Positions 1 to 48,926 of a stretch of 48,926 nt of DNA are shown here, piece after piece. This DNA is from Leptolyngbyaceae cyanobacterium HOT.MB2.61. GTDB lineage: Bacteria; Cyanobacteriota; Cyanobacteriia; Leptolyngbyales; Leptolyngbyaceae. Each line of letters starts with the position of its first letter. Position 1 is the first letter of the stretch. Below the pieces are notes generated by a model. That model did not search any database. It was given only the letters and a program-made list of their open reading frames with translations, and had not been told where the DNA came from. A program made the position numbers and the translations under genes. The stretch spans positions 1 through 48,926 of the forward strand of contig JAIMBL010000009.1 of assembly GCA_023511615.1 (NCBI GenBank), given 5' to 3'.

Positions 1-171
1 GTTCACAAATAGGTTATGAACAAGGGGGTGTGGGGGCTTCCCCCCAAGCAGGGGTGGAACTCCTGCACCCCTTTCAAACTCAAGAAAGGATGGCTGTAGC
101 CATAGAGACGGGTGGGGGATAAGGTGACGGGCGACAGTCACCTATCGTTCTGCTCATTCACCCTTTCTCTC
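1..171. repeat. GC-rich noncoding repeat copy downstream of the caspase gene
   Basis: This stretch carries no gene I can support. It contains GTGGGGGCTT (30-39) followed by GGGTGGAACTCCTGCACCCC (52-71), whose ends GGGGTG and CACCCC can pair. A near-identical block occurs at 44289-44332 (GTGGGGGCTTT, then GGGTGGAACCCCTGCACCCC). This points to a dispersed palindromic repeat of the kind common in filamentous cyanobacteria. It sits just beyond the stop of the minus-strand gene, so it may form part of that transcript's 3' end. Confidence 0.5.
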
Positions 172-2376
172 TCAAACCACCTCAAATGTAATCGATAGGG
201 CCGCTAGTTGAGTGGTGTCCACACTTCGTACACCTTTACCCGGAGAAGAGTTCCTGCCACTGCTGCGTGTACCTGCATCCAGGTCATCCAGCATACTACC
301 AATGACTTCTGTTGGGTCGCTGAGGGCAACGGGTCCTCTCGATTGCCCACTCCGTGATGCTACTCCTTGCAGGGCTTTCAACGCATTACCCAGTGGTGTG
401 CTGCTGGCAATAATCAGCACTTCCGTTGTGCCCCTGGGTTCCTGGGTGACTAGCTGAAAGCGATCCTTTTCTGGTTCTGGAATGCGAAGCGTTTGTCCAG
501 CAGCGACTTTCATCACTTCAGAGGTTGCTGTCCACTGGTTGGGAAAGATGACTGCCATCTCCCCAGTGGAGTCAATTACCAGCACATTCACGTAAAGATC
601 GCGCGGTTCGTTATTGGTGATGCGAAATTGAATTGCCGTTTCGAGGGGCAACCGTTTGGGGTCGCTGACGGGTCGAGGGTTGGCGGCGATCGCCTGCCCC
701 CTTCCCCGCACCGCAAACGTACTGGCAATAAGTTGAGTGTCCCTGCCTGCTGGTGTCATTGAAACAGCCACATTCAATCGTGAAGAGTTGGTATTGAGTG
801 TTAGCCTGACAATTCGGGCAGCCAGGAGAGACTTCAGTTTAGCTTGCAAGCGAATCACAGCATCAGTCGCCGATTCTCCAGCAGCACCAAAGGAACCGGG
901 AACGATATCCAGACCAGGGGAAAACAAACCAACGCTATCCACAGGCGGTAAATTCTGGATTCCAGCTTTTTGCAAAAGTGTTTGGTAGCGATCGCCCATT
1001 CGCCCCAGAATGTAATGGACCTCCCCTTCTTGAAGTGGCAGAGGTTTTATTCGCTTCATGGCTTCTAATGCCTGTTTTGCCTGAACGGCTGCCGTACCCA
1101 GGGAAGGATCCAGTCCAATTTTGAGGGGCAAATCGGTAGGAATACCCCGCACCTTTTCCTGCAACAAGACACCTGGTTTTGCGGCTTTCAACAGTTTTCC
1201 CCATCCAACCAAACCACTGCGGGATTCCAGCTTGACCTGCCCCTGTTCGCCGCCTTTACTGTCTATTGCTGTAAGGATGGCATTCTGGTCAAATGCAGCC
1301 AGACTTTGCGGATCGAGTCCCCCCAACCAGAGTTCGGCCTGATCGCCTTCTACTTTCATGATCACCGCCTCTGCCGGAGCGGTTTGCTTTGTTGTGAAGT
1401 AAATTAACTGTTTCTCGTAACCACTCCCCGGTTTAACCTCAAATACGGGCTCCTGGTTGCTGAAAGAGACCTTGTTGGTGCTGCGGGCAACTCTGGGAAT
1501 GGCACTGCTGACCACCGATGTTCCCGGCTCTTGCCAGAGATATTGGGTCATTAAATAGGTGAAAGCTCCGGCATAGAAATCGCTAAAAGGAGCATCGGCT
1601 GCTAACTGATCTCGTTTGGCAGAGGCAATCACCACGCCCTTAGCCACCCCTGACCGTCGCTGCTGGATAAATTCAGCGGGCGATAGGTTCAGTCGCGACA
1701 ACCACTGTTTCTGGTATTCAAACTCTGCCGGGTCAGCCTGGAGAATTGCCCCGCCAGTGCGCGATCGCACCCGCAAGTTACCCCGCATTCCTCCACCGGA
1801 GTGGCAACTATCCAGCACAACCGTCACACTTTCAGTTGGCAAAGCACTCATCAACAGAAACAACGTGTGCCCCATAATGTCTTTGACCGTGCCGCCTTGT
1901 TCAGGAAAACCTGGTGGCAGAACTCCATCCACTGGAACAAAGGTGCTGTTTAAACCATCTAGTTCGTCCCGCTCTGGATCCATCACCTGAGAGCCATGTC
2001 CAGAATAGTGGAACACCACCACATCCCCCGGTTTTGCCTGTTTAATCAAGTGTTCTTCAAAGGCCATCAGAATCCCCTGGCGGGTTGCCTGGGTATCGGT
2101 CAGCGTCAAAATATCCCTGGCGTTAAAGCCAAACCGATGGATGAGTAATTGCCGCTGGAGATCTACATCCGTGATACATCCCTGAAGTGGGGTGAACTGG
2201 CTGCCTTCAGGATAGGCATTAATGCCCACTAATAGAGCCAGTTTGCGAGGTGTTCCCTGGGCCAGTACCTTTGCATAGCGAAGACTCTGCTGGTAAACAT
2301 CCCACTGGCTTAAACCCAGTGTTGCCAGCATTGAACCTGCAAATTGTAAAAAGTGGCGACGGTGAAACGACGGCAT
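172..2376 (-). CDS. Caspase-family (orthocaspase/metacaspase) protein with Tat-type signal
   Basis: Predicted secreted or periplasmic cysteine peptidase of family C14, 734 aa. The N-terminus has a twin-arginine-like motif (RRHFLQ, residues 6-11) followed by a hydrophobic stretch. The p20-like domain begins at KLALLVGINAY (about residue 45). The catalytic dyad is visible: His127 in YSGHGSQ and Cys191 in LDSCHSGGG. The middle region is unassigned. The C-terminal part (about residues 590-670, with NVLVIDSTGEMAVIFPNQ) resembles the DUF4384 domain often fused to bacterial caspase-like proteins. These enzymes normally cleave after Arg or Lys and are linked to stress or programmed cell death; the target here is unknown. 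It is transcribed divergently from psbV across a 429-base spacer. Fold and dyad are certain; the biological role is not. Confidence 0.87.
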   Translation of the reverse strand: MPSFHRRHFLQFAGSMLATLGLSQWDVYQQSLRYAKVLAQGTPRKLALLVGINAYPEGSQFTPLQGCITDVDLQRQLLIHRFGFNARDILTLTDTQATRQGILMAFEEHLIKQAKPGDVVVFHYSGHGSQVMDPERDELDGLNSTFVPVDGVLPPGFPEQGGTVKDIMGHTLFLLMSALPTESVTVVLDSCHSGGGMRGNLRVRSRTGGAILQADPAEFEYQKQWLSRLNLSPAEFIQQRRSGVAKGVVIASAKRDQLAADAPFSDFYAGAFTYLMTQYLWQEPGTSVVSSAIPRVARSTNKVSFSNQEPVFEVKPGSGYEKQLIYFTTKQTAPAEAVIMKVEGDQAELWLGGLDPQSLAAFDQNAILTAIDSKGGEQGQVKLESRSGLVGWGKLLKAAKPGVLLQEKVRGIPTDLPLKIGLDPSLGTAAVQAKQALEAMKRIKPLPLQEGEVHYILGRMGDRYQTLLQKAGIQNLPPVDSVGLFSPGLDIVPGSFGAAGESATDAVIRLQAKLKSLLAARIVRLTLNTNSSRLNVAVSMTPAGRDTQLIASTFAVRGRGQAIAANPRPVSDPKRLPLETAIQFRITNNEPRDLYVNVLVIDSTGEMAVIFPNQWTATSEVMKVAAGQTLRIPEPEKDRFQLVTQEPRGTTEVLIIASSTPLGNALKALQGVASRSGQSRGPVALSDPTEVIGSMLDDLDAGTRSSGRNSSPGKGVRSVDTTQLAALSITFEVV

Positions 2377-2805
2377 ATAGCGATCCTGTTTGGATTGTGA
2401 AAAGGCTTTCCCATCAGGGAAGGACTTTCAAACTTCCATGGTTCACCTTCAGTCATAACTCAATCCCGCTCTAATGACGATACAGCGAGTTTCAAATGCA
2501 TAAGCTCTAACCCCTGGTCCCTAACCCCTACGCCCTTAAAGAGTGTGGCTAATTCAACTGGAAAAAAACTGTAAGTTACTCAAAACCCCATCCATCAGCA
2601 CCCTCCAACGATTTCCCTAAGAGGTCTGGTATTGGGCTTGGGAAAGGGTACGCTCAGTGGCATGATATTGATATTGACAGGACTCAATCTCACCAGGTGA
2701 ATTTCACAATAGGGTCTTTCAGATCCGTCATATACCAGGTTCAGCAGATTGAGTCCGCCATCATCATTGATACCCAGATACCCTGAGCCACACTTAAGGA
2801 GAACC
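2377..2805. other. Divergent intergenic region between the caspase gene and psbV
   Basis: About 430 bases without a gene, presumably holding both divergent promoters. Immediately upstream of the caspase start lies TATAGCGATCCTGTTTGGAT (2376-2395), which continues GTGAAAAGG. It closely matches the left end of the MITE-like element at 14278, and is followed by a small hairpin (CTTTCCC, ATCA, GGGAAGG). Further on are CCCTAACCCC-type short repeats (about 2510-2535). No convincing -10/-35 pair could be assigned by eye. Confidence 0.5.
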
Positions 2806-3297
2806 ATGCTTAAAAGATACATTTGGCTTGCTCTAGCCACTGTATTTTTCGCTTTTCATATGTTTGTGGGCAGCGTCGCGGCAGCTGAACTAGATGCCAC
2901 CACCCGGACGGTTCCACTCAATGACAAAGGTGACACAGTTGTTTTGAGCCTGAAGCAAGTTAAGGAAGGGAAACGATTATTTCAATACGCCTGTGCTCAG
3001 TGCCATGCCAGTGGAAGCACGAAAACTGACCCTAACATTGGGCTTGATCCCGAATCCCTGGCGCTGGCAACCCCACCTCGTAATAACATTGAAGCGCTGG
3101 TGGATTTTATGGAAAATCCAACCAGTTACGATGGGATTGATTCGATCGCCGAAGTCCACCCCAGCCTGAAGAGTAAGGACACATTCCCCGAAATGCGCAA
3201 CCTGACCAGAGAAGATCTGGTAGCGATCGCAGGCCATATCCTGCTTCAGCCCAAGGTTGTTGGTGAAAAGTGGGGTGGTGGCAAAGTCTACTACTAA
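2806..3297 (+). CDS. psbV: Photosystem II cytochrome c-550 (PsbV)
   Basis: Extrinsic lumenal monoheme cytochrome that stabilises the Mn4CaO5 cluster and its Ca/Cl requirement in photosystem II. I chose the ATG at 2806 because AAGGAG lies at 2796-2801; the upstream in-frame start at 2749 would add 19 residues that do not look like signal peptide. The precursor is 163 aa, with a 26-residue signal ending VGSVAA before AELD, giving the family-typical 137-aa mature protein. Heme attachment is CAQCH (Cys63, Cys66, His67). His118, mature His92, is the expected second axial ligand. First gene of a psbV-psbV2-petE-petJ cluster. A strong hairpin follows at 3336-3387. Confidence 0.97.
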   Translation: MLKRYIWLALATVFFAFHMFVGSVAAAELDATTRTVPLNDKGDTVVLSLKQVKEGKRLFQYACAQCHASGSTKTDPNIGLDPESLALATPPRNNIEALVDFMENPTSYDGIDSIAEVHPSLKSKDTFPEMRNLTREDLVAIAGHILLQPKVVGEKWGGGKVYY

Positions 3298-3335
3298 GCA
3301 ATCTAAAAAATACCTCCAAACGGTTGACATTGACT

Positions 3336-3387
3336 TTAGACTCTGGATTGATCGTTGGGCTTTTACTTTGCCCACTCCGGAGTCTAA
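3336..3387 (+). terminator. Long hairpin after psbV
   Basis: TTAGACTCTGG (3336-3346) pairs over 11 positions, one of them G.U, with CCGGAGTCTAA (3377-3387). An inner GGGC/GCCC stem (3357-3360 with 3370-3373) caps it. No clear T-tract follows, so it could be a terminator, an RNA-processing or stability element, or an attenuator that lowers psbV2 expression relative to psbV. Confidence 0.65.
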
Positions 3388-3415
3388 GGTCTTCTTTGAT
3401 TAAATGCGTTTCTTG

Positions 3416-3456
3416 AAATCCCATCCTTCACAATCAAAATCCCATCCTTCACAATC
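3416..3456 (+). repeat. Tandem 20-base repeat immediately upstream of psbV2
   Basis: AAATCCCATCCTTCACAATC occurs at 3416-3435 and again, identically, at 3437-3456, a period of 21. The second copy ends two bases before the psbV2 ATG and fills the position where a Shine-Dalgarno sequence should be. It reads as a recent slippage or duplication event. Confidence 0.85.
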
Positions 3457-3458
3457 TA

Positions 3459-3962
3459 ATGAATAAACTTTCCCTCTGGTTTCGTCTACTACTTGCCGTT
3501 TGTGTTTTCTGGGGGCAAATTGCGATTGCCAGCGATCCAGCATGGGCGGCGATCGACCCCTACGTTACCCGCTACCTGAAAGTTACCGATCCGATTCCTC
3601 TAGAAGTGAATGAACAGCAACAAACCCGGCTGTTCTCCGCAGAAGAGCTATCCGAAGGCAAACGATTGTTTCTACGCAACTGCATAAACTGTCATGTGGG
3701 TGGAACAACCATCCCAAATCCAATCGTGTCTCTTTCTCTGGATGCTTTGCATGGAGCCACCCCACGACGGGACACCATTAATGGATTGGTGACTTATTTG
3801 CGACGGCCCATGACTTACGACGGCAGTGAAGAAACCATCTGGTGTCGCAAAGTGCCAGAAAGCTGGCTTTCCCAGGAACAAATCGAAAACCTGGCCGGGT
3901 TTATCCTGCGAGCCGCACAGGTGGCTCCCGGTTGGGCCACAGAAACCATTCAGGGTGAGTAA
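3459..3962 (+). CDS. psbV2: Cytochrome c-550-like protein PsbV2
   Basis: Paralogue of PsbV encoded directly after it, 167 aa. A signal peptide ends near DPAWA (residue 30). The heme motif is CINCH (Cys75, Cys78, His79), and the flanking segments match PsbV in order: LSEGKRLF, GATPRRDTINGLV and MTYDGSEE. Where PsbV has its second axial His (IAEVHPS), this protein has a Cys (TIWCRKVP, Cys129). That agrees with the His/Cys heme coordination reported for Thermosynechococcus PsbV2. Its function is not settled; it can be regarded as a low-potential lumenal cytochrome of uncertain partner. No Shine-Dalgarno is visible because a tandem repeat occupies the leader. A classical terminator follows at 3966-3990. 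Confidence 0.93.
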   Translation: MNKLSLWFRLLLAVCVFWGQIAIASDPAWAAIDPYVTRYLKVTDPIPLEVNEQQQTRLFSAEELSEGKRLFLRNCINCHVGGTTIPNPIVSLSLDALHGATPRRDTINGLVTYLRRPMTYDGSEETIWCRKVPESWLSQEQIENLAGFILRAAQVAPGWATETIQGE

Positions 3963-3965
3963 GAG

Positions 3966-3990
3966 AATCTTCGACAAGCTGTCGAAGATT
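3966..3990 (+). terminator. Rho-independent terminator after psbV2
   Basis: AATCTTCGACA (3966-3976), loop AGC and TGTCGAAGATT (3980-3990) make an 11-bp perfect stem followed by TGTTCT. It separates the psbV-psbV2 unit from petE. Confidence 0.85.
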
Positions 3991-4038
3991 TGTTCTAAAA
4001 TCTTGAGGTGTATGTAAGCATAAACCTTGAAGGAAACC

Positions 4039-4455
4039 ATGAAACTGTTCAATTCCGCTGCGAGAAGCATTTGCCTCACCCTGGTTGCTGCGCTATTAGT
4101 AATCAGTAACTTTTTCCTGTCTGCTTCGCCTGCTGTGGCAGCATCCTACACCGTCAAAATGGGTGGCGATAATGGCATGCTTGTATTCCAACCGGACAAG
4201 TTGAATGTCAAGCCTGGTGATACGGTGCAGTTTGTTGTTAACAAAGTTCCTCCCCACAACGTCATTTTTGATGACACTGCCATTCCCGGTAAGAATAAGG
4301 CCCTGGCAAAATCCCTCTCTCATCAGAACATGGAGATGACCCCCGGCTCAGGATTTGAGGTAACCATTCCCAAGGATGCTCCTGCTGGCGAGTACACGTA
4401 CTTTTGCGCGCCTCACCGGAGTGCTGGAATGGTGGGTAAGCTGATTGTTGGCTAA
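4039..4455 (+). CDS. petE: Plastocyanin
   Basis: Blue-copper electron carrier between cytochrome b6f and photosystem I in the thylakoid lumen. The ATG at 4039 is preceded by AAGGAA (4030-4035), giving 138 aa; the in-frame TTG at 4027 is unlikely. The signal peptide (residues 1 to about 36) ends PAVAAS before YTVKMG. The four copper ligands are visible: His73 (PPHNVIF), Cys123 and His126 (YFCAPH), and Met131 (SAGMVG). It lies between psbV2 and petJ, so the copper carrier and its heme substitute are adjacent. Terminators on both sides suggest petE is transcribed separately from psbV2, which would allow copper-dependent control. That control is known for the family but no operator was seen here. 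Confidence 0.97.
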   Translation: MKLFNSAARSICLTLVAALLVISNFFLSASPAVAASYTVKMGGDNGMLVFQPDKLNVKPGDTVQFVVNKVPPHNVIFDDTAIPGKNKALAKSLSHQNMEMTPGSGFEVTIPKDAPAGEYTYFCAPHRSAGMVGKLIVG

Positions 4456-4599
4456 CTTTCCTGAGTGGTCGATTGGCAGGTTCTCCTCTCCTGACAGGGG
4501 TGATCCATACTTGTTGGAGAGCCTATGATGGAGAGCCTATTATCCAGATGTCTGCATGATTTCATGCCTATGCTTTACCTTAGACGGGGGAGAACCTAT

Positions 4600-4932
4600 T
4601 TGAAAACGTTTTATGCGCTGGTTGGGCTGACGATCGCACTGGTTGTTATTTTTATTACTCAGCCAGTCAGGGCGGCAGATTTGAATAATGGTGCAAAGAT
4701 TTTTAATGCTAATTGTTCAGCCTGCCACGTTGGCGGTAACAACGTAATTATCGCCAACAAAACTCTTAAGAAAGAAGCCCTGGAGAAATACGGAATGGAC
4801 TCTCTAGAGGCAATCAAAACCCAGGTAGCCAAAGGCAAAAATGCGATGCCTGCCTTCGGTAGTCGATTGAGTCCAGAGCAAATTGAAGATGTAGCAACCT
4901 ATGTCTTAGAGCAATCGAAAAAAGGCTGGTAA
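4600..4932 (+). CDS. petJ: Cytochrome c6
   Basis: Lumenal class I cytochrome that replaces plastocyanin under copper limitation. The reading frame is open from an ATG at 4525, but I prefer the TTG at 4600. It is preceded by GGGGGAGA at the right spacing and gives a normal 25-residue signal peptide ending QPVRA, then mature [10 protein letters not shown] of 85 aa, the usual size. Starting at 4525 or 4528 would put 25 charged residues before the signal. Heme motif is CSACH (Cys39, Cys42, His43); Met83 in NAMPAFG is the axial methionine. A duplicated GGAGAGCCTAT (4516-4526 and 4530-4540) sits in the leader. A strong terminator follows. Product certain, start less so. Confidence 0.95.
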
Positions 4933-4976
4933 GGTTGTCAGATTTCTTGCTTCGCCTAACCTATTGTTTCCCCCGA

Positions 4977-5000
4977 CCCCCCTTGAGCCTTCAAGGGGGG
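4977..5000 (+). terminator. Rho-independent terminator after petJ
   Basis: CCCCCCTTGA (4977-4986), loop GCCT and TCAAGGGGGG (4991-5000) form a 10-bp GC-rich stem, followed by ATGTTTTG. Confidence 0.85.
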
Positions 5001-5093
5001 ATGTTTTGCGTCAAAATACAATCTCTCTATTGAGACTACTGCTATAGTGCTAATCCTTCATGGTATGGTTCTCTCCCCAAAAAGTTGCAGGCA

Positions 5094-5196
5094 ATACCAA
5101 TCAAAGATGAGCATGAGCGTTATTCAATTGCTGAAAGCTTTGCCCCACAGGCTTTTAGCGGAGAATGTAGCCTCACGCTTCATAATCGATTGGTAT
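5094..5196. mobile_element. MITE-like palindromic element
   Basis: A 103-base noncoding segment bounded by perfect 9-base inverted ends ATACCAATC (5094-5102) and GATTGGTAT (5188-5196). Partial complementarity continues inwards (AAAGATGAGCATGAGCG against CCTCACGCTTCATAATC). An inner palindrome pairs GCTGAAAGCTTTG with CACAGGCTTTTAGC. The whole element could fold into one long hairpin. No coding capacity. The form fits a non-autonomous miniature transposon. The rest of the 4933-5349 spacer shows nothing else I recognise. Confidence 0.6.
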
Positions 5197-5349
5197 AAGC
5201 GTCGCCTATCCTGAAACTAAGTCAATGTTCGTCAATGTTCCACAGATTTTGTTTGAGATGCAAGAATAGCCCAAGGTACTCTTTTTTACTGGCAAGCTCG
5301 AAGAACCCGGTTTATAGCCCAACATTTAACAACTGCGAGGAAAAAGGTT

Positions 5350-6048
5350 GTGGTTCCCATTCGTGATAACAATCCAACCCGGATTACCCCATTTGTGACC
5401 TATGGGCTGATCGTTATTAACGTCGGAGTTTTTATTTACCAGTTAACCCTCACACCGCAAGAATTGAAACAGTTTTTCATGACGTGGGCTCTAGTTCCCT
5501 TGGCATTTACGGAAAGTCTTACTGGGCAATTAACCTATCAGCCAACTGTTGCACCGTGGATGACGTTGTTTACTTCACAGTTTTTACACGGTGGCTTCTT
5601 GCATATCATTGGAAACATGCTGTTTCTGTCAATCTTCGGCAACAACATTGAAGATAAATTGGGTCACTTCCGGTATCTCTTTTTCTACCTCGCCTGTGGC
5701 GCACTTGCTGCCCTGACTCAATGGTTTTTCTCAGCCTATTCAACCATCCCCTCGCTAGGGGCAAGTGGGGCGATCGCAGGTGTTATGGGTGCCTACATCC
5801 TCCGCTTTCCCGGAGCAAAAATTCTTACCCTACTTCCCCTGGGGTTTATTATCATCCCCATTCACATTCCAGCCTTTGTTTTTCTTGGCCTTTGGTTTGT
5901 GCAACAAGCGTTCTACGGCGTCGCCAGCCTTGATGCCCAAATAAATATGGAAGAAGGAGGCATTGCTTACTGGGCCCATGCTGGTGGATTCGTCTTCGGC
6001 GCGATTCTAGGACCGATGCTTGGGTTATTTTCCTCAGATCGGCGATAA
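5350..6048 (+). CDS. Rhomboid-family intramembrane serine protease
   Basis: Polytopic membrane protease that cleaves substrate transmembrane helices, 232 aa with about six hydrophobic segments. The catalytic dyad is present: Ser139 in SLGASGAIAG and His210 in YWAHAGGF. The HGGFLHIIGNMLFL segment of helix 2 (residues 80-93) supplies the conserved His and Asn. Start is a GTG at 5350 behind GAGGAAAAAGG; MVPIRDNNPTRITPF is the usual cyanobacterial N-terminus, starting right at the first helix. It stands alone between a MITE-like element and a small conserved gene 40 bases downstream. Substrate unknown. Confidence 0.93.
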   Translation: MVPIRDNNPTRITPFVTYGLIVINVGVFIYQLTLTPQELKQFFMTWALVPLAFTESLTGQLTYQPTVAPWMTLFTSQFLHGGFLHIIGNMLFLSIFGNNIEDKLGHFRYLFFYLACGALAALTQWFFSAYSTIPSLGASGAIAGVMGAYILRFPGAKILTLLPLGFIIIPIHIPAFVFLGLWFVQQAFYGVASLDAQINMEEGGIAYWAHAGGFVFGAILGPMLGLFSSDRR

Positions 6049-6088
6049 AGGCGACAGGCAACAGGAGTGAATATTAGGAGTATTCATC

Positions 6089-6349
6089 ATGCCTCGATTT
6101 AACCCTTACACCCTGCAAATGCAAATTACTCGGATGTTTGAGCAGGGGCAATCACTCTTCGCCACAATGAAGGTGCAGGAATGGTTGAAAGAGCGCAACG
6201 AAGACCCAAACGCCTATGATATTTTCTTCCACCAAAGACCAGCCCCACCGGAATCGGGCCAGGTGATGGTGGTGGAAATTGAACTACGCCGTAAAGATGG
6301 ACAGCCCATTGACCCCTGGTTGCAGGAACAGGTTAATGAACATGCTTAG
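6089..6349 (+). CDS. Small conserved hypothetical protein (86 aa)
   Basis: I do not recognise a named family. The ATG at 6089 has AGGAG upstream at ideal spacing, and the reading frame runs 40 bases behind the rhomboid gene, so the two may be cotranscribed. The protein is soluble and has no signal peptide or cysteine. The N-terminal half looks helical (residues 8-36, including MQITRMFEQGQSLFATMKV). The C-terminal part has a beta-like segment (QVMVVEIELRR) and ends in an acidic helix. Translation signals and composition make it a real gene; function unknown. Confidence 0.75.
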   Translation: MPRFNPYTLQMQITRMFEQGQSLFATMKVQEWLKERNEDPNAYDIFFHQRPAPPESGQVMVVEIELRRKDGQPIDPWLQEQVNEHA

Positions 6350-6416
6350 CTGGAAAACCAGGCAGTTAGGGGGAAGGGGCCAGGGGAGAGGGATTGGAGT
6401 TGGGGGAATGAAAGGT

Positions 6417-6437
6417 AGAGGGGTGAGCCACCCCTCT
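6417..6437. terminator. Bidirectional hairpin between convergent genes
   Basis: AGAGGGGTG (6417-6425), loop AGC and CACCCCTCT (6429-6437) make a perfect 9-bp stem in the 104-base gap between the 6089 gene and the minus-strand gene ending at 6454. It is well placed to terminate both. Confidence 0.7.
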
Positions 6438-6453
6438 GTTCCCTATTCTTCTA

Positions 6454-7659
6454 TTAACTTCTTCGGTGCCCGTTACGAATCGGAGTGCCGCAGGGATAGG
6501 TTGCTACCAACTCTCGTTCTGGCTCGATTACCGGAATTGGGGTAGAAGCCAGATAAGCAGGCTTGGCTTTGGCCGCTTCGTAATCAGCCTTCAGTTTTGC
6601 CAGCATTTCAGCACGCCGGTCATAGAGCCGCTTTAGAGGCCGCGGTTGGCATTGACTAATCACGTAAGCGGTCATAATCGGTAGGGCGATCGTGCTGTCT
6701 GTATAGCAAACGATAGTATTGGGTAACTCTTCAGGGTCTACCTTGCCCCAACTCACTGCTTCGCTGGGGGTTGCACCAGACAGTCCACCAGTGTCAGGGC
6801 GGGCATCGGTTACCTGAATGAAGTAGTCATGTCCCCGCTCTTCCAGTCCCAGCACCTCATGTAACTGGGGTTGGGTTTGCAGCAAAAAGTTTTTGGGACT
6901 GCCACCACCGATAATCAAGGCTGCGCTCTTGCCTTCTATACCAGGAGTGTCAGTTTCACGGGCAGTATAGGCGATCGCAGCGGTTTCATTCACATCCAGA
7001 GAGGGGTCGAGTACCAGTTGAGAGTCTTCCAGAGCGATCGCCGCCACATTCATGCCAATGGAACTGTCCCCCGGTGAGGAAGTGTAGATTGGAACACCAC
7101 ACTCGTAAGCTGTTGCCAGCAGACAGGAATTCTTGACACCCAATTGCTTTTCAACCTCCCGCACATACTGACCCAGCAGGTAATGAAACTCTGCCGTGCT
7201 CATACGCTTCTGAAACGGTTCCGCTTTCAAAATTTCCCGCAGAAATGCGTCGGTCTCCAACAACACATCGTACTCAAAAACAATGTCATAGATGCGAATT
7301 CGTCCTTCCTGACGCAGTTTCACATCGTCCAGAAAAGGGCTGCTGGAATATAGTTCCAGGCCTAATCCGTAGTGCATATCGTGATAAAGGTTTGCCCCCG
7401 TACTGATCATCCAGTCCACAAAGCCGTTACGCACCAGGGGAGCCAACACCGATATACCAAAACCGGCTGGGGTCATAGCGCCAGATAAACTCATTCCCAC
7501 CGTGACGCCTTCCTGCATCACTTCACGGCTCAACAGGTGGCAAATCTCCCGCAGGCGGGCAGAGTTATAGGCTGTAAAGTATCCATCAATCAAATCAACA
7601 ACACCGATCTCCGCAGGCATGGGGGAGGGTGCGATTTTGTGGCTGAGCAATTTTGACAT
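6454..7659 (-). CDS. Deoxyhypusine synthase-like protein
   Basis: Homologue of the NAD-dependent aminobutyl-transferases (deoxyhypusine synthase and homospermidine synthase group), 401 aa. Bacteria lack eIF5A, so the substrate is probably a polyamine rather than a protein lysine; that is inference from the family. Visible landmarks: GMSLSGAMTPAGFG near the N-terminus, the nucleotide-binding-like GGGSPKNFLLQTQP, and SWGK with Lys306, matching the lysine that forms the enzyme-imine intermediate. The frame is open to 7746, but the ATG at 7659 has GGAG upstream and begins MSKLLSHKI at the conserved domain. The leader contains a large multibranched RNA structure (7749-7915) that might regulate it. 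Confidence 0.88.
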   Translation of the reverse strand: MSKLLSHKIAPSPMPAEIGVVDLIDGYFTAYNSARLREICHLLSREVMQEGVTVGMSLSGAMTPAGFGISVLAPLVRNGFVDWMISTGANLYHDMHYGLGLELYSSSPFLDDVKLRQEGRIRIYDIVFEYDVLLETDAFLREILKAEPFQKRMSTAEFHYLLGQYVREVEKQLGVKNSCLLATAYECGVPIYTSSPGDSSIGMNVAAIALEDSQLVLDPSLDVNETAAIAYTARETDTPGIEGKSAALIIGGGSPKNFLLQTQPQLHEVLGLEERGHDYFIQVTDARPDTGGLSGATPSEAVSWGKVDPEELPNTIVCYTDSTIALPIMTAYVISQCQPRPLKRLYDRRAEMLAKLKADYEAAKAKPAYLASTPIPVIEPERELVATYPCGTPIRNGHRRS

Positions 7660-8463
7660 CTTTGCACTCCGAGAAGAATGGACAGCATAAATAGGGTTGA
7701 AGAAGTGAACATTGGCATCCCCAGGGATAAATATCCTCCCGCGCACACAGGACAGCTACTGCACCAGGCAGCGCCGCTGGGATGTTCCCTGGTAAAGCCA
7801 GCCTTCCGTGTCTCACGCAGCCTTCCTGCCTGGGTAAGCAGGTTAAGCAGCAGACACGTTCTGATTGGTAGAACTCTGGGACAGCAGAGTGTCTGCAATC
7901 CTTCAGGATTGTCCTTACCAGAACCTGACGCTCGGGATCGGCAGAACGACAAATGAATGCCATTCAGCGAACCTTATACCTACAAACAAGCAACTCTGCT
8001 CTTGGATATTTAGTTAAAAAATTCTCCTGAAGAGAACTTGACCGACCGAGTTCGCAAGATTGAGGAAAGGCCAAAGCCCGGATGGATGCTATCAAACCAA
8101 TTCCAACGAGTTGCGAACCTCAAGTTACAGGTCGGTCAGGTCATACTGGGTGCTTCACACCGATCGGCCCAGGATAGTGCCGGGTCACACTGCCGTTTCC
8201 GCTTTAATTTCATTTCCAGATACCAGAGCAAATGGTATCCAGTCAGGGTAAGAGGTCTCAATTCTCTCAGATAACCTTCAGACACCAACCCTACCAATCT
8301 AGCACCAATATCTCAAAGCTTCTCAATAGAACTACGGATTTTTTTTAACAAAAGGTGGCTTTTGGCGAAATTCCTTGATGGCTTAGAGCTGGTTGGTTGC
8401 ATCTGTTGAGAGGATACGCAATGATTGATGGCAGCAGGTATTAGCATGGCTCCATCCTTATAG
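7660..8463. other. Long intergenic region (about 800 bases)
   Basis: No protein gene is supported. The part next to the deoxyhypusine-synthase-like gene (about 7690-7970) has overlapping open frames on both strands plus strong self-complementarity, which reads as structured noncoding sequence (see 7749-7915). From 8000 to 8463 I see only short open frames without ribosome binding sites, and an A/T-rich patch near 8335-8355. Both flanking promoters should lie here. Confidence 0.5.
7749..7915 (-). ncRNA. Candidate structured RNA or cis-regulatory leader
   Basis: Complementary segments nest into a closed domain. AGGAC (7749-7753) pairs with GTCCT (7911-7915). CCAGGCAG (7764-7771) pairs with CTGCCTGG (7826-7833) and encloses CGTG/CACG (7807-7817) and GCTGG/CCAGC (7776-7802). 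GCAGACAC (7850-7857) pairs with GTGTCTGC (7889-7896) and encloses two abutting hairpins, GTTCT/AGAAC (7858-7874) and TCTG/CAGA (7875-7888), with no unpaired junction base. AATCC/GGATT (7897-7910) adds a tetraloop hairpin. The strand is assigned by context: on the minus strand the domain ends 90 bases before the deoxyhypusine-synthase-like start. It matches no RNA class I can name. It could instead be an intergenic palindromic repeat. Confidence 0.42.
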
Positions 8464-8495
8464 CATTTGTGCAAAATGACATTTGTGCAAAATGA
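8464..8495 (+). repeat. Perfect 16-base tandem repeat abutting a start codon
   Basis: CATTTGTGCAAAATGA occurs twice in a row (8464-8479 and 8480-8495), directly followed by ATG at 8496. Each unit carries an ATGA, so the duplication adds short upstream start-stop pairs. Confidence 0.85.
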
Positions 8496-8849
8496 ATGAA
8501 GCTATTGCGTGTCATAGGACGCATCAAGCCCTTCTATTCGCTGCATCGCCTGTCCATGTCAAACAGTTCCTCCGGCAAGTCTTCAACCGCCAAGCAATCT
8601 CAGCCGCTTGCCCAATCCGCCCGCTGGCATACATTTCCCGAAATTCTGCAACGCCTCCATCAGGAACGTATTTTCATCCATTCTGACCAACTTGCAGAGT
8701 TTATGGTATACCACGGGTTGCCAGTTGACCTCTGCTATGTACCAAAGCACTTGAAGCAACGAGCGAAGCTGATTAACGAAAACTATCAGGGAGACATGGC
8801 GCGGTTAGAGATGGTCAAAGAGCAGCCCAGCCTGTTTAAGTTTGAGTAG
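8496..8849 (+). CDS. Conserved hypothetical protein upstream of cobO
   Basis: Unrecognised protein of 117 aa, or 97 aa if translation begins at the ATG at 8556 (MSNSSSGKSS). The first 40 residues are Ser/Lys/Gln-rich and look disordered. The rest (WHTFPEILQRL, SDQLAEFMVYHGLPVDLCYVPKHLKQRAKLINENYQGDMARLEMV) is helical and has the composition of a real protein. Neither start has a Shine-Dalgarno; the first follows a tandem 16-base repeat. It lies 74 bases before cobO on the same strand and may be cotranscribed with it. No motif suggests a function, and the shorter start is at least as likely. Confidence 0.65.
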   Translation: MKLLRVIGRIKPFYSLHRLSMSNSSSGKSSTAKQSQPLAQSARWHTFPEILQRLHQERIFIHSDQLAEFMVYHGLPVDLCYVPKHLKQRAKLINENYQGDMARLEMVKEQPSLFKFE

Positions 8850-8923
8850 ATTTCACAGCTTGCCTTTTTGCTGGTTGCCCGCCTATTGCCTCCGCCAGCA
8901 TCCACAAGAAAGGGGTACCAGAA

Positions 8924-9601
8924 ATGGATGATTTAGATTTTGAGCCAGTCAGTAACGGAGAAGAGAGGCGCGATCGCCCCCCTGCTGAGGAAAGCTACCG
9001 CAGGAAAATGCAGCGGCGCAAGCAGGTGCAGGAGCAGCGTTTAGCCGGAATGACTGGCGAAAAGGGACTGATCATTGTGCATACAGGCAATGGCAAAGGG
9101 AAAACCACGGCAGCATTGGGGATGGTGCTGCGATCGCTAGGGCATGGTTATCGGGTGGCGATCGTCCAGTTCATCAAAGGAGCCTGGGAACCTGCCGAAA
9201 AAGCAGCCTTCCAATCCTGGACTGTAAGTATGAGTGGTGCTCCGCCCCAACTGGAATTCCATGCTATGGGGGAAGGCTTTACCTGGGAAACGCAGGACAG
9301 AGAACGGGACACTCAGATGGCACAGACCGCCTGGGAAAAAGCCCTCACTTTCATTGGCAACGCCGACTTCAGGCTGATCTTACTAGATGAAGTCAACGTT
9401 GCCCTAAAACATGGCTATCTGACCGTTGATCAGGTGTTATTGGGGCTGGAACAAAAGCCTGACCATTCCCATGTTATCTTGACGGGCAGGGGTGCGCCTC
9501 CAGCATTAATTGACCGTGCCGATCTGGTCACCGAAATGACCCTGGTCAAACATCCTTTTCGGGAGCAGGGGGTGAAAGCCCAACCGGGGATCGAGTATTA
9601 A
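8924..9601 (+). CDS. cobO: Cob(I)yrinic acid a,c-diamide adenosyltransferase
   Basis: ATP:corrinoid adenosyltransferase of the CobO/BtuR/CobA type, which attaches the 5'-deoxyadenosyl group to reduced corrinoid in cobalamin synthesis or salvage. It is 225 aa with the expected P-loop GNGKGKT (residues 55-61) after GLIIVHT, and a LILLDEVN Walker-B-like segment further on. The ATG at 8924 is preceded by AAAGGGG. An Arg/Lys-rich N-terminal tail (residues 15-40) precedes the domain, as is normal for this type. No other cobalamin genes are adjacent, and no cobalamin riboswitch is visible in the 74-base upstream spacer. Confidence 0.93.
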   Translation: MDDLDFEPVSNGEERRDRPPAEESYRRKMQRRKQVQEQRLAGMTGEKGLIIVHTGNGKGKTTAALGMVLRSLGHGYRVAIVQFIKGAWEPAEKAAFQSWTVSMSGAPPQLEFHAMGEGFTWETQDRERDTQMAQTAWEKALTFIGNADFRLILLDEVNVALKHGYLTVDQVLLGLEQKPDHSHVILTGRGAPPALIDRADLVTEMTLVKHPFREQGVKAQPGIEY

Positions 9602-9740
9602 GTATTGTCTAAGTGTTTTTCAGTCCAGTTTTTCAGTCCAGGAAATTTTCTGCTTCAATATTAGTACATGTGTTCTATTGCATTTATCTTTCTTTCGGGC
9701 AAACTATCTGAGTGCCAATCCTAGTACTGGTAGTCACTGC

Positions 9741-12503
9741 ATGGAAATCCTTTCAGTTACGCTAAAGAACTTTAAACGACATCGTGAGCGTCACTTCTCT
9801 TTTCAGCCGGGAATTAATGCCATCTTTGGCGAAAATGGCGCGGGCAAGTCGAGCATTCTGGAAGCGATCGCCTGGGTTTTGTTTGACTACATCGGCGGAT
9901 ACACCAAAGAAGACCTGATCTGCAATGGAGCTACAAGCGCTCAAGTGTCGGTTTCTTTTGTATCTAACCAGGATGGGCGCACCTACGAAATCCAGCGTTG
10001 CACGACAAAAGGCTATACCCTTTATGATCCCCAGCTCAACGAGCGTCTACCCTACAGCCGCATCAAGGAAGAAGTATTACCCTGGCTGCGGCAACATCTA
10101 GGAGTCGCCCCCGGAACCGATCTGGGTAAACTATTTGCCAGCACTATTGGAGTTCCGCAGGGCACCTTTACCGCAGATTTTCTACTGACAAAGGAGAATC
10201 GTAAGCCCATCTTCGACAAAATCCTCAGGGTTGAGGAGTATCAGCAAACCTGGAAAAAGATGGGTGACCTGGAAAAATACGCCAGAAGCCTGATCGAAAA
10301 TCTAGAGCGAGAGATTGCCAGCTATGACAAAGAGCTGGAAGAGTGGATCCCCCTGCAACAGAAACGTGAGGCGCAGCACCAGGAAATTGAACAGGTGCAA
10401 ACCGAGTTACGGCAGCTTCAGGGCCAGTTGATCCAACTTCAGGTAGAACAAACCCAACTGGCTGACCAGGCAGCCCAGATTCAGCATTATCAATCCCAAC
10501 TAGAACGCCTGACCGAACGGATTGAGGGACACCTGGAAACCATTACCCGTTTACAGGCAGATTTGAGACAAGCAGAACAAGCCGCTGCTGTTTGTACAGA
10601 AAATCGGGAAGCCTATCAGACATTCGTCCAGGCGGAAGAAACCTTTCAAGTCCTTCAGCAACAGTGGCAGGTTGAGCAACGGTTGCAGCAGGAAAAGCGG
10701 CAGTACGAGGTGTTGTTGGGCGATCGCAAAACGCAACTGGCAACCCTTACCCATCAACTGGAGGAGCTCGCCACTGCTGAACAGCAAATTAAACAACTGG
10801 AACCCCAAACGCGCCATCAAACTGATCTGGAACAACAACGCCAGAGTCTCAGCCAGCAGTTGCAAATGCTTGCAGGCTGGCACCAGACGATTCAGACCCA
10901 GGAAAAGCAGCAGACAGAACGGCAAAACCAGCTTTCCCAATTAGAAACAGAAATTTCTCGCCTTCGGGCTCTAGAATCTTCTATCCAGCAAATTCCGATT
11001 TTGGAGCAGCAGCAACACCGCCTTCAGCAACAACTCAGTCGCATCGAAGCAGCAACTCAATTTGAAGCCGATTTGCGGCAAATCCTGGATCAGTCAAAGG
11101 AGAGGAGCGATCGCTACCTGTCTCAGGCCCAACATGCAGAAGAGACTTTGCAAGAGCTACAAAAAACCCTTCCCCTCTGGAGCGATGCTCTGGACCTAGC
11201 GATCCAGGCTCTGCGCAGCGGTGCAGACTGGCAACAGCAATTAACCACCGCCCTCCACACCATTCTCAAAGACCTGGCAGAACAAACCTGTACAGCGACC
11301 CTGGAGCAACAACTTAAAACCATCCAGACAGAACTGAAAACTCTGCGGGGGTACCAGACCGAATGTTCGACCTTAAAGAACCTGCTGACCCGGCAACGGG
11401 AACTGGAAGGCGAACTCAAGCATTTGCAGGCGAGTTTAGCGGAACTGGAAACTAAACTGGCGGCAGAACCCCTTCTAAAACAGCAGTTAGTACAGGTTGA
11501 AAGTAAATTGCAGGCTCTCAATGACCCCCGTGGTCAGACCCGGTTGCTGGCTCAAAAACTAGAGTTATGGCCAGATTTGCAGCAACAGTTTCAACAGGTA
11601 AACGCTTCAGTTACAGAAATTCAACAGAAAGTCGCCAGGGTCGATACCCAGCTCACCGAATTTGCCAATTTGGCAGCAGCGATGCAGACCCAACAATCCC
11701 TGAAGGAGCAGCATCAAGCCGCCTATCAAGAATATCTGGCCTATCGAGAACTGGCAAATACTCGCAATGAGCGGCAAAAGCAACTTGAAGAAGCGACCCA
11801 TCAGCTCCAGACCTTAAAACAGGAGGCAGCCCAGGTTCAACAAGAGCACGATCGCCTCACCCAATCCTTCGATCCAGTCCACTTTCAATCTGTTCAGACT
11901 ACCTACCAGCAGGCAAAAGTTCAGCAGGTTGCCCTTAGTGCCCGCCTGCCTGACATGCAGAAGTATCTGGACAGCCTCGACGAACAGTTAGCTCGTTTGA
12001 AGACCATTCAAGCGAAGCGATCGCAGGCAAAGTCAACCCTGGAGCAAAAACGCAAAGTTGAAAAGTTCATCAAGTTTGCCCGTAAGGCGTACAAAGAGGC
12101 TGGTCCTCGCATTACCGAACGCTACGTTCAAACCATTTCCAGAGAAGCTGATCATCTGTTTCGAGAACTGCTTAACCGGGCCAACGTCAGCCTGGAATGG
12201 ACACGGGACTACGAAATTGTGGTGCAGGAGGGGGCCCATTCCCGTCGGTTTATTAATCTATCTGGTGGCGAGCAAATGTGTGCAGCCCTGGCCGTCAGGC
12301 TGGCACTCCTGAAAGTTCTGGCCGATATTGATGTGGCCTTTTTCGACGAACCCACCACCAATATGGACAGACCCCGCCGGGAAAGCCTGGCAGATGCGAT
12401 CGCCAACATCAAAACCTTCCGTCAACTCTTTGTCATCAGCCACGACGATACCTTTGAAAAGGTGACGGAAAACATTATCCTCGTAGAGCGAGAAGAGGAA
12501 TAA
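9741..12503 (+). CDS. Rad50/SbcC-like SMC-family ATPase
   Basis: Large ABC-type DNA-repair ATPase, 920 aa from the ATG at 9741 (the frame is open to 9678, but MEILSVTLKNFKRH is the canonical N-terminus). Walker A is GENGAGKS (residues 30-37). A Gln-rich coiled coil spans roughly residues 170-800. The C-terminal half-domain has the signature LSGGEQ (about 839-844) and Walker B VAFFDEPTTNMD (about 865). Such proteins work with an Mre11/SbcD nuclease, which is not encoded nearby. I find no CxxC motif in the coiled-coil apex, so the zinc hook of canonical Rad50/SbcC appears absent. Coiled-coil base composition is normal for the window. A bidirectional terminator follows. Confidence 0.88.
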   Translation: MEILSVTLKNFKRHRERHFSFQPGINAIFGENGAGKSSILEAIAWVLFDYIGGYTKEDLICNGATSAQVSVSFVSNQDGRTYEIQRCTTKGYTLYDPQLNERLPYSRIKEEVLPWLRQHLGVAPGTDLGKLFASTIGVPQGTFTADFLLTKENRKPIFDKILRVEEYQQTWKKMGDLEKYARSLIENLEREIASYDKELEEWIPLQQKREAQHQEIEQVQTELRQLQGQLIQLQVEQTQLADQAAQIQHYQSQLERLTERIEGHLETITRLQADLRQAEQAAAVCTENREAYQTFVQAEETFQVLQQQWQVEQRLQQEKRQYEVLLGDRKTQLATLTHQLEELATAEQQIKQLEPQTRHQTDLEQQRQSLSQQLQMLAGWHQTIQTQEKQQTERQNQLSQLETEISRLRALESSIQQIPILEQQQHRLQQQLSRIEAATQFEADLRQILDQSKERSDRYLSQAQHAEETLQELQKTLPLWSDALDLAIQALRSGADWQQQLTTALHTILKDLAEQTCTATLEQQLKTIQTELKTLRGYQTECSTLKNLLTRQRELEGELKHLQASLAELETKLAAEPLLKQQLVQVESKLQALNDPRGQTRLLAQKLELWPDLQQQFQQVNASVTEIQQKVARVDTQLTEFANLAAAMQTQQSLKEQHQAAYQEYLAYRELANTRNERQKQLEEATHQLQTLKQEAAQVQQEHDRLTQSFDPVHFQSVQTTYQQAKVQQVALSARLPDMQKYLDSLDEQLARLKTIQAKRSQAKSTLEQKRKVEKFIKFARKAYKEAGPRITERYVQTISREADHLFRELLNRANVSLEWTRDYEIVVQEGAHSRRFINLSGGEQMCAALAVRLALLKVLADIDVAFFDEPTTNMDRPRRESLADAIANIKTFRQLFVISHDDTFEKVTENIILVEREEE

Positions 12504-12531
12504 AAAAGCCAGGGTTCGTACCCTGACTTTT
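12504..12531. terminator. Bidirectional terminator between the SMC gene and psaK
   Basis: CAGGGT (12510-12515), loop TCGT and ACCCTG (12520-12525) are extended across one mismatch by AAAAG (12504-12508) and CTTTT (12527-12531). T-runs occur on both strands, and the two flanking genes converge. Confidence 0.8.
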
Positions 12532-12574
12532 GCTTCAAGCAAAGGTTCAAGAAACAGATTTTTGTCAGCTCAGT

Positions 12575-12835
12575 CTAAAGCACGCCCAAGTTGGTCAAAC
12601 CCAGAACCGCCCCTGCTCCAAGAATATGACCAAAGCACAGAGTTCCTATAACGGCAGGTGCGCTAAAACCGCCGAACAGATTGGAAGATGGCATTTCAGG
12701 ACCCACATTAGGCTTTTGTACCGTCTGTCTGGCAATCGCGATCGCCAAGATATTGCAGACAATCATCACAAGTCCAACAAGCGGGCTCCAATCAGCCGAT
12801 CTGGCAGCAACAGCAAACAAAGTAGAGGTAAACAA
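12575..12835 (-). CDS. psaK: Photosystem I subunit PsaK
   Basis: Peripheral membrane subunit of photosystem I that binds chlorophyll at the PsaA edge and helps in antenna and state-transition interactions. It is 86 aa with two hydrophobic helices (about residues 18-36 and 56-80). The segments PSSNLFGGFSAPA and FGHILGAGAVLGL are diagnostic. The start codon is TTG at 12835, preceded on the minus strand by GAGGAG at good spacing; no in-frame ATG gives the N-terminus. Monocistronic by position, convergent with the SMC-like gene. Confidence 0.95.
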   Translation of the reverse strand: MFTSTLFAVAARSADWSPLVGLVMIVCNILAIAIARQTVQKPNVGPEMPSSNLFGGFSAPAVIGTLCFGHILGAGAVLGLTNLGVL

Positions 12836-13130
12836 TTGTCTATCTCCTCAGTCTCAAGAATGTTTTATATCTTCAGGTGAAAGATCTACCAGAGAATCAG
12901 GCCCCACTGACATAGATTGCATCAATAGTTAACAATTGAACTACCACTGCCATGAAAACTTTGGTGCTCAATGCAGGATCTGTTAGCCAGAAGAGCTGAC
13001 TTAAGGGGTCAGGAAACAGGGGTTGTCAATTTTTTGTGGCAATCCTCGAAGGGGAGGGAATCAGGGTTTCAAGGAGCCAGAGCCTCGTTTCTAGAATGCT
13101 CTCAGAAAACAGTTCTTTACCAGAGCGCCA

Positions 13131-13907
13131 CTAATCTTCTGCCCCGACCATTAGCTTTTGCAGCTTTTCTAGTCCTTTCTTGACCCGACGAGAAACAGTA
13201 ACAGCACTGATACCCAGGCGATCAGCAGTCTCTTTTTGGGTCAGGTCATAGAGAAAAACAAACTCCAAGATTTCGCGCGTTCGCTTTTCCAATTGAATCA
13301 AAGATTGCTGCAACCGAATCTGATCTTCCTGCGCCAACTGGAAACTGCGATAACGGTTATCGGGCACTAACTCTCCTAAAGAAGAAGCCCCTGTTTCTTC
13401 ATCTCGGACGGGAGCATCCAGACTCAACAGCGCCCGGTTCTGACAGGCCAACTTGATTTCCTGCCACTCTTCTACAGCAATCTCTAATGCCCTTGCAACC
13501 TCTAGATCGGTTGGTTGGCGCTTCAGTTCAACCTGCAATTTACGAATTGTACACGTGGCCTGACGCTGAAGCGTTTGCCAGCGTCGAGGAATTCGCACAG
13601 AAGGGCTTTTGTCCCGCAGATAGTGTTGAATTTCTCCTCGAATATAGGGAATAGCAAAAGAGCTAAAAGCATGTCCTTTCGACATGTCAAACCGCTCAAT
13701 TGCTCGAATTAAACCAATAGACCCTACTTGAAGCAAATCCTCGTAGCTCTCGTTGCACTGGTTGATCCAATGATGGGCTTCCTTTCTAACAAGTCCAAAA
13801 TTAAGTTCTACCAATCGATTGCGAAGTTTAGGATCAGGCGAGTTGTGATACTCACGCAAAAGCTGTAAGCTCTCGCTTTTCAGTTCATAATTAGCTGTCG
13901 TAGGCAT
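13131..13907 (-). CDS. sigF: RNA polymerase sigma factor, SigF type (group 3)
   Basis: Alternative sigma factor of the SigB/SigF/SigG class, 258 aa. Region 2 includes NFGLVRKEAHHWINQCNESYEDLLQ and GSIGLIRAIERFD (core binding and -10 recognition). Region 3 is around residues 110-165. Region 4 ends in a helix-turn-helix, LTQKETADRLGISAVTVSRRVKKGLEKL (about 224-251). In other cyanobacteria SigF controls motility, type IV pili and cell-surface functions; a prepilin peptidase lies about 34 kb away in this window but is not linked. No Shine-Dalgarno is evident. No anti-sigma gene is adjacent. The exact SigF assignment rests on overall resemblance. Confidence 0.88.
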   Translation of the reverse strand: MPTTANYELKSESLQLLREYHNSPDPKLRNRLVELNFGLVRKEAHHWINQCNESYEDLLQVGSIGLIRAIERFDMSKGHAFSSFAIPYIRGEIQHYLRDKSPSVRIPRRWQTLQRQATCTIRKLQVELKRQPTDLEVARALEIAVEEWQEIKLACQNRALLSLDAPVRDEETGASSLGELVPDNRYRSFQLAQEDQIRLQQSLIQLEKRTREILEFVFLYDLTQKETADRLGISAVTVSRRVKKGLEKLQKLMVGAED

Positions 13908-14277
13908 GACGAATTTCAGTCGGTAGAGCAGTGACCAGATTATCTAAATTCAGCTTTTACACAGATCAACAAGGAAATACAACCAGAAACTATAGCCTCG
14001 TGAAGACAATCCTTGAAGGACTTCAAGTCGTACCAGAAACACAAACAATCAATCAGTAAATTGTAAAAAGGATGAGGTGAAGTTAGTAGATAATAGATGC
14101 GAATGCCCCGAAGAACTGATGGATTAGCGTTAGTTTCCTACCGTTGCAAATCAAACTTATTCCCTAATCCAGACCTCAAACAACCGCATTTCTACGGAAT
14201 CCCAGAAAAAAGCCAACTAAAGATTGAAGGCTAAAGTCTTCAACATTGTAAATGTTTTTTTGAAAATCAACGCTTTC
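13908..14277. other. Upstream region of sigF
   Basis: About 370 A/T-rich bases between the sigF start and the MITE-like element. No open frame of note and no clear hairpin. The sigF promoter should be here, but I cannot assign its boxes. Confidence 0.4.
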
Positions 14278-14370
14278 TATAGCGATCCTATCTGGATTGT
14301 GAGAAAGGATTCCGCAGAAACCCTTTTTCACAAAGCCTCTTCATCTTACGACTGATTTAGGACTGCTATA
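14278..14370. mobile_element. MITE-like element with TATAGC ends
   Basis: A 93-base noncoding element with inverted ends: TATAGCGATCCTA at the left (from 14278) and TAGGACTGCTATA at the right (14358-14370), agreeing at 11 of 13 positions. An inner GTGAGAAAGG ... CCTTTTTCAC pairing makes it largely palindromic. Ends that start with TA suggest TA target duplication, as in IS630/Tc1-type elements. The left end recurs at 2376-2405 in front of the caspase gene with a few substitutions. Confidence 0.6.
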
Positions 14371-14445
14371 TATTCGGTATTGATGAATGAAAGAGGCTTA
14401 AAGAACCTCCTTGATTTTACGTAGAACCTGTTGAAGAATAGCCAT

Positions 14446-14468
14446 TAAAAAAGGGGCTGAAAGCCCCT
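14446..14468 (-). terminator. Rho-independent terminator of psbO
   Basis: Read on the minus strand: AGGGGCT, loop TTC and AGCCCCT (14468 to 14452), followed by a run of Ts. It lies 40 bases beyond the psbO stop. Confidence 0.88.
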
Positions 14469-14507
14469 GGAATAGAATCTTGCTATTTGGTGATTGCCAC
14501 CAGCCCA

Positions 14508-15419
14508 CTACTCTTCAAAAGATGAATCTTCTACTTCAGATGGCTCTGGAGCTTTTGCAGGGGTAGCCTTCGCTGCCTTCACCGCAGATTTTGGCTTTGC
14601 ATTAACCTGAGCGTAGAAAATTCCTCGAATCTTTACATCTTTCGCTGCATGGGAACCCATATCGGTTTCGGAAGGCTGCTCACTTTCAAAAGTTCCAGCA
14701 ATCTCCCCGGTAGTTGGATCAACCTTAGAGACCTGAAGCGAAATCTTACCCTTATCCAGTTGGAATCGCTTTATATTCTCCTTAACCAGTTCTTCACTGT
14801 CTGCCTGGGAAGGGAGAGCGACAGCACTGTCATAGCCAGCAGTCAGACCACGACCCTTTGGATCTAGAAAATTGGAGGTTCGGTAAGAAGGAACCTTGAA
14901 TGTTCCTTCAAAATCAGTTGAACCATTGATGCTGGTTAGTCCAGGCTGGGTGGTTGCGACCAGATTTTTAATCGTAAACAGGAAAGGAACTCGTTCGCCG
15001 CCCGGAAGTTGAACGGTGATTGGTTGGAAGTCAAGACCATCCTCTTCAATGAATGTCAGGCTCTTATCAGAGTTAACTTTAATTTGGCCTGATACGCCTT
15101 CGATAGAAGAGGTATAGCGAGTCATTAGTTTGCCCGGAACAAATTCTGTCTTCTGCCGCTTATTTTCAGCCTCCTCCTTCACCAGGTAGCTGATTGGCTG
15201 AAGACAGAGATTGGTAATGGAGTAGGACTTGTTCGGATCGATAGGAATTGACCCACGGGCCGTTTCATCCAATTGGGGACAGGTATTGGCTAAACCCGTC
15301 CCCTTCATCTGGTCATAAGTCGTAATCGTCTCCCTGCTTAAGGCTGGACTCTCAGCGCAGGCAGTTAAAAAGCTGAAGCAGAATGCCAGAAGTGCAACGA
15401 TTAGAGCGCGGTACCTCAT
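14508..15419 (-). CDS. psbO: Photosystem II manganese-stabilising protein PsbO, with C-terminal extension
   Basis: Extrinsic lumenal 33-kDa protein that stabilises the oxygen-evolving cluster. The ATG at 15419 has GAGG six bases upstream, giving 303 aa; the in-frame TTG at 15425 is less likely. The signal peptide ends with a lipobox-like LTAC (residues 18-21), so the precursor may be lipid-modified or simply cleaved. Family landmarks: TGLANTCPQL and SITNLCLQP (the disulfide cysteines), DGLDFQPITVQLPGGERVPF, DPKGRGLTAGYDSAVALP and GEIAGTFESEQPSETD. The family normally ends near KIRGIFYAQV. Here about 30 further residues follow: a Lys/Ala/Pro linker, then an acidic tail EPSEVEDSSFEE. A terminator lies downstream and a hairpin in the leader. 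Confidence 0.96.
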   Translation of the reverse strand: MRYRALIVALLAFCFSFLTACAESPALSRETITTYDQMKGTGLANTCPQLDETARGSIPIDPNKSYSITNLCLQPISYLVKEEAENKRQKTEFVPGKLMTRYTSSIEGVSGQIKVNSDKSLTFIEEDGLDFQPITVQLPGGERVPFLFTIKNLVATTQPGLTSINGSTDFEGTFKVPSYRTSNFLDPKGRGLTAGYDSAVALPSQADSEELVKENIKRFQLDKGKISLQVSKVDPTTGEIAGTFESEQPSETDMGSHAAKDVKIRGIFYAQVNAKPKSAVKAAKATPAKAPEPSEVEDSSFEE

Positions 15420-16000
15420 GAACAACCTCGAATATCAACGCTAAGTAATTTTCTGCCAGGGCAATTTAGAGTCGGGCTTCAAAGATCCTCAGCCATTGAG
15501 AGGCAAAGCCTGCCTTTCAACAAAGGCTAGTACAGCAAAACTTTCGTTTTGTTGGGATTGTAGGGGTGGAGCCCCAAACCCCCCATGTTGCAAAATTTAG
15601 TGTTTGCAACACTAGACGAAGAATGCTGAAGAGCATCCATTGATCACCAGCTTCAGGCAACTCTCGAAGAGCTAAAGACACGTTGAACCACGTCCCACAT
15701 CTGACTAAGTATTCTTGTGATTCCCGGAATGATTTAACAAAGGTTTCATAAAGCATTCTACATGGCAATGTCGCCATTCCCCTGTTTTAGAGAAGAAATT
15801 GCCCCTTTTGTGGTGGAGACATTCTTAAAGAGAACGCTTGAAAAGTTTCGAATTGTTAAGGGGCAATCGCCCTTTCTTCTCAGAAAGCCGGAGAGGTTTA
15901 TTCTTCATATTTTTCGAAAGAAGATTAGGTAAAAGTAGCTGCGCTGAACAAGTTCTCCAGGTACATTGGATTTTTAACGATACTTAATAAGGCTTTCCGA
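15420..16000. other. Divergent spacer between psbO and the 16001 gene
   Basis: About 580 bases. Near psbO, AGGCA (15501-15505) and TGCCT (15511-15515), extended by TTGA/TCAA, can form a small hairpin in the psbO leader. A short fragment GGGGTGGAGCCCC (about 15565) resembles the dispersed GC-rich repeat. A long inverted repeat lies at 15790-15881. The minus-strand open frame at 15517-15777 is not convincing as a gene. Confidence 0.5.
15790..15881. repeat. Long inverted repeat upstream of the 16001 gene
   Basis: GAGAAGAAA (15790-15798) and TTGCCCCTT (15799-15807) are mirrored by AAGGGGCAA (15858-15866) and TTTCTTCTC (15873-15881). Both 9-mers match perfectly; the right arm carries an extra TCGCCC. 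The 50-base centre has no clear structure. It is either a MITE-like remnant or a transcribed hairpin. Confidence 0.65.
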
Positions 16001-16354
16001 ATGAGTGAAGGAAATTGTTTCAAAGCAGAGCCGCTGGAGCTTAGATTGAGAGCGTTGGCTAGCAATATTCGGGAGTTAGCCGAAGAGCGGCGAGGGGACA
16101 GTCTGGCACTTTTAGCCCTGTTAAGGCTGCTAGAAAGTTTGCATCAGGAAATTCGAGACAGTTTGTTTCAAGATTCCCTACCAGACAATCGACAGGCACT
16201 TTACAACCTGCTAAGGGATATTGAAACAAGTGGAGGATGGCCCTATATCCACAGAATGAAGCTCCAAAACCTACTTGCCAATTTTCAGTTCCTTCATGAC
16301 GGTGAGAAATCGTCCATGCCGCCTAGTTTTTCTCAGAACAACGACCTGCCATGA
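16001..16354 (+). CDS. Conserved hypothetical protein (117 aa)
   Basis: I do not recognise the family. The protein is almost entirely helical and Leu-rich. It contains LRLRALASNIRELAEER, LALLALLRLLESLHQEIRD and ALYNLLRDIETSGGWPYI, and ends in a Ser/Pro/Asn tail. It has no signal peptide or membrane segment, and its only cysteine is Cys6. The ATG at 16001 lacks a clear Shine-Dalgarno. Composition and a dedicated terminator 12 bases after the stop support a real gene. It converges on psbM. The leucine-heptad pattern would suit a small protein-interaction or dimeric helical protein; that is inference only. Confidence 0.7.
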   Translation: MSEGNCFKAEPLELRLRALASNIRELAEERRGDSLALLALLRLLESLHQEIRDSLFQDSLPDNRQALYNLLRDIETSGGWPYIHRMKLQNLLANFQFLHDGEKSSMPPSFSQNNDLP

Positions 16355-16366
16355 GCTTAACAAAGT

Positions 16367-16398
16367 AAAGCGCTGAAGGAGTGAACCCACAGCGCTTT
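16367..16398. terminator. Bidirectional terminator between the 16001 gene and psbM
   Basis: AAAGCGCTG (16367-16375) pairs perfectly with CAGCGCTTT (16390-16398), followed by another T on the plus strand and an A-rich patch that serves the minus strand. Confidence 0.82.
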
Positions 16399-16425
16399 TA
16401 ATGCAACCCGGCATCAGACTTTTCC

Positions 16426-16542
16426 TTAGGAATCATTATTAGCCTGTCGGCTAGCTGTTTGGATGTAGAGAATCAGTAGGAAGACAGACGGAACCAGGAC
16501 GAATAGAATGCTTGCGATGAAACCCAGCTCATTGACTTGCAT
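16426..16542 (-). CDS. psbM: Photosystem II protein PsbM
   Basis: Single-helix subunit at the photosystem II dimer interface, 38 aa. Translating the minus strand from the ATG at 16542 gives [10 protein letters not shown], then [20 protein letters not shown], then SRQANNDS. This is the full family pattern: short lumenal N-terminus, one membrane helix, cytoplasmic tail. AGG lies just upstream of the start. It is 61 bases downstream of the ferredoxin gene on the same strand and may share its transcript. Confidence 0.96.
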
Positions 16543-16603
16543 AAGACCTGCCTGTATTAACCTCAGTGTCAACAAGAATTAGGATACCACTGCCGGTTCC
16601 TTT

Positions 16604-16900
16604 TTAGGGCTTCGTCACAATGCTGACTGGACCATGAACCAGAGTTTGACAAGCCAGCCGATAGTTTTCGGGCTTCTTTCTCAGTTTGCGGTTTTCAACT
16701 TCAGTTCGGGGAGAGAGATTTTCCATCCCTTCTGCAACTTCTACAATACAGGTGCCACACTGACCATACCCACCGCAGTTCATCATTTTGCCCACTAGTT
16801 TATAGAGGTCAATTCCGTTCTCCAGGGCTTTGAATCTGAGATTGGCCCCATCGGCAACGACGACCTCTTTATTTTCCTTTAAGAATTTAATGGTCGTCAT
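16604..16900 (-). CDS. Plant-type 2Fe-2S ferredoxin
   Basis: Soluble one-electron carrier, 98 aa. The ATG at 16900 is behind AGGAG at normal spacing; the frame is open to 16942 but that would add 14 polar residues. Cluster ligands are Cys42, Cys48 and Cys51 ([10 protein letters not shown]) and Cys84 (RLACQT), the arrangement of plant and cyanobacterial ferredoxins. It is more basic and diverges from the major photosynthetic PetF around the cluster, so it is probably one of the minor ferredoxin paralogues. It is followed by psbM and transcribed divergently from psbB. Its partner is unknown. Confidence 0.88.
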
Positions 16901-17341
16901 CGTTTGGCTCCTGTTGGTCTTTGCTTCGCCTGTAGTGGTCATTGGTTAGCTCCTATATCGATCTGGCTCCCAAGCAGCGCAAGTCTCTCTCTTAACAAAA
17001 TGTTAGATTCCTTTATTTTACATGGCCACTGGGGTGATCGCGCGATCGCGCGACCATAAGGACTCAGACATTTCGTGTAACCACTTTGAGAACTCTGGCG
17101 GGAGACTACAAATTGCTTGCAATGGGCTCTCCCAATGTATACACTTCTTTATACACTTTCATTTTCATCAACGTACTGTTAAGTGGTTGTCTCGGTCTCC
17201 TAAAAGGCTGGGTTAGAAACCATGTTGAGGAGTGCGAGGTTAAAGGAGCTACGGACCTGGTAAATTTATCAATGTCCGTCGCTTTAATAAAATGCTTAAG
17301 AAAGCGTTGAACTAGAGCTAGTTAAAGGAGGAGCGTAGTCG
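16901..17341. promoter_or_regulatory. Divergent regulatory region between ferredoxin and psbB
   Basis: A 441-base spacer expected to hold both promoters. GATCGCGCGATCGCGCGACC (17036-17055) is a double HIP1-like palindrome. Just before psbB, AACTAG (17310-17315) and CTAGTT (17318-17323) are inverted around AG and abut the AAAGGAGGAG ribosome binding site (from 17324). Short plus-strand open frames here (for example 17086-17310) lack coding character. Promoter boxes were not assigned. Confidence 0.45.
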
Positions 17342-18874
17342 ATGGGGCTACCCTGGTATCGAGTACACACCGTCCTGATCAATGATCCAGGGCGGCTTAT
17401 CGCAACCCACCTGATGCACACTGCCTTAGTTGCAGGGTGGGCCGGTTCAATGGCGCTGTATGAGTTGGCTATTTTTGACCCTAGCGATCCTGTGTTGAAT
17501 CCAATGTGGCGTCAGGGCATGTTTGTGCTGCCCTTTATGGCTCGTCTGGGTGTCACAGGTTCCTGGGGAGGCTGGAGTATTACTGGCGAAACGGGAGTTA
17601 ATCCTGGTTTTTGGTCGTTTGAGGGAGTAGCTGCTGCCCACATCATTCTTTCGGGCCTCTTGTTTTTGGCAGCTGTCTGGCACTGGGTATATTGGGATTT
17701 GGAACTTTTCCAGGATCCTCGTACCGGTGAGCCAGCCCTGGACCTGCCAAAAATGTTTGGTATCCATCTCTTTTTGTCTGGGCTCCTTTGCTTTGGATTT
17801 GGAGCATTCCATCTGACTGGTCTCTATGGTCCGGGGATGTGGGTATCTGACCCCTACGGTTTGACAGGAAGTGTGCAACCAGTCGCACCTGAGTGGGGGC
17901 CCTCTGGGTTTAACCCCTTTAACCCTGGGGGAATTGTGGCTCATCACATCGCCGCTGGAATCGTTGGCATTATTGCAGGCTTATTCCACCTGAGTGTTCG
18001 CCCGCCTGAACGGCTTTACAAAGCGTTACGGATGGGGAACATTGAGACGGTTCTGTCAAGCAGTATTGCTGCTGTATTTTTCGCCGCTTTTGTGGTGGCT
18101 GGCACAATGTGGTACGGCAGTGCTGCAACGCCAATTGAGTTATACGGCCCAACCCGTTATCAGTGGGATAGTGGCTACTTCAAGCAGGAGATTGAGCGGC
18201 GTGTTCAGGCAAGCCTGGCAGATGGAGCTTCGTTGGCAGAGGCTTACTCAGCTATTCCTGAGAAGCTGGCATTTTATGACTACGTTGGCAACAGCCCTGC
18301 TAAAGGTGGGCTTTTCCGCACGGGTCCCATGAATAAGGGAGACGGGATTGCTCAGCAGTGGTTAGGACACCCGGTTTTCAAAGATAAGGAAGGTAGGGAG
18401 CTTTTTGTGCGGCGCTTACCTAACTTCTTCGAGAACTTCCCGGTTGTTCTAACAGATAAGGATGGAGTTGTTCGGGCTGACATTCCTTTCCGTAAGGCAG
18501 AGTCTAAGTACAGTTTTGAGCAGACCGGTGTGACGGTTAGTTTCTATGGTGGAGCTTTATCGGGTCAAACCTTTAAGGATCCGGCAACAGTGAAGCGCTA
18601 TGCCCGCGCAGCCCAATTGGGTGAGCCATTTGAATTTGATCGGGAAACTCTGAAGTCTGATGGGGTATTTCGCACCAGTCCAAGAGGTTGGTTTACGTTC
18701 GGTCATGCAGTATTTGCTTTGCTCTTCTTCTTTGGGCACATCTGGCATGGAACTCGCACGATTTTCCGCGATGTGTTTGCTGGGATCGACCCCGATCTTT
18801 CAGAAGAGCAGGTCGAGTGGGGCTTTTACCAGAAAGTGGGTGACAAGACTACTCGTCGTGCAGAGCCTATCTAG
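17342..18874 (+). CDS. psbB: Photosystem II CP47 chlorophyll apoprotein
   Basis: Core antenna protein of photosystem II with six membrane helices and a large lumenal loop between helices 5 and 6, binding about 16 chlorophylls. It is 510 aa, the usual length, and begins [20 protein letters not shown]. His-bearing helices are visible ([68 protein letters not shown]). A strong AAAGGAGGAG precedes the ATG. psbT follows after 149 bases on the same strand, the normal cyanobacterial order. Confidence 0.98.
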
Positions 18875-19023
18875 TACCATCCGTTAGTTTTTTTGGAGGG
18901 GAGGGGTTTACAACTGTTTACTGGAGCTTTCTGGTTACTGGAGCTTTCTGGTGAAGTTTGTAGATCCCTCTTAACTTTTGGCTTGGTAAACTGATGTTGA
19001 TTGAGTAGCTAGGAATTTTTGAT

Positions 19024-19119
19024 ATGGAAAACGTTGCTTACATCTTTATCCTTACTGTGTCCATTGGAATTCTCTTTTTTGCAGTTGCCTTCCGTGAACC
19101 TCCCCGCATTGGGAAGTAA
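19024..19119 (+). CDS. psbT: Photosystem II protein PsbT
   Basis: Single-helix subunit at the photosystem II dimer interface near QA, 31 aa. The ATG at 19024 opens [10 protein letters not shown], followed by [21 protein letters not shown] and a TAA at 19117. The one hydrophobic helix, then FREPPRI, is the family signature. It lies downstream of psbB on the same strand. No Shine-Dalgarno stands out. Confidence 0.96.
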
Positions 19120-19301
19120 GTGAAACGGTTGGTTCGTTGACCAGTGAATACCTGTTTTCTGTTGGCAGATTTGTTACTCCGTGAATTAGGTTTCAACAGG
19201 TGTTTGGCGGTTCGCTCAGGCAAACCGCTATCCTTGAGAAAGGTTTTAAACCCTGTTGCTCCGATTTCATGGAGTAGCTGCTGATTGCGCTCTTAAAGTC
19301 T

Positions 19302-19931
19302 GTGAGCACTTCTTTCTTCCCTTCAAAGGATTATCGACGCCAACCTGACCCGACCCCTTTCGAGCCGTCAGATCTTGTTATCCGTGTTGCTCAGCCAAAA
19401 GATTTAGCGGAGCTGGTTGAAGTTCTCTCTAGCAGTTTTCACTCCCGCACAGGAATGATGCGCTGGTTTTTCCCCCTCCTGCGCATGGGGTTGTATGAGG
19501 ATTTGCGCCAGAGGTTGCGATCGCCCCTTTCATCTGATTATGTTTGTCTGGCTGCTGTGCTTTCCGCGACCCACCATTATTCCTATGTGGTGGGTGCAGT
19601 TGAAGTGGCTCTGCGCCCAGCTTACCCGTTCCAGATTCGCAGTTCTCCCTATCCCTACCTTTCTAATCTGGCTGTGCAGTTAGAGTATCGCAGACGGGGA
19701 GTTGCTCAGAAATTGCTTCAGACCTGTGAGGAATTTGTGTTGGATCGGGGCTTTCATGACCTTTACCTGCATGTTTTAGACGATAACGTTGCCGCCAAAC
19801 AGCTCTATTTCAAAGCTGGTTATCGATTGAAGCAAGCAGACCCACTCTGGTGTCACTGGCTCTTAAAACAGCCTCGACGAGTTTTACTGCACAAGAAGCT
19901 AACCCAGTCAGACATTTCTAGTTTGGCTTGA
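19302..19931 (+). CDS. GNAT-family N-acetyltransferase
   Basis: Acetyl-CoA-dependent acetyltransferase of unknown substrate, 209 aa from a GTG at 19302. The GNAT core starts at LVIRVAQPKDLAELVEVL (about residue 26). Motif A is LSNLAVQLEYRRRGVAQKLL (about residues 120-139), with the pyrophosphate-binding RRRGVA loop. Motif B includes LYLHVLDDNVAAKQLYFKAGY. The N-terminal 25 residues are polar and the start is uncertain because no clear ribosome binding site precedes it. It follows psbB-psbT on the same strand, which suggests but does not prove a link with photosystem II assembly or regulation. Confidence 0.87.
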   Translation: MSTSFFPSKDYRRQPDPTPFEPSDLVIRVAQPKDLAELVEVLSSSFHSRTGMMRWFFPLLRMGLYEDLRQRLRSPLSSDYVCLAAVLSATHHYSYVVGAVEVALRPAYPFQIRSSPYPYLSNLAVQLEYRRRGVAQKLLQTCEEFVLDRGFHDLYLHVLDDNVAAKQLYFKAGYRLKQADPLWCHWLLKQPRRVLLHKKLTQSDISSLA

Positions 19932-20483
19932 GAATAAAGGTCAGAAGTCAGGAGCAGGAACGAGTGAGGAGTAAGGAGAAGCTTAGAACTCAGAACTCAA
20001 CCCGGAGGCACTATCCCAGTCAACACTCTACTCACAACTCTCTAGCGGCTTGGGCCAGGAGCCAGAGCCCAATGGCGGAGGCCTAAAGTCATCATGATGC
20101 TGTTCAGCTTCATCTTTTCTTTAAAGAATTCAGTCTATTTGCTTCTTCACTTCAGAGTTTCCTCACCTTTCCAGAGCGGTAGCTATTGACGAATGCCCTA
20201 GAATAGGTATGGAAATTTGCCTATCCTCCAATTTCATTAAGTTATTTGCGTGAGTGTTGAGCTGTGGGAAGTATGAGGCGGGTATTCCGCTAGTGTTTCG
20301 CGGCTGAGTTAATTGTTTTGCGGCTGAGTTAATCGATGCTGGTCCTGGTGCAGACTAAAGAAAAAGGTTGACTGTGGGGTATTGGTTGAGTTTTTGGAAC
20401 CAGATTATGGCACTGCCAAAGCTTTTCGGGGCCATTTACCACTTCAGCGGTATCCTTTCTAGTAGTTCCAGGGCTTCAGTGAT
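19932..20483. other. Intergenic region with short repeats
   Basis: About 550 bases without a supportable gene. It starts with GGAGTAAGGAG/CAGAACTCAGAACTCA-type short direct repeats (19940-20000), as often seen in cyanobacterial spacers. Further on, CGGCTGAGTTAAT is duplicated with a period of 20 (20301-20313 and 20321-20333). No terminator or promoter could be assigned. Confidence 0.45.
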
Positions 20484-20978
20484 ATGAGGGATGAAAGCCT
20501 GAGCCTCCGTCAAGAACTGATTGAGTACCCAGAGGATTCTGAGATTCTGACGCAGTTAAACAGCGGTCAGTTGCTTATGGTAAACAGCCGGAGACGAAAT
20601 GGGTTGATTATCTATAAGCGATTTCATGCGGAATTTGCTGGACCAGGAGCAGCCGTTGGCAGTTTTTTTGATGTCGATTGCTCACGAGTGGTTCCGGTAG
20701 GAGATTTATCCCTTGTTTACCCAGAATCTCAAGAAGAGCGGCAAAAGGCATATTTGATCCGACGGCAATGGATTCGGCTGACCCAGCAGCTAACGGATAA
20801 TCCTGTTCCTTTACAGCGGGCCCAGATGATTTTGAATCAGTTTGAGAATTATTTTGGCCCTGAAACTGTGGCTGAACTGCCAGATGAGGCATTTGCTCTA
20901 CTGGTAGGAGTTCTTCCTCAGACGGTTAGAATGATGCGCCATAATGCGGAAAATCTTGATATCCGGATCAGAATGTAG
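20484..20978 (+). CDS. Conserved hypothetical protein (164 aa)
   Basis: I do not recognise a named family. The N-terminal half looks like a small beta domain (SEILTQLNSGQLLMVNSRRRNGLIIYKRF, then GSFFDVDCSRVVPVGDLSLVYP). The C-terminal half is helical (ERQKAYLIRRQWIRLTQQL, RAQMILNQFENYFGPETVAELPDEAFALLVGVLPQTV). The whole is soluble, with one cysteine. The ATG at 20484 has no strong Shine-Dalgarno. It converges on hisC with only 10 bases between stops. Protein-like composition over a long frame supports it as a gene. Confidence 0.78.
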   Translation: MRDESLSLRQELIEYPEDSEILTQLNSGQLLMVNSRRRNGLIIYKRFHAEFAGPGAAVGSFFDVDCSRVVPVGDLSLVYPESQEERQKAYLIRRQWIRLTQQLTDNPVPLQRAQMILNQFENYFGPETVAELPDEAFALLVGVLPQTVRMMRHNAENLDIRIRM

Positions 20979-20988
20979 TGAGGGTTGC

Positions 20989-22146
20989 TCATTCGGATAA
21001 TCCTGCTTCAAGAAAATGCTTCAGGATAGCATCCAGTCGAGCCAACAGGCGTGCATTTTCGTCTGGGCAGCCGATAGTGATTCTCAGTCCTCCACTGATG
21101 TGGCGAATCAGAGTGCCTCTGGATTTAAGCTGGTGATGAATTTCCTCCAGTCGTAAGTCGTGATTTGCAGATTCTTGATTCAAACGAACATAGACAAAGT
21201 TTGCTGCACTCGGCCAGACGGTTAAAGTAGCGTGTTGCCTTAATGACTGGATCAGGTGTTCGCGCTGTTCCAGAATTGCAGAGATGGACTGAAACAGTTC
21301 TTGACGACGGGTAAGGGCGGTCAGGGCAGCTACCTGAGTAAAGGCGGGCAAATTGTAGGGCAAACGAACTTTTTCCAGGACCGCGGTGAGTTCGGGATGG
21401 GCGATCGCGTACCCTACTCGATGCGCCGCCAACCGAAAAGCCTTGGAGAAGGTGCGTAGAATCACCCAGTTTGGTCGTTGCAGCACTTCGCTGACCAGGG
21501 TTTTCTGGCTGAACTCAAAATAAGCTTCGTCAATAACAACCAGAATTTCTTCTGGCAGGCTTTTTAACCAGGAAATTTCGGCTAGGGTGAGTGCGTTTCC
21601 GGTGGGGGAGTTGGGATGGACAACGAAAACAACCCGAATGGGCGGGGAAGATTCAGAAATTAGAGTTTGAGCCGCTTGCCAGTCCATTTCAAAGTTGAGT
21701 GGTGACCGCTCTACGGCCAAAACTGGAATCCCTAGAGTCCGAGCCAGGATAGCATACATCGAGAAGGTTGGTTCAGCCACCAGAATGGAACCTTCACCCT
21801 GCAGGCAGGTGGCAATCAAGAGGGATCGAATCAACTCATCAGAGCCGTTGCCAATCGAAACATGGGTTGAGTTGAAAGCGTTGCCTGGGAGCCCTGCCGA
21901 TTCGTTGACATAGTCAGCGATCGCCTGCTTTAATGCCAGATGCCCTCCATCGGGATAGCGATTTGCCTGAATCTCCTTCTGGTAAATCCATGCCAGCTTT
22001 TGTTTCAGTTCTTCCGGCAAGTCGAACGGGCTTTCGTTGGTATCCAGATGGTCCCATGCCATCGGTTCTTGAGCAAAGGTTGAATCCTCCGTATGGGGAG
22101 TATAAGCTTTGAGTTGAGTCAGGTCAGACCGGATGAATAAAAGCAT
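20989..22146 (-). CDS. hisC: Histidinol-phosphate aminotransferase
   Basis: PLP-dependent fold-type I aminotransferase converting imidazole-acetol phosphate and glutamate to histidinol phosphate in histidine synthesis; 385 aa. Landmarks are [11 protein letters not shown] and NRYPDGG near the N-terminus, GNGSDELI (phosphate binding), [18 protein letters not shown], and the PLP lysine Lys235 in [17 protein letters not shown]. The C-terminus has the conserved [17 protein letters not shown]. HisC paralogues can act on aromatic substrates, so specificity is inferred. No other his gene is adjacent. The R3H ATPase gene ends 20 bases upstream on the same strand, so cotranscription is possible. Confidence 0.92.
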
Positions 22147-22166
22147 GGCGTTTTATCGAAACAATC

Positions 22167-24158
22167 TTATGCGGGGTAAATTCTCAGCCGTCGGTTGGGC
22201 TCTTCTCCAAAGCTGCGTGACTTGAGATGGTAGTGCTCAACCAGTTCATGTTGCATCCGTCGCACATCGGCTGAACGGGGTAGCAGTTCAACAGGTTGCC
22301 CCTTGGGGATGACAATTTGCTCTACAGCAAGCCGGGCTTCTTCTAACGCCTCAATTTCATCATCGCTACTGCTGCGTATAAACAGGTTGATATCATTGGC
22401 GTCAGGAATGATGGGATCGTCTATATCCAGCATTCGCCTCAAACCATGGGCAATCTGGGGAATCGTGCTGGCTTTGATGGTGTGAATAGGCACCTGCCGG
22501 ACTTTTGCAATGTGACGCAGTTTTGAGTGATTTTTGACATGCGATCGCAAAGCCAGAACAGCGTCGGCATTATCGATATCCTTCGTCAGGGCAATGGGCA
22601 AATTGAGGGTGCGGATGACCTGCTCTAGCTGATGACGACCGACACCATAAGGATAGACATACAAAATCTCCTCGCCACTGGAATTCTGTTCTCGCCTGGG
22701 TTCGCCAAGCTCATCCTGCCCGGTTTCTTCACCCAGGTTGATTGCCGCTTCGCCAGTGGCAAAGTTCCTCTGCAAAGATTCGTTCAGCAATCGTTCAAAC
22801 TGTTGATGCTCAGGTTGATGCTCAGAAGGTGGAGGTTGAAGTTGGGCCGGAAGTGGTCGCATCTGACCGGATGATCGCCAGCCTCGACCTTTATTGCGTC
22901 CCTGCGTTGGAGTAGCGCGATCGTCCAGCAGATTGTCCAGCCCACCAAACTGACTAAAAGGGCTACGAACAGGGCGACCCTGTGGCGTCTGGTCTGCCGC
23001 TTCGCTCGATAGCTCATGGGTAATTGTGACCTTGCCCGTCTCGCTTATCGTTCGCACTTGAGGATTGGGCTGACGGCCCCGCAATAAGCTATCAATTGTT
23101 TCGGCAACATGCTCGTGCACAACCCAGCGCTGCCGCTCCAACATCTCCACTGCAATATCAAATGTGGGAGGGGCTTTGCGCTCCAGTACACTCTTTTGAC
23201 TGCCCCGTCGGCGAGCTTCTTCATCCCCCAACGTTACGGACTGAATCCCACCAATCAGGTCGGATAAAGTTGGGTTTTTAATCAGGTTCTCCAAGCGATT
23301 GCCGTGAGCCGTACCGACTAGCTGGACTCCTCGTTCGGCAATTGTTCGGGCAGCCAGAGCTTCCAGCTCTGTGCCAATCTCATCAATGACAATCACTTCA
23401 GGCATGTGGTTCTCCACAGCCTCAATCATGACCTGGTGTTGAAACTCTGGACGGGCAACCTGCATTCGGCGGGCGCGGCCAATTGCTGGATGGGGAACAT
23501 CACCATCTCCAGCAATTTCATTTGAAGTGTCAATAATAACCACACGTTTCTCAAGTTCATCCGCTAGAACCCTTGCAATTTCCCGTAAGGCCGTTGTTTT
23601 TCCCACCCCCGGACGCCCCAGCATCAGAATCGACCTGCCACTTTCTACCAGGTCACGAATCATCCCAATCGTACCGTAAATGGCACGCCCGACCCGGCAG
23701 GTCAGCCCGATAATGTCGCCCCGCCGATTGCGAATAGCACTGATCCGGTGTAACGTTTGCTCAATCCCGGCACGGTTGTCCCCTCCAAAATCGCCTACCT
23801 TGGTGATACACTCATTCAGGTCACTTTGAGAAACGGGGATGTCTGATAGGTATTCTGCCTTGCCAGGAAACCGTGCTTCTGGACGACGACCCAAATCCAT
23901 CACCACCTCAACCAGAGTGTCTCTGTTGGGATGCTGGGCAAGGCGATTTTGAATGGGTTCAGGTAAAACTTTTAGCAACTTATTTAAGTCGTCTGTAATT
24001 TGCATGCTGATGCGGGGAGCGTCTTTGGCGCTTGGGGAAGCAGTTTCTGAAAGATGGGGTTTCGCGTTCTGACGATTGATTCCTAAATCCGAATTAGCCT
24101 TTTGAACCTCAGATTGAATTCTTTTGTCAGAAGGCTGAAATATGTCTGGATTAACCAT
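22167..24158 (-). CDS. Ycf45-like AAA ATPase with R3H domain
   Basis: Cytoplasmic ATPase of the family conserved in cyanobacteria and some plastids (Ycf45), 663 aa. The ATPase core resembles SpoIIIAA and secretion ATPases: Walker A GRPGVGKT (181-188), Walker [12 protein letters not shown] (about 253-263), and a [18 protein letters not shown] segment preceding it. A low-complexity linker (about 400-470) leads to a second domain containing [16 protein letters not shown] and [21 protein letters not shown]. The extreme C-terminus is an R3H single-strand nucleic-acid-binding motif ([13 protein letters not shown], then [14 protein letters not shown]). The role is thought to involve nucleic acid but is not established. 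It lies between ldpA and hisC on the same strand. Confidence 0.88.
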
Positions 24159-24225
24159 GTGCTCTACAGGAAAGTAGTTAAAGCTGACTACGGGTAGATG
24201 CGGAACTGGACTTAGATGAAATTGC

Positions 24226-25458
24226 TTACTGTGGGAACTCCGATGCTGGTCGAGCGTTAGTAGAGGTTGACTTTAATTGGGAAATCAGGGAATCGGCAAG
24301 CTCAACGGCTCGCCAAAGAAGTAAGGGGACTTCTTCTAAACGGGGAGGTTGGGATTTGTTCTGAGTGCCTTGAGTCAGCCCAGAAAGGGTCGTTCTCCCA
24401 GTATTGGGTGAGGACAGAAATGATGAGCCCTGGCTTTGGTGGCTGGAGAAGGTAGAAAAAGCTTCCATTTCGATAGCTTCTAATTGATTCAGAACGGGGA
24501 TAAGCAATGTTCGGGCATAGCTGCCATAGGCAACTCCAGCGATTTGAGGGGAACTGGAAGGGTGCAGGGACTGGGGGTTAGAGGTTAGGGAAGAGGGAAG
24601 TAGACCAAGACGTTTGAGTTTTGGCACTGTGTGCTGGTTGGTGCCACCAGCTAGCTGAATATAGCCAGGTAGTTTAGCTGCCAAAACTTTTTGTCCCAGC
24701 TTGATAGCGGCTCTCGTTGCACCGATGCCAATGTCTCCACTCATGGGACGTCCATCGGCTTGCCAAACCAGTGGGCAGGGAAGGGGGGAGATTATTTCAT
24801 AGAGTGAGCGAAGGTAGTCAATCAGTTCGTCTCCATCAGGGCAGCTAATAGCCACCAGTTTCAAATGACTGACCCAGGGGGCGATCGCTCTCCATAACCG
24901 CCGAAAATCTTCTAGCCGCCCAACCTGGGTATGAATTTCAATGGCATCAATTCCACTTTGAAGCACCAGCGGAGCGATCGCCGCCGGAGTTGAGACATAG
25001 GAACGGGCCGTAATTTGTTGAATGGGACAAACGGGTAAGCAGCGACCACAGCCGTAGCAGCGATCGCTAATCACGCCAGAAATGTCAATCGCCTGTGCTG
25101 GACAGATCGCCTCGCATGGCCTCAAACAATCCGGGGGACAATCCTCCGCCCGAAACTCTGCCTTACGGAAATGGGGATCTTCACCATCATTAAAGCTCAC
25201 CATCAACCAGGGCAAGCTTCTAAACCCAAAACCTCGTTCACGGGCTTCGGCTCCAATTTCCTCAGCGACCTTTAAGGCAACTTTTGCAGTCGAAACTACT
25301 GCTGGGTCGGCGGCGACATCAATACAGTCAGCCCCAGCCAGGGTGTAGGCTAATACCAGATTTCGAATGGCAGGGAGGTGTTGGAAGCTGGCCCCACAGA
25401 TCAGTTTGAACCAGTGCCCCTCCCTTAAGGACCGCAGAGGATAGTACAGTTCAGTCAC
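24226..25458 (-). CDS. ldpA: Light-dependent period protein LdpA
   Basis: Iron-sulfur protein that links redox state to the circadian clock in Synechococcus; 410 aa here. Two cysteine groups are visible: Cys107, 111, 115, 119 ([13 protein letters not shown]) and Cys134, 137, 140, 144 ([11 protein letters not shown]), consistent with two [4Fe-4S] clusters. The N-terminus [27 protein letters not shown] is characteristic. The C-terminal 60 residues are Ser/Thr/Pro-rich and variable. The start is a GTG at 25458 with AAGG almost touching it, so the exact start is uncertain. It lies downstream of ndhN on the same strand, which fits its reported association with redox sensing. Confidence 0.9.
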
Positions 25459-25604
25459 CCTTACATACTAATGCCCCAAACACCAAATTTCGAGGCAGTA
25501 GGATGGAATCTCTTCAGCTTCCATCCATCCCTCTTCCAGTTTGACATCTCAGGGGGTGCATGAACCGATCATTCTTCACCAAATGTTCGATTTGTTCACT
25601 GAAA

Positions 25605-26081
25605 TCAGGCGGAGAGAGCTTGCTTCAAGGGAGTCCAATGGAAGTAGCGATCGCCCCCCAATTCCACTGCAACTTTCACACGGGGTTCAATCCCCGGCAA
25701 ACTTGCCAGATACTCAAGTTCCTGACTGGAGAGAATATTCCCTTCGATAATCCAGAGCAACAATCCCTTAGCATTTGGCGGCAGTTGCTCCAGGTTATAA
25801 GTCACAATCGGCGGAATAAAATACCGATAGCCAACCGCCGCCCCCGACACAGTACCACTCTTCTTGCCCAGATGTGGCGGACGCACTCCATGGACGCCGG
25901 TCAGATACATGGCTAAATCACCCAATCCTCTTGCTGTGATGGTGTGAGACACATAACCTGCTGCCCGGATGCGTCGTTGGTAGCGACCTTCAAACCCACC
26001 CTCCAACGGCACATACAACCCCAGAGAACCATAGGTTTCGAGGTCACGAATCAATTGGCTGCCAGAAGTAATCAGTGCCAT
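25605..26081 (-). CDS. ndhN: NAD(P)H-quinone oxidoreductase subunit N
   Basis: Oxygenic-photosynthesis-specific subunit of the thylakoid NDH-1 complex, which takes electrons from ferredoxin for cyclic flow and respiration. It is 158 aa, the normal length, starting MALITSGSQLIRDLETYGSLGLYVPLEGGFEGRY. It has no membrane helix, in line with a place in the peripheral arm. Conserved segments include GDLAMYLTGVHGVRPPHLGKKS and YFIPPIVTYNL. It reads away from the ribosomal cluster and is followed by ldpA after 146 bases. Confidence 0.95.
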   Translation of the reverse strand: MALITSGSQLIRDLETYGSLGLYVPLEGGFEGRYQRRIRAAGYVSHTITARGLGDLAMYLTGVHGVRPPHLGKKSGTVSGAAVGYRYFIPPIVTYNLEQLPPNAKGLLLWIIEGNILSSQELEYLASLPGIEPRVKVAVELGGDRYFHWTPLKQALSA

Positions 26082-26643
26082 AGGTATCTCTTTGTGCTAA
26101 TCCAATGAATTTGTGCTAATCCAACGAATTATAGATATTGGCTGGAGTTCCGCTCATCTTCATCCACTGATTTAGTTTTGCATGCCACCCCGCATGAAGT
26201 CTAATCGCAAATTACGATAATAGGCATAGAGATAATAGGCATAGATAGATTGATTCAGAAGCCCAAAACAAAATTTCCAAATCGCTAGACAAACCCTGGC
26301 GATTTACTCTATATTAGGTAACTGCCGCTTAAATTCTGATTGCAGTAGAGCGCTTCGGCACAAGACTGGGGATGTCTAGTTTCATCAAGAGTTTGCTCCT
26401 GTGAAAGGGATACTGGGTAGTTTACTATCCAAGTCCCGACAGGGTGTACGTCTCTCCAGCGCTCAGGTTTACGGTTCAGCTTCTTAAGCTGGTGAAGTTC
26501 AATAAAGGTAGCCCAATATTCTGTAAACTGTCACTTCGTTGGCAGCGTGGGTTGTCCTTGAAAGAGCATTGCGGAGCAAGGGTGAGTGACTGATAAAGTC
26601 ACGGCCTTGCCCCTTCTAGTGTGTAGAAAAGGGAGTCCACATC
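26082..26643 (+). promoter_or_regulatory. Long structured leader and promoter region of the ribosomal cluster
   Basis: 562 bases between ndhN and rplC, divergent. Three stem-loops are visible on the plus strand. The first (26398-26443) pairs CCTGT/ACAGG, GGG/CCC, ACT/AGT and GGGTAG/CTATCC around TTTA. The second (26477-26491) is CAGCTT, CTT, AAGCTG. The third (26576-26610) nests GTGACT, GATAA, AGTCAC inside GCAAGG/CCTTGC. The third is followed by CCCTTCT and lies 34 bases before the GTG of rplC; GGGAG precedes the start. Autoregulatory mRNA leaders are common for S10-type operons. I do not match this to a known class. Confidence 0.55.
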
Positions 26644-27282
26644 GTGTCTGTCGGTATCCTCGGCACTAAACTTGGCATGACCCAGGTGTTTGATGAAGCA
26701 GGGAGGGCCATTCCTGTCACCGTCATTCAGGCGGGCCCCTGTACTGTTACCCAGGTCAAGACAGCACAGACCGATGGCTATTCTGCTATTCAGGTCGGGT
26801 ATGGTGAGGTGTCACAGAAAGCACTGAATAAACCTGAACTAGGCCATCTTGCCAAGTCGGGTGCTGTTCCCCTGCGTCACCTGTGTGAGTACCGATTAGA
26901 GGACTCCAGCCAGTTTGAGTTGGGGCAACAAATTAAGGTGGATGCATTCTCCCCAGGGCAGGTTGTGGATGTGATTGGTACCAGCATCGGTCGTGGCTTT
27001 GCTGGTTACCAGAAGCGCCACAATTTCAAGCGTGGACCGATGGCCCATGGTTCTAAGAACCACCGCCTGCCAGGTTCTACCGGGGCAGGAACCACTCCTG
27101 GTCGGGTCTATCCGGGTAAGCGAATGGCAGGTCGTCTCGGCGGAACTCAAACCACGGTTCGCAAGTTGACGGTCGTTCGCGTTGATGCCGAACGAAATCT
27201 GCTTTTGATTAAAGGTACTGTGCCAGGTAAGCCCGGTGCTCTGATTAATGTGATGCCTGCTAAGAAAGTTGGCAATAAGTAA
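26644..27282 (+). CDS. rplC: 50S ribosomal protein L3
   Basis: Primary 23S rRNA-binding protein that helps nucleate 50S assembly near the peptidyl-transferase centre; 212 aa. It starts at GTG 26644 ([18 protein letters not shown]). The central extension reaching into the ribosome core is present ([38 protein letters not shown], described by its start GFAGYQ and end TTPGRV). First gene of the cluster; in cyanobacteria rpsJ is not upstream of it. A structured leader precedes it and rplD follows after 69 bases. Confidence 0.98.
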
Positions 27283-27351
27283 AGGATGCTTCATTGGAAT
27301 GTCTAACTGGGTGCGAAAGCCTCGGAGCTTCTGAGAGACAGGGATAGATCT

Positions 27352-27984
27352 ATGGTTGATTGTGTTGTTAAAGATTGGCAGGGACAAGAGGCGGGAACTG
27401 CGTCGCTCGACCTGAAGGTGGCGACTGAAGCCAATGCAGCTCACATTGTTCACCGAGCTTTGGTTCGTCAAATGGCCAATGCGCGCCAGGGGACGGTTTC
27501 GACCAAAACTCGCGCGGAGGTGAGTGGTGGCGGACGTAAACCCTGGCGGCAAAAGGGAACCGGACGGGCCCGTGCGGGTTCTAACCGTTCTCCTTTGTGG
27601 CGTGGGGGTGGCGTTATCTTTGGTCCCAAGCCCAGAGATTACAGCCTCAAGATGAACCGGAAGGAGCGTCGTCTGGCACTGCGAACAGCCCTACAGAGCC
27701 GGGTGGAAGATCTGATCGTGGTTCAAGACTTTGCGGACAAACTGCCTCGCCCGAAGACGAGGGAAATGGCGAAAGCGCTGGCCGGTTGGGGAGTTGAACC
27801 CGGCTCCAAAGTGTTGTTGATTCTGGCAGAACGGGATGAAATGGTTTATTTGTCTGCCCGGAATATTAACAACTTGAGGTTGATTTCTGCCACCAACTTG
27901 AATGTGTTTGATCTGCTGGCAGCAGATCGAATTGTGGTAACCACATCTGCGATCGCAAAAATTCAGGAGGTCTACGGTGACTGA
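27352..27984 (+). CDS. rplD: 50S ribosomal protein L4
   Basis: Binds 23S rRNA domain I and lines the exit tunnel through its extended loop; in enterobacteria it also represses its own operon. It is 210 aa with the conserved basic loop [21 protein letters not shown] (residues about 62-82) and [14 protein letters not shown]. It starts [12 protein letters not shown] at ATG 27352 with only a weak AGGGA upstream. Its last 8 bases overlap the rplW start, which indicates coupled translation. Confidence 0.98.
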
Positions 27985-28279
27985 ATTTGACCCTCGTACC
28001 CTGGCTGACCTGATCCACCGTCCTATTGTGACGGAGAAGGCCACGCTGCTGCTGGAAAATAATCAGTATACCTTCGAGGTTTCTCCCAAGGCGACAAAGC
28101 CGGAGATTAGAGCAGCGGTTGAATCGCTATTTGATGTCGAAGTGGTCGCCGTTAAAACTCAAAATCCTCCCCGCAAAACCCGCCGAGTCGGGAAGTTTAT
28201 GGGGCATCGTCCTCTCTACAAGCGGGCGATTGTCACCCTGGCCGCTGGTGATTCCATTACCCTATTCCCGGAAGTTTAA
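27977..28279 (+). CDS. rplW: 50S ribosomal protein L23
   Basis: Tunnel-exit protein that docks trigger factor and SRP; 100 aa. It starts with GTG at 27977, inside the last codons of rplD, with AGGAGG at 27965-27970. Family features are [17 protein letters not shown] near the N-terminus and [26 protein letters not shown] in the RNA-binding region. Confidence 0.97.
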
Positions 28280-28344
28280 TTTAAGCCTGGATTCAGCAAT
28301 TTTTCTGATTCCCAACCGTCCGCAGTCCTCTATCGCTAAGTGTT

Positions 28345-29208
28345 ATGGGCATTCGTTTCTACCGACCCACGACTCCTGGTACTCGCACCCTGGCCGTCTC
28401 AGACTTCTCTGAGATCACCAAGGACAAGCCAGAAAAGTCGTTAATCAAATTTCGCCATCGACCCAAGGGACGTAATAATCGTGGCGTTATCACCTGTCGC
28501 CATCGCGGAGGCGGGCACAAACGTCTCTATCGAGAAATTGATTTTCGACGCAACAAGCACAACATCCCGGCAAAGGTGGCGGCAATTGAGTACGACCCAA
28601 ACCGCAACGCTCGTATTGCTTTGCTGTTTTATGAGGATGGAGAGAAGCGCTACATTCTACACCCGGCTGGCCTAGCCGTGGGTACGGTAATTCGCTCCGG
28701 TCCGGATTCTCCAATTGAAGTTGGGAATGCCCTGCCACTTGGCAACATCCCCCTGGGTACGGTAGTTCACAACGTTGAACTGGTTCCTGGGAAAGGCGGG
28801 CAGATTGTCCGGGCAGCGGGGGCCAGCGCTCAGGTGGCTGCCAAGGAAGGCAACTTTGTCACGCTGAAGCTGCCTTCTGGTGAGGTACGCATGATCCGGC
28901 GGGAGTGCTACGCCACCATTGGCCAGGTAGGAAATGCTGACGTGCGAAACACCACCTACGGCAAAGCAGGTCGCAAACGCTGGAAAGGACGGAGACCAGA
29001 AGTTCGGGGAAGTGTCATGAACCCGGTTGACCATCCCCATGGCGGTGGTGAGGGCAGAGCCCCGATCGGACGTCCTGGTCCGGTAACTCCCTGGGGTAAG
29101 CCAGCCTTGGGGTACAAAACCCGGAAGAAGAAAAAGCTTAGCAACGCACTGATTGTTCGTCGCCGTCGCCGCTCCTCGAAGCGTGGCAAAGGCGGACGAG
29201 AGTCATAA
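28345..29208 (+). CDS. rplB: 50S ribosomal protein L2
   Basis: Core 50S protein required for subunit association and peptidyl transfer; 287 aa. It starts [20 protein letters not shown]. The universal C-terminal loop with the catalytic-site-proximal His is present in [18 protein letters not shown], followed by a strongly basic tail ([17 protein letters not shown]). The Shine-Dalgarno is weak. rpsS follows after 19 bases. Confidence 0.98.
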
Positions 29209-29227
29209 CTGATAGGAGAACGAAGCT

Positions 29228-29506
29228 ATGGGTCGCTCACTCAAAAAAGGTCCATTCGTGGCTGACCATCTGCTGAAAAAGATTGAAGCCCTGAATGTGA
29301 AAGGGGACAAACAGGTAATCAAAACTTGGTCACGGGCCTCTACTATCCTGCCCCAGATGATCGGTCATACCATCGCGGTTCACAATGGCCGCCAGCATGT
29401 TCCTGTCTATATCACTGAGCAGATGGTTGGTCACAAGCTGGGTGAATTTGCCCCGACCCGAACTTTCCGGGGCCATGCAGGCAGCGATAAGAAGGCACGT
29501 CGATAG
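29228..29506 (+). CDS. rpsS: 30S ribosomal protein S19
   Basis: 30S head protein that forms a complex with S13 and contacts the A-site tRNA region; 92 aa, normal length. [20 protein letters not shown] at the N-terminus and [18 protein letters not shown] at the C-terminus are characteristic. AGGAG precedes the ATG. rplV follows after 46 bases. Confidence 0.98.
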
Positions 29507-29552
29507 GAGCATACAGCGATCGCCAATGACGAATCGCTGAAGGAGTAAAGAG

Positions 29553-29915
29553 ATGGCTGTTAATACCACCGCTGAAGTCAAAGCTAGTGCCCGCTATATC
29601 CGCATGTCACCCCATAAGGTGCGGCGCGTCCTTGACCAGATTCGGGGACGTTCTTACCGCGAAGCACTCATCATTCTGGAATTTATGCCCTACCGTGCCT
29701 GTGAACCCGTGTTGAAGGTTCTGCGCTCCGCCGCTGCCAATGCTGAGCATAACGAAGGGTTTGATCGAGCCGATTTGCTCATTACCCAGGCCTATGCCGA
29801 TCAGGGGCCAACCCTCAAGCGCTATCGACCACGAGCCCAGGGACGAGCCTATCAGATTCGGAAGCCGACCTGCCACATTACCATCGCAGTTGCTCCCGGT
29901 GCTGGAGAGGACTAA
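29553..29915 (+). CDS. rplV: 50S ribosomal protein L22
   Basis: Exit-tunnel protein binding all 23S rRNA domains; 120 aa. [21 protein letters not shown] and the tunnel hairpin [20 protein letters not shown] (the site of macrolide-resistance changes in other bacteria) are intact. AAGGAG lies before the ATG at 29553. Confidence 0.98.
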
Positions 29916-29970
29916 ATGACTGACTTGATGGAAACCGTTACACCAATTACTGCTTAAAGGGGACGCACTC

Positions 29971-30702
29971 GTGGGACAAAAGATTCATCCAATCGGGTTT
30001 CGCCTCGGCATCACTCAAGAACACCGCTCACGCTGGTTCAGTGATACCAAACGCTACCCAGAACTCCTGCAAGAAGACTACAAAATTCGCCGCCTCGTTG
30101 AGAAAAAGCTCAGCAGTGCTGGCATCTCTGAGGTGCGAATTGAGCGGAAGGCAGACCAGATTGACCTAGAAGTCAGAACTGCTCGTCCCGGTGTGGTCGT
30201 GGGTCGGGGTGGACAGGGAATTGAATCTCTCCGGGCAGACCTGCAAAAAGAACTGGGTGGAACGGATCGCCAGATCCGCATCAACGTTGTGGAAGTGGCC
30301 CGCCCCGATGCAGATGCGGCTTTGATTGCCGAGTACATCGCCCAACAGCTTGAGCGCCGGGTTTCATTTCGGCGGGTGGTGCGTCAGGCAATTCAACGCG
30401 CCCAGCGGGCGGGAATCGAGGGTATCAAGGTTCAGGTGAGTGGTCGCCTCAATGGAGCAGAAATTGCTCGCCCAGAGTGGACCCGGGAAGGCCGGGTTCC
30501 CCTACATACCCTGAGAGCTGATATCGACTACGCCTACACGATCGCAAAAACCATCTACGGTACCCTGGGCATCAAAGTCTGGGTGTTTAAGGGTGAAATC
30601 ATTCCTGGCCAGGAAGAATCCCCCACTCCTGCCAACAATCAGCCTCGTCGTCGCCAGCAACGTCGTCGTCAACAATTCGAAGATCGCTCAAATGAAGGAT
30701 AA
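29971..30702 (+). CDS. rpsC: 30S ribosomal protein S3
   Basis: 30S head protein at the mRNA entry site with helicase activity; 243 aa. It starts with GTG at 29971 behind [24 protein letters not shown]. The KH domain ([20 protein letters not shown]) and the C-terminal domain are complete. An Arg/Gln-rich tail ([11 protein letters not shown]) lengthens it slightly beyond the bacterial norm. A hairpin sits in the 74-base spacer before rplP. Confidence 0.98.
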
Positions 30703-30713
30703 GGTAGAGGGTT

Positions 30714-30734
30714 CAGGAATGATTTAGATTCCTG
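30714..30734 (+). terminator. Terminator-like hairpin between rpsC and rplP
   Basis: CAGGAAT (30714-30720), a 7-base loop and ATTCCTG (30728-30734) are followed by GCTTTT. It lies inside the operon, so partial termination or processing is more likely than full stop. TCCTGACTCCTGACTCC direct repeats follow. Confidence 0.5.
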
Positions 30735-30776
30735 GCTTTTGGCTCCTGACTCCTGACTCCCTTTAGGTAAACAGCC

Positions 30777-31196
30777 ATGTTAAGTCCAAGAAGAACAAAA
30801 TTTCGCAAACAACAGCGCGGACGGATGAAGGGTCTGGCGACTCGTGGCAGCACGCTGAATTTTGGTGATTTTGGGCTGCAAGCCACAGAGCCTTCCTGGA
30901 TTACATCGCGCCAGATTGAGGCCAGTCGTCGGGCCATGACGCGCTACATTCGGCGGGGTGGGAAAATCTGGATTCGGATTTTTCCCGATAAGCCCGTAAC
31001 TCAGCGTGCAGCTGAAACCCGGATGGGTTCTGGTAAAGGTGCACCGGAGTTTTGGGTAGCCGTTGTCAAGCCCGGTCGGATTCTGTTTGAAATTGCCGGG
31101 GTTCCCGAAGAAACCGCTAAGGAAGCGATGCGTCTGGCATCCTTCAAACTACCGATTAAGACGAAGTTTATTACCCGTGAAACGGAGGAGTCCTGA
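30777..31196 (+). CDS. rplP: 50S ribosomal protein L16
   Basis: 50S protein near the A-site and 5S rRNA, needed for late assembly; 139 aa. [19 protein letters not shown] is canonical, as are the basic [23 protein letters not shown] and [18 protein letters not shown]. The ribosome binding site is weak (TTTAGGTAA). It overlaps closely with rpmC, which starts three bases after its stop. Confidence 0.98.
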
Positions 31197-31199
31197 GCT

Positions 31200-31430
31200 A
31201 TGCCTCTTCCCAAGATTGAAGACGCCCGCAATTTGAGTGACGAGGAACTGCAAGAGCAGATTGTTGCAGTCAAGCGAGAACTGTTTCAACTGCGGTTTCA
31301 GAAGGGCACCCGCCAACTGGATAACAAGTCCCACCAATTCAGGCACGCCCGTCACCGCCTGGCTCAGTTAATGACTGTTGAGCGGGAGCGAGAGTTGGCA
31401 TCTACTGGTTCGGTTGCAGAAGCGGAGTAA
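31200..31430 (+). CDS. rpmC: 50S ribosomal protein L29
   Basis: Small helical protein at the tunnel exit, interacting with trigger factor and L23; 76 aa. [26 protein letters not shown] (start ARNLSDEEL, end LFQLRFQ) is the family core. GGAGGAG precedes the ATG. rpsQ starts five bases after its stop. Confidence 0.97.
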
Positions 31431-31434
31431 CCCC

Positions 31435-31686
31435 ATGGCTGTAAAAGAGAGAGTTGGCTTAGTCGTTAGCGACAAGATGGATAAAACAGTGGTGGTCGCA
31501 GTTGAAAACCGCGCTGCCCATCCCAAGTACGGCAAAATTGTGGCGCGTACCAAACGCTACAAAGCGCATGACGAGGAGAACAAGTGTCATGTGGGCGATC
31601 GCGTCCGAATTCAGGAAACCCGCCCTCTCAGCCGTACCAAACGCTGGATGGTGACCGAAATTCTCAGCACCTCATCTCAACCGTAG
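31435..31686 (+). CDS. rpsQ: 30S ribosomal protein S17
   Basis: OB-fold primary 16S rRNA-binding protein; 83 aa from the ATG at 31435 ([20 protein letters not shown]). The frame is open upstream to 31378 but that overlaps rpmC, and GGAG sits at the right distance from 31435. [19 protein letters not shown] is conserved. Confidence 0.98.
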
Positions 31687-31698
31687 CGGGAGGAACCC

Positions 31699-32067
31699 AT
31701 GATTCAGCAAGAAAGTTATCTAAATGTGGCTGACAACAGCGGTGCCCGCAAGTTGATGTGTATCCGTGTTTTGGGCGGTAGCGGTCGTCGCTATGCCGGA
31801 GTGGGAGACATCATTATTGCGGTGGTGAAAGACGCGATTCCCAACATGGCGGTGAAGAAGTCCGACGTAGTCAAGGCCGTGGTCGTGCGGACGCGGAAAA
31901 ATCTTCGACGCGAAAGTGGAATGAGCATTCGCTTTGACGATAATGCCGCCGTCATCATCAATAACGATGGCAATCCAAGAGGAACTCGCGTCTTTGGTCC
32001 AGTTGCCCGGGAATTACGGGATAAAAACTTCACTAAGATCGTTTCTCTAGCACCGGAGGTGCTGTGA
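31699..32067 (+). CDS. rplN: 50S ribosomal protein L14
   Basis: Intersubunit-bridge protein that also contacts silencing and GTPase factors; 122 aa, exact bacterial length. [20 protein letters not shown] is diagnostic. GGGAGGA lies before the ATG. Its stop TGA overlaps the A of the rplX start. Confidence 0.98.
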
Positions 32068-32414
32068 TGGCTAAACGCAAAACGACTCCAACCCGTTTCA
32101 AAATGCATGTCAAAAAAGGCGACACCGTACAGGTGATTGCTGGAAAAGACAAAGGGAAAGTAGGCGAAATCCTGCGAGCAATTCCTAGCGAAAGTAAGGT
32201 GATTGTCAAAGGGGTTAACATCCGCACCAAGCATGTCAAGCCCCGGCAGGAAGGGGAAACGGGACAAATTGTAAGCAGTGAAGCGCCAATTCACAGTTCC
32301 AATGTCATGCTCTACTCCGAAAAGCAGAAAATTGCTAGTCGTATCTGCTATACCTTCACCGACGATGGTCGCAAGGTACGGATGCTGAAAAAGACGGGAG
32401 AAATTATCGACTAA
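32067..32414 (+). CDS. rplX: 50S ribosomal protein L24
   Basis: Assembly-initiator protein with a KOW motif; 115 aa from the ATG at 32067 (a GTG three bases earlier is possible). [19 protein letters not shown] is the KOW region, followed by [19 protein letters not shown] lies about 12 bases upstream. A 118-base spacer with an 11-bp inverted repeat separates it from rplE. Confidence 0.97.
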
Positions 32415-32422
32415 TGCTTTTG

Positions 32423-32484
32423 GCTGTTGGTGATTTTGTGATTAAACGATAACAATGAACGGCCAATCCCAAGTCACCAACAGC
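32423..32484. repeat. 11-base inverted repeat between rplX and rplE
   Basis: GCTGTTGGTGA (32423-32433) and TCACCAACAGC (32474-32484) are perfect inverted copies 40 bases apart inside the operon. No T-tract follows, so it is not a simple terminator. Confidence 0.75.
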
Positions 32485-32532
32485 TCATACAGGCCCTGAC
32501 CAAGCCCAGGGATTTCAAAGGAAACCACACCT

Positions 32533-33078
32533 ATGGCAGAACGACTCAAAACCCTTTATCAGGAAAAGATTATCCCCAAGCTGATGGAGCAGTTTAATTA
32601 CACCAACATCCATCAAGTTCCCAAAATTACTAAGATCACGGTTAACCGGGGATTGGGAGAAGCGGCCCAAAACGCCAAGGCACTCGAAGCCTCACTGGCT
32701 GAGATTGCGACGATTACAGGACAAAAGCCAGTTGTAACCCGTGCGAAAAAGGCGATCGCTGGCTTCAAGATCCGGCAGGGGATGCCTGTGGGCATCATGG
32801 TCACCCTCCGTTCTGAGCGGATGTACTCGTTTCTTGATCGCCTGATCAATCTAGCCTTACCTCGAATTCGCGACTTTCGTGGCGTCAGCCCCAAAAGTTT
32901 TGATGGCCGGGGAAACTACACCCTCGGTATTCGAGAGCAACTGATCTTTCCAGAAGTGGACTACGACAGTATTGATCAGATTCGTGGCATGGACATTTCG
33001 ATCATCACCACTGCAAACACCGATGAAGAAGGTCGCGCCCTGCTGAAAGAAATGGGCATGCCCTTCCGGGAGAACTAG
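32533..33078 (+). CDS. rplE: 50S ribosomal protein L5
   Basis: Binds 5S rRNA and the P-site tRNA elbow; 181 aa. [21 protein letters not shown] and [22 protein letters not shown] are conserved. AAGGAAA precedes the ATG at 32533. rpsN, which follows rplE in many bacteria, is absent, as is usual in cyanobacteria; rpsH comes next after 22 bases. Confidence 0.98.
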
Positions 33079-33100
33079 CAGGTTTTATCAAGGGAAAACT

Positions 33101-33502
33101 ATGGCGGCAAACGACACTATTGCAGACATGCTGACGCGACTTCGGAACGCCAACCTAGCGCGACACCAGACAACCGAAGTCCCTTCTACCAAAATGACTC
33201 GCAGCATAGCCAAAGTACTTAAGGACGAGGGCTTCATTGCGGATTATGAAGAAGTGGGCGAAGGCATCAAGCGTCACTTGGTGATTTCCCTTAAATACAG
33301 GGGAAAGGGAAAGCGTCCAATCATTACATCCTTGAAACGCGTCAGCAAGCCAGGCTTCCGGGTATATTCCAATCGTCGGGATCTGCCACGAGTGTTGGGT
33401 GGAATTGGCATTGCTATCATTTCAACTTCCAATGGCATCATGACTGATCGCGATGCTCGCCGGAACGGGCTGGGTGGCGAGGTGTTGTGCTACGTCTGGT
33501 AA
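33101..33502 (+). CDS. rpsH: 30S ribosomal protein S8
   Basis: Primary 16S rRNA-binding protein; in Escherichia coli it represses the spc operon. It is 133 aa. [19 protein letters not shown] at the N-terminus and the C-terminal [26 protein letters not shown] are the family ends. AAGGGAA lies before the ATG. Confidence 0.98.
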
Positions 33503-33585
33503 AAGTGCTTTGTCAGATTTGATGCTTGGTTATAAGTCGCCATTTCTGTATTCGCTAACAGCCGTTTTGAGTAGGAGTAGTCGGT

Positions 33586-34125
33586 ATGTCTCGCATTGGC
33601 AAGCGTCCCATCAATATTCCCAACAAAGTGACCGTAACCATTGACGGACAGTCTGTTACGGTAAAGGGACCCAAAGGTGAACTCTCCAGAGTTTTACCAG
33701 GTGAAGTGGTTGTTTCGCAGGACGGAGAGACTTTGCTGGTCAAGCGACGAGACGACTCCCGCACTGCCCGCCAGCGCCATGGATTGTGCCGCACCCTGGT
33801 TGCCAACATGGTGGAGGGGGTTTCCCAGGGGTTTCAAAAGCGCTTGGAAATTCAGGGGGTTGGCTATCGGGCCCAAGTGCAGGGGCGTAACCTCACTCTA
33901 AACATGGGGTACAGTCATCCGGTTCAGATTGAGCCGCCTGAAGGCATTCAATTTGCTGTCGAAAATAATGTCAATGTAATTGTCAGTGGCATTGACAAGG
34001 AAGTTGTGGGTAATACGGCTGCCCAAATTCGGGCAGTCCGTCCTCCTGAGCCCTATAAGGGCAAGGGAATTCGTTATGCTGGTGAGTTTGTCAGACGCAA
34101 GGCTGGTAAGGCAGGTAAGAAGTAG
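33586..34125 (+). CDS. rplF: 50S ribosomal protein L6
   Basis: Located near the factor-binding centre beside L7/L12; 179 aa with two homologous beta/alpha halves. [17 protein letters not shown] and the C-terminal [22 protein letters not shown] are characteristic. TAGGAG precedes the ATG. It ends two bases before rplR. Confidence 0.98.
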
Positions 34126-34127
34126 CC

Positions 34128-34490
34128 ATGAAATCAAGTCGTAAGGAATCAACCCGTCGTCGGCATAATCGAGTGCGCCGCCGAGTTTTTGGAACTCCAG
34201 AGCGTCCTCGGCTGGCAGTTTTTCGTTCAAACGAGCATATTTATGCTCAGCTGATCGATGACACCAAGCAACATACGATCGCTTCCGCTTCAACCCTAGA
34301 TGCCGCTCTTAAGGCAAGCTTGAGTTCGGGGGCAAATTGTGAGGCATCCACAGCAGTTGGTAAATTGATTGCCCAGCGATCACTGGAAAAAGGCATTAAG
34401 CAAGTGGTTTTCGATCGAGGTGGCAACCTCTACCACGGTCGCGTCAAGGCCCTAGCAGAGGCAGCCCGTGAAGCAGGACTCGATTTTTAA
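34128..34490 (+). CDS. rplR: 50S ribosomal protein L18
   Basis: 5S rRNA-binding protein of the central protuberance; 120 aa. It has a basic N-terminus ([19 protein letters not shown]) and the core [20 protein letters not shown]. The ribosome binding site overlaps the end of rplF, so translation is probably coupled. A repeat-filled spacer separates it from rpsE. Confidence 0.97.
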
Positions 34491-34574
34491 TTCAGTTGTT
34501 AGTTTTTTAGGGATTAGTTTTTAGAAAGCTAACAATTAACAACTAACAACTAACAACTACAACCTGGAGAAACT
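34491..34574. repeat. Heptanucleotide repeat spacer between rplR and rpsE
   Basis: CTAACAA-type heptamers are repeated in tandem (about 34530-34560: AACTAACAACTAACAACTA), with an inverted AGTTGTTAGTTTTTTAG upstream. They match the short tandemly repeated repetitive (STRR) class known from filamentous cyanobacteria. Both orientations are present, so a TTGTTAG/CTAACAA hairpin can form. Confidence 0.7.
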
Positions 34575-35096
34575 ATGGCAAAAGGTCGTAAAAATCCAAA
34601 AGCGCGGGAAAAGGAGACAGACTGGCAAGAGCGGGTCGTCCAAATCCGGCGTGTGACGAAGGTGGTCAAGGGTGGTAAAAAGCTGAGCTTCCGGGCGATC
34701 GTCGTTGTTGGCAATGAGCGCGGACAGGTTGGCGTTGGCGTTGGCAAAGCGAGTGACGTTATCGGTGCCGTGAAAAAGGGCGTCGCCGATGGCAAAAAGC
34801 ATTTGATTGATGTGCCTCTGACCAAGTCAAACTCTATCCCTCATCCCGCTACAGGTGCCGGTGGTGGGGCAAAGGTGATGATGCGACCTGCGGCGCCGGG
34901 AACGGGTGTAATTGCTGGGGGCGCAGTTCGTACAGTTCTTGAACTGGCCGGTGTCCGCAACGTCCTGGCTAAGCAGCTTGGTTCTGGCAATCCACTCAAT
35001 AATGCCAGAGCCACTGTAAACGCCCTGGAAACCCTGCGCACTTTCTCTGAAGTTGCTGAAGAACGGGGAGTTCCGATTGAGAACCTCTATGCTTGA
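34575..35096 (+). CDS. rpsE: 30S ribosomal protein S5
   Basis: 30S body protein at the mRNA entry, important for decoding fidelity; 173 aa. The double-stranded RNA-binding-like half ([22 protein letters not shown]) and [18 protein letters not shown], then [24 protein letters not shown], are present. TGGAGA precedes the ATG. rplO follows after 108 bases; rpmD (L30), often between them elsewhere, is missing, as in other cyanobacteria. Confidence 0.98.
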
Positions 35097-35204
35097 TAGG
35101 TGTCGGCAATTCGCAGTCGGTATATAGAGCTGGACTTTGACCAACCTACTTACCACAGCCCAACTCGTTCCCCCCCTGTCGCTAATAATTTTTGAGGATG
35201 ACTT

Positions 35205-35678
35205 ATGAGACTTACGGATGCCGTTCCTAAGGAAGGTTCAAAGAAGCGCCGTCGCCGCATTGGGCGAGGGATCTCAGCCGGGCAGGGTGCGAGTGGCGGT
35301 TTTGGGATGCGGGGACAAAAGTCACGTTCCGGTCGTCCAACTCGCCCTGGCTTTGAAGGTGGACAGATGCCCCTCTATCGCCGTCTGCCAAAGTTGAAGC
35401 ACTTTCCACGGGTCAACCGGGTGAACTACACGATCATTAACGTTGGTGACCTGGCCTCCCTACCAACCAATAGTGAGGTCACTCTGAGTTCTCTCATGGA
35501 AATTGGGATCATTACCTCTGACGATGGTCCTTTGAAGGTTTTGGGAGATGGAGAAATCAACATTCCCTTAAACGTGAGGGCAGCAGCTTTCACTGCATCG
35601 GCCCGCGCTAAGATTGAGGCAGCAAAAGGAAGCTGTACGATTGAAGGAATGGAATCGACCGCGGCACCCGCTGACTAA
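35205..35678 (+). CDS. rplO: 50S ribosomal protein L15
   Basis: Late-assembly 50S protein with a long basic extension into 23S rRNA; 157 aa. [31 protein letters not shown] spans the Gly/Arg-rich extension (starts KKRRRR, ends QKSRSG), followed by [23 protein letters not shown] lies upstream of the ATG. secY follows, its start 110 bases on. Confidence 0.97.
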
Positions 35679-35787
35679 AGTTGGCTGACTTGCGATCCCC
35701 AATCCTTTGATTCCCCTGGTAGAGTGTACTAGGGGACAATTTATTCAAACCCTTATTTATAAACGCGCATATACCGAGGACTCCTTC

Positions 35788-37095
35788 ATGGTTGTTAGTC
35801 GAGACAAGACGCCAAGCGCTCAAGAAACCTTTGCTCAGATGGCTCAAGCCGCAGGGCTAAGAGGGCGAATCCTGCTCACGATTGGGATGTTAATTCTGAT
35901 CCGCCTAGGGATGATTCTGCCTCTGCCTGGGATTGATCGGGAGGCATTTAGGAATAGTGTCACCAATAGTCCACTGATTGGGTTTCTGGATATTTTTTCA
36001 GGGGGCGGTATTTTAACCCTGGGTATCTTTGCGTTGGGAATCTTGCCTTACATTAACGCCTCGATTATCTTGCAGCTTCTAACCGCGGCCATCCCATCTC
36101 TGGAGAACCTACAGAAAAATGAAGGAGAGGCGGGTCGCCGTAAAATTTCCCAGATTACTCGCTATGTGGCCCTGGGATGGGCAATTGTTCAAAGTATAGG
36201 AATTGCTATCTGGATTCGACCTTTCGTTCAAGATTGGGGACCTTTGTTTGTTGGACAAACCGTCCTGGCGTTGACCGCCGGGGCGATGTTTGTGATGTGG
36301 GTTGGTGAATTAATTACTGAACGTGGGATTGGCAATGGGGCATCTCTGTTGATCTTCGTCAACATTGTTTCTACTTTGCCTCGTTCTTTAGGCCAAACAT
36401 TAGAGCTTGCGCAGAGTGGCGATCGCAACATCGTTGGGGGAGTTGTTATTCTCCTGATGGTCTTCCTGGTAATGATTGTAGGTATTGTCTTCGTCCAGGA
36501 AGGAACCCGTCGGATTCCGATCGTTTCTGCCCGACGCCAGGTGGGTCGTCGCATGTATATGGAACGTAGCAGCTACCTACCTCTACGGCTAAACCAAGGA
36601 GGCGTAATGCCCATCATTTTCGCCTCCGCCGTCCTGGTTTTACCCCTGACTCTGGCGCAGGTCACCAAAAATGAAACTGTCGCCAGAGCTGCGGCCTATT
36701 TAAGTCCTGATGGCCCGACCCCTTGGGCCTATGTCATTCTCTACCTGCTACTTATTCTGTTCTTCAGCTACTTCTATGCCTCGTTGATCATCAATCCTGT
36801 GGATATGTCCCAGAATTTGAAAAAGATGGGAGCCAGCATTCCGGGTATCCGTCCTGGTAAAGCAACCAGTGACTACATTGAGCGGGTGCTGAATCGTCTG
36901 ACCTTTCTGGGAGCCATTTTCCTGGGGCTGGTGGCGATCGTTCCAACGGCGGTTGAAAGTGCAACCCGTGTCAAAACCTTTCAAGGATTGGGCGCGACTT
37001 CTCTCCTGATTCTGGTTGGTGTTGCCATTGACACAGCGAAACAGATTCAGACCTACGTCATCTCCCAGCGTTACGAAGGGATGGTGAAACAGTAG
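35788..37095 (+). CDS. secY: Preprotein translocase subunit SecY
   Basis: Central channel of the Sec translocon in plasma and thylakoid membranes; 435 aa with ten predicted membrane helices. The ATG at 35788 has GAGGA at normal distance ([20 protein letters not shown]); the frame is open to 35707 but the extra 27 residues are not family-like. [26 protein letters not shown] (plug and helix 2 region) and [13 protein letters not shown] are conserved. Its TAG overlaps the GTG of adk by one base. Confidence 0.97.
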
Positions 37096-37643
37096 TGGCA
37101 CGATTAATCTTTTTGGGTGCTCCAGGAGCAGGTAAAGGTACCCAGGCGAAAGTACTAGCAGAACTCTCCCATATCCCTCATATCTCCACGGGAGATATTT
37201 TGCGGGAAGCCGTTGCCCATACAACCCCTCTAGGTCAAAAGGCACAAAGCTTTATGGATCGGGGAGAACTGGTTCCCGATCAACTCGTGATTGAATTGAT
37301 GCGAGAGCGGTTAAGCCACCCAGACGCTAAGGCAGGCTGGATTTTGGATGGGTTCCCTCGAACCGTTGCGCAAGCCACGTTTTTAGATGAATTACTAGCG
37401 GAGATTAACCAGCCCTACGACCGGGCCGTGAACCTGGAAGTACCAGACGATGTGCTGGTCGCCCGTTTGCTCGGGCGGGGACGCAAAGATGATACGGAAG
37501 AGGTGATTCGAAAACGGCTACAAGTCTATCGTGAACAGACCGCACCTTTAATTGACTTCTATGAGAGCCGCCACAAGTTAGTTTCCATCAACGGTAACGT
37601 GCCCCCAGATGAAGTCACCGCAGAACTTAAAAAGTTCGTTTGA
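37095..37643 (+). CDS. adk: Adenylate kinase
   Basis: Interconverts ATP and AMP with two ADP; 182 aa, the short cyanobacterial form without a zinc LID. P-loop is GAPGAGKGT (residues 7-15), then [12 protein letters not shown] (AMP binding) and [14 protein letters not shown]. It starts at GTG 37095 within the secY stop codon, so translation is coupled. The secY-adk-infA order is typical. Confidence 0.97.
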
Positions 37644-37785
37644 ATTGGGTGTCCCCTCACGGATAGCCTCTGCCTGATAGCTAACCCCAGATATGCGGTA
37701 TTGAAGGTAAATGATCTAGACTCAAAAAAGAAATGATTTGTTATGGTTAAGTGCCCAGTTTCACGATTCAGTAGAGGTAACCAGT

Positions 37786-38013
37786 TTGTCAAAGCAAGAC
37801 TTGATTGAAATGGAGGGGACAGTGACTGAATCACTGCCTAATGCCATGTTTCGTGTGGATCTCGACAATGGCTTTAACGTGCTTGCCCATATTTCGGGCA
37901 AGATTCGGCGAAACTACATCAAAATTCTGCCGGGCGATCGCGTCAAGGTGGAATTAACGCCCTATGACCTGACAAAAGGGCGAATCACCTATCGCCTGCG
38001 CAATAAAAAGTAG
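37786..38013 (+). CDS. infA: Translation initiation factor IF-1
   Basis: OB-fold factor that blocks the A site during initiation; 75 aa. The start is TTG at 37786, preceded by GAGGTAA at good spacing, giving the standard sequence (M)[20 protein letters not shown]. An upstream in-frame start at 37738 would add 16 residues unlike the family. It ends [14 protein letters not shown]. Use of TTG may keep expression modest. Confidence 0.96.
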
Positions 38014-38143
38014 TTCTAAAGCCCATTTATCCAATCCTTAACGTTATTGGCTAGCCCTAGCTTGAAAAGATTTGGTGGGTAGTTTGACAAGTTTTATTGA
38101 AGTTTGATAGGATATTGTGTTTGTAATACTGACGAGATGAGGC

Positions 38144-38257
38144 ATGAAGGTTCGGGCGTCTGTTCGTAAAATCTGTGAGAAATGTCGCGTCATCCGTCGT
38201 CGTGGCAGGGTCATGGTTATTTGTTCTAACCCTAAGCACAAACAGCGACAGGGCTAG
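38144..38257 (+). CDS. rpmJ: 50S ribosomal protein L36
   Basis: Small zinc-binding 50S protein, 37 aa. The ATG at 38144 gives [20 protein letters not shown], then [17 protein letters not shown]. Zinc ligands Cys11, Cys14, Cys27 and His32 are all present, so this is the C+ form. GATGAGG precedes the start. It lies between infA and rpsM as expected. Confidence 0.97.
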
Positions 38258-38366
38258 TCCGTTTTCACCAAAAGCTTTACAGCATCTGCAACTGAGACAT
38301 CAGTGAAGCTGAAATTCATAGCGACAACTGAAAAGTAGCGACAACTAAAAACTGGGAGAGAAGAGC

Positions 38367-38750
38367 GTGGCAAGGATTGCCGGAGTGGACCTGCCTCGAG
38401 ACAAGCGTGTCGAGATTGGTCTGACCTATATTTATGGAATTGGGCTTACCCGGTCCAAAGAAATTCTAAACGCAACCGGAGTAAACCCGGACACCCGTGT
38501 CAAAGATTTAAGTGATGCGGATGTAGCTGCCCTGCGAGCTGAAGTTGAGGAGAACTATCAGGTTGAGGGGGACTTAAGACGGCTGGAAGCTATGAACATC
38601 AAACGTTTGATGGACATTGGCACCTATCGAGGTCGCCGTCATCGTCTGGGTTTGCCTGTCCGTGGGCAACGAACCCGTACAAACGCCCGGACTCGTCGCG
38701 GAGGCCGCCGTACTGTTGCTGGTAAGAAGAAGGCTCCCAGTAAGAAGTAA
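38367..38750 (+). CDS. rpsM: 30S ribosomal protein S13
   Basis: 30S head protein bridging to the 50S and contacting P-site tRNA; 127 aa. It starts with GTG at 38367 behind GGGAGAGAAGA ([24 protein letters not shown]). [25 protein letters not shown] (start RGRRHR, end RTRRG) is the conserved basic tail. rpsK follows after 147 bases. Confidence 0.98.
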
Positions 38751-38897
38751 TTTCAACGGTTGCCTGATGAAGCCAGGTTCAAGTTCTTTGGCCCTGATTT
38801 ATAGGGCGCTCAGGATTCTTACTCCAGCTATCCAGAAGGTAGCTGACTCAATTTCCATCCGCACTGCTTAGCTTAAACCCTAGAGAGAACAATTATT

Positions 38898-39296
38898 ATG
38901 CCTGCAGGAAAACCAACCAGAAAAACTGGGGCACGCAAGCCAAAGAAGAACGTGCCCAGTGGGGTGGCTTACATTCAGTCCACCTTCAACAACACTATCG
39001 TGACCATTGCTGATACCAACGGGGAAGTAATTTCCTGGGCTTCGGCGGGTTCTAGTGGCTTCAAAGGAGCCAAGAAGGGAACGCCTTTTGCTGCCCAAAC
39101 GGCGGCTGAAGCAGCGGCTCGTCGAGCAACAGATCAGGGCATGCGCCAGATTGAGGTCATGGTAAGTGGCCCAGGAGCGGGGCGGGAGACGGCAATTCGG
39201 GCACTCCAGGGAGCGGGGCTGGAAATTACCCTCATCCGGGATGTAACTCCCATTCCCCACAATGGTTGTCGTCCACCCAAGCGACGTCGGGTTTAG
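38898..39296 (+). CDS. rpsK: 30S ribosomal protein S11
   Basis: 30S platform protein near the mRNA exit; 132 aa. [21 protein letters not shown] and the C-terminal [19 protein letters not shown] are universal. GAGAGA lies upstream of the ATG. rpoA follows after a 144-base spacer that may hold an internal promoter; none was assigned. Confidence 0.98.
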
Positions 39297-39440
39297 GGAG
39301 GAGTAAAAACCTGGGATCTAGCATGTCTGAGTAAGGCAGTGCCAAATTTCATCGGTTTAAAACAGATTAGGAAGGCGCTGGAGTCAGAGTTGATGTGGAT
39401 AGGGCGTTGGCCTTTTATCGAATAGAGGGGAGGTTGCTGC

Positions 39441-40391
39441 ATGGCACAATTTCAGGTCGAGTGTGTAGAGACTAAAACCGAAAGGGATCAGAGTCAGAGT
39501 AGTCGTTTTGTCATTGAACCTTTGGATCGGGGGCAGGGAACGACGCTTGGTAATGCTTTGCGGCGTGTGTTGTTGTCGAATTTGGAGGGGGCGGCGGTTA
39601 CTGCTGTGCGAATTGCTGGAGTGAACCATGAGTTCGCCACGATTCCAGGTGTACGGGAAGATGTGTTGGACATCCTGCTGAACATGAAGAAGGTGGTGCT
39701 GAAAAGCTACTCTTCTCAGCCGCAGATTGGTCGTCTTCTGGTACAGGGGCCTGCGACTGTCACAGCAGAGCGATTCGACCTGCCCTCTGAAGTCGAACTG
39801 GTTGACCCCAATCAGTACATCGCCACCCTCTCTACCGGATCCACCTTAGAGATGGAATTCAGAATTGAGCGTGGAAAAGGCTACCGGGCTGTGGAAAGGG
39901 GCCGGGATGAGACAGCCGCCCTTGACTTTCTCCAGATTGATTCCGTTTTCATGCCGGTTCGTAAGGTGAATTACTCGGTAGAAGACGCCAGGGTAGGTGG
40001 GTCGATTGAGAAAGACCGCCTGATCATGGAGATCTGGACAAACGGAAGCCTGACTCCTCAGGAAGCCCTCAGCCATGCTGCCAATATTCTCGTCGATCTG
40101 TTTAACCCTCTGAAGGAGATCCCTGACAGTGCCGCTCCTGACGATATTGACGATATTGAAGATCCTGCCAATCAAATCCCGATTGAAGAACTGCAGCTAT
40201 CTGTTCGTGCTTACAACTGTTTGAAGCGGGCTCAGATCAACTCTGTGGCAGATCTGCTTGATTACAGCCAGGAAGACCTGCTGGAGATCAAGAACTTTGG
40301 TCAAAAATCGGCAGAGGAAGTCGTTGAGGCGTTGCAACAGCGACTTGGCATTACCCTGCCTCAGGAAAAGTCCTCCAAATCAAATGGGTAG
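39441..40391 (+). CDS. rpoA: RNA polymerase alpha subunit
   Basis: Assembles the polymerase core and contacts activators and UP elements; 316 aa. The N-terminal dimerisation domain has FVIEPLDRGQGTTLGNALRRVLLSNLEGAAV (start FVIEPL, end EGAAV). An acidic linker (DDIDDIEDPANQ) leads to the C-terminal domain with LSVRAYNCLKRAQINSVADLL and NFGQKSAEEV. GGGAGGT precedes the ATG. Confidence 0.98.
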   Translation: MAQFQVECVETKTERDQSQSSRFVIEPLDRGQGTTLGNALRRVLLSNLEGAAVTAVRIAGVNHEFATIPGVREDVLDILLNMKKVVLKSYSSQPQIGRLLVQGPATVTAERFDLPSEVELVDPNQYIATLSTGSTLEMEFRIERGKGYRAVERGRDETAALDFLQIDSVFMPVRKVNYSVEDARVGGSIEKDRLIMEIWTNGSLTPQEALSHAANILVDLFNPLKEIPDSAAPDDIDDIEDPANQIPIEELQLSVRAYNCLKRAQINSVADLLDYSQEDLLEIKNFGQKSAEEVVEALQQRLGITLPQEKSSKSNG

Positions 40392-40498
40392 TTGGTGCCC
40401 TTTGTTCCTGGTTTTGCCAGTCAGGAGGGGAGGATAATGAATTAATCTCCTTATCTGTCAACCCAATCCCCTATCAGTCATTCCATTGAGCCACTCCT

Positions 40499-40849
40499 AT
40501 GCGTCATCGTTGTCGTGTTCCTCAACTTAGTAAGCCTGCTGACCAGCGTCGTGCTCTGTTACGGGCGTTGACAACTGAGCTAATTCGCCATGGTCGGATT
40601 ACGACGACCAAAGCTCGCGCGAAGGCTGTCCGTTCTGAAGCCGAACGTATGATTACGCTGGCGAAGGATGGCTCTCTCGCCGCCCGTCGGCAGGCGATGG
40701 GTTATTTGTATGACAAGCAGCTAGTTCACGCGCTGTTTGAGCAGGCCAGTTCTCGCTATGGCGATCGCAAAGGTGGCTACACGCGTATCCTCCGGACTGT
40801 TCATCGCCGAGGAGATAACTCCGAGATGGCTATCATTGAACTCGTTTGA
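40499..40849 (+). CDS. rplQ: 50S ribosomal protein L17
   Basis: Tunnel-exit 50S protein; 116 aa. [20 protein letters not shown] and the internal [20 protein letters not shown] are characteristic, and the protein ends [14 protein letters not shown]. No good Shine-Dalgarno is seen. truA starts three bases after its stop. Confidence 0.97.
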
Positions 40850-40852
40850 TTC

Positions 40853-41701
40853 ATGCTGCTGACTGCCCCACTGCCAACCCAGCGAGTTGCCCTAGTGATT
40901 CAATACCTGGGCACTCATTTTCATGGTTGGCAACGGCAGCCCAACCATCGAACGGTTCAGGAAGAAATTGAAGCCACCATTGAGTCTGTATTGGGTCATC
41001 CAGTTCGTGTTCATGCAGCGGGCAGAACTGATACAGGAGTGCATGCGGCGGCTCAGGTTGCCCATTTCGATGCCCCTGCCAGGATTCCAGCCCATCGCTG
41101 GGCAGATATTCTCAACTCCCGGTTACCAGACGACATTCTCATTCGGGCATCGGCAGCGGTTAGCTCTACCTGGCATGCCCGGTTTTCCGCAATCTGGCGT
41201 CGCTATCGTTATACCCTCTATACCGATCCCTGCCCCAATCTGTTTATTCGCCCTTTCACCTGGCATTATTACTACGAACCGCTGGATGAATCTTTGATTC
41301 AGGCTGCACTGACTCCTATGCTTGGACGGCACCACTTAGCCGCCTTTCACCGGGCAGGCTCTAAGCGCCCCCATTCCTGGGTGGAAGTTCAAGCGGCTGA
41401 GTGTCAGCGGCAGGGTTCCTTTCTTTATATTGAAGTTCAGGCGAGTGGATTCCTCTATGGCATGATGCGGCTATTGGTGGGATTACTAGTTCAGGTTGGG
41501 CGGGGGGTGCGATCGCCCCTTCACTTTACCGAAATCTGGAAAGCTCAGCACCGGGATCAGGTCAAGTATGCGGCACCGGCTCAGGGACTGTGTTTGCTGA
41601 GGGTGGGTTATCCAGAATTCCCGTTTCCGCCTGAAGTGTGGTTTGATACCCAACCAGCCTTTATTTTTCCATCCCCACCGGAACGATTGTCCGTCCCCTA
41701 G
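40853..41701 (+). CDS. truA: tRNA pseudouridine synthase A
   Basis: Forms pseudouridine at positions 38-40 of the tRNA anticodon arm; 282 aa. The catalytic aspartate lies in AAGRTDTGVHAAAQVAHFD. The frame begins MLLTAPLPTQRVALVIQYLGTHFHGWQRQ, starting three bases after rplQ without its own ribosome binding site, so coupled translation is likely. The 20 C-terminal residues are Pro/Phe-rich and variable. It is conserved between rplQ and rplM in cyanobacteria. Confidence 0.95.
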   Translation: MLLTAPLPTQRVALVIQYLGTHFHGWQRQPNHRTVQEEIEATIESVLGHPVRVHAAGRTDTGVHAAAQVAHFDAPARIPAHRWADILNSRLPDDILIRASAAVSSTWHARFSAIWRRYRYTLYTDPCPNLFIRPFTWHYYYEPLDESLIQAALTPMLGRHHLAAFHRAGSKRPHSWVEVQAAECQRQGSFLYIEVQASGFLYGMMRLLVGLLVQVGRGVRSPLHFTEIWKAQHRDQVKYAAPAQGLCLLRVGYPEFPFPPEVWFDTQPAFIFPSPPERLSVP

Positions 41702-41762
41702 TTGAATCAACCGCCAAGAAAGTTTTTGGATTGTTTAACCTCTAAAGCACACCGAGACCGTC

Positions 41763-42218
41763 ATGAACAAGACCTATCTTCCCCCTCAAGACACCATTGA
41801 TCGTAAGTGGTATGTCGTCGATGCGACCGACCAGCGTCTCGGTCGTCTAGCTAGCGAAATTGCCATGGTCCTGCGCGGCAAAAACAAGCCCACCTACACT
41901 CCCTCTCTAGACACTGGCGATTTTGTTATCGTCGTTAATGCCGAGAAGGTGAATGTAACCGGTAAGAAGCAGACTCAAAAGCTTTACCGCCATCACTCTG
42001 GACGTCCCGGCGGCATGAAGACGGAAACCTATGCTAAGCTCCAGGCTCGCCTTCCAGAGCGGATTGTTGAGCATGCTGTTAAGGGAATGCTGCCTAAAAA
42101 TACCCTCGGTCGGCAGCTTTTTACCAAACTGAAGGTATATGCCGGACCGAACCATCCCCATCAGGCGCAAAAGCCTGAGCCTTTAGAGATTAAGACCATT
42201 CCAGGAGGACAGGATTAA
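41763..42218 (+). CDS. rplM: 50S ribosomal protein L13
   Basis: Early-assembly 50S protein; 151 aa. [25 protein letters not shown] and the [12 protein letters not shown] loop are diagnostic. The ribosome binding site is weak. Its TAA overlaps the ATG of rpsI by one base. Confidence 0.98.
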
Positions 42219-42628
42219 TGCAAGCAACAGACCAAGGACGCGTAATGTATTTTGGAACGGGTCGGCGCAAGTCTGCGATCGCCCGAGTACGGCTGGTTCC
42301 TGGCAGTGGTCAACTGATTGTCAATGGTAGACCGGGTGAGCAGTACTTCCAATTCAATGCGGATTACCTGGCAACCGCGAAGGCTCCGCTAGAAACCCTG
42401 GGGCATGAAAGTGAGTACGACATTCTGGTGAATGCTCACGGAGGTGGCTTGACTGGACAGGCGGATGCTGTTCGTCTAGGCGTTGCTCGCGCCCTTTGCC
42501 AGCTAGATCCCGACAATCGTAAGCCGCTCAAGATTGAGGGCTACCTGACCCGTGATCCCCGTGCCAAGGAGCGCAAGAAGTATGGATTGCGCAAGGCCCG
42601 TAAAGCTCCCCAATACTCGAAGCGTTAA
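42218..42628 (+). CDS. rpsI: 30S ribosomal protein S9
   Basis: 30S head protein whose C-terminal Arg contacts P-site tRNA; 136 aa. [19 protein letters not shown] and the ending [17 protein letters not shown] are conserved, with the terminal Lys-Arg intact. AGGAGG lies just before the start, which overlaps the rplM stop. Confidence 0.98.
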
Positions 42629-42721
42629 TAGAAACGCTGACCCTGAGGTTTCTGCTGGAGCCCGGTGTTTGAAATCTAGAATAGTCTTAAGAGCAAATTC
42701 ACAGTTAAGAGAGTGGTAGAG

Positions 42722-42967
42722 ATGGCTAAGCCTGATATTCATCCCAAATGGTATCCAGAAGCGAAGGTTTACTGTAACGGTGAAGTTGTCATGACCGTTG
42801 GTTCGACCAAGCCTGAGCTACATGTAGACGTCTGGTCCGGCAATCACCCCTTCTTCACCGGAACCCAAAAGATTATTGACACAGAAGGGCGGGTTGAGCG
42901 TTTCCTGCGGAAGTACGGCATGATGGAAGGTGGAGAGGATACAACTCAGACCAAGAAGAAGCGGTAG
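42722..42967 (+). CDS. rpmE: 50S ribosomal protein L31
   Basis: Central-protuberance and bridge protein; 81 aa from the ATG at 42722 (MAKPDIHPKWYPEAKVYCNG); a GTG nine bases earlier is possible. Only one cysteine (Cys18) is present, so the zinc ribbon of C+ L31 is incomplete, as I recall for cyanobacterial L31. A Lys-rich tail (TKKKR) ends the protein. prfA follows after 90 bases. Confidence 0.95.
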   Translation: MAKPDIHPKWYPEAKVYCNGEVVMTVGSTKPELHVDVWSGNHPFFTGTQKIIDTEGRVERFLRKYGMMEGGEDTTQTKKKR

Positions 42968-43057
42968 GTGAGCAGGCTTTAGATGTGGGGGCTGAGGTAC
43001 CAATCTAGAGTTTGTTCGTGTAACTGAGTCCTTCCGAGTCTGAGTGGTTCCTTTTCT

Positions 43058-44164
43058 ATGGCTGAAGCATACTTGCTAGATAAGCTGCAATCGGTTGAAC
43101 AGACCTTCAACGAGTTGACCAAACGGCTGGCGGATCCAGATGTTGCTAAGGATCCGTCTGAGTTGCAGCGGGTTGCCAAGGCACGCTCATCGCTTGAGGA
43201 TGTGGTCAACACTTACGAATTCTGGAAGTCTGCCCAGGAAGAACTGGCAGGGGCAAAGCAGATTGTCAAAGAGGCAAATGGTGATCCAGAGTTGCAAGAA
43301 ATGGCAGCCCTGGAGGTTGAAGAACTCCAGGCTAAGCTGGAGCAGTTAGAAACCCGTCTCAAAATCCTGCTGCTGCCCAGAGACCCGAACGACGATAAGA
43401 ACATCATGCTTGAGATTCGGGCAGGTGCGGGTGGCGATGAGGCCAGCATCTGGGCGGGTGATCTGGTCAGGATGTATTCCAAGTATGCGGAGACGCAGGG
43501 TTGGCGGGTGAAGCTGGTGAGTGAGTCTCCGGCAGATATGGGCGGCTTCAAAGAGGCGATTCTGGAAATTCAAGGTGATCGCGTCTACAGTAAGCTCAAG
43601 TTTGAGGCTGGGGTGCATCGAGTTCAACGTGTACCAGCCACGGAAGCCCAGGGACGGGTACATACCTCAACGGCAACGGTAGCCGTGATGCCCGAAATTG
43701 ATGAGGTAGAAGTTCACATTGATCCGAATGAGGTAGAAATCTCGACGATCCGGTCTGGAGGTGCAGGTGGACAGAATGTGAACAAGGTTGAAACAGCCGT
43801 AGACCTGTTACACAAGCCAACGGGGATTCGGATTAAGTGTATGGAGGAGCGATCGCAGCTACAAAACCGGGAACGGGCGATGCAAATCCTGCGGGCAAAG
43901 CTCTATGAAATGAAGCTTCAGGAACAGCAGAGTGCCGTCACTTCAGCCCGACGGATGCAGGTTGGCACAGGTTCTCGCTCTGAAAAAATTCGGACTTATA
44001 ACTACAAAGACAACCGGGTGACCGATCACCGCCTGGGGCAAAACTTTAGCCTTGCTCCAATTTTGGAGGGAGATCTGGAAGAGCTAATTCAAACCTGTAT
44101 TTCACAGGATCAGCAAGACCAGCTTGAAGCAATGGCTGCGGAGGCGAACGGTTCGGCTGTGTAG
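43058..44164 (+). CDS. prfA: Peptide chain release factor 1
   Basis: Recognises UAA and UAG and triggers peptide release; 368 aa. The hydrolysis motif GGQ is at residues 237-239 ([16 protein letters not shown]), and the codon-recognition tripeptide PAT in [13 protein letters not shown] marks it as RF1 rather than RF2. No programmed frameshift is seen. The Shine-Dalgarno is weak. Last gene of the ribosomal cluster; the following spacer holds a dispersed repeat. Confidence 0.97.
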
Positions 44165-44458
44165 ATGGAGTTAACTTTTGAAGGTTGATTTTGGGCGAAG
44201 GGGCAACAGGTCACAGGCATCTCTGCTAGCTCTTACCCAGCGCTTGCTATAGCTGTCGCTAGGTTGCTCAGGACCCTGGATTTGAGAGGTGGGGGCTTTC
44301 GTCTCCAGCCACGGGTGGAACCCCTGCACCCCGTCCTAAGCCTGGTGGCTAGTGTTCCGCCAGGAAAATTTTGACGGGTCGCAGACTCTCAAAATTTAAC
44401 CCCCATCAACTTCCTGGATATTCGCTAACCGTCAAATTCAATTTGGCAGAGTACTAGG
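44165..44458. repeat. Repeat-rich spacer between prfA and the photolyase gene
   Basis: No gene. It contains TATAGCTGTCGCTAGGTTGC (from about 44250), which resembles an element end, then GTGGGGGCTTT (44289-44299) and GGGTGGAACCCCTGCACCCC (44313-44332). The latter two are a second copy of the GC-rich palindromic repeat found at 30-71. Convergent transcription ends here, but no T-tract terminator was found. Confidence 0.5.
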
Positions 44459-45925
44459 CTATAGGTGGCTATGGCTATAACTGCTATGCCCTCCACTGCC
44501 AGTTTTCTGCTGCTGATAGCGCTCCTTAAACTTTTTCTGCTGTTTGTTATGTTCAACAATGGGGGTGGGGTAGCCGCAGCGATCGCACTCATCCGCTGGA
44601 ATGTTGCCCGTTACCAGGGCTTCGGTATCCACACTCCGCAGTTCTGGCAGCCATTGACGGATGTATTCAGCATCCGGGTCAAACTTTCGGGCCTGGCTGG
44701 CCGGGTTAAAGATACGCAGGGGCTTGGGATCCATGCCGCTGGATGCACTCCACTGCCAGCCGCCATTATTGGCTGAGAGATCACCGTCAATTAATTTCTG
44801 CATAAAGAATCTTTCACCCTGTTGCCAGTTAATCAGCAGATCTTTGGTTAAAAAGCTGGCAACAATCATGCGGCAGCGGTTGTGCATCCAGCCGATGGTA
44901 TTGAGCTGGCGCATGGCCGCATCCACAATGGGGTAACCTGTTCTACCTTCGCACCAGGCCTGAAAGTGGTCGGGGTTGTTCTCCCAGGGAAAGGCTTTCA
45001 GGGCATCCCGATAGGGGGTGTCTGCTAGCTCCGGGAAGAAGTACAGGCCATGCTGGTAAAACTCGCGCCAGGCCAGTTCTTGCTGCCAGGCCTGAATACT
45101 ATTCCTGGCTTCATCGCTCCGACTATTTTCCAAGGCCGCAACGGTGGCTGCCCAGACAGTGCGAACGCCGATGACACCAAATTTCAATGGGGCACTGAGA
45201 TGAGAGGTGCCTGGCTGTGCTGGGAAGTTGCGCTGTTCTTTATATTCGCAAATGGCGCGATCGCAAAAATCCTCCAACAGAGCTTGTGCGGCTGCTTCAC
45301 CGGGTTCTACAAATAAATCCGCATCCCATGCAAAGCCCAAATCTTTCGCGGTCGGCAACTCAATCACACCTGCTGCTTCAGCCGCCCTTTGTTCTGCATC
45401 GGTCAAGCCTTCCACGCCCTCCAGGGTGCCAAAGGGTTCCTCCTTGATTTTGCGGCTCCAGTTGCGCCAGAAGGGTGTATAGACCGTATAGGGCTGTCCG
45501 AAGCCAGTGGTGACTTCCTTTGGAGCATGCAGTAATTGGTCCCAGAAATGGTGTACCTCAATGCCCTTTTCGCGGAGGGCGGCAGCAACGGCGCGATCGC
45601 GATCGCGTGAGTAAGGCTCCACATCCTGATTAAAGAACACCGCTGCTGTTTGAAGAGCCGTGGCCAGTTTTGGAATTCCAGTACGGGGATCAGCCTTCAG
45701 AATCAATAACTGGCTACCTGCCTGGATGTAACGCTGTTGCAATTTTTGAAGGCAACCGATCATATAAGTCACTCTGGCCGGTGCAACATCTTCTCGCTGC
45801 AAAATACAAGGGTCAAGGCAAAACACACCCACAACTTTGGGAGACCGTTGACGGGCAGCAGCCAGCCCCCGATTATCGGAAATTCGCAGGTCACGGCGAT
45901 GCCAAAACAAAACTAAATCAGACAT
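44459..45925 (-). CDS. phrA: Deoxyribodipyrimidine photolyase (class I)
   Basis: Blue-light flavoenzyme that splits cyclobutane pyrimidine dimers; 488 aa. The photolyase alpha/beta domain starts MSDLVLFWHRRDLRISDNRG at ATG 45925; the frame is open to 46174 but the extra 83 residues are not photolyase-like and overlap a divergent gene. The FAD domain has WREFYQHGLYFFPE, GRTGYPIVDAAMRQLNTIGWMHNR and NGGWQWSASSGMDPKPLRIFNP. The last matches CPD photolyases of the cyanobacterial 8-HDF type. A His/Ser-rich tail (GGHSSYSHSHL) ends it. No Shine-Dalgarno. The cofactor type is inferred. Confidence 0.93.
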   Translation of the reverse strand: MSDLVLFWHRRDLRISDNRGLAAARQRSPKVVGVFCLDPCILQREDVAPARVTYMIGCLQKLQQRYIQAGSQLLILKADPRTGIPKLATALQTAAVFFNQDVEPYSRDRDRAVAAALREKGIEVHHFWDQLLHAPKEVTTGFGQPYTVYTPFWRNWSRKIKEEPFGTLEGVEGLTDAEQRAAEAAGVIELPTAKDLGFAWDADLFVEPGEAAAQALLEDFCDRAICEYKEQRNFPAQPGTSHLSAPLKFGVIGVRTVWAATVAALENSRSDEARNSIQAWQQELAWREFYQHGLYFFPELADTPYRDALKAFPWENNPDHFQAWCEGRTGYPIVDAAMRQLNTIGWMHNRCRMIVASFLTKDLLINWQQGERFFMQKLIDGDLSANNGGWQWSASSGMDPKPLRIFNPASQARKFDPDAEYIRQWLPELRSVDTEALVTGNIPADECDRCGYPTPIVEHNKQQKKFKERYQQQKTGSGGHSSYSHSHL

Positions 45926-46000
45926 GAAGGGTGCTGGTTGATTGACGGCTTTGGGGAATACTTCTGCTAAAGAGTTTGCAGGTGAATGCCTGCCAAGGTC

Positions 46001-46219
46001 ATGCTTCACAAATCCACTATTCCTATTGTGCTTCTGCTGGGCCTGATATTCATTGGGTTTGGGGATAAATTTTTGCCCCAACCGCTTAGTGTCGCCAGTT
46101 ACCGGACTCGAACCACCATTAACCAGTGGATGATGGCAACCGTGCGACTGTGGCAACCTAAAACCAATCCCCACGCCAGAACGGAACGGGCGATCGAGCG
46201 AGAGGAAAAGGGGAAATAG
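46001..46219 (+). CDS. Small single-span membrane protein, conserved hypothetical
   Basis: 72 aa from the ATG at 46001, or 77 aa from 45986. One N-terminal membrane segment (STIPIVLLLGLIFIGFGDKF) is followed by LPQPLSVASYRTRTTINQWM and a C-terminal charged tail with WQPKTNPHARTERAIE. This arrangement resembles a small protein I have seen in other cyanobacteria; no function is known to me. AAGG lies just ahead of the second start and AGGTGA ahead of the first, so the start is uncertain. It is transcribed divergently from the photolyase gene, and leuB follows 194 bases on. Confidence 0.65.
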   Translation: MLHKSTIPIVLLLGLIFIGFGDKFLPQPLSVASYRTRTTINQWMMATVRLWQPKTNPHARTERAIEREEKGK

Positions 46220-46413
46220 GGACAGTACAGTCCCTGGCTTGAAAATAGAAGTCGGGTGTGAGGTTAAGGGGGCAGGGGAGCGGAGAATCGGAGAAGTAGG
46301 TCTATTTGTCCTGAGCCACGGGGTGCCGCCATGATGATTGACTTGAACCGTTTCCGGGGTATGATAAGTAGCCGCATTAACCTTCTGGCGATCGCCCCAC
46401 TAACCGTTCCCCT

Positions 46414-47508
46414 ATGGCACAGCACTATCACATCACGCTTCTTCCCGGCGATGGAATTGGCCCCGAAATTATGGCTGTCGCGGTTGAGGTGTTGAAAGTC
46501 ATCGGTGAGCAAAGCGGGCTGTCCTTCCAGTTTCAAGAGGCGTTGATTGGGGGAGCCGCGATCGATGCTAGGGGGGAGCCCCTGCCAGCGGAGACGCTGG
46601 AGATGTGTCTGAAAAGTGATGCTGTGCTACTGGCGGCGATTGGTGGCTACAAATGGGACTCGTTGCCGCGCCATCTGCGTCCAGAGACTGGACTTTTAGG
46701 CTTGAGGGCCGGATTAAAGCTATTTGCGAATCTGCGTCCAGCGAAAATTTTGCCCCAGTTGATGGATGCTTCTAGCCTGAGACGGGAAGTGGTAGAAGGG
46801 GTAGACATTATGGTGGTGCGAGAACTGACTGGAGGCATTTATTTTGGTCAGCCCAGGGGAGTGTTTACCACCGAAACTGGCGAAAAGCGCGCTGTCAATA
46901 CTATGGCCTACACAGAGTCAGAGATTGACCGAATCGGACGGGTTGCCTTTGAAACTGCCCGTCGGCGAAATAAAAAACTCTGTTCAGTGGATAAAGCCAA
47001 TGTGCTGGAGGTTTCTCAATTCTGGCGCGATCGCATGAATGCCCTCGCTTCCACCTATCCCGATGTGGAGTTATCTCATATGTATGTGGACAACGCCGCC
47101 ATGCAGCTTGTCCGCAATCCTCGTCAGTTTGACACCATCGTTACCAGCAACCTGTTTGGTGATATTCTCTCTGACGAAGCCGCCATGTTAACCGGCAGCA
47201 TTGGCATGTTACCTTCTGCCAGTCTAGGGGCTTCGGCTCCTGGTTTGTTTGAGCCCGTCCACGGTTCTGCCCCTGACATTGCCGGACAGGACAGGGCCAA
47301 TCCCCTAGCAACCGTACTTAGCGCTGCCATGATGTTGCGTTATGGATTAAATCAACCCAATGCAGCGGATCGAATTGAGCAAGCTGTGCTAAAAGTGTTA
47401 GACCAAGATTACAGAACAGGAGACATCATGTCTGAGGGCATGACACTGCTGGGCTGTAGAGCGATGGGAGATGCATTGATCCAGGCAATTCGGGAACGGG
47501 AGGGGTAG
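46414..47508 (+). CDS. leuB: 3-isopropylmalate dehydrogenase
   Basis: NAD-dependent oxidative decarboxylase of leucine synthesis; 364 aa. [21 protein letters not shown] at the N-terminus, [15 protein letters not shown] (substrate loop), the active-site [11 protein letters not shown] and KANVLEVS, and the cofactor segment [18 protein letters not shown] identify it over isocitrate or tartrate dehydrogenases. No Shine-Dalgarno is visible before the ATG at 46414. No other leu genes are adjacent, as is usual in cyanobacteria. Confidence 0.95.
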
Positions 47509-47534
47509 TTGTTAATTGTTGGTTTTTAGTTGTT

Positions 47535-47646
47535 AGAGAAGGTAAGGGGTGAGGGGTGGATGGGTTTTGAGGTCGGTTAAAGGCGATAGACGACAGATGA
47601 CAGATAATAGACCCCTCAGACCTTGCACCTCACACCTTACTTCTCT
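47535..47646. repeat. Imperfect inverted repeat downstream of leuB
   Basis: AGAGAAGGTAAGGGGTGAGG (from 47535) is the near-complement of CCTCACACCTTACTTCTCT (ending 47646). The interior holds GACAGATGACAGATA and CCTGACCCCTGAC-type direct repeats. TTGTTAATTGTTGG and TAGTTGTTAG heptamer-like repeats precede it. Noncoding; it resembles the short-repeat islands in other spacers of this window. Confidence 0.55.
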
Positions 47647-47740
47647 CAACACCTGACCCCTGACTTTTCACCCTTCACCAATCTCTTGCCGAAATCAAAC
47701 AAATGTACTAAAGTCAAGCAAACAATAGGGGTTTAGACAG

Positions 47741-48007
47741 GTGGTATACGTATCACAGAAGCAAGCGCATAGTCGGCTGGATGACTCAGTAGACTTTACA
47801 GCTCTACTGGATCCCGCTCTAATCCGTTCCGCGAGACAGATTTACACAACCTATTACGAGGTTCACCCTGGTCTGACTCAGCGCCCAATTGGGGTTGCGA
47901 TTAACCGTTTTACCCATCGGGGCAAGCTCATTTTCGGCGGAAAGCCGGTTTTGCTACCGCAGGAGTGTTTTGTTCCTTTCAGTCAGATTGAGTCGGAATT
48001 GTATTAG
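47741..48007 (+). CDS. Conserved hypothetical protein (88 aa)
   Basis: Unrecognised small soluble protein starting at GTG 47741. It has a polar N-terminus (MVYVSQKQAHSRLDDSVDFT), a helical middle (ALIRSARQIYTTYYEV) and a beta-like C-terminus (KLIFGGKPVLLPQECFVPFSQIESELY). One cysteine. No Shine-Dalgarno near the GTG, so the start could be internal. Composition is protein-like and no competing frame exists. The GGTACAGG/CCTGTACC pair (48013-48020 with 48051-48058) after it could act as a hairpin. Confidence 0.65.
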   Translation: MVYVSQKQAHSRLDDSVDFTALLDPALIRSARQIYTTYYEVHPGLTQRPIGVAINRFTHRGKLIFGGKPVLLPQECFVPFSQIESELY

Positions 48008-48076
48008 GAAGCGGGTACAGGATATAGGGTATAGGGAAAACTGAGAGTAGCCTGTACCTTGTGCCTACCTGTTCCA

Positions 48077-48898
48077 ATGGATTTTCTATTTGAGTTGCCT
48101 GCTATGGTTGTTGTGCTTTTTCTAGGCGCATCGGTGGGTAGCTTTTTGAATGTTGTTGTCTATCGGCTCCCGGCGGGATTGTCGCTTTTGCATCCACCTT
48201 CTCGCTGTCCCAAATGTCTGAATCGTCTTAGAAAGCGAGAAAATATTCCAGTGCTAGGCTGGTTGTGGTTGAGAGGGCGTTGTGCCCATTGCGGCAATCC
48301 CATTTCGGTGCGCTATCCCCTGGTAGAAGGGGTGACGGGTATTTTATTTGTGCTGACGTTTTGGCTCTTTGGCTGGTCCTGGCAAACAGTGGGCTACTGG
48401 TTTTTTCTCAGCTGGCTTCTGGCCTTATCACTGATTGACCTGGATACGATGACACTACCCAATCCGCTGACCCAATCGGGGTTAGTTGCAGGTTTGGTGT
48501 TTCAGGTAATCCTGGGTTTTTCTACAACCGCGACACTAGCGGGCGCGATCGCCCAATTGATGCATGGAGTGGTAGGGATCGTCCTGGGTCTGTGGCTGGT
48601 GGATCTGATCAGCCTGGTTGGCTCGGTAGCGTTGGGACAAACAGCTATGGGCGGAGGCGATGCCAGACTTGCCGCTATGATGGGGGCCTGGTTAGGCTGG
48701 AAGCTTCTCTTGCTGGCTGGCTTTCTGGCCTGTGCGGTGGGAGCGTTTGTTGGTGGCGGCGCGATCGCCCTGGGTTTGCTTAACCACCGCCAACCCATGC
48801 CCTTTGGCCCCTTTCTGGCATTAGGGGCATTGTTAACCGTGTTTTGGGGCGATGCGATAATAGCAACCTATATGCACATCTTCTTTCCTTTCGCTTAG
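48077..48898 (+). CDS. pilD: Prepilin peptidase (type IV leader peptidase)
   Basis: Inner-membrane aspartic protease that cleaves and N-methylates type IV prepilins and pseudopilins; 273 aa from the ATG at 48077 (an upstream TTG at 48059 is in frame). The N-terminal methylase domain has LGASVGSFLNVVVYRLP and two zinc pairs, Cys44/Cys47 and Cys69/Cys72. The catalytic aspartates lie in LIDLDTMTLPN (about 121-123) and MGGGDARLAAMMGAWLGW (Asp195 of the GxGD motif). About seven hydrophobic segments follow the zinc domain. No pilin genes are adjacent. Confidence 0.94.
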   Translation: MDFLFELPAMVVVLFLGASVGSFLNVVVYRLPAGLSLLHPPSRCPKCLNRLRKRENIPVLGWLWLRGRCAHCGNPISVRYPLVEGVTGILFVLTFWLFGWSWQTVGYWFFLSWLLALSLIDLDTMTLPNPLTQSGLVAGLVFQVILGFSTTATLAGAIAQLMHGVVGIVLGLWLVDLISLVGSVALGQTAMGGGDARLAAMMGAWLGWKLLLLAGFLACAVGAFVGGGAIALGLLNHRQPMPFGPFLALGALLTVFWGDAIIATYMHIFFPFA

Positions 48899-48926
48899 TG
48901 CAGGGGGAGGAGTGAGGGTTGGGGGG

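What the first reader, a model, noticed from the sequence alone, without database searches (positions are those of the whole stretch)
7749..7915. Multibranched RNA domain ahead of the deoxyhypusine-synthase-like gene
Within 167 bases, complementary segments nest without conflict: closing AGGAC/GTCCT, an 8-bp CCAGGCAG/CTGCCTGG arm, and an 8-bp GCAGACAC/GTGTCTGC arm. The last encloses two hairpins (5 and 4 bp) that abut with zero unpaired junction bases, 17 bp in 47 bases. An AATCC/GGATT tetraloop hairpin is added. On the minus strand it ends 90 bases before a gene of the polyamine-modifying deoxyhypusine/homospermidine synthase family. That would suit a riboswitch-like leader or a stand-alone ncRNA. 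It carries no motif of RNase P, tmRNA, SRP, 6S or cobalamin riboswitch that I can see.
Basis: partly seen in the sequence, partly recalled or inferred. Interest (0 to 1): 0.72.

Follow-up and report, generated by a model that had tools for sequence, protein, structure and literature searches.

The report
Conserved leader peptide before homospermidine synthase
The folded stretch that was flagged is unconserved filler, but just upstream lies an undescribed cyanobacterial control unit: a roughly 40-residue leader peptide whose end runs into a conserved RNA stem, always placed in front of the gene for an enzyme that makes the polyamine homospermidine.

Summary
It folds only marginally better than chance, the predicted fold drops two of the four named stems, it is single-copy, and no relative's DNA matches it, not even the congener's.

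The conserved object lies 100-390 bases further upstream on the same (minus) strand, at 8304-8016: an extended -10 promoter (76 of 84 distinct loci), a 41-codon TTG-start ORF, a stem whose 5' arm starts at the stop codon, and in close relatives an intrinsic terminator. In the ORF 82% of codon differences are synonymous (27% expected). The stem is 99.7% paired in 73 loci, with compensatory changes.

The ORF was found in 138 of 390 genomes of the class. Wherever the downstream sequence is available it precedes, on the same strand, a deoxyhypusine-synthase-family gene of one of two subfamilies (homospermidine synthase; bis-guanidino-azanonane synthase). Two genomes have two such genes and two such ORFs. 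No Rfam, Pfam, PHROGs or PDB match, and no meaningful NCBIfam match.

Best reading: a cis-acting leader peptide controlling homospermidine synthesis. The ribosome-controlled switch is inferred; in silico masking at the stop codon did not disrupt the terminator.

The parts
8296..8304 (-). Extended -10 promoter element TGCTAGATT of the leader transcript; start of transcription expected near 8289
   Evidence: TGnTAnnnT in 76 of 84 distinct loci at a nearly fixed distance from the ORF end, shuffle expectation 12.3
8136..8261 (-). Leader ORF, TTG start, 41 codons plus stop: (M)RPLTLTGYHLLWYLEMKLKRKRQCDPALSWADRCEAPSMT
   Evidence: 82% synonymous single-base codon differences against 27% expected, no stop in 73 loci; conserved TTG; profile hits in 138 of 390 genomes
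8130..8138 (-). 5' arm of stem P1, UGACCGACC; begins at the stop codon UGA (8138-8136)
   Evidence: 99.7% of cells paired in 73 loci, compensatory changes at several pairs
8039..8047 (-). 3' arm of stem P1, GGUCGGUCA
8113..8119 (-). 5' arm of stem P2, GGUUCGC, separated from P1 by the conserved bulge UGUAACUUGA (8129-8120)
   Evidence: Conserved sequence in the alignment; formed in the predicted fold
8049..8055 (-). 3' arm of stem P2, GCGAACU
8016..8038 (-). Intrinsic-terminator-like hairpin AGTTCTCTTCAGGAGAAT with T run
   Evidence: Shared by most loci of the window's family; predicted with probability 0.99; not universal outside the family; too few G-C pairs for the tool's own scanner
7749..7915 (-).
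   Evidence: No match in relatives; single copy; marginal folding
7684..7691 (-). TTTATGCT box about 25-30 nt before the enzyme's ATG; possible -10 element or other signal
   Evidence: TATGC/T box in 43 of 69 loci; its last base varies (T, C or G), unlike a good -10
6454..7659 (-). Deoxyhypusine-synthase-family gene, homospermidine biosynthesis protein (NF001980), the presumed target
   Evidence: 577.8 bits against a cut-off of 450; PF01916

Best explanation
Window 8304-8016 (minus) is the start of the 5' leader of the homospermidine synthase gene, and it encodes a conserved leader peptide whose translation controls the downstream gene in cis. Transcription starts at an extended -10 promoter. 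A ribosome initiates at a weak TTG codon and makes a peptide of about 41 residues with a variable N-terminus and a near-invariant end (R-x-C/S-D-P-A-L-S-W-x-D-x-C-E-A/G-P-S-M). The ORF ends inside the 5' arm of stem P1, so a ribosome that pauses at the end of the ORF must keep P1 open, and one that leaves lets it close. Beside P1 lies a terminator in the window's family; in another lineage the last codons instead pair with the Shine-Dalgarno region of the enzyme gene. The state of the ribosome at the end of the ORF would set how much enzyme is made, presumably in response to arginine, agmatine or a polyamine. Shown computationally: coding-type conservation of the ORF, compensatory conservation of the stem, the conserved promoter, and strict linkage to two subfamilies of the enzyme. 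Inferred: cis control, ribosome pausing, the signal, and the direction of the response.
For: Coding signature and peptide conservation up to the end with variable N-terminus. P1 covariation starting at the stop codon. Promoter in 76 of 84 loci and no comparable promoter next to the enzyme gene (5 of 69 against 14.0 expected). Always upstream on the same strand where downstream sequence is available. Linked to two enzyme subfamilies, with two copies in genomes that hold two DHS-family genes. In seven loci of one lineage the Pro-Ser codons CCUAGUCC are complementary to GGACUAGG joined to the ribosome-binding site. Precedent: the speF leader ORF (PMC6386406).
Against: Folding with the stop region masked did not weaken the terminator in any of 18 loci, and masking the Pro-Ser codons freed the ribosome-binding site in only one of seven loci, so no switch is demonstrated. 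Terminator-like sites are only modestly enriched over all groups (32 of 73 against 19.9). The distance to the enzyme gene is long (median 450 nt) and a TATGC box lies before many of the enzyme genes. About 50 genomes have the enzyme without the leader. No transcript or translation data were available.
Confidence: 0.65

Rival explanations
1. The ORF is an independent small protein gene with its own promoter and terminator. The 40-residue product acts in trans, for instance as a partner or regulator of the DHS-family enzyme, and its gene simply neighbours the enzyme gene.
For: Own promoter and, in the window's family, own terminator; long spacer; no switch found in silico; protein-level conservation is strong.
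Against: Strict upstream, same-strand position in all loci with sequence available, a second copy in genomes with a second DHS-family gene, the stop codon built into a conserved stem, and pairing of the last codons with the enzyme's ribosome-binding site in one lineage are all unexpected for a trans-acting protein. Many genomes have the enzyme without the ORF.
Confidence: 0.22
2. The RNA itself (P1, the UGUAACUUNA bulge and P2) is a metabolite- or protein-binding element, and the ORF is secondary to it.
For: Bulge and stems are strongly conserved; the AGT codon just before P1 is invariant in 73 of 73 loci.
Against: The lineage of L095-L098 has the peptide without P1, so the peptide is the more widely kept part; no Rfam family matches.
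Confidence: 0.1
3. The flagged stretch 7749-7915 is itself a functional structured RNA specific to this species.
For: Two 8-bp helices in 167 nt, 2.5% of shuffles; marginal folding z.
Against: No homologue in 38 related genomes although both flanks are conserved; two of four stems absent from the predicted fold; it was selected by eye for its palindromes.
Confidence: 0.03

Closest known systems
speF leader ORF (orf34, also called SpeFL) of Salmonella and E. coli (PMC6386406)
   Same: Short conserved ORF in a long leader before a polyamine-pathway gene; conserved arginine residues; downstream structure affecting termination and ribosome-binding-site access.
   Different: No sequence similarity that I can see by eye; different enzyme (ornithine decarboxylase), different phylum. 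In the speF case Rho, arginine and RNase G roles were shown by experiment; here nothing has been.
Translational attenuators of the ermC type (general knowledge)
   Same: In one lineage (L095, L096, L098, L148-L151) the end of the leader ORF pairs with the region of the ribosome-binding site of the next gene.
   Different: Pairing partner is the coding end of the leader itself; a stall-dependent release was not reproduced in silico except in L151; no drug-resistance gene.
Polyamine-sensing nascent peptides of eukaryotes, such as the fungal antizyme stimulator peptide (PMC4505036)
   Same: A nascent peptide linked to polyamine homeostasis as a possible sensor.
   Different: Eukaryotic frameshifting mechanism, no homology claimed, signal untested here.

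Membership tests
Leader-peptide (uORF) cis-regulators in general | Short ORF upstream of, and on the same strand as, the regulated gene | tested here: met
   All loci with downstream sequence available
Leader-peptide (uORF) cis-regulators in general | ORF is translated-type sequence | tested here: met
   82% synonymous differences against 27% expected
Leader-peptide (uORF) cis-regulators in general | Alternative RNA structures that depend on ribosome position | tested here: inconclusive
   P1 overlaps the stop, but masking did not change the terminator, and freed the ribosome-binding site in one of seven loci only
Leader-peptide (uORF) cis-regulators in general | Leader and gene are co-transcribed and leader translation alters gene expression | not testable with these tools
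   No RNA-seq or reporter data available
SpeFL (speF leader) family | Sequence homology to SpeFL and location before an ornithine decarboxylase gene | tested here: not met
   The downstream gene is DHS-family, not a decarboxylase; sequence homology itself was not run
Known riboswitches and ncRNAs (Rfam) | Match to a covariance model | tested here: not met
   No match in the window or in 14 relatives; 6S is on another contig
Known small-protein families | Match in Pfam, NCBIfam, PHROGs or PDB | tested here: not met
   None; one of 36 members touches an unrelated NCBIfam model at E 0.025
Repeat element (REP or MITE type) for the flagged stretch | Several copies in the genome | tested here: not met
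   Single copy

The most novel reading that the evidence does not exclude
A previously undescribed family of nascent-peptide sensors, conserved across many cyanobacterial families, in which the ribosome making the leader peptide reads the level of arginine, agmatine or a polyamine and sets homospermidine synthase expression: attenuation-type control in a phylum for which a 2016 survey saw no reliable data on attenuation.
Probability: 0.4. Interest if true: 0.85.

Novelty: new variant of a known kind. Interest (0 to 1): 0.68.

Why it matters
Homospermidine is needed for normal nitrogen-fixing growth in Anabaena (Burnat et al. 2018, known to me only as a reference title shown). I found no described regulation of its synthesis in cyanobacteria in the papers searched, and a 2016 survey stated that there was no reliable data on attenuation in cyanobacteria (PMC4833913). 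A compact, widely conserved leader peptide tied to two enzyme subfamilies of one pathway gives a directly testable case: change the start codon, toeprint, titrate arginine, agmatine and polyamines. It also adds an apparently undescribed protein-coding gene to many cyanobacterial genomes.

Tried and rejected
Housekeeping RNAs: Rfam and ARAGORN gave nothing in the window, and 6S lies on another contig. Repeat element: rejected, single copy. Conserved ncRNA without ORF: my first reading of the conserved 8001-8345 block, dropped when the alignment showed wobble-position variation. Peptide as a lysine substrate of the DHS-like enzyme: rejected, because no lysine is invariant; L105, L106 and L113 have GLRQRR where others have KLKRKR. 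Programmed -1 frameshift into ELTDL after the Met codon: considered because that frame is conserved for five codons, but no slippery site is visible and the same bases are explained by P1 covariation. Simple antitermination by a ribosome parked at the stop: not supported by folding. Hidden leader in DHS loci that seemed to lack it: relaxed searches for peptide core and P1 arm found nothing in 20 such loci. Literature: no paper in the held library links a leader peptide to homospermidine in cyanobacteria. Folding energy as a criterion: even the conserved leader has only z -1.1, so energy alone is uninformative here.

Full report
OBSERVATION. The gene it precedes is a deoxyhypusine-synthase-family protein, best matched by NCBIfam NF001980, homospermidine biosynthesis protein (577.8 bits, cut-off 450). 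As an RNA the stretch is unremarkable. The minus strand folds with z -1.7 (13 of 200 shuffles as good). The exact 167 nt gives z -2.0, and about one in ten other windows of the contig fold as well. The predicted minus-strand fold keeps the GCAGACAC arm and the AATCC hairpin but not the closing stem or the CCAGGCAG arm. The stretch occurs once in the genome.

CONSERVATION POINTS ELSEWHERE. Searching the whole intergenic region 7660-8500 against 38 related genomes gave matches in 24, reaching other families of the class. None touches 7749-7915. The matches cover about 8001-8345, plus a short piece next to the gene start. In 19 of 20 fetched loci (the window's own included) the match lies upstream of the same gene on the same strand; the twentieth (L007) is cut by a contig end. 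The single congener has a spacer about 130 nt shorter with no alignable counterpart of the flagged stretch.

ANATOMY OF THE CONSERVED UNIT (minus strand). (1) Promoter: TGCTAGATT at 8304-8296, an extended -10 element. The pattern TGnTAnnnT occurs in 76 of 84 distinct loci, nearly always within a narrow distance range; shuffles give 12.3. (2) Leader ORF 8261-8136: TTG start in all of the first 20 loci, GTG, ATG or TTG elsewhere. Over 73 loci 82% of single-base codon differences are synonymous (27% expected), with no stop codon. The two other forward frames give 11-13% and at least 145 stops. One antisense frame also scores 64% with no stops; it shares its third codon position with the sense frame, so I take it as a shadow. 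The N-terminus varies, while the part from an invariant Trp to the end is nearly fixed; in the broad alignment W, L, L, P, C, E and P are invariant and R, L, S, D, S nearly so. (3) Stem P1: the 5' arm begins at the stop codon (UGACCGACC, 8138-8130) and pairs with GGUCGGUCA (8047-8039). On an alignment made from sequence alone, 99.7% of 9 x 73 cells pair. Re-dealing partners gives 94.6% on average and at most 96.0% in 2000 trials; sliding the partner by 1-3 columns gives 8-52%. Pairs 4 and 8 change on both arms at least nine times each by parsimony without ever being left unpaired. Eleven of the 84 distinct loci were left out of this alignment because they lack P1, have a shortened form of it, or gave a different best helix. 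A conserved bulge UGUAACUUNA and a second stem follow. (4) Terminator: AGTTCTC-TTCAG-GAGAAT plus T run at 8038-8016, shared by most loci of the window's family. Over all groups terminator-like sites are only modestly enriched (32 of 73 against 19.9 in shuffles). The tool's own scanner, which asks for three G-C pairs, did not list this site.

DISTRIBUTION. A profile of the peptide finds it in 138 of 390 genomes of the class, 65 of 160 genera. A phylum-wide search with a broader profile found it only in the same class. A DHS-family gene is present in 186 of the same 390 genomes. Comparing the two lists by eye, 135 of the 138 ORF-bearing genomes have it; the exceptions are G032 (ORF near a contig end), G317 (82% complete) and G157 (one weak hit). 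Among fetched loci the ORF is always upstream on the same strand; where tblastn missed a divergent enzyme, its start was read by eye in the sequence or taken from the coordinates. Two different enzyme subfamilies carry the leader: NF001980, and NF002699 (1,9-bis(guanidino)-5-aza-nonane synthase, 592.8 and 582.8 bits). The latter name corresponds to the agmatine-homocoupling route to homospermidine described in Thermus (PMC10981699; the correspondence is my inference from the chemistry). Genomes G065 and G164 each have two leader ORFs and two DHS-family genes. In G065 the second leader (L112) stands before an NF002699-type gene, and in G164 (L152) the downstream gene begins with nearly the same sequence. 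About 50 genomes with the enzyme lack the leader; relaxed searches of 20 such upstream regions found no trace.

MECHANISM. The layout is that of a leader peptide controlling the downstream gene: a conserved peptide end, a stop codon inside an RNA stem, a terminator beside it in close relatives, one conserved promoter at the far end and none of that type next to the gene (5 of 69 against 14.0 expected). In seven loci of one lineage P1 is absent. Instead the codons for Pro-Ser, CCUAGUCC, are complementary to GGACUAGG, whose last AGG is the first half of the AGGAGG ribosome-binding site of the enzyme gene. The AGT codon is invariant in 73 of 73 loci, although the other conserved serine varies freely at its third position, so nucleotide-level constraint starts there. 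What is not shown: masking the region that a ribosome would cover at the stop did not weaken the terminator in any of 18 loci, and masking the Pro-Ser codons freed the ribosome-binding site in only one of seven. The switch therefore needs another partner, Rho, co-transcriptional kinetics, or a different pause site. Three lineages read a few codons further into the stem, so a pause, if there is one, is more likely at the Pro-Ser-Met codons than strictly at the stop. The arginine at codon -16 (70 of 73) with Lys or Arg before it recalls the paired Arg codons of Salmonella orf34, which sense arginine (PMC6386406). Homospermidine is made from arginine by way of agmatine and putrescine (general knowledge), so arginine, agmatine and polyamines are the signals to test first.

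KNOWN OR NEW. No match in Rfam, Pfam, PHROGs or PDB sequences; in NCBIfam one of 36 members touches an unrelated family at E 0.025. The held literature has no leader peptide for homospermidine synthesis. A 2016 survey says there was no reliable data on attenuation in cyanobacteria (PMC4833913). The general kind, leader ORFs before polyamine genes, is known from speF; the peptide, the stem, the target enzyme and the host group differ. Most subscription papers and the annotation of the individual genomes were out of reach, so an existing annotation of the ORF cannot be excluded.

VERDICT. The flagged palindromes are ordinary. The finding led to a real, strongly conserved and apparently undescribed leader unit 100-390 bases upstream. 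Existence of the unit is close to certain; cis control of the enzyme gene is probable; the switch itself and its signal remain to be shown.

Noticed in passing
7684-7691, minus strand, and homologous positions: A TTTATGC box lies about 25-30 nt before the ATG of the enzyme gene in 43 of 69 loci; its following base varies, so it is an imperfect -10 candidate and its role is open.
   Followed up: partly
8120-8129, minus strand, and homologous loci: The unpaired UGUAACUUNA bulge between P1 and P2 is almost invariant in the alignments, with no explanation so far.
   Followed up: no
8496-8849, plus strand: A 117-aa ORF ahead of the cobO-like gene is conserved in several relatives (53-64% identity) but has no Pfam or NCBIfam match.
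   Followed up: no
L095, L096, L098, L148-L151: In this lineage the Pro-Ser codons of the leader are complementary to the ribosome-binding-site region of the enzyme gene, in place of P1.
   Followed up: partly
L088, L090-L092, L072-L080, L110, L112: In three lineages the stop codon is replaced by a sense codon and the ORF runs several codons into P1 or its counterpart (endings such as FRSTF, VRSAC, SGLAC), while the stem is mostly kept.
   Followed up: partly
L128-L147 (upstream regions of leaderless DHS-family genes): Most genomes of family f32 and several other families have the enzyme without the leader, yet two f32 genomes (G556, G594) have it; loss or transfer was not resolved.
   Followed up: partly
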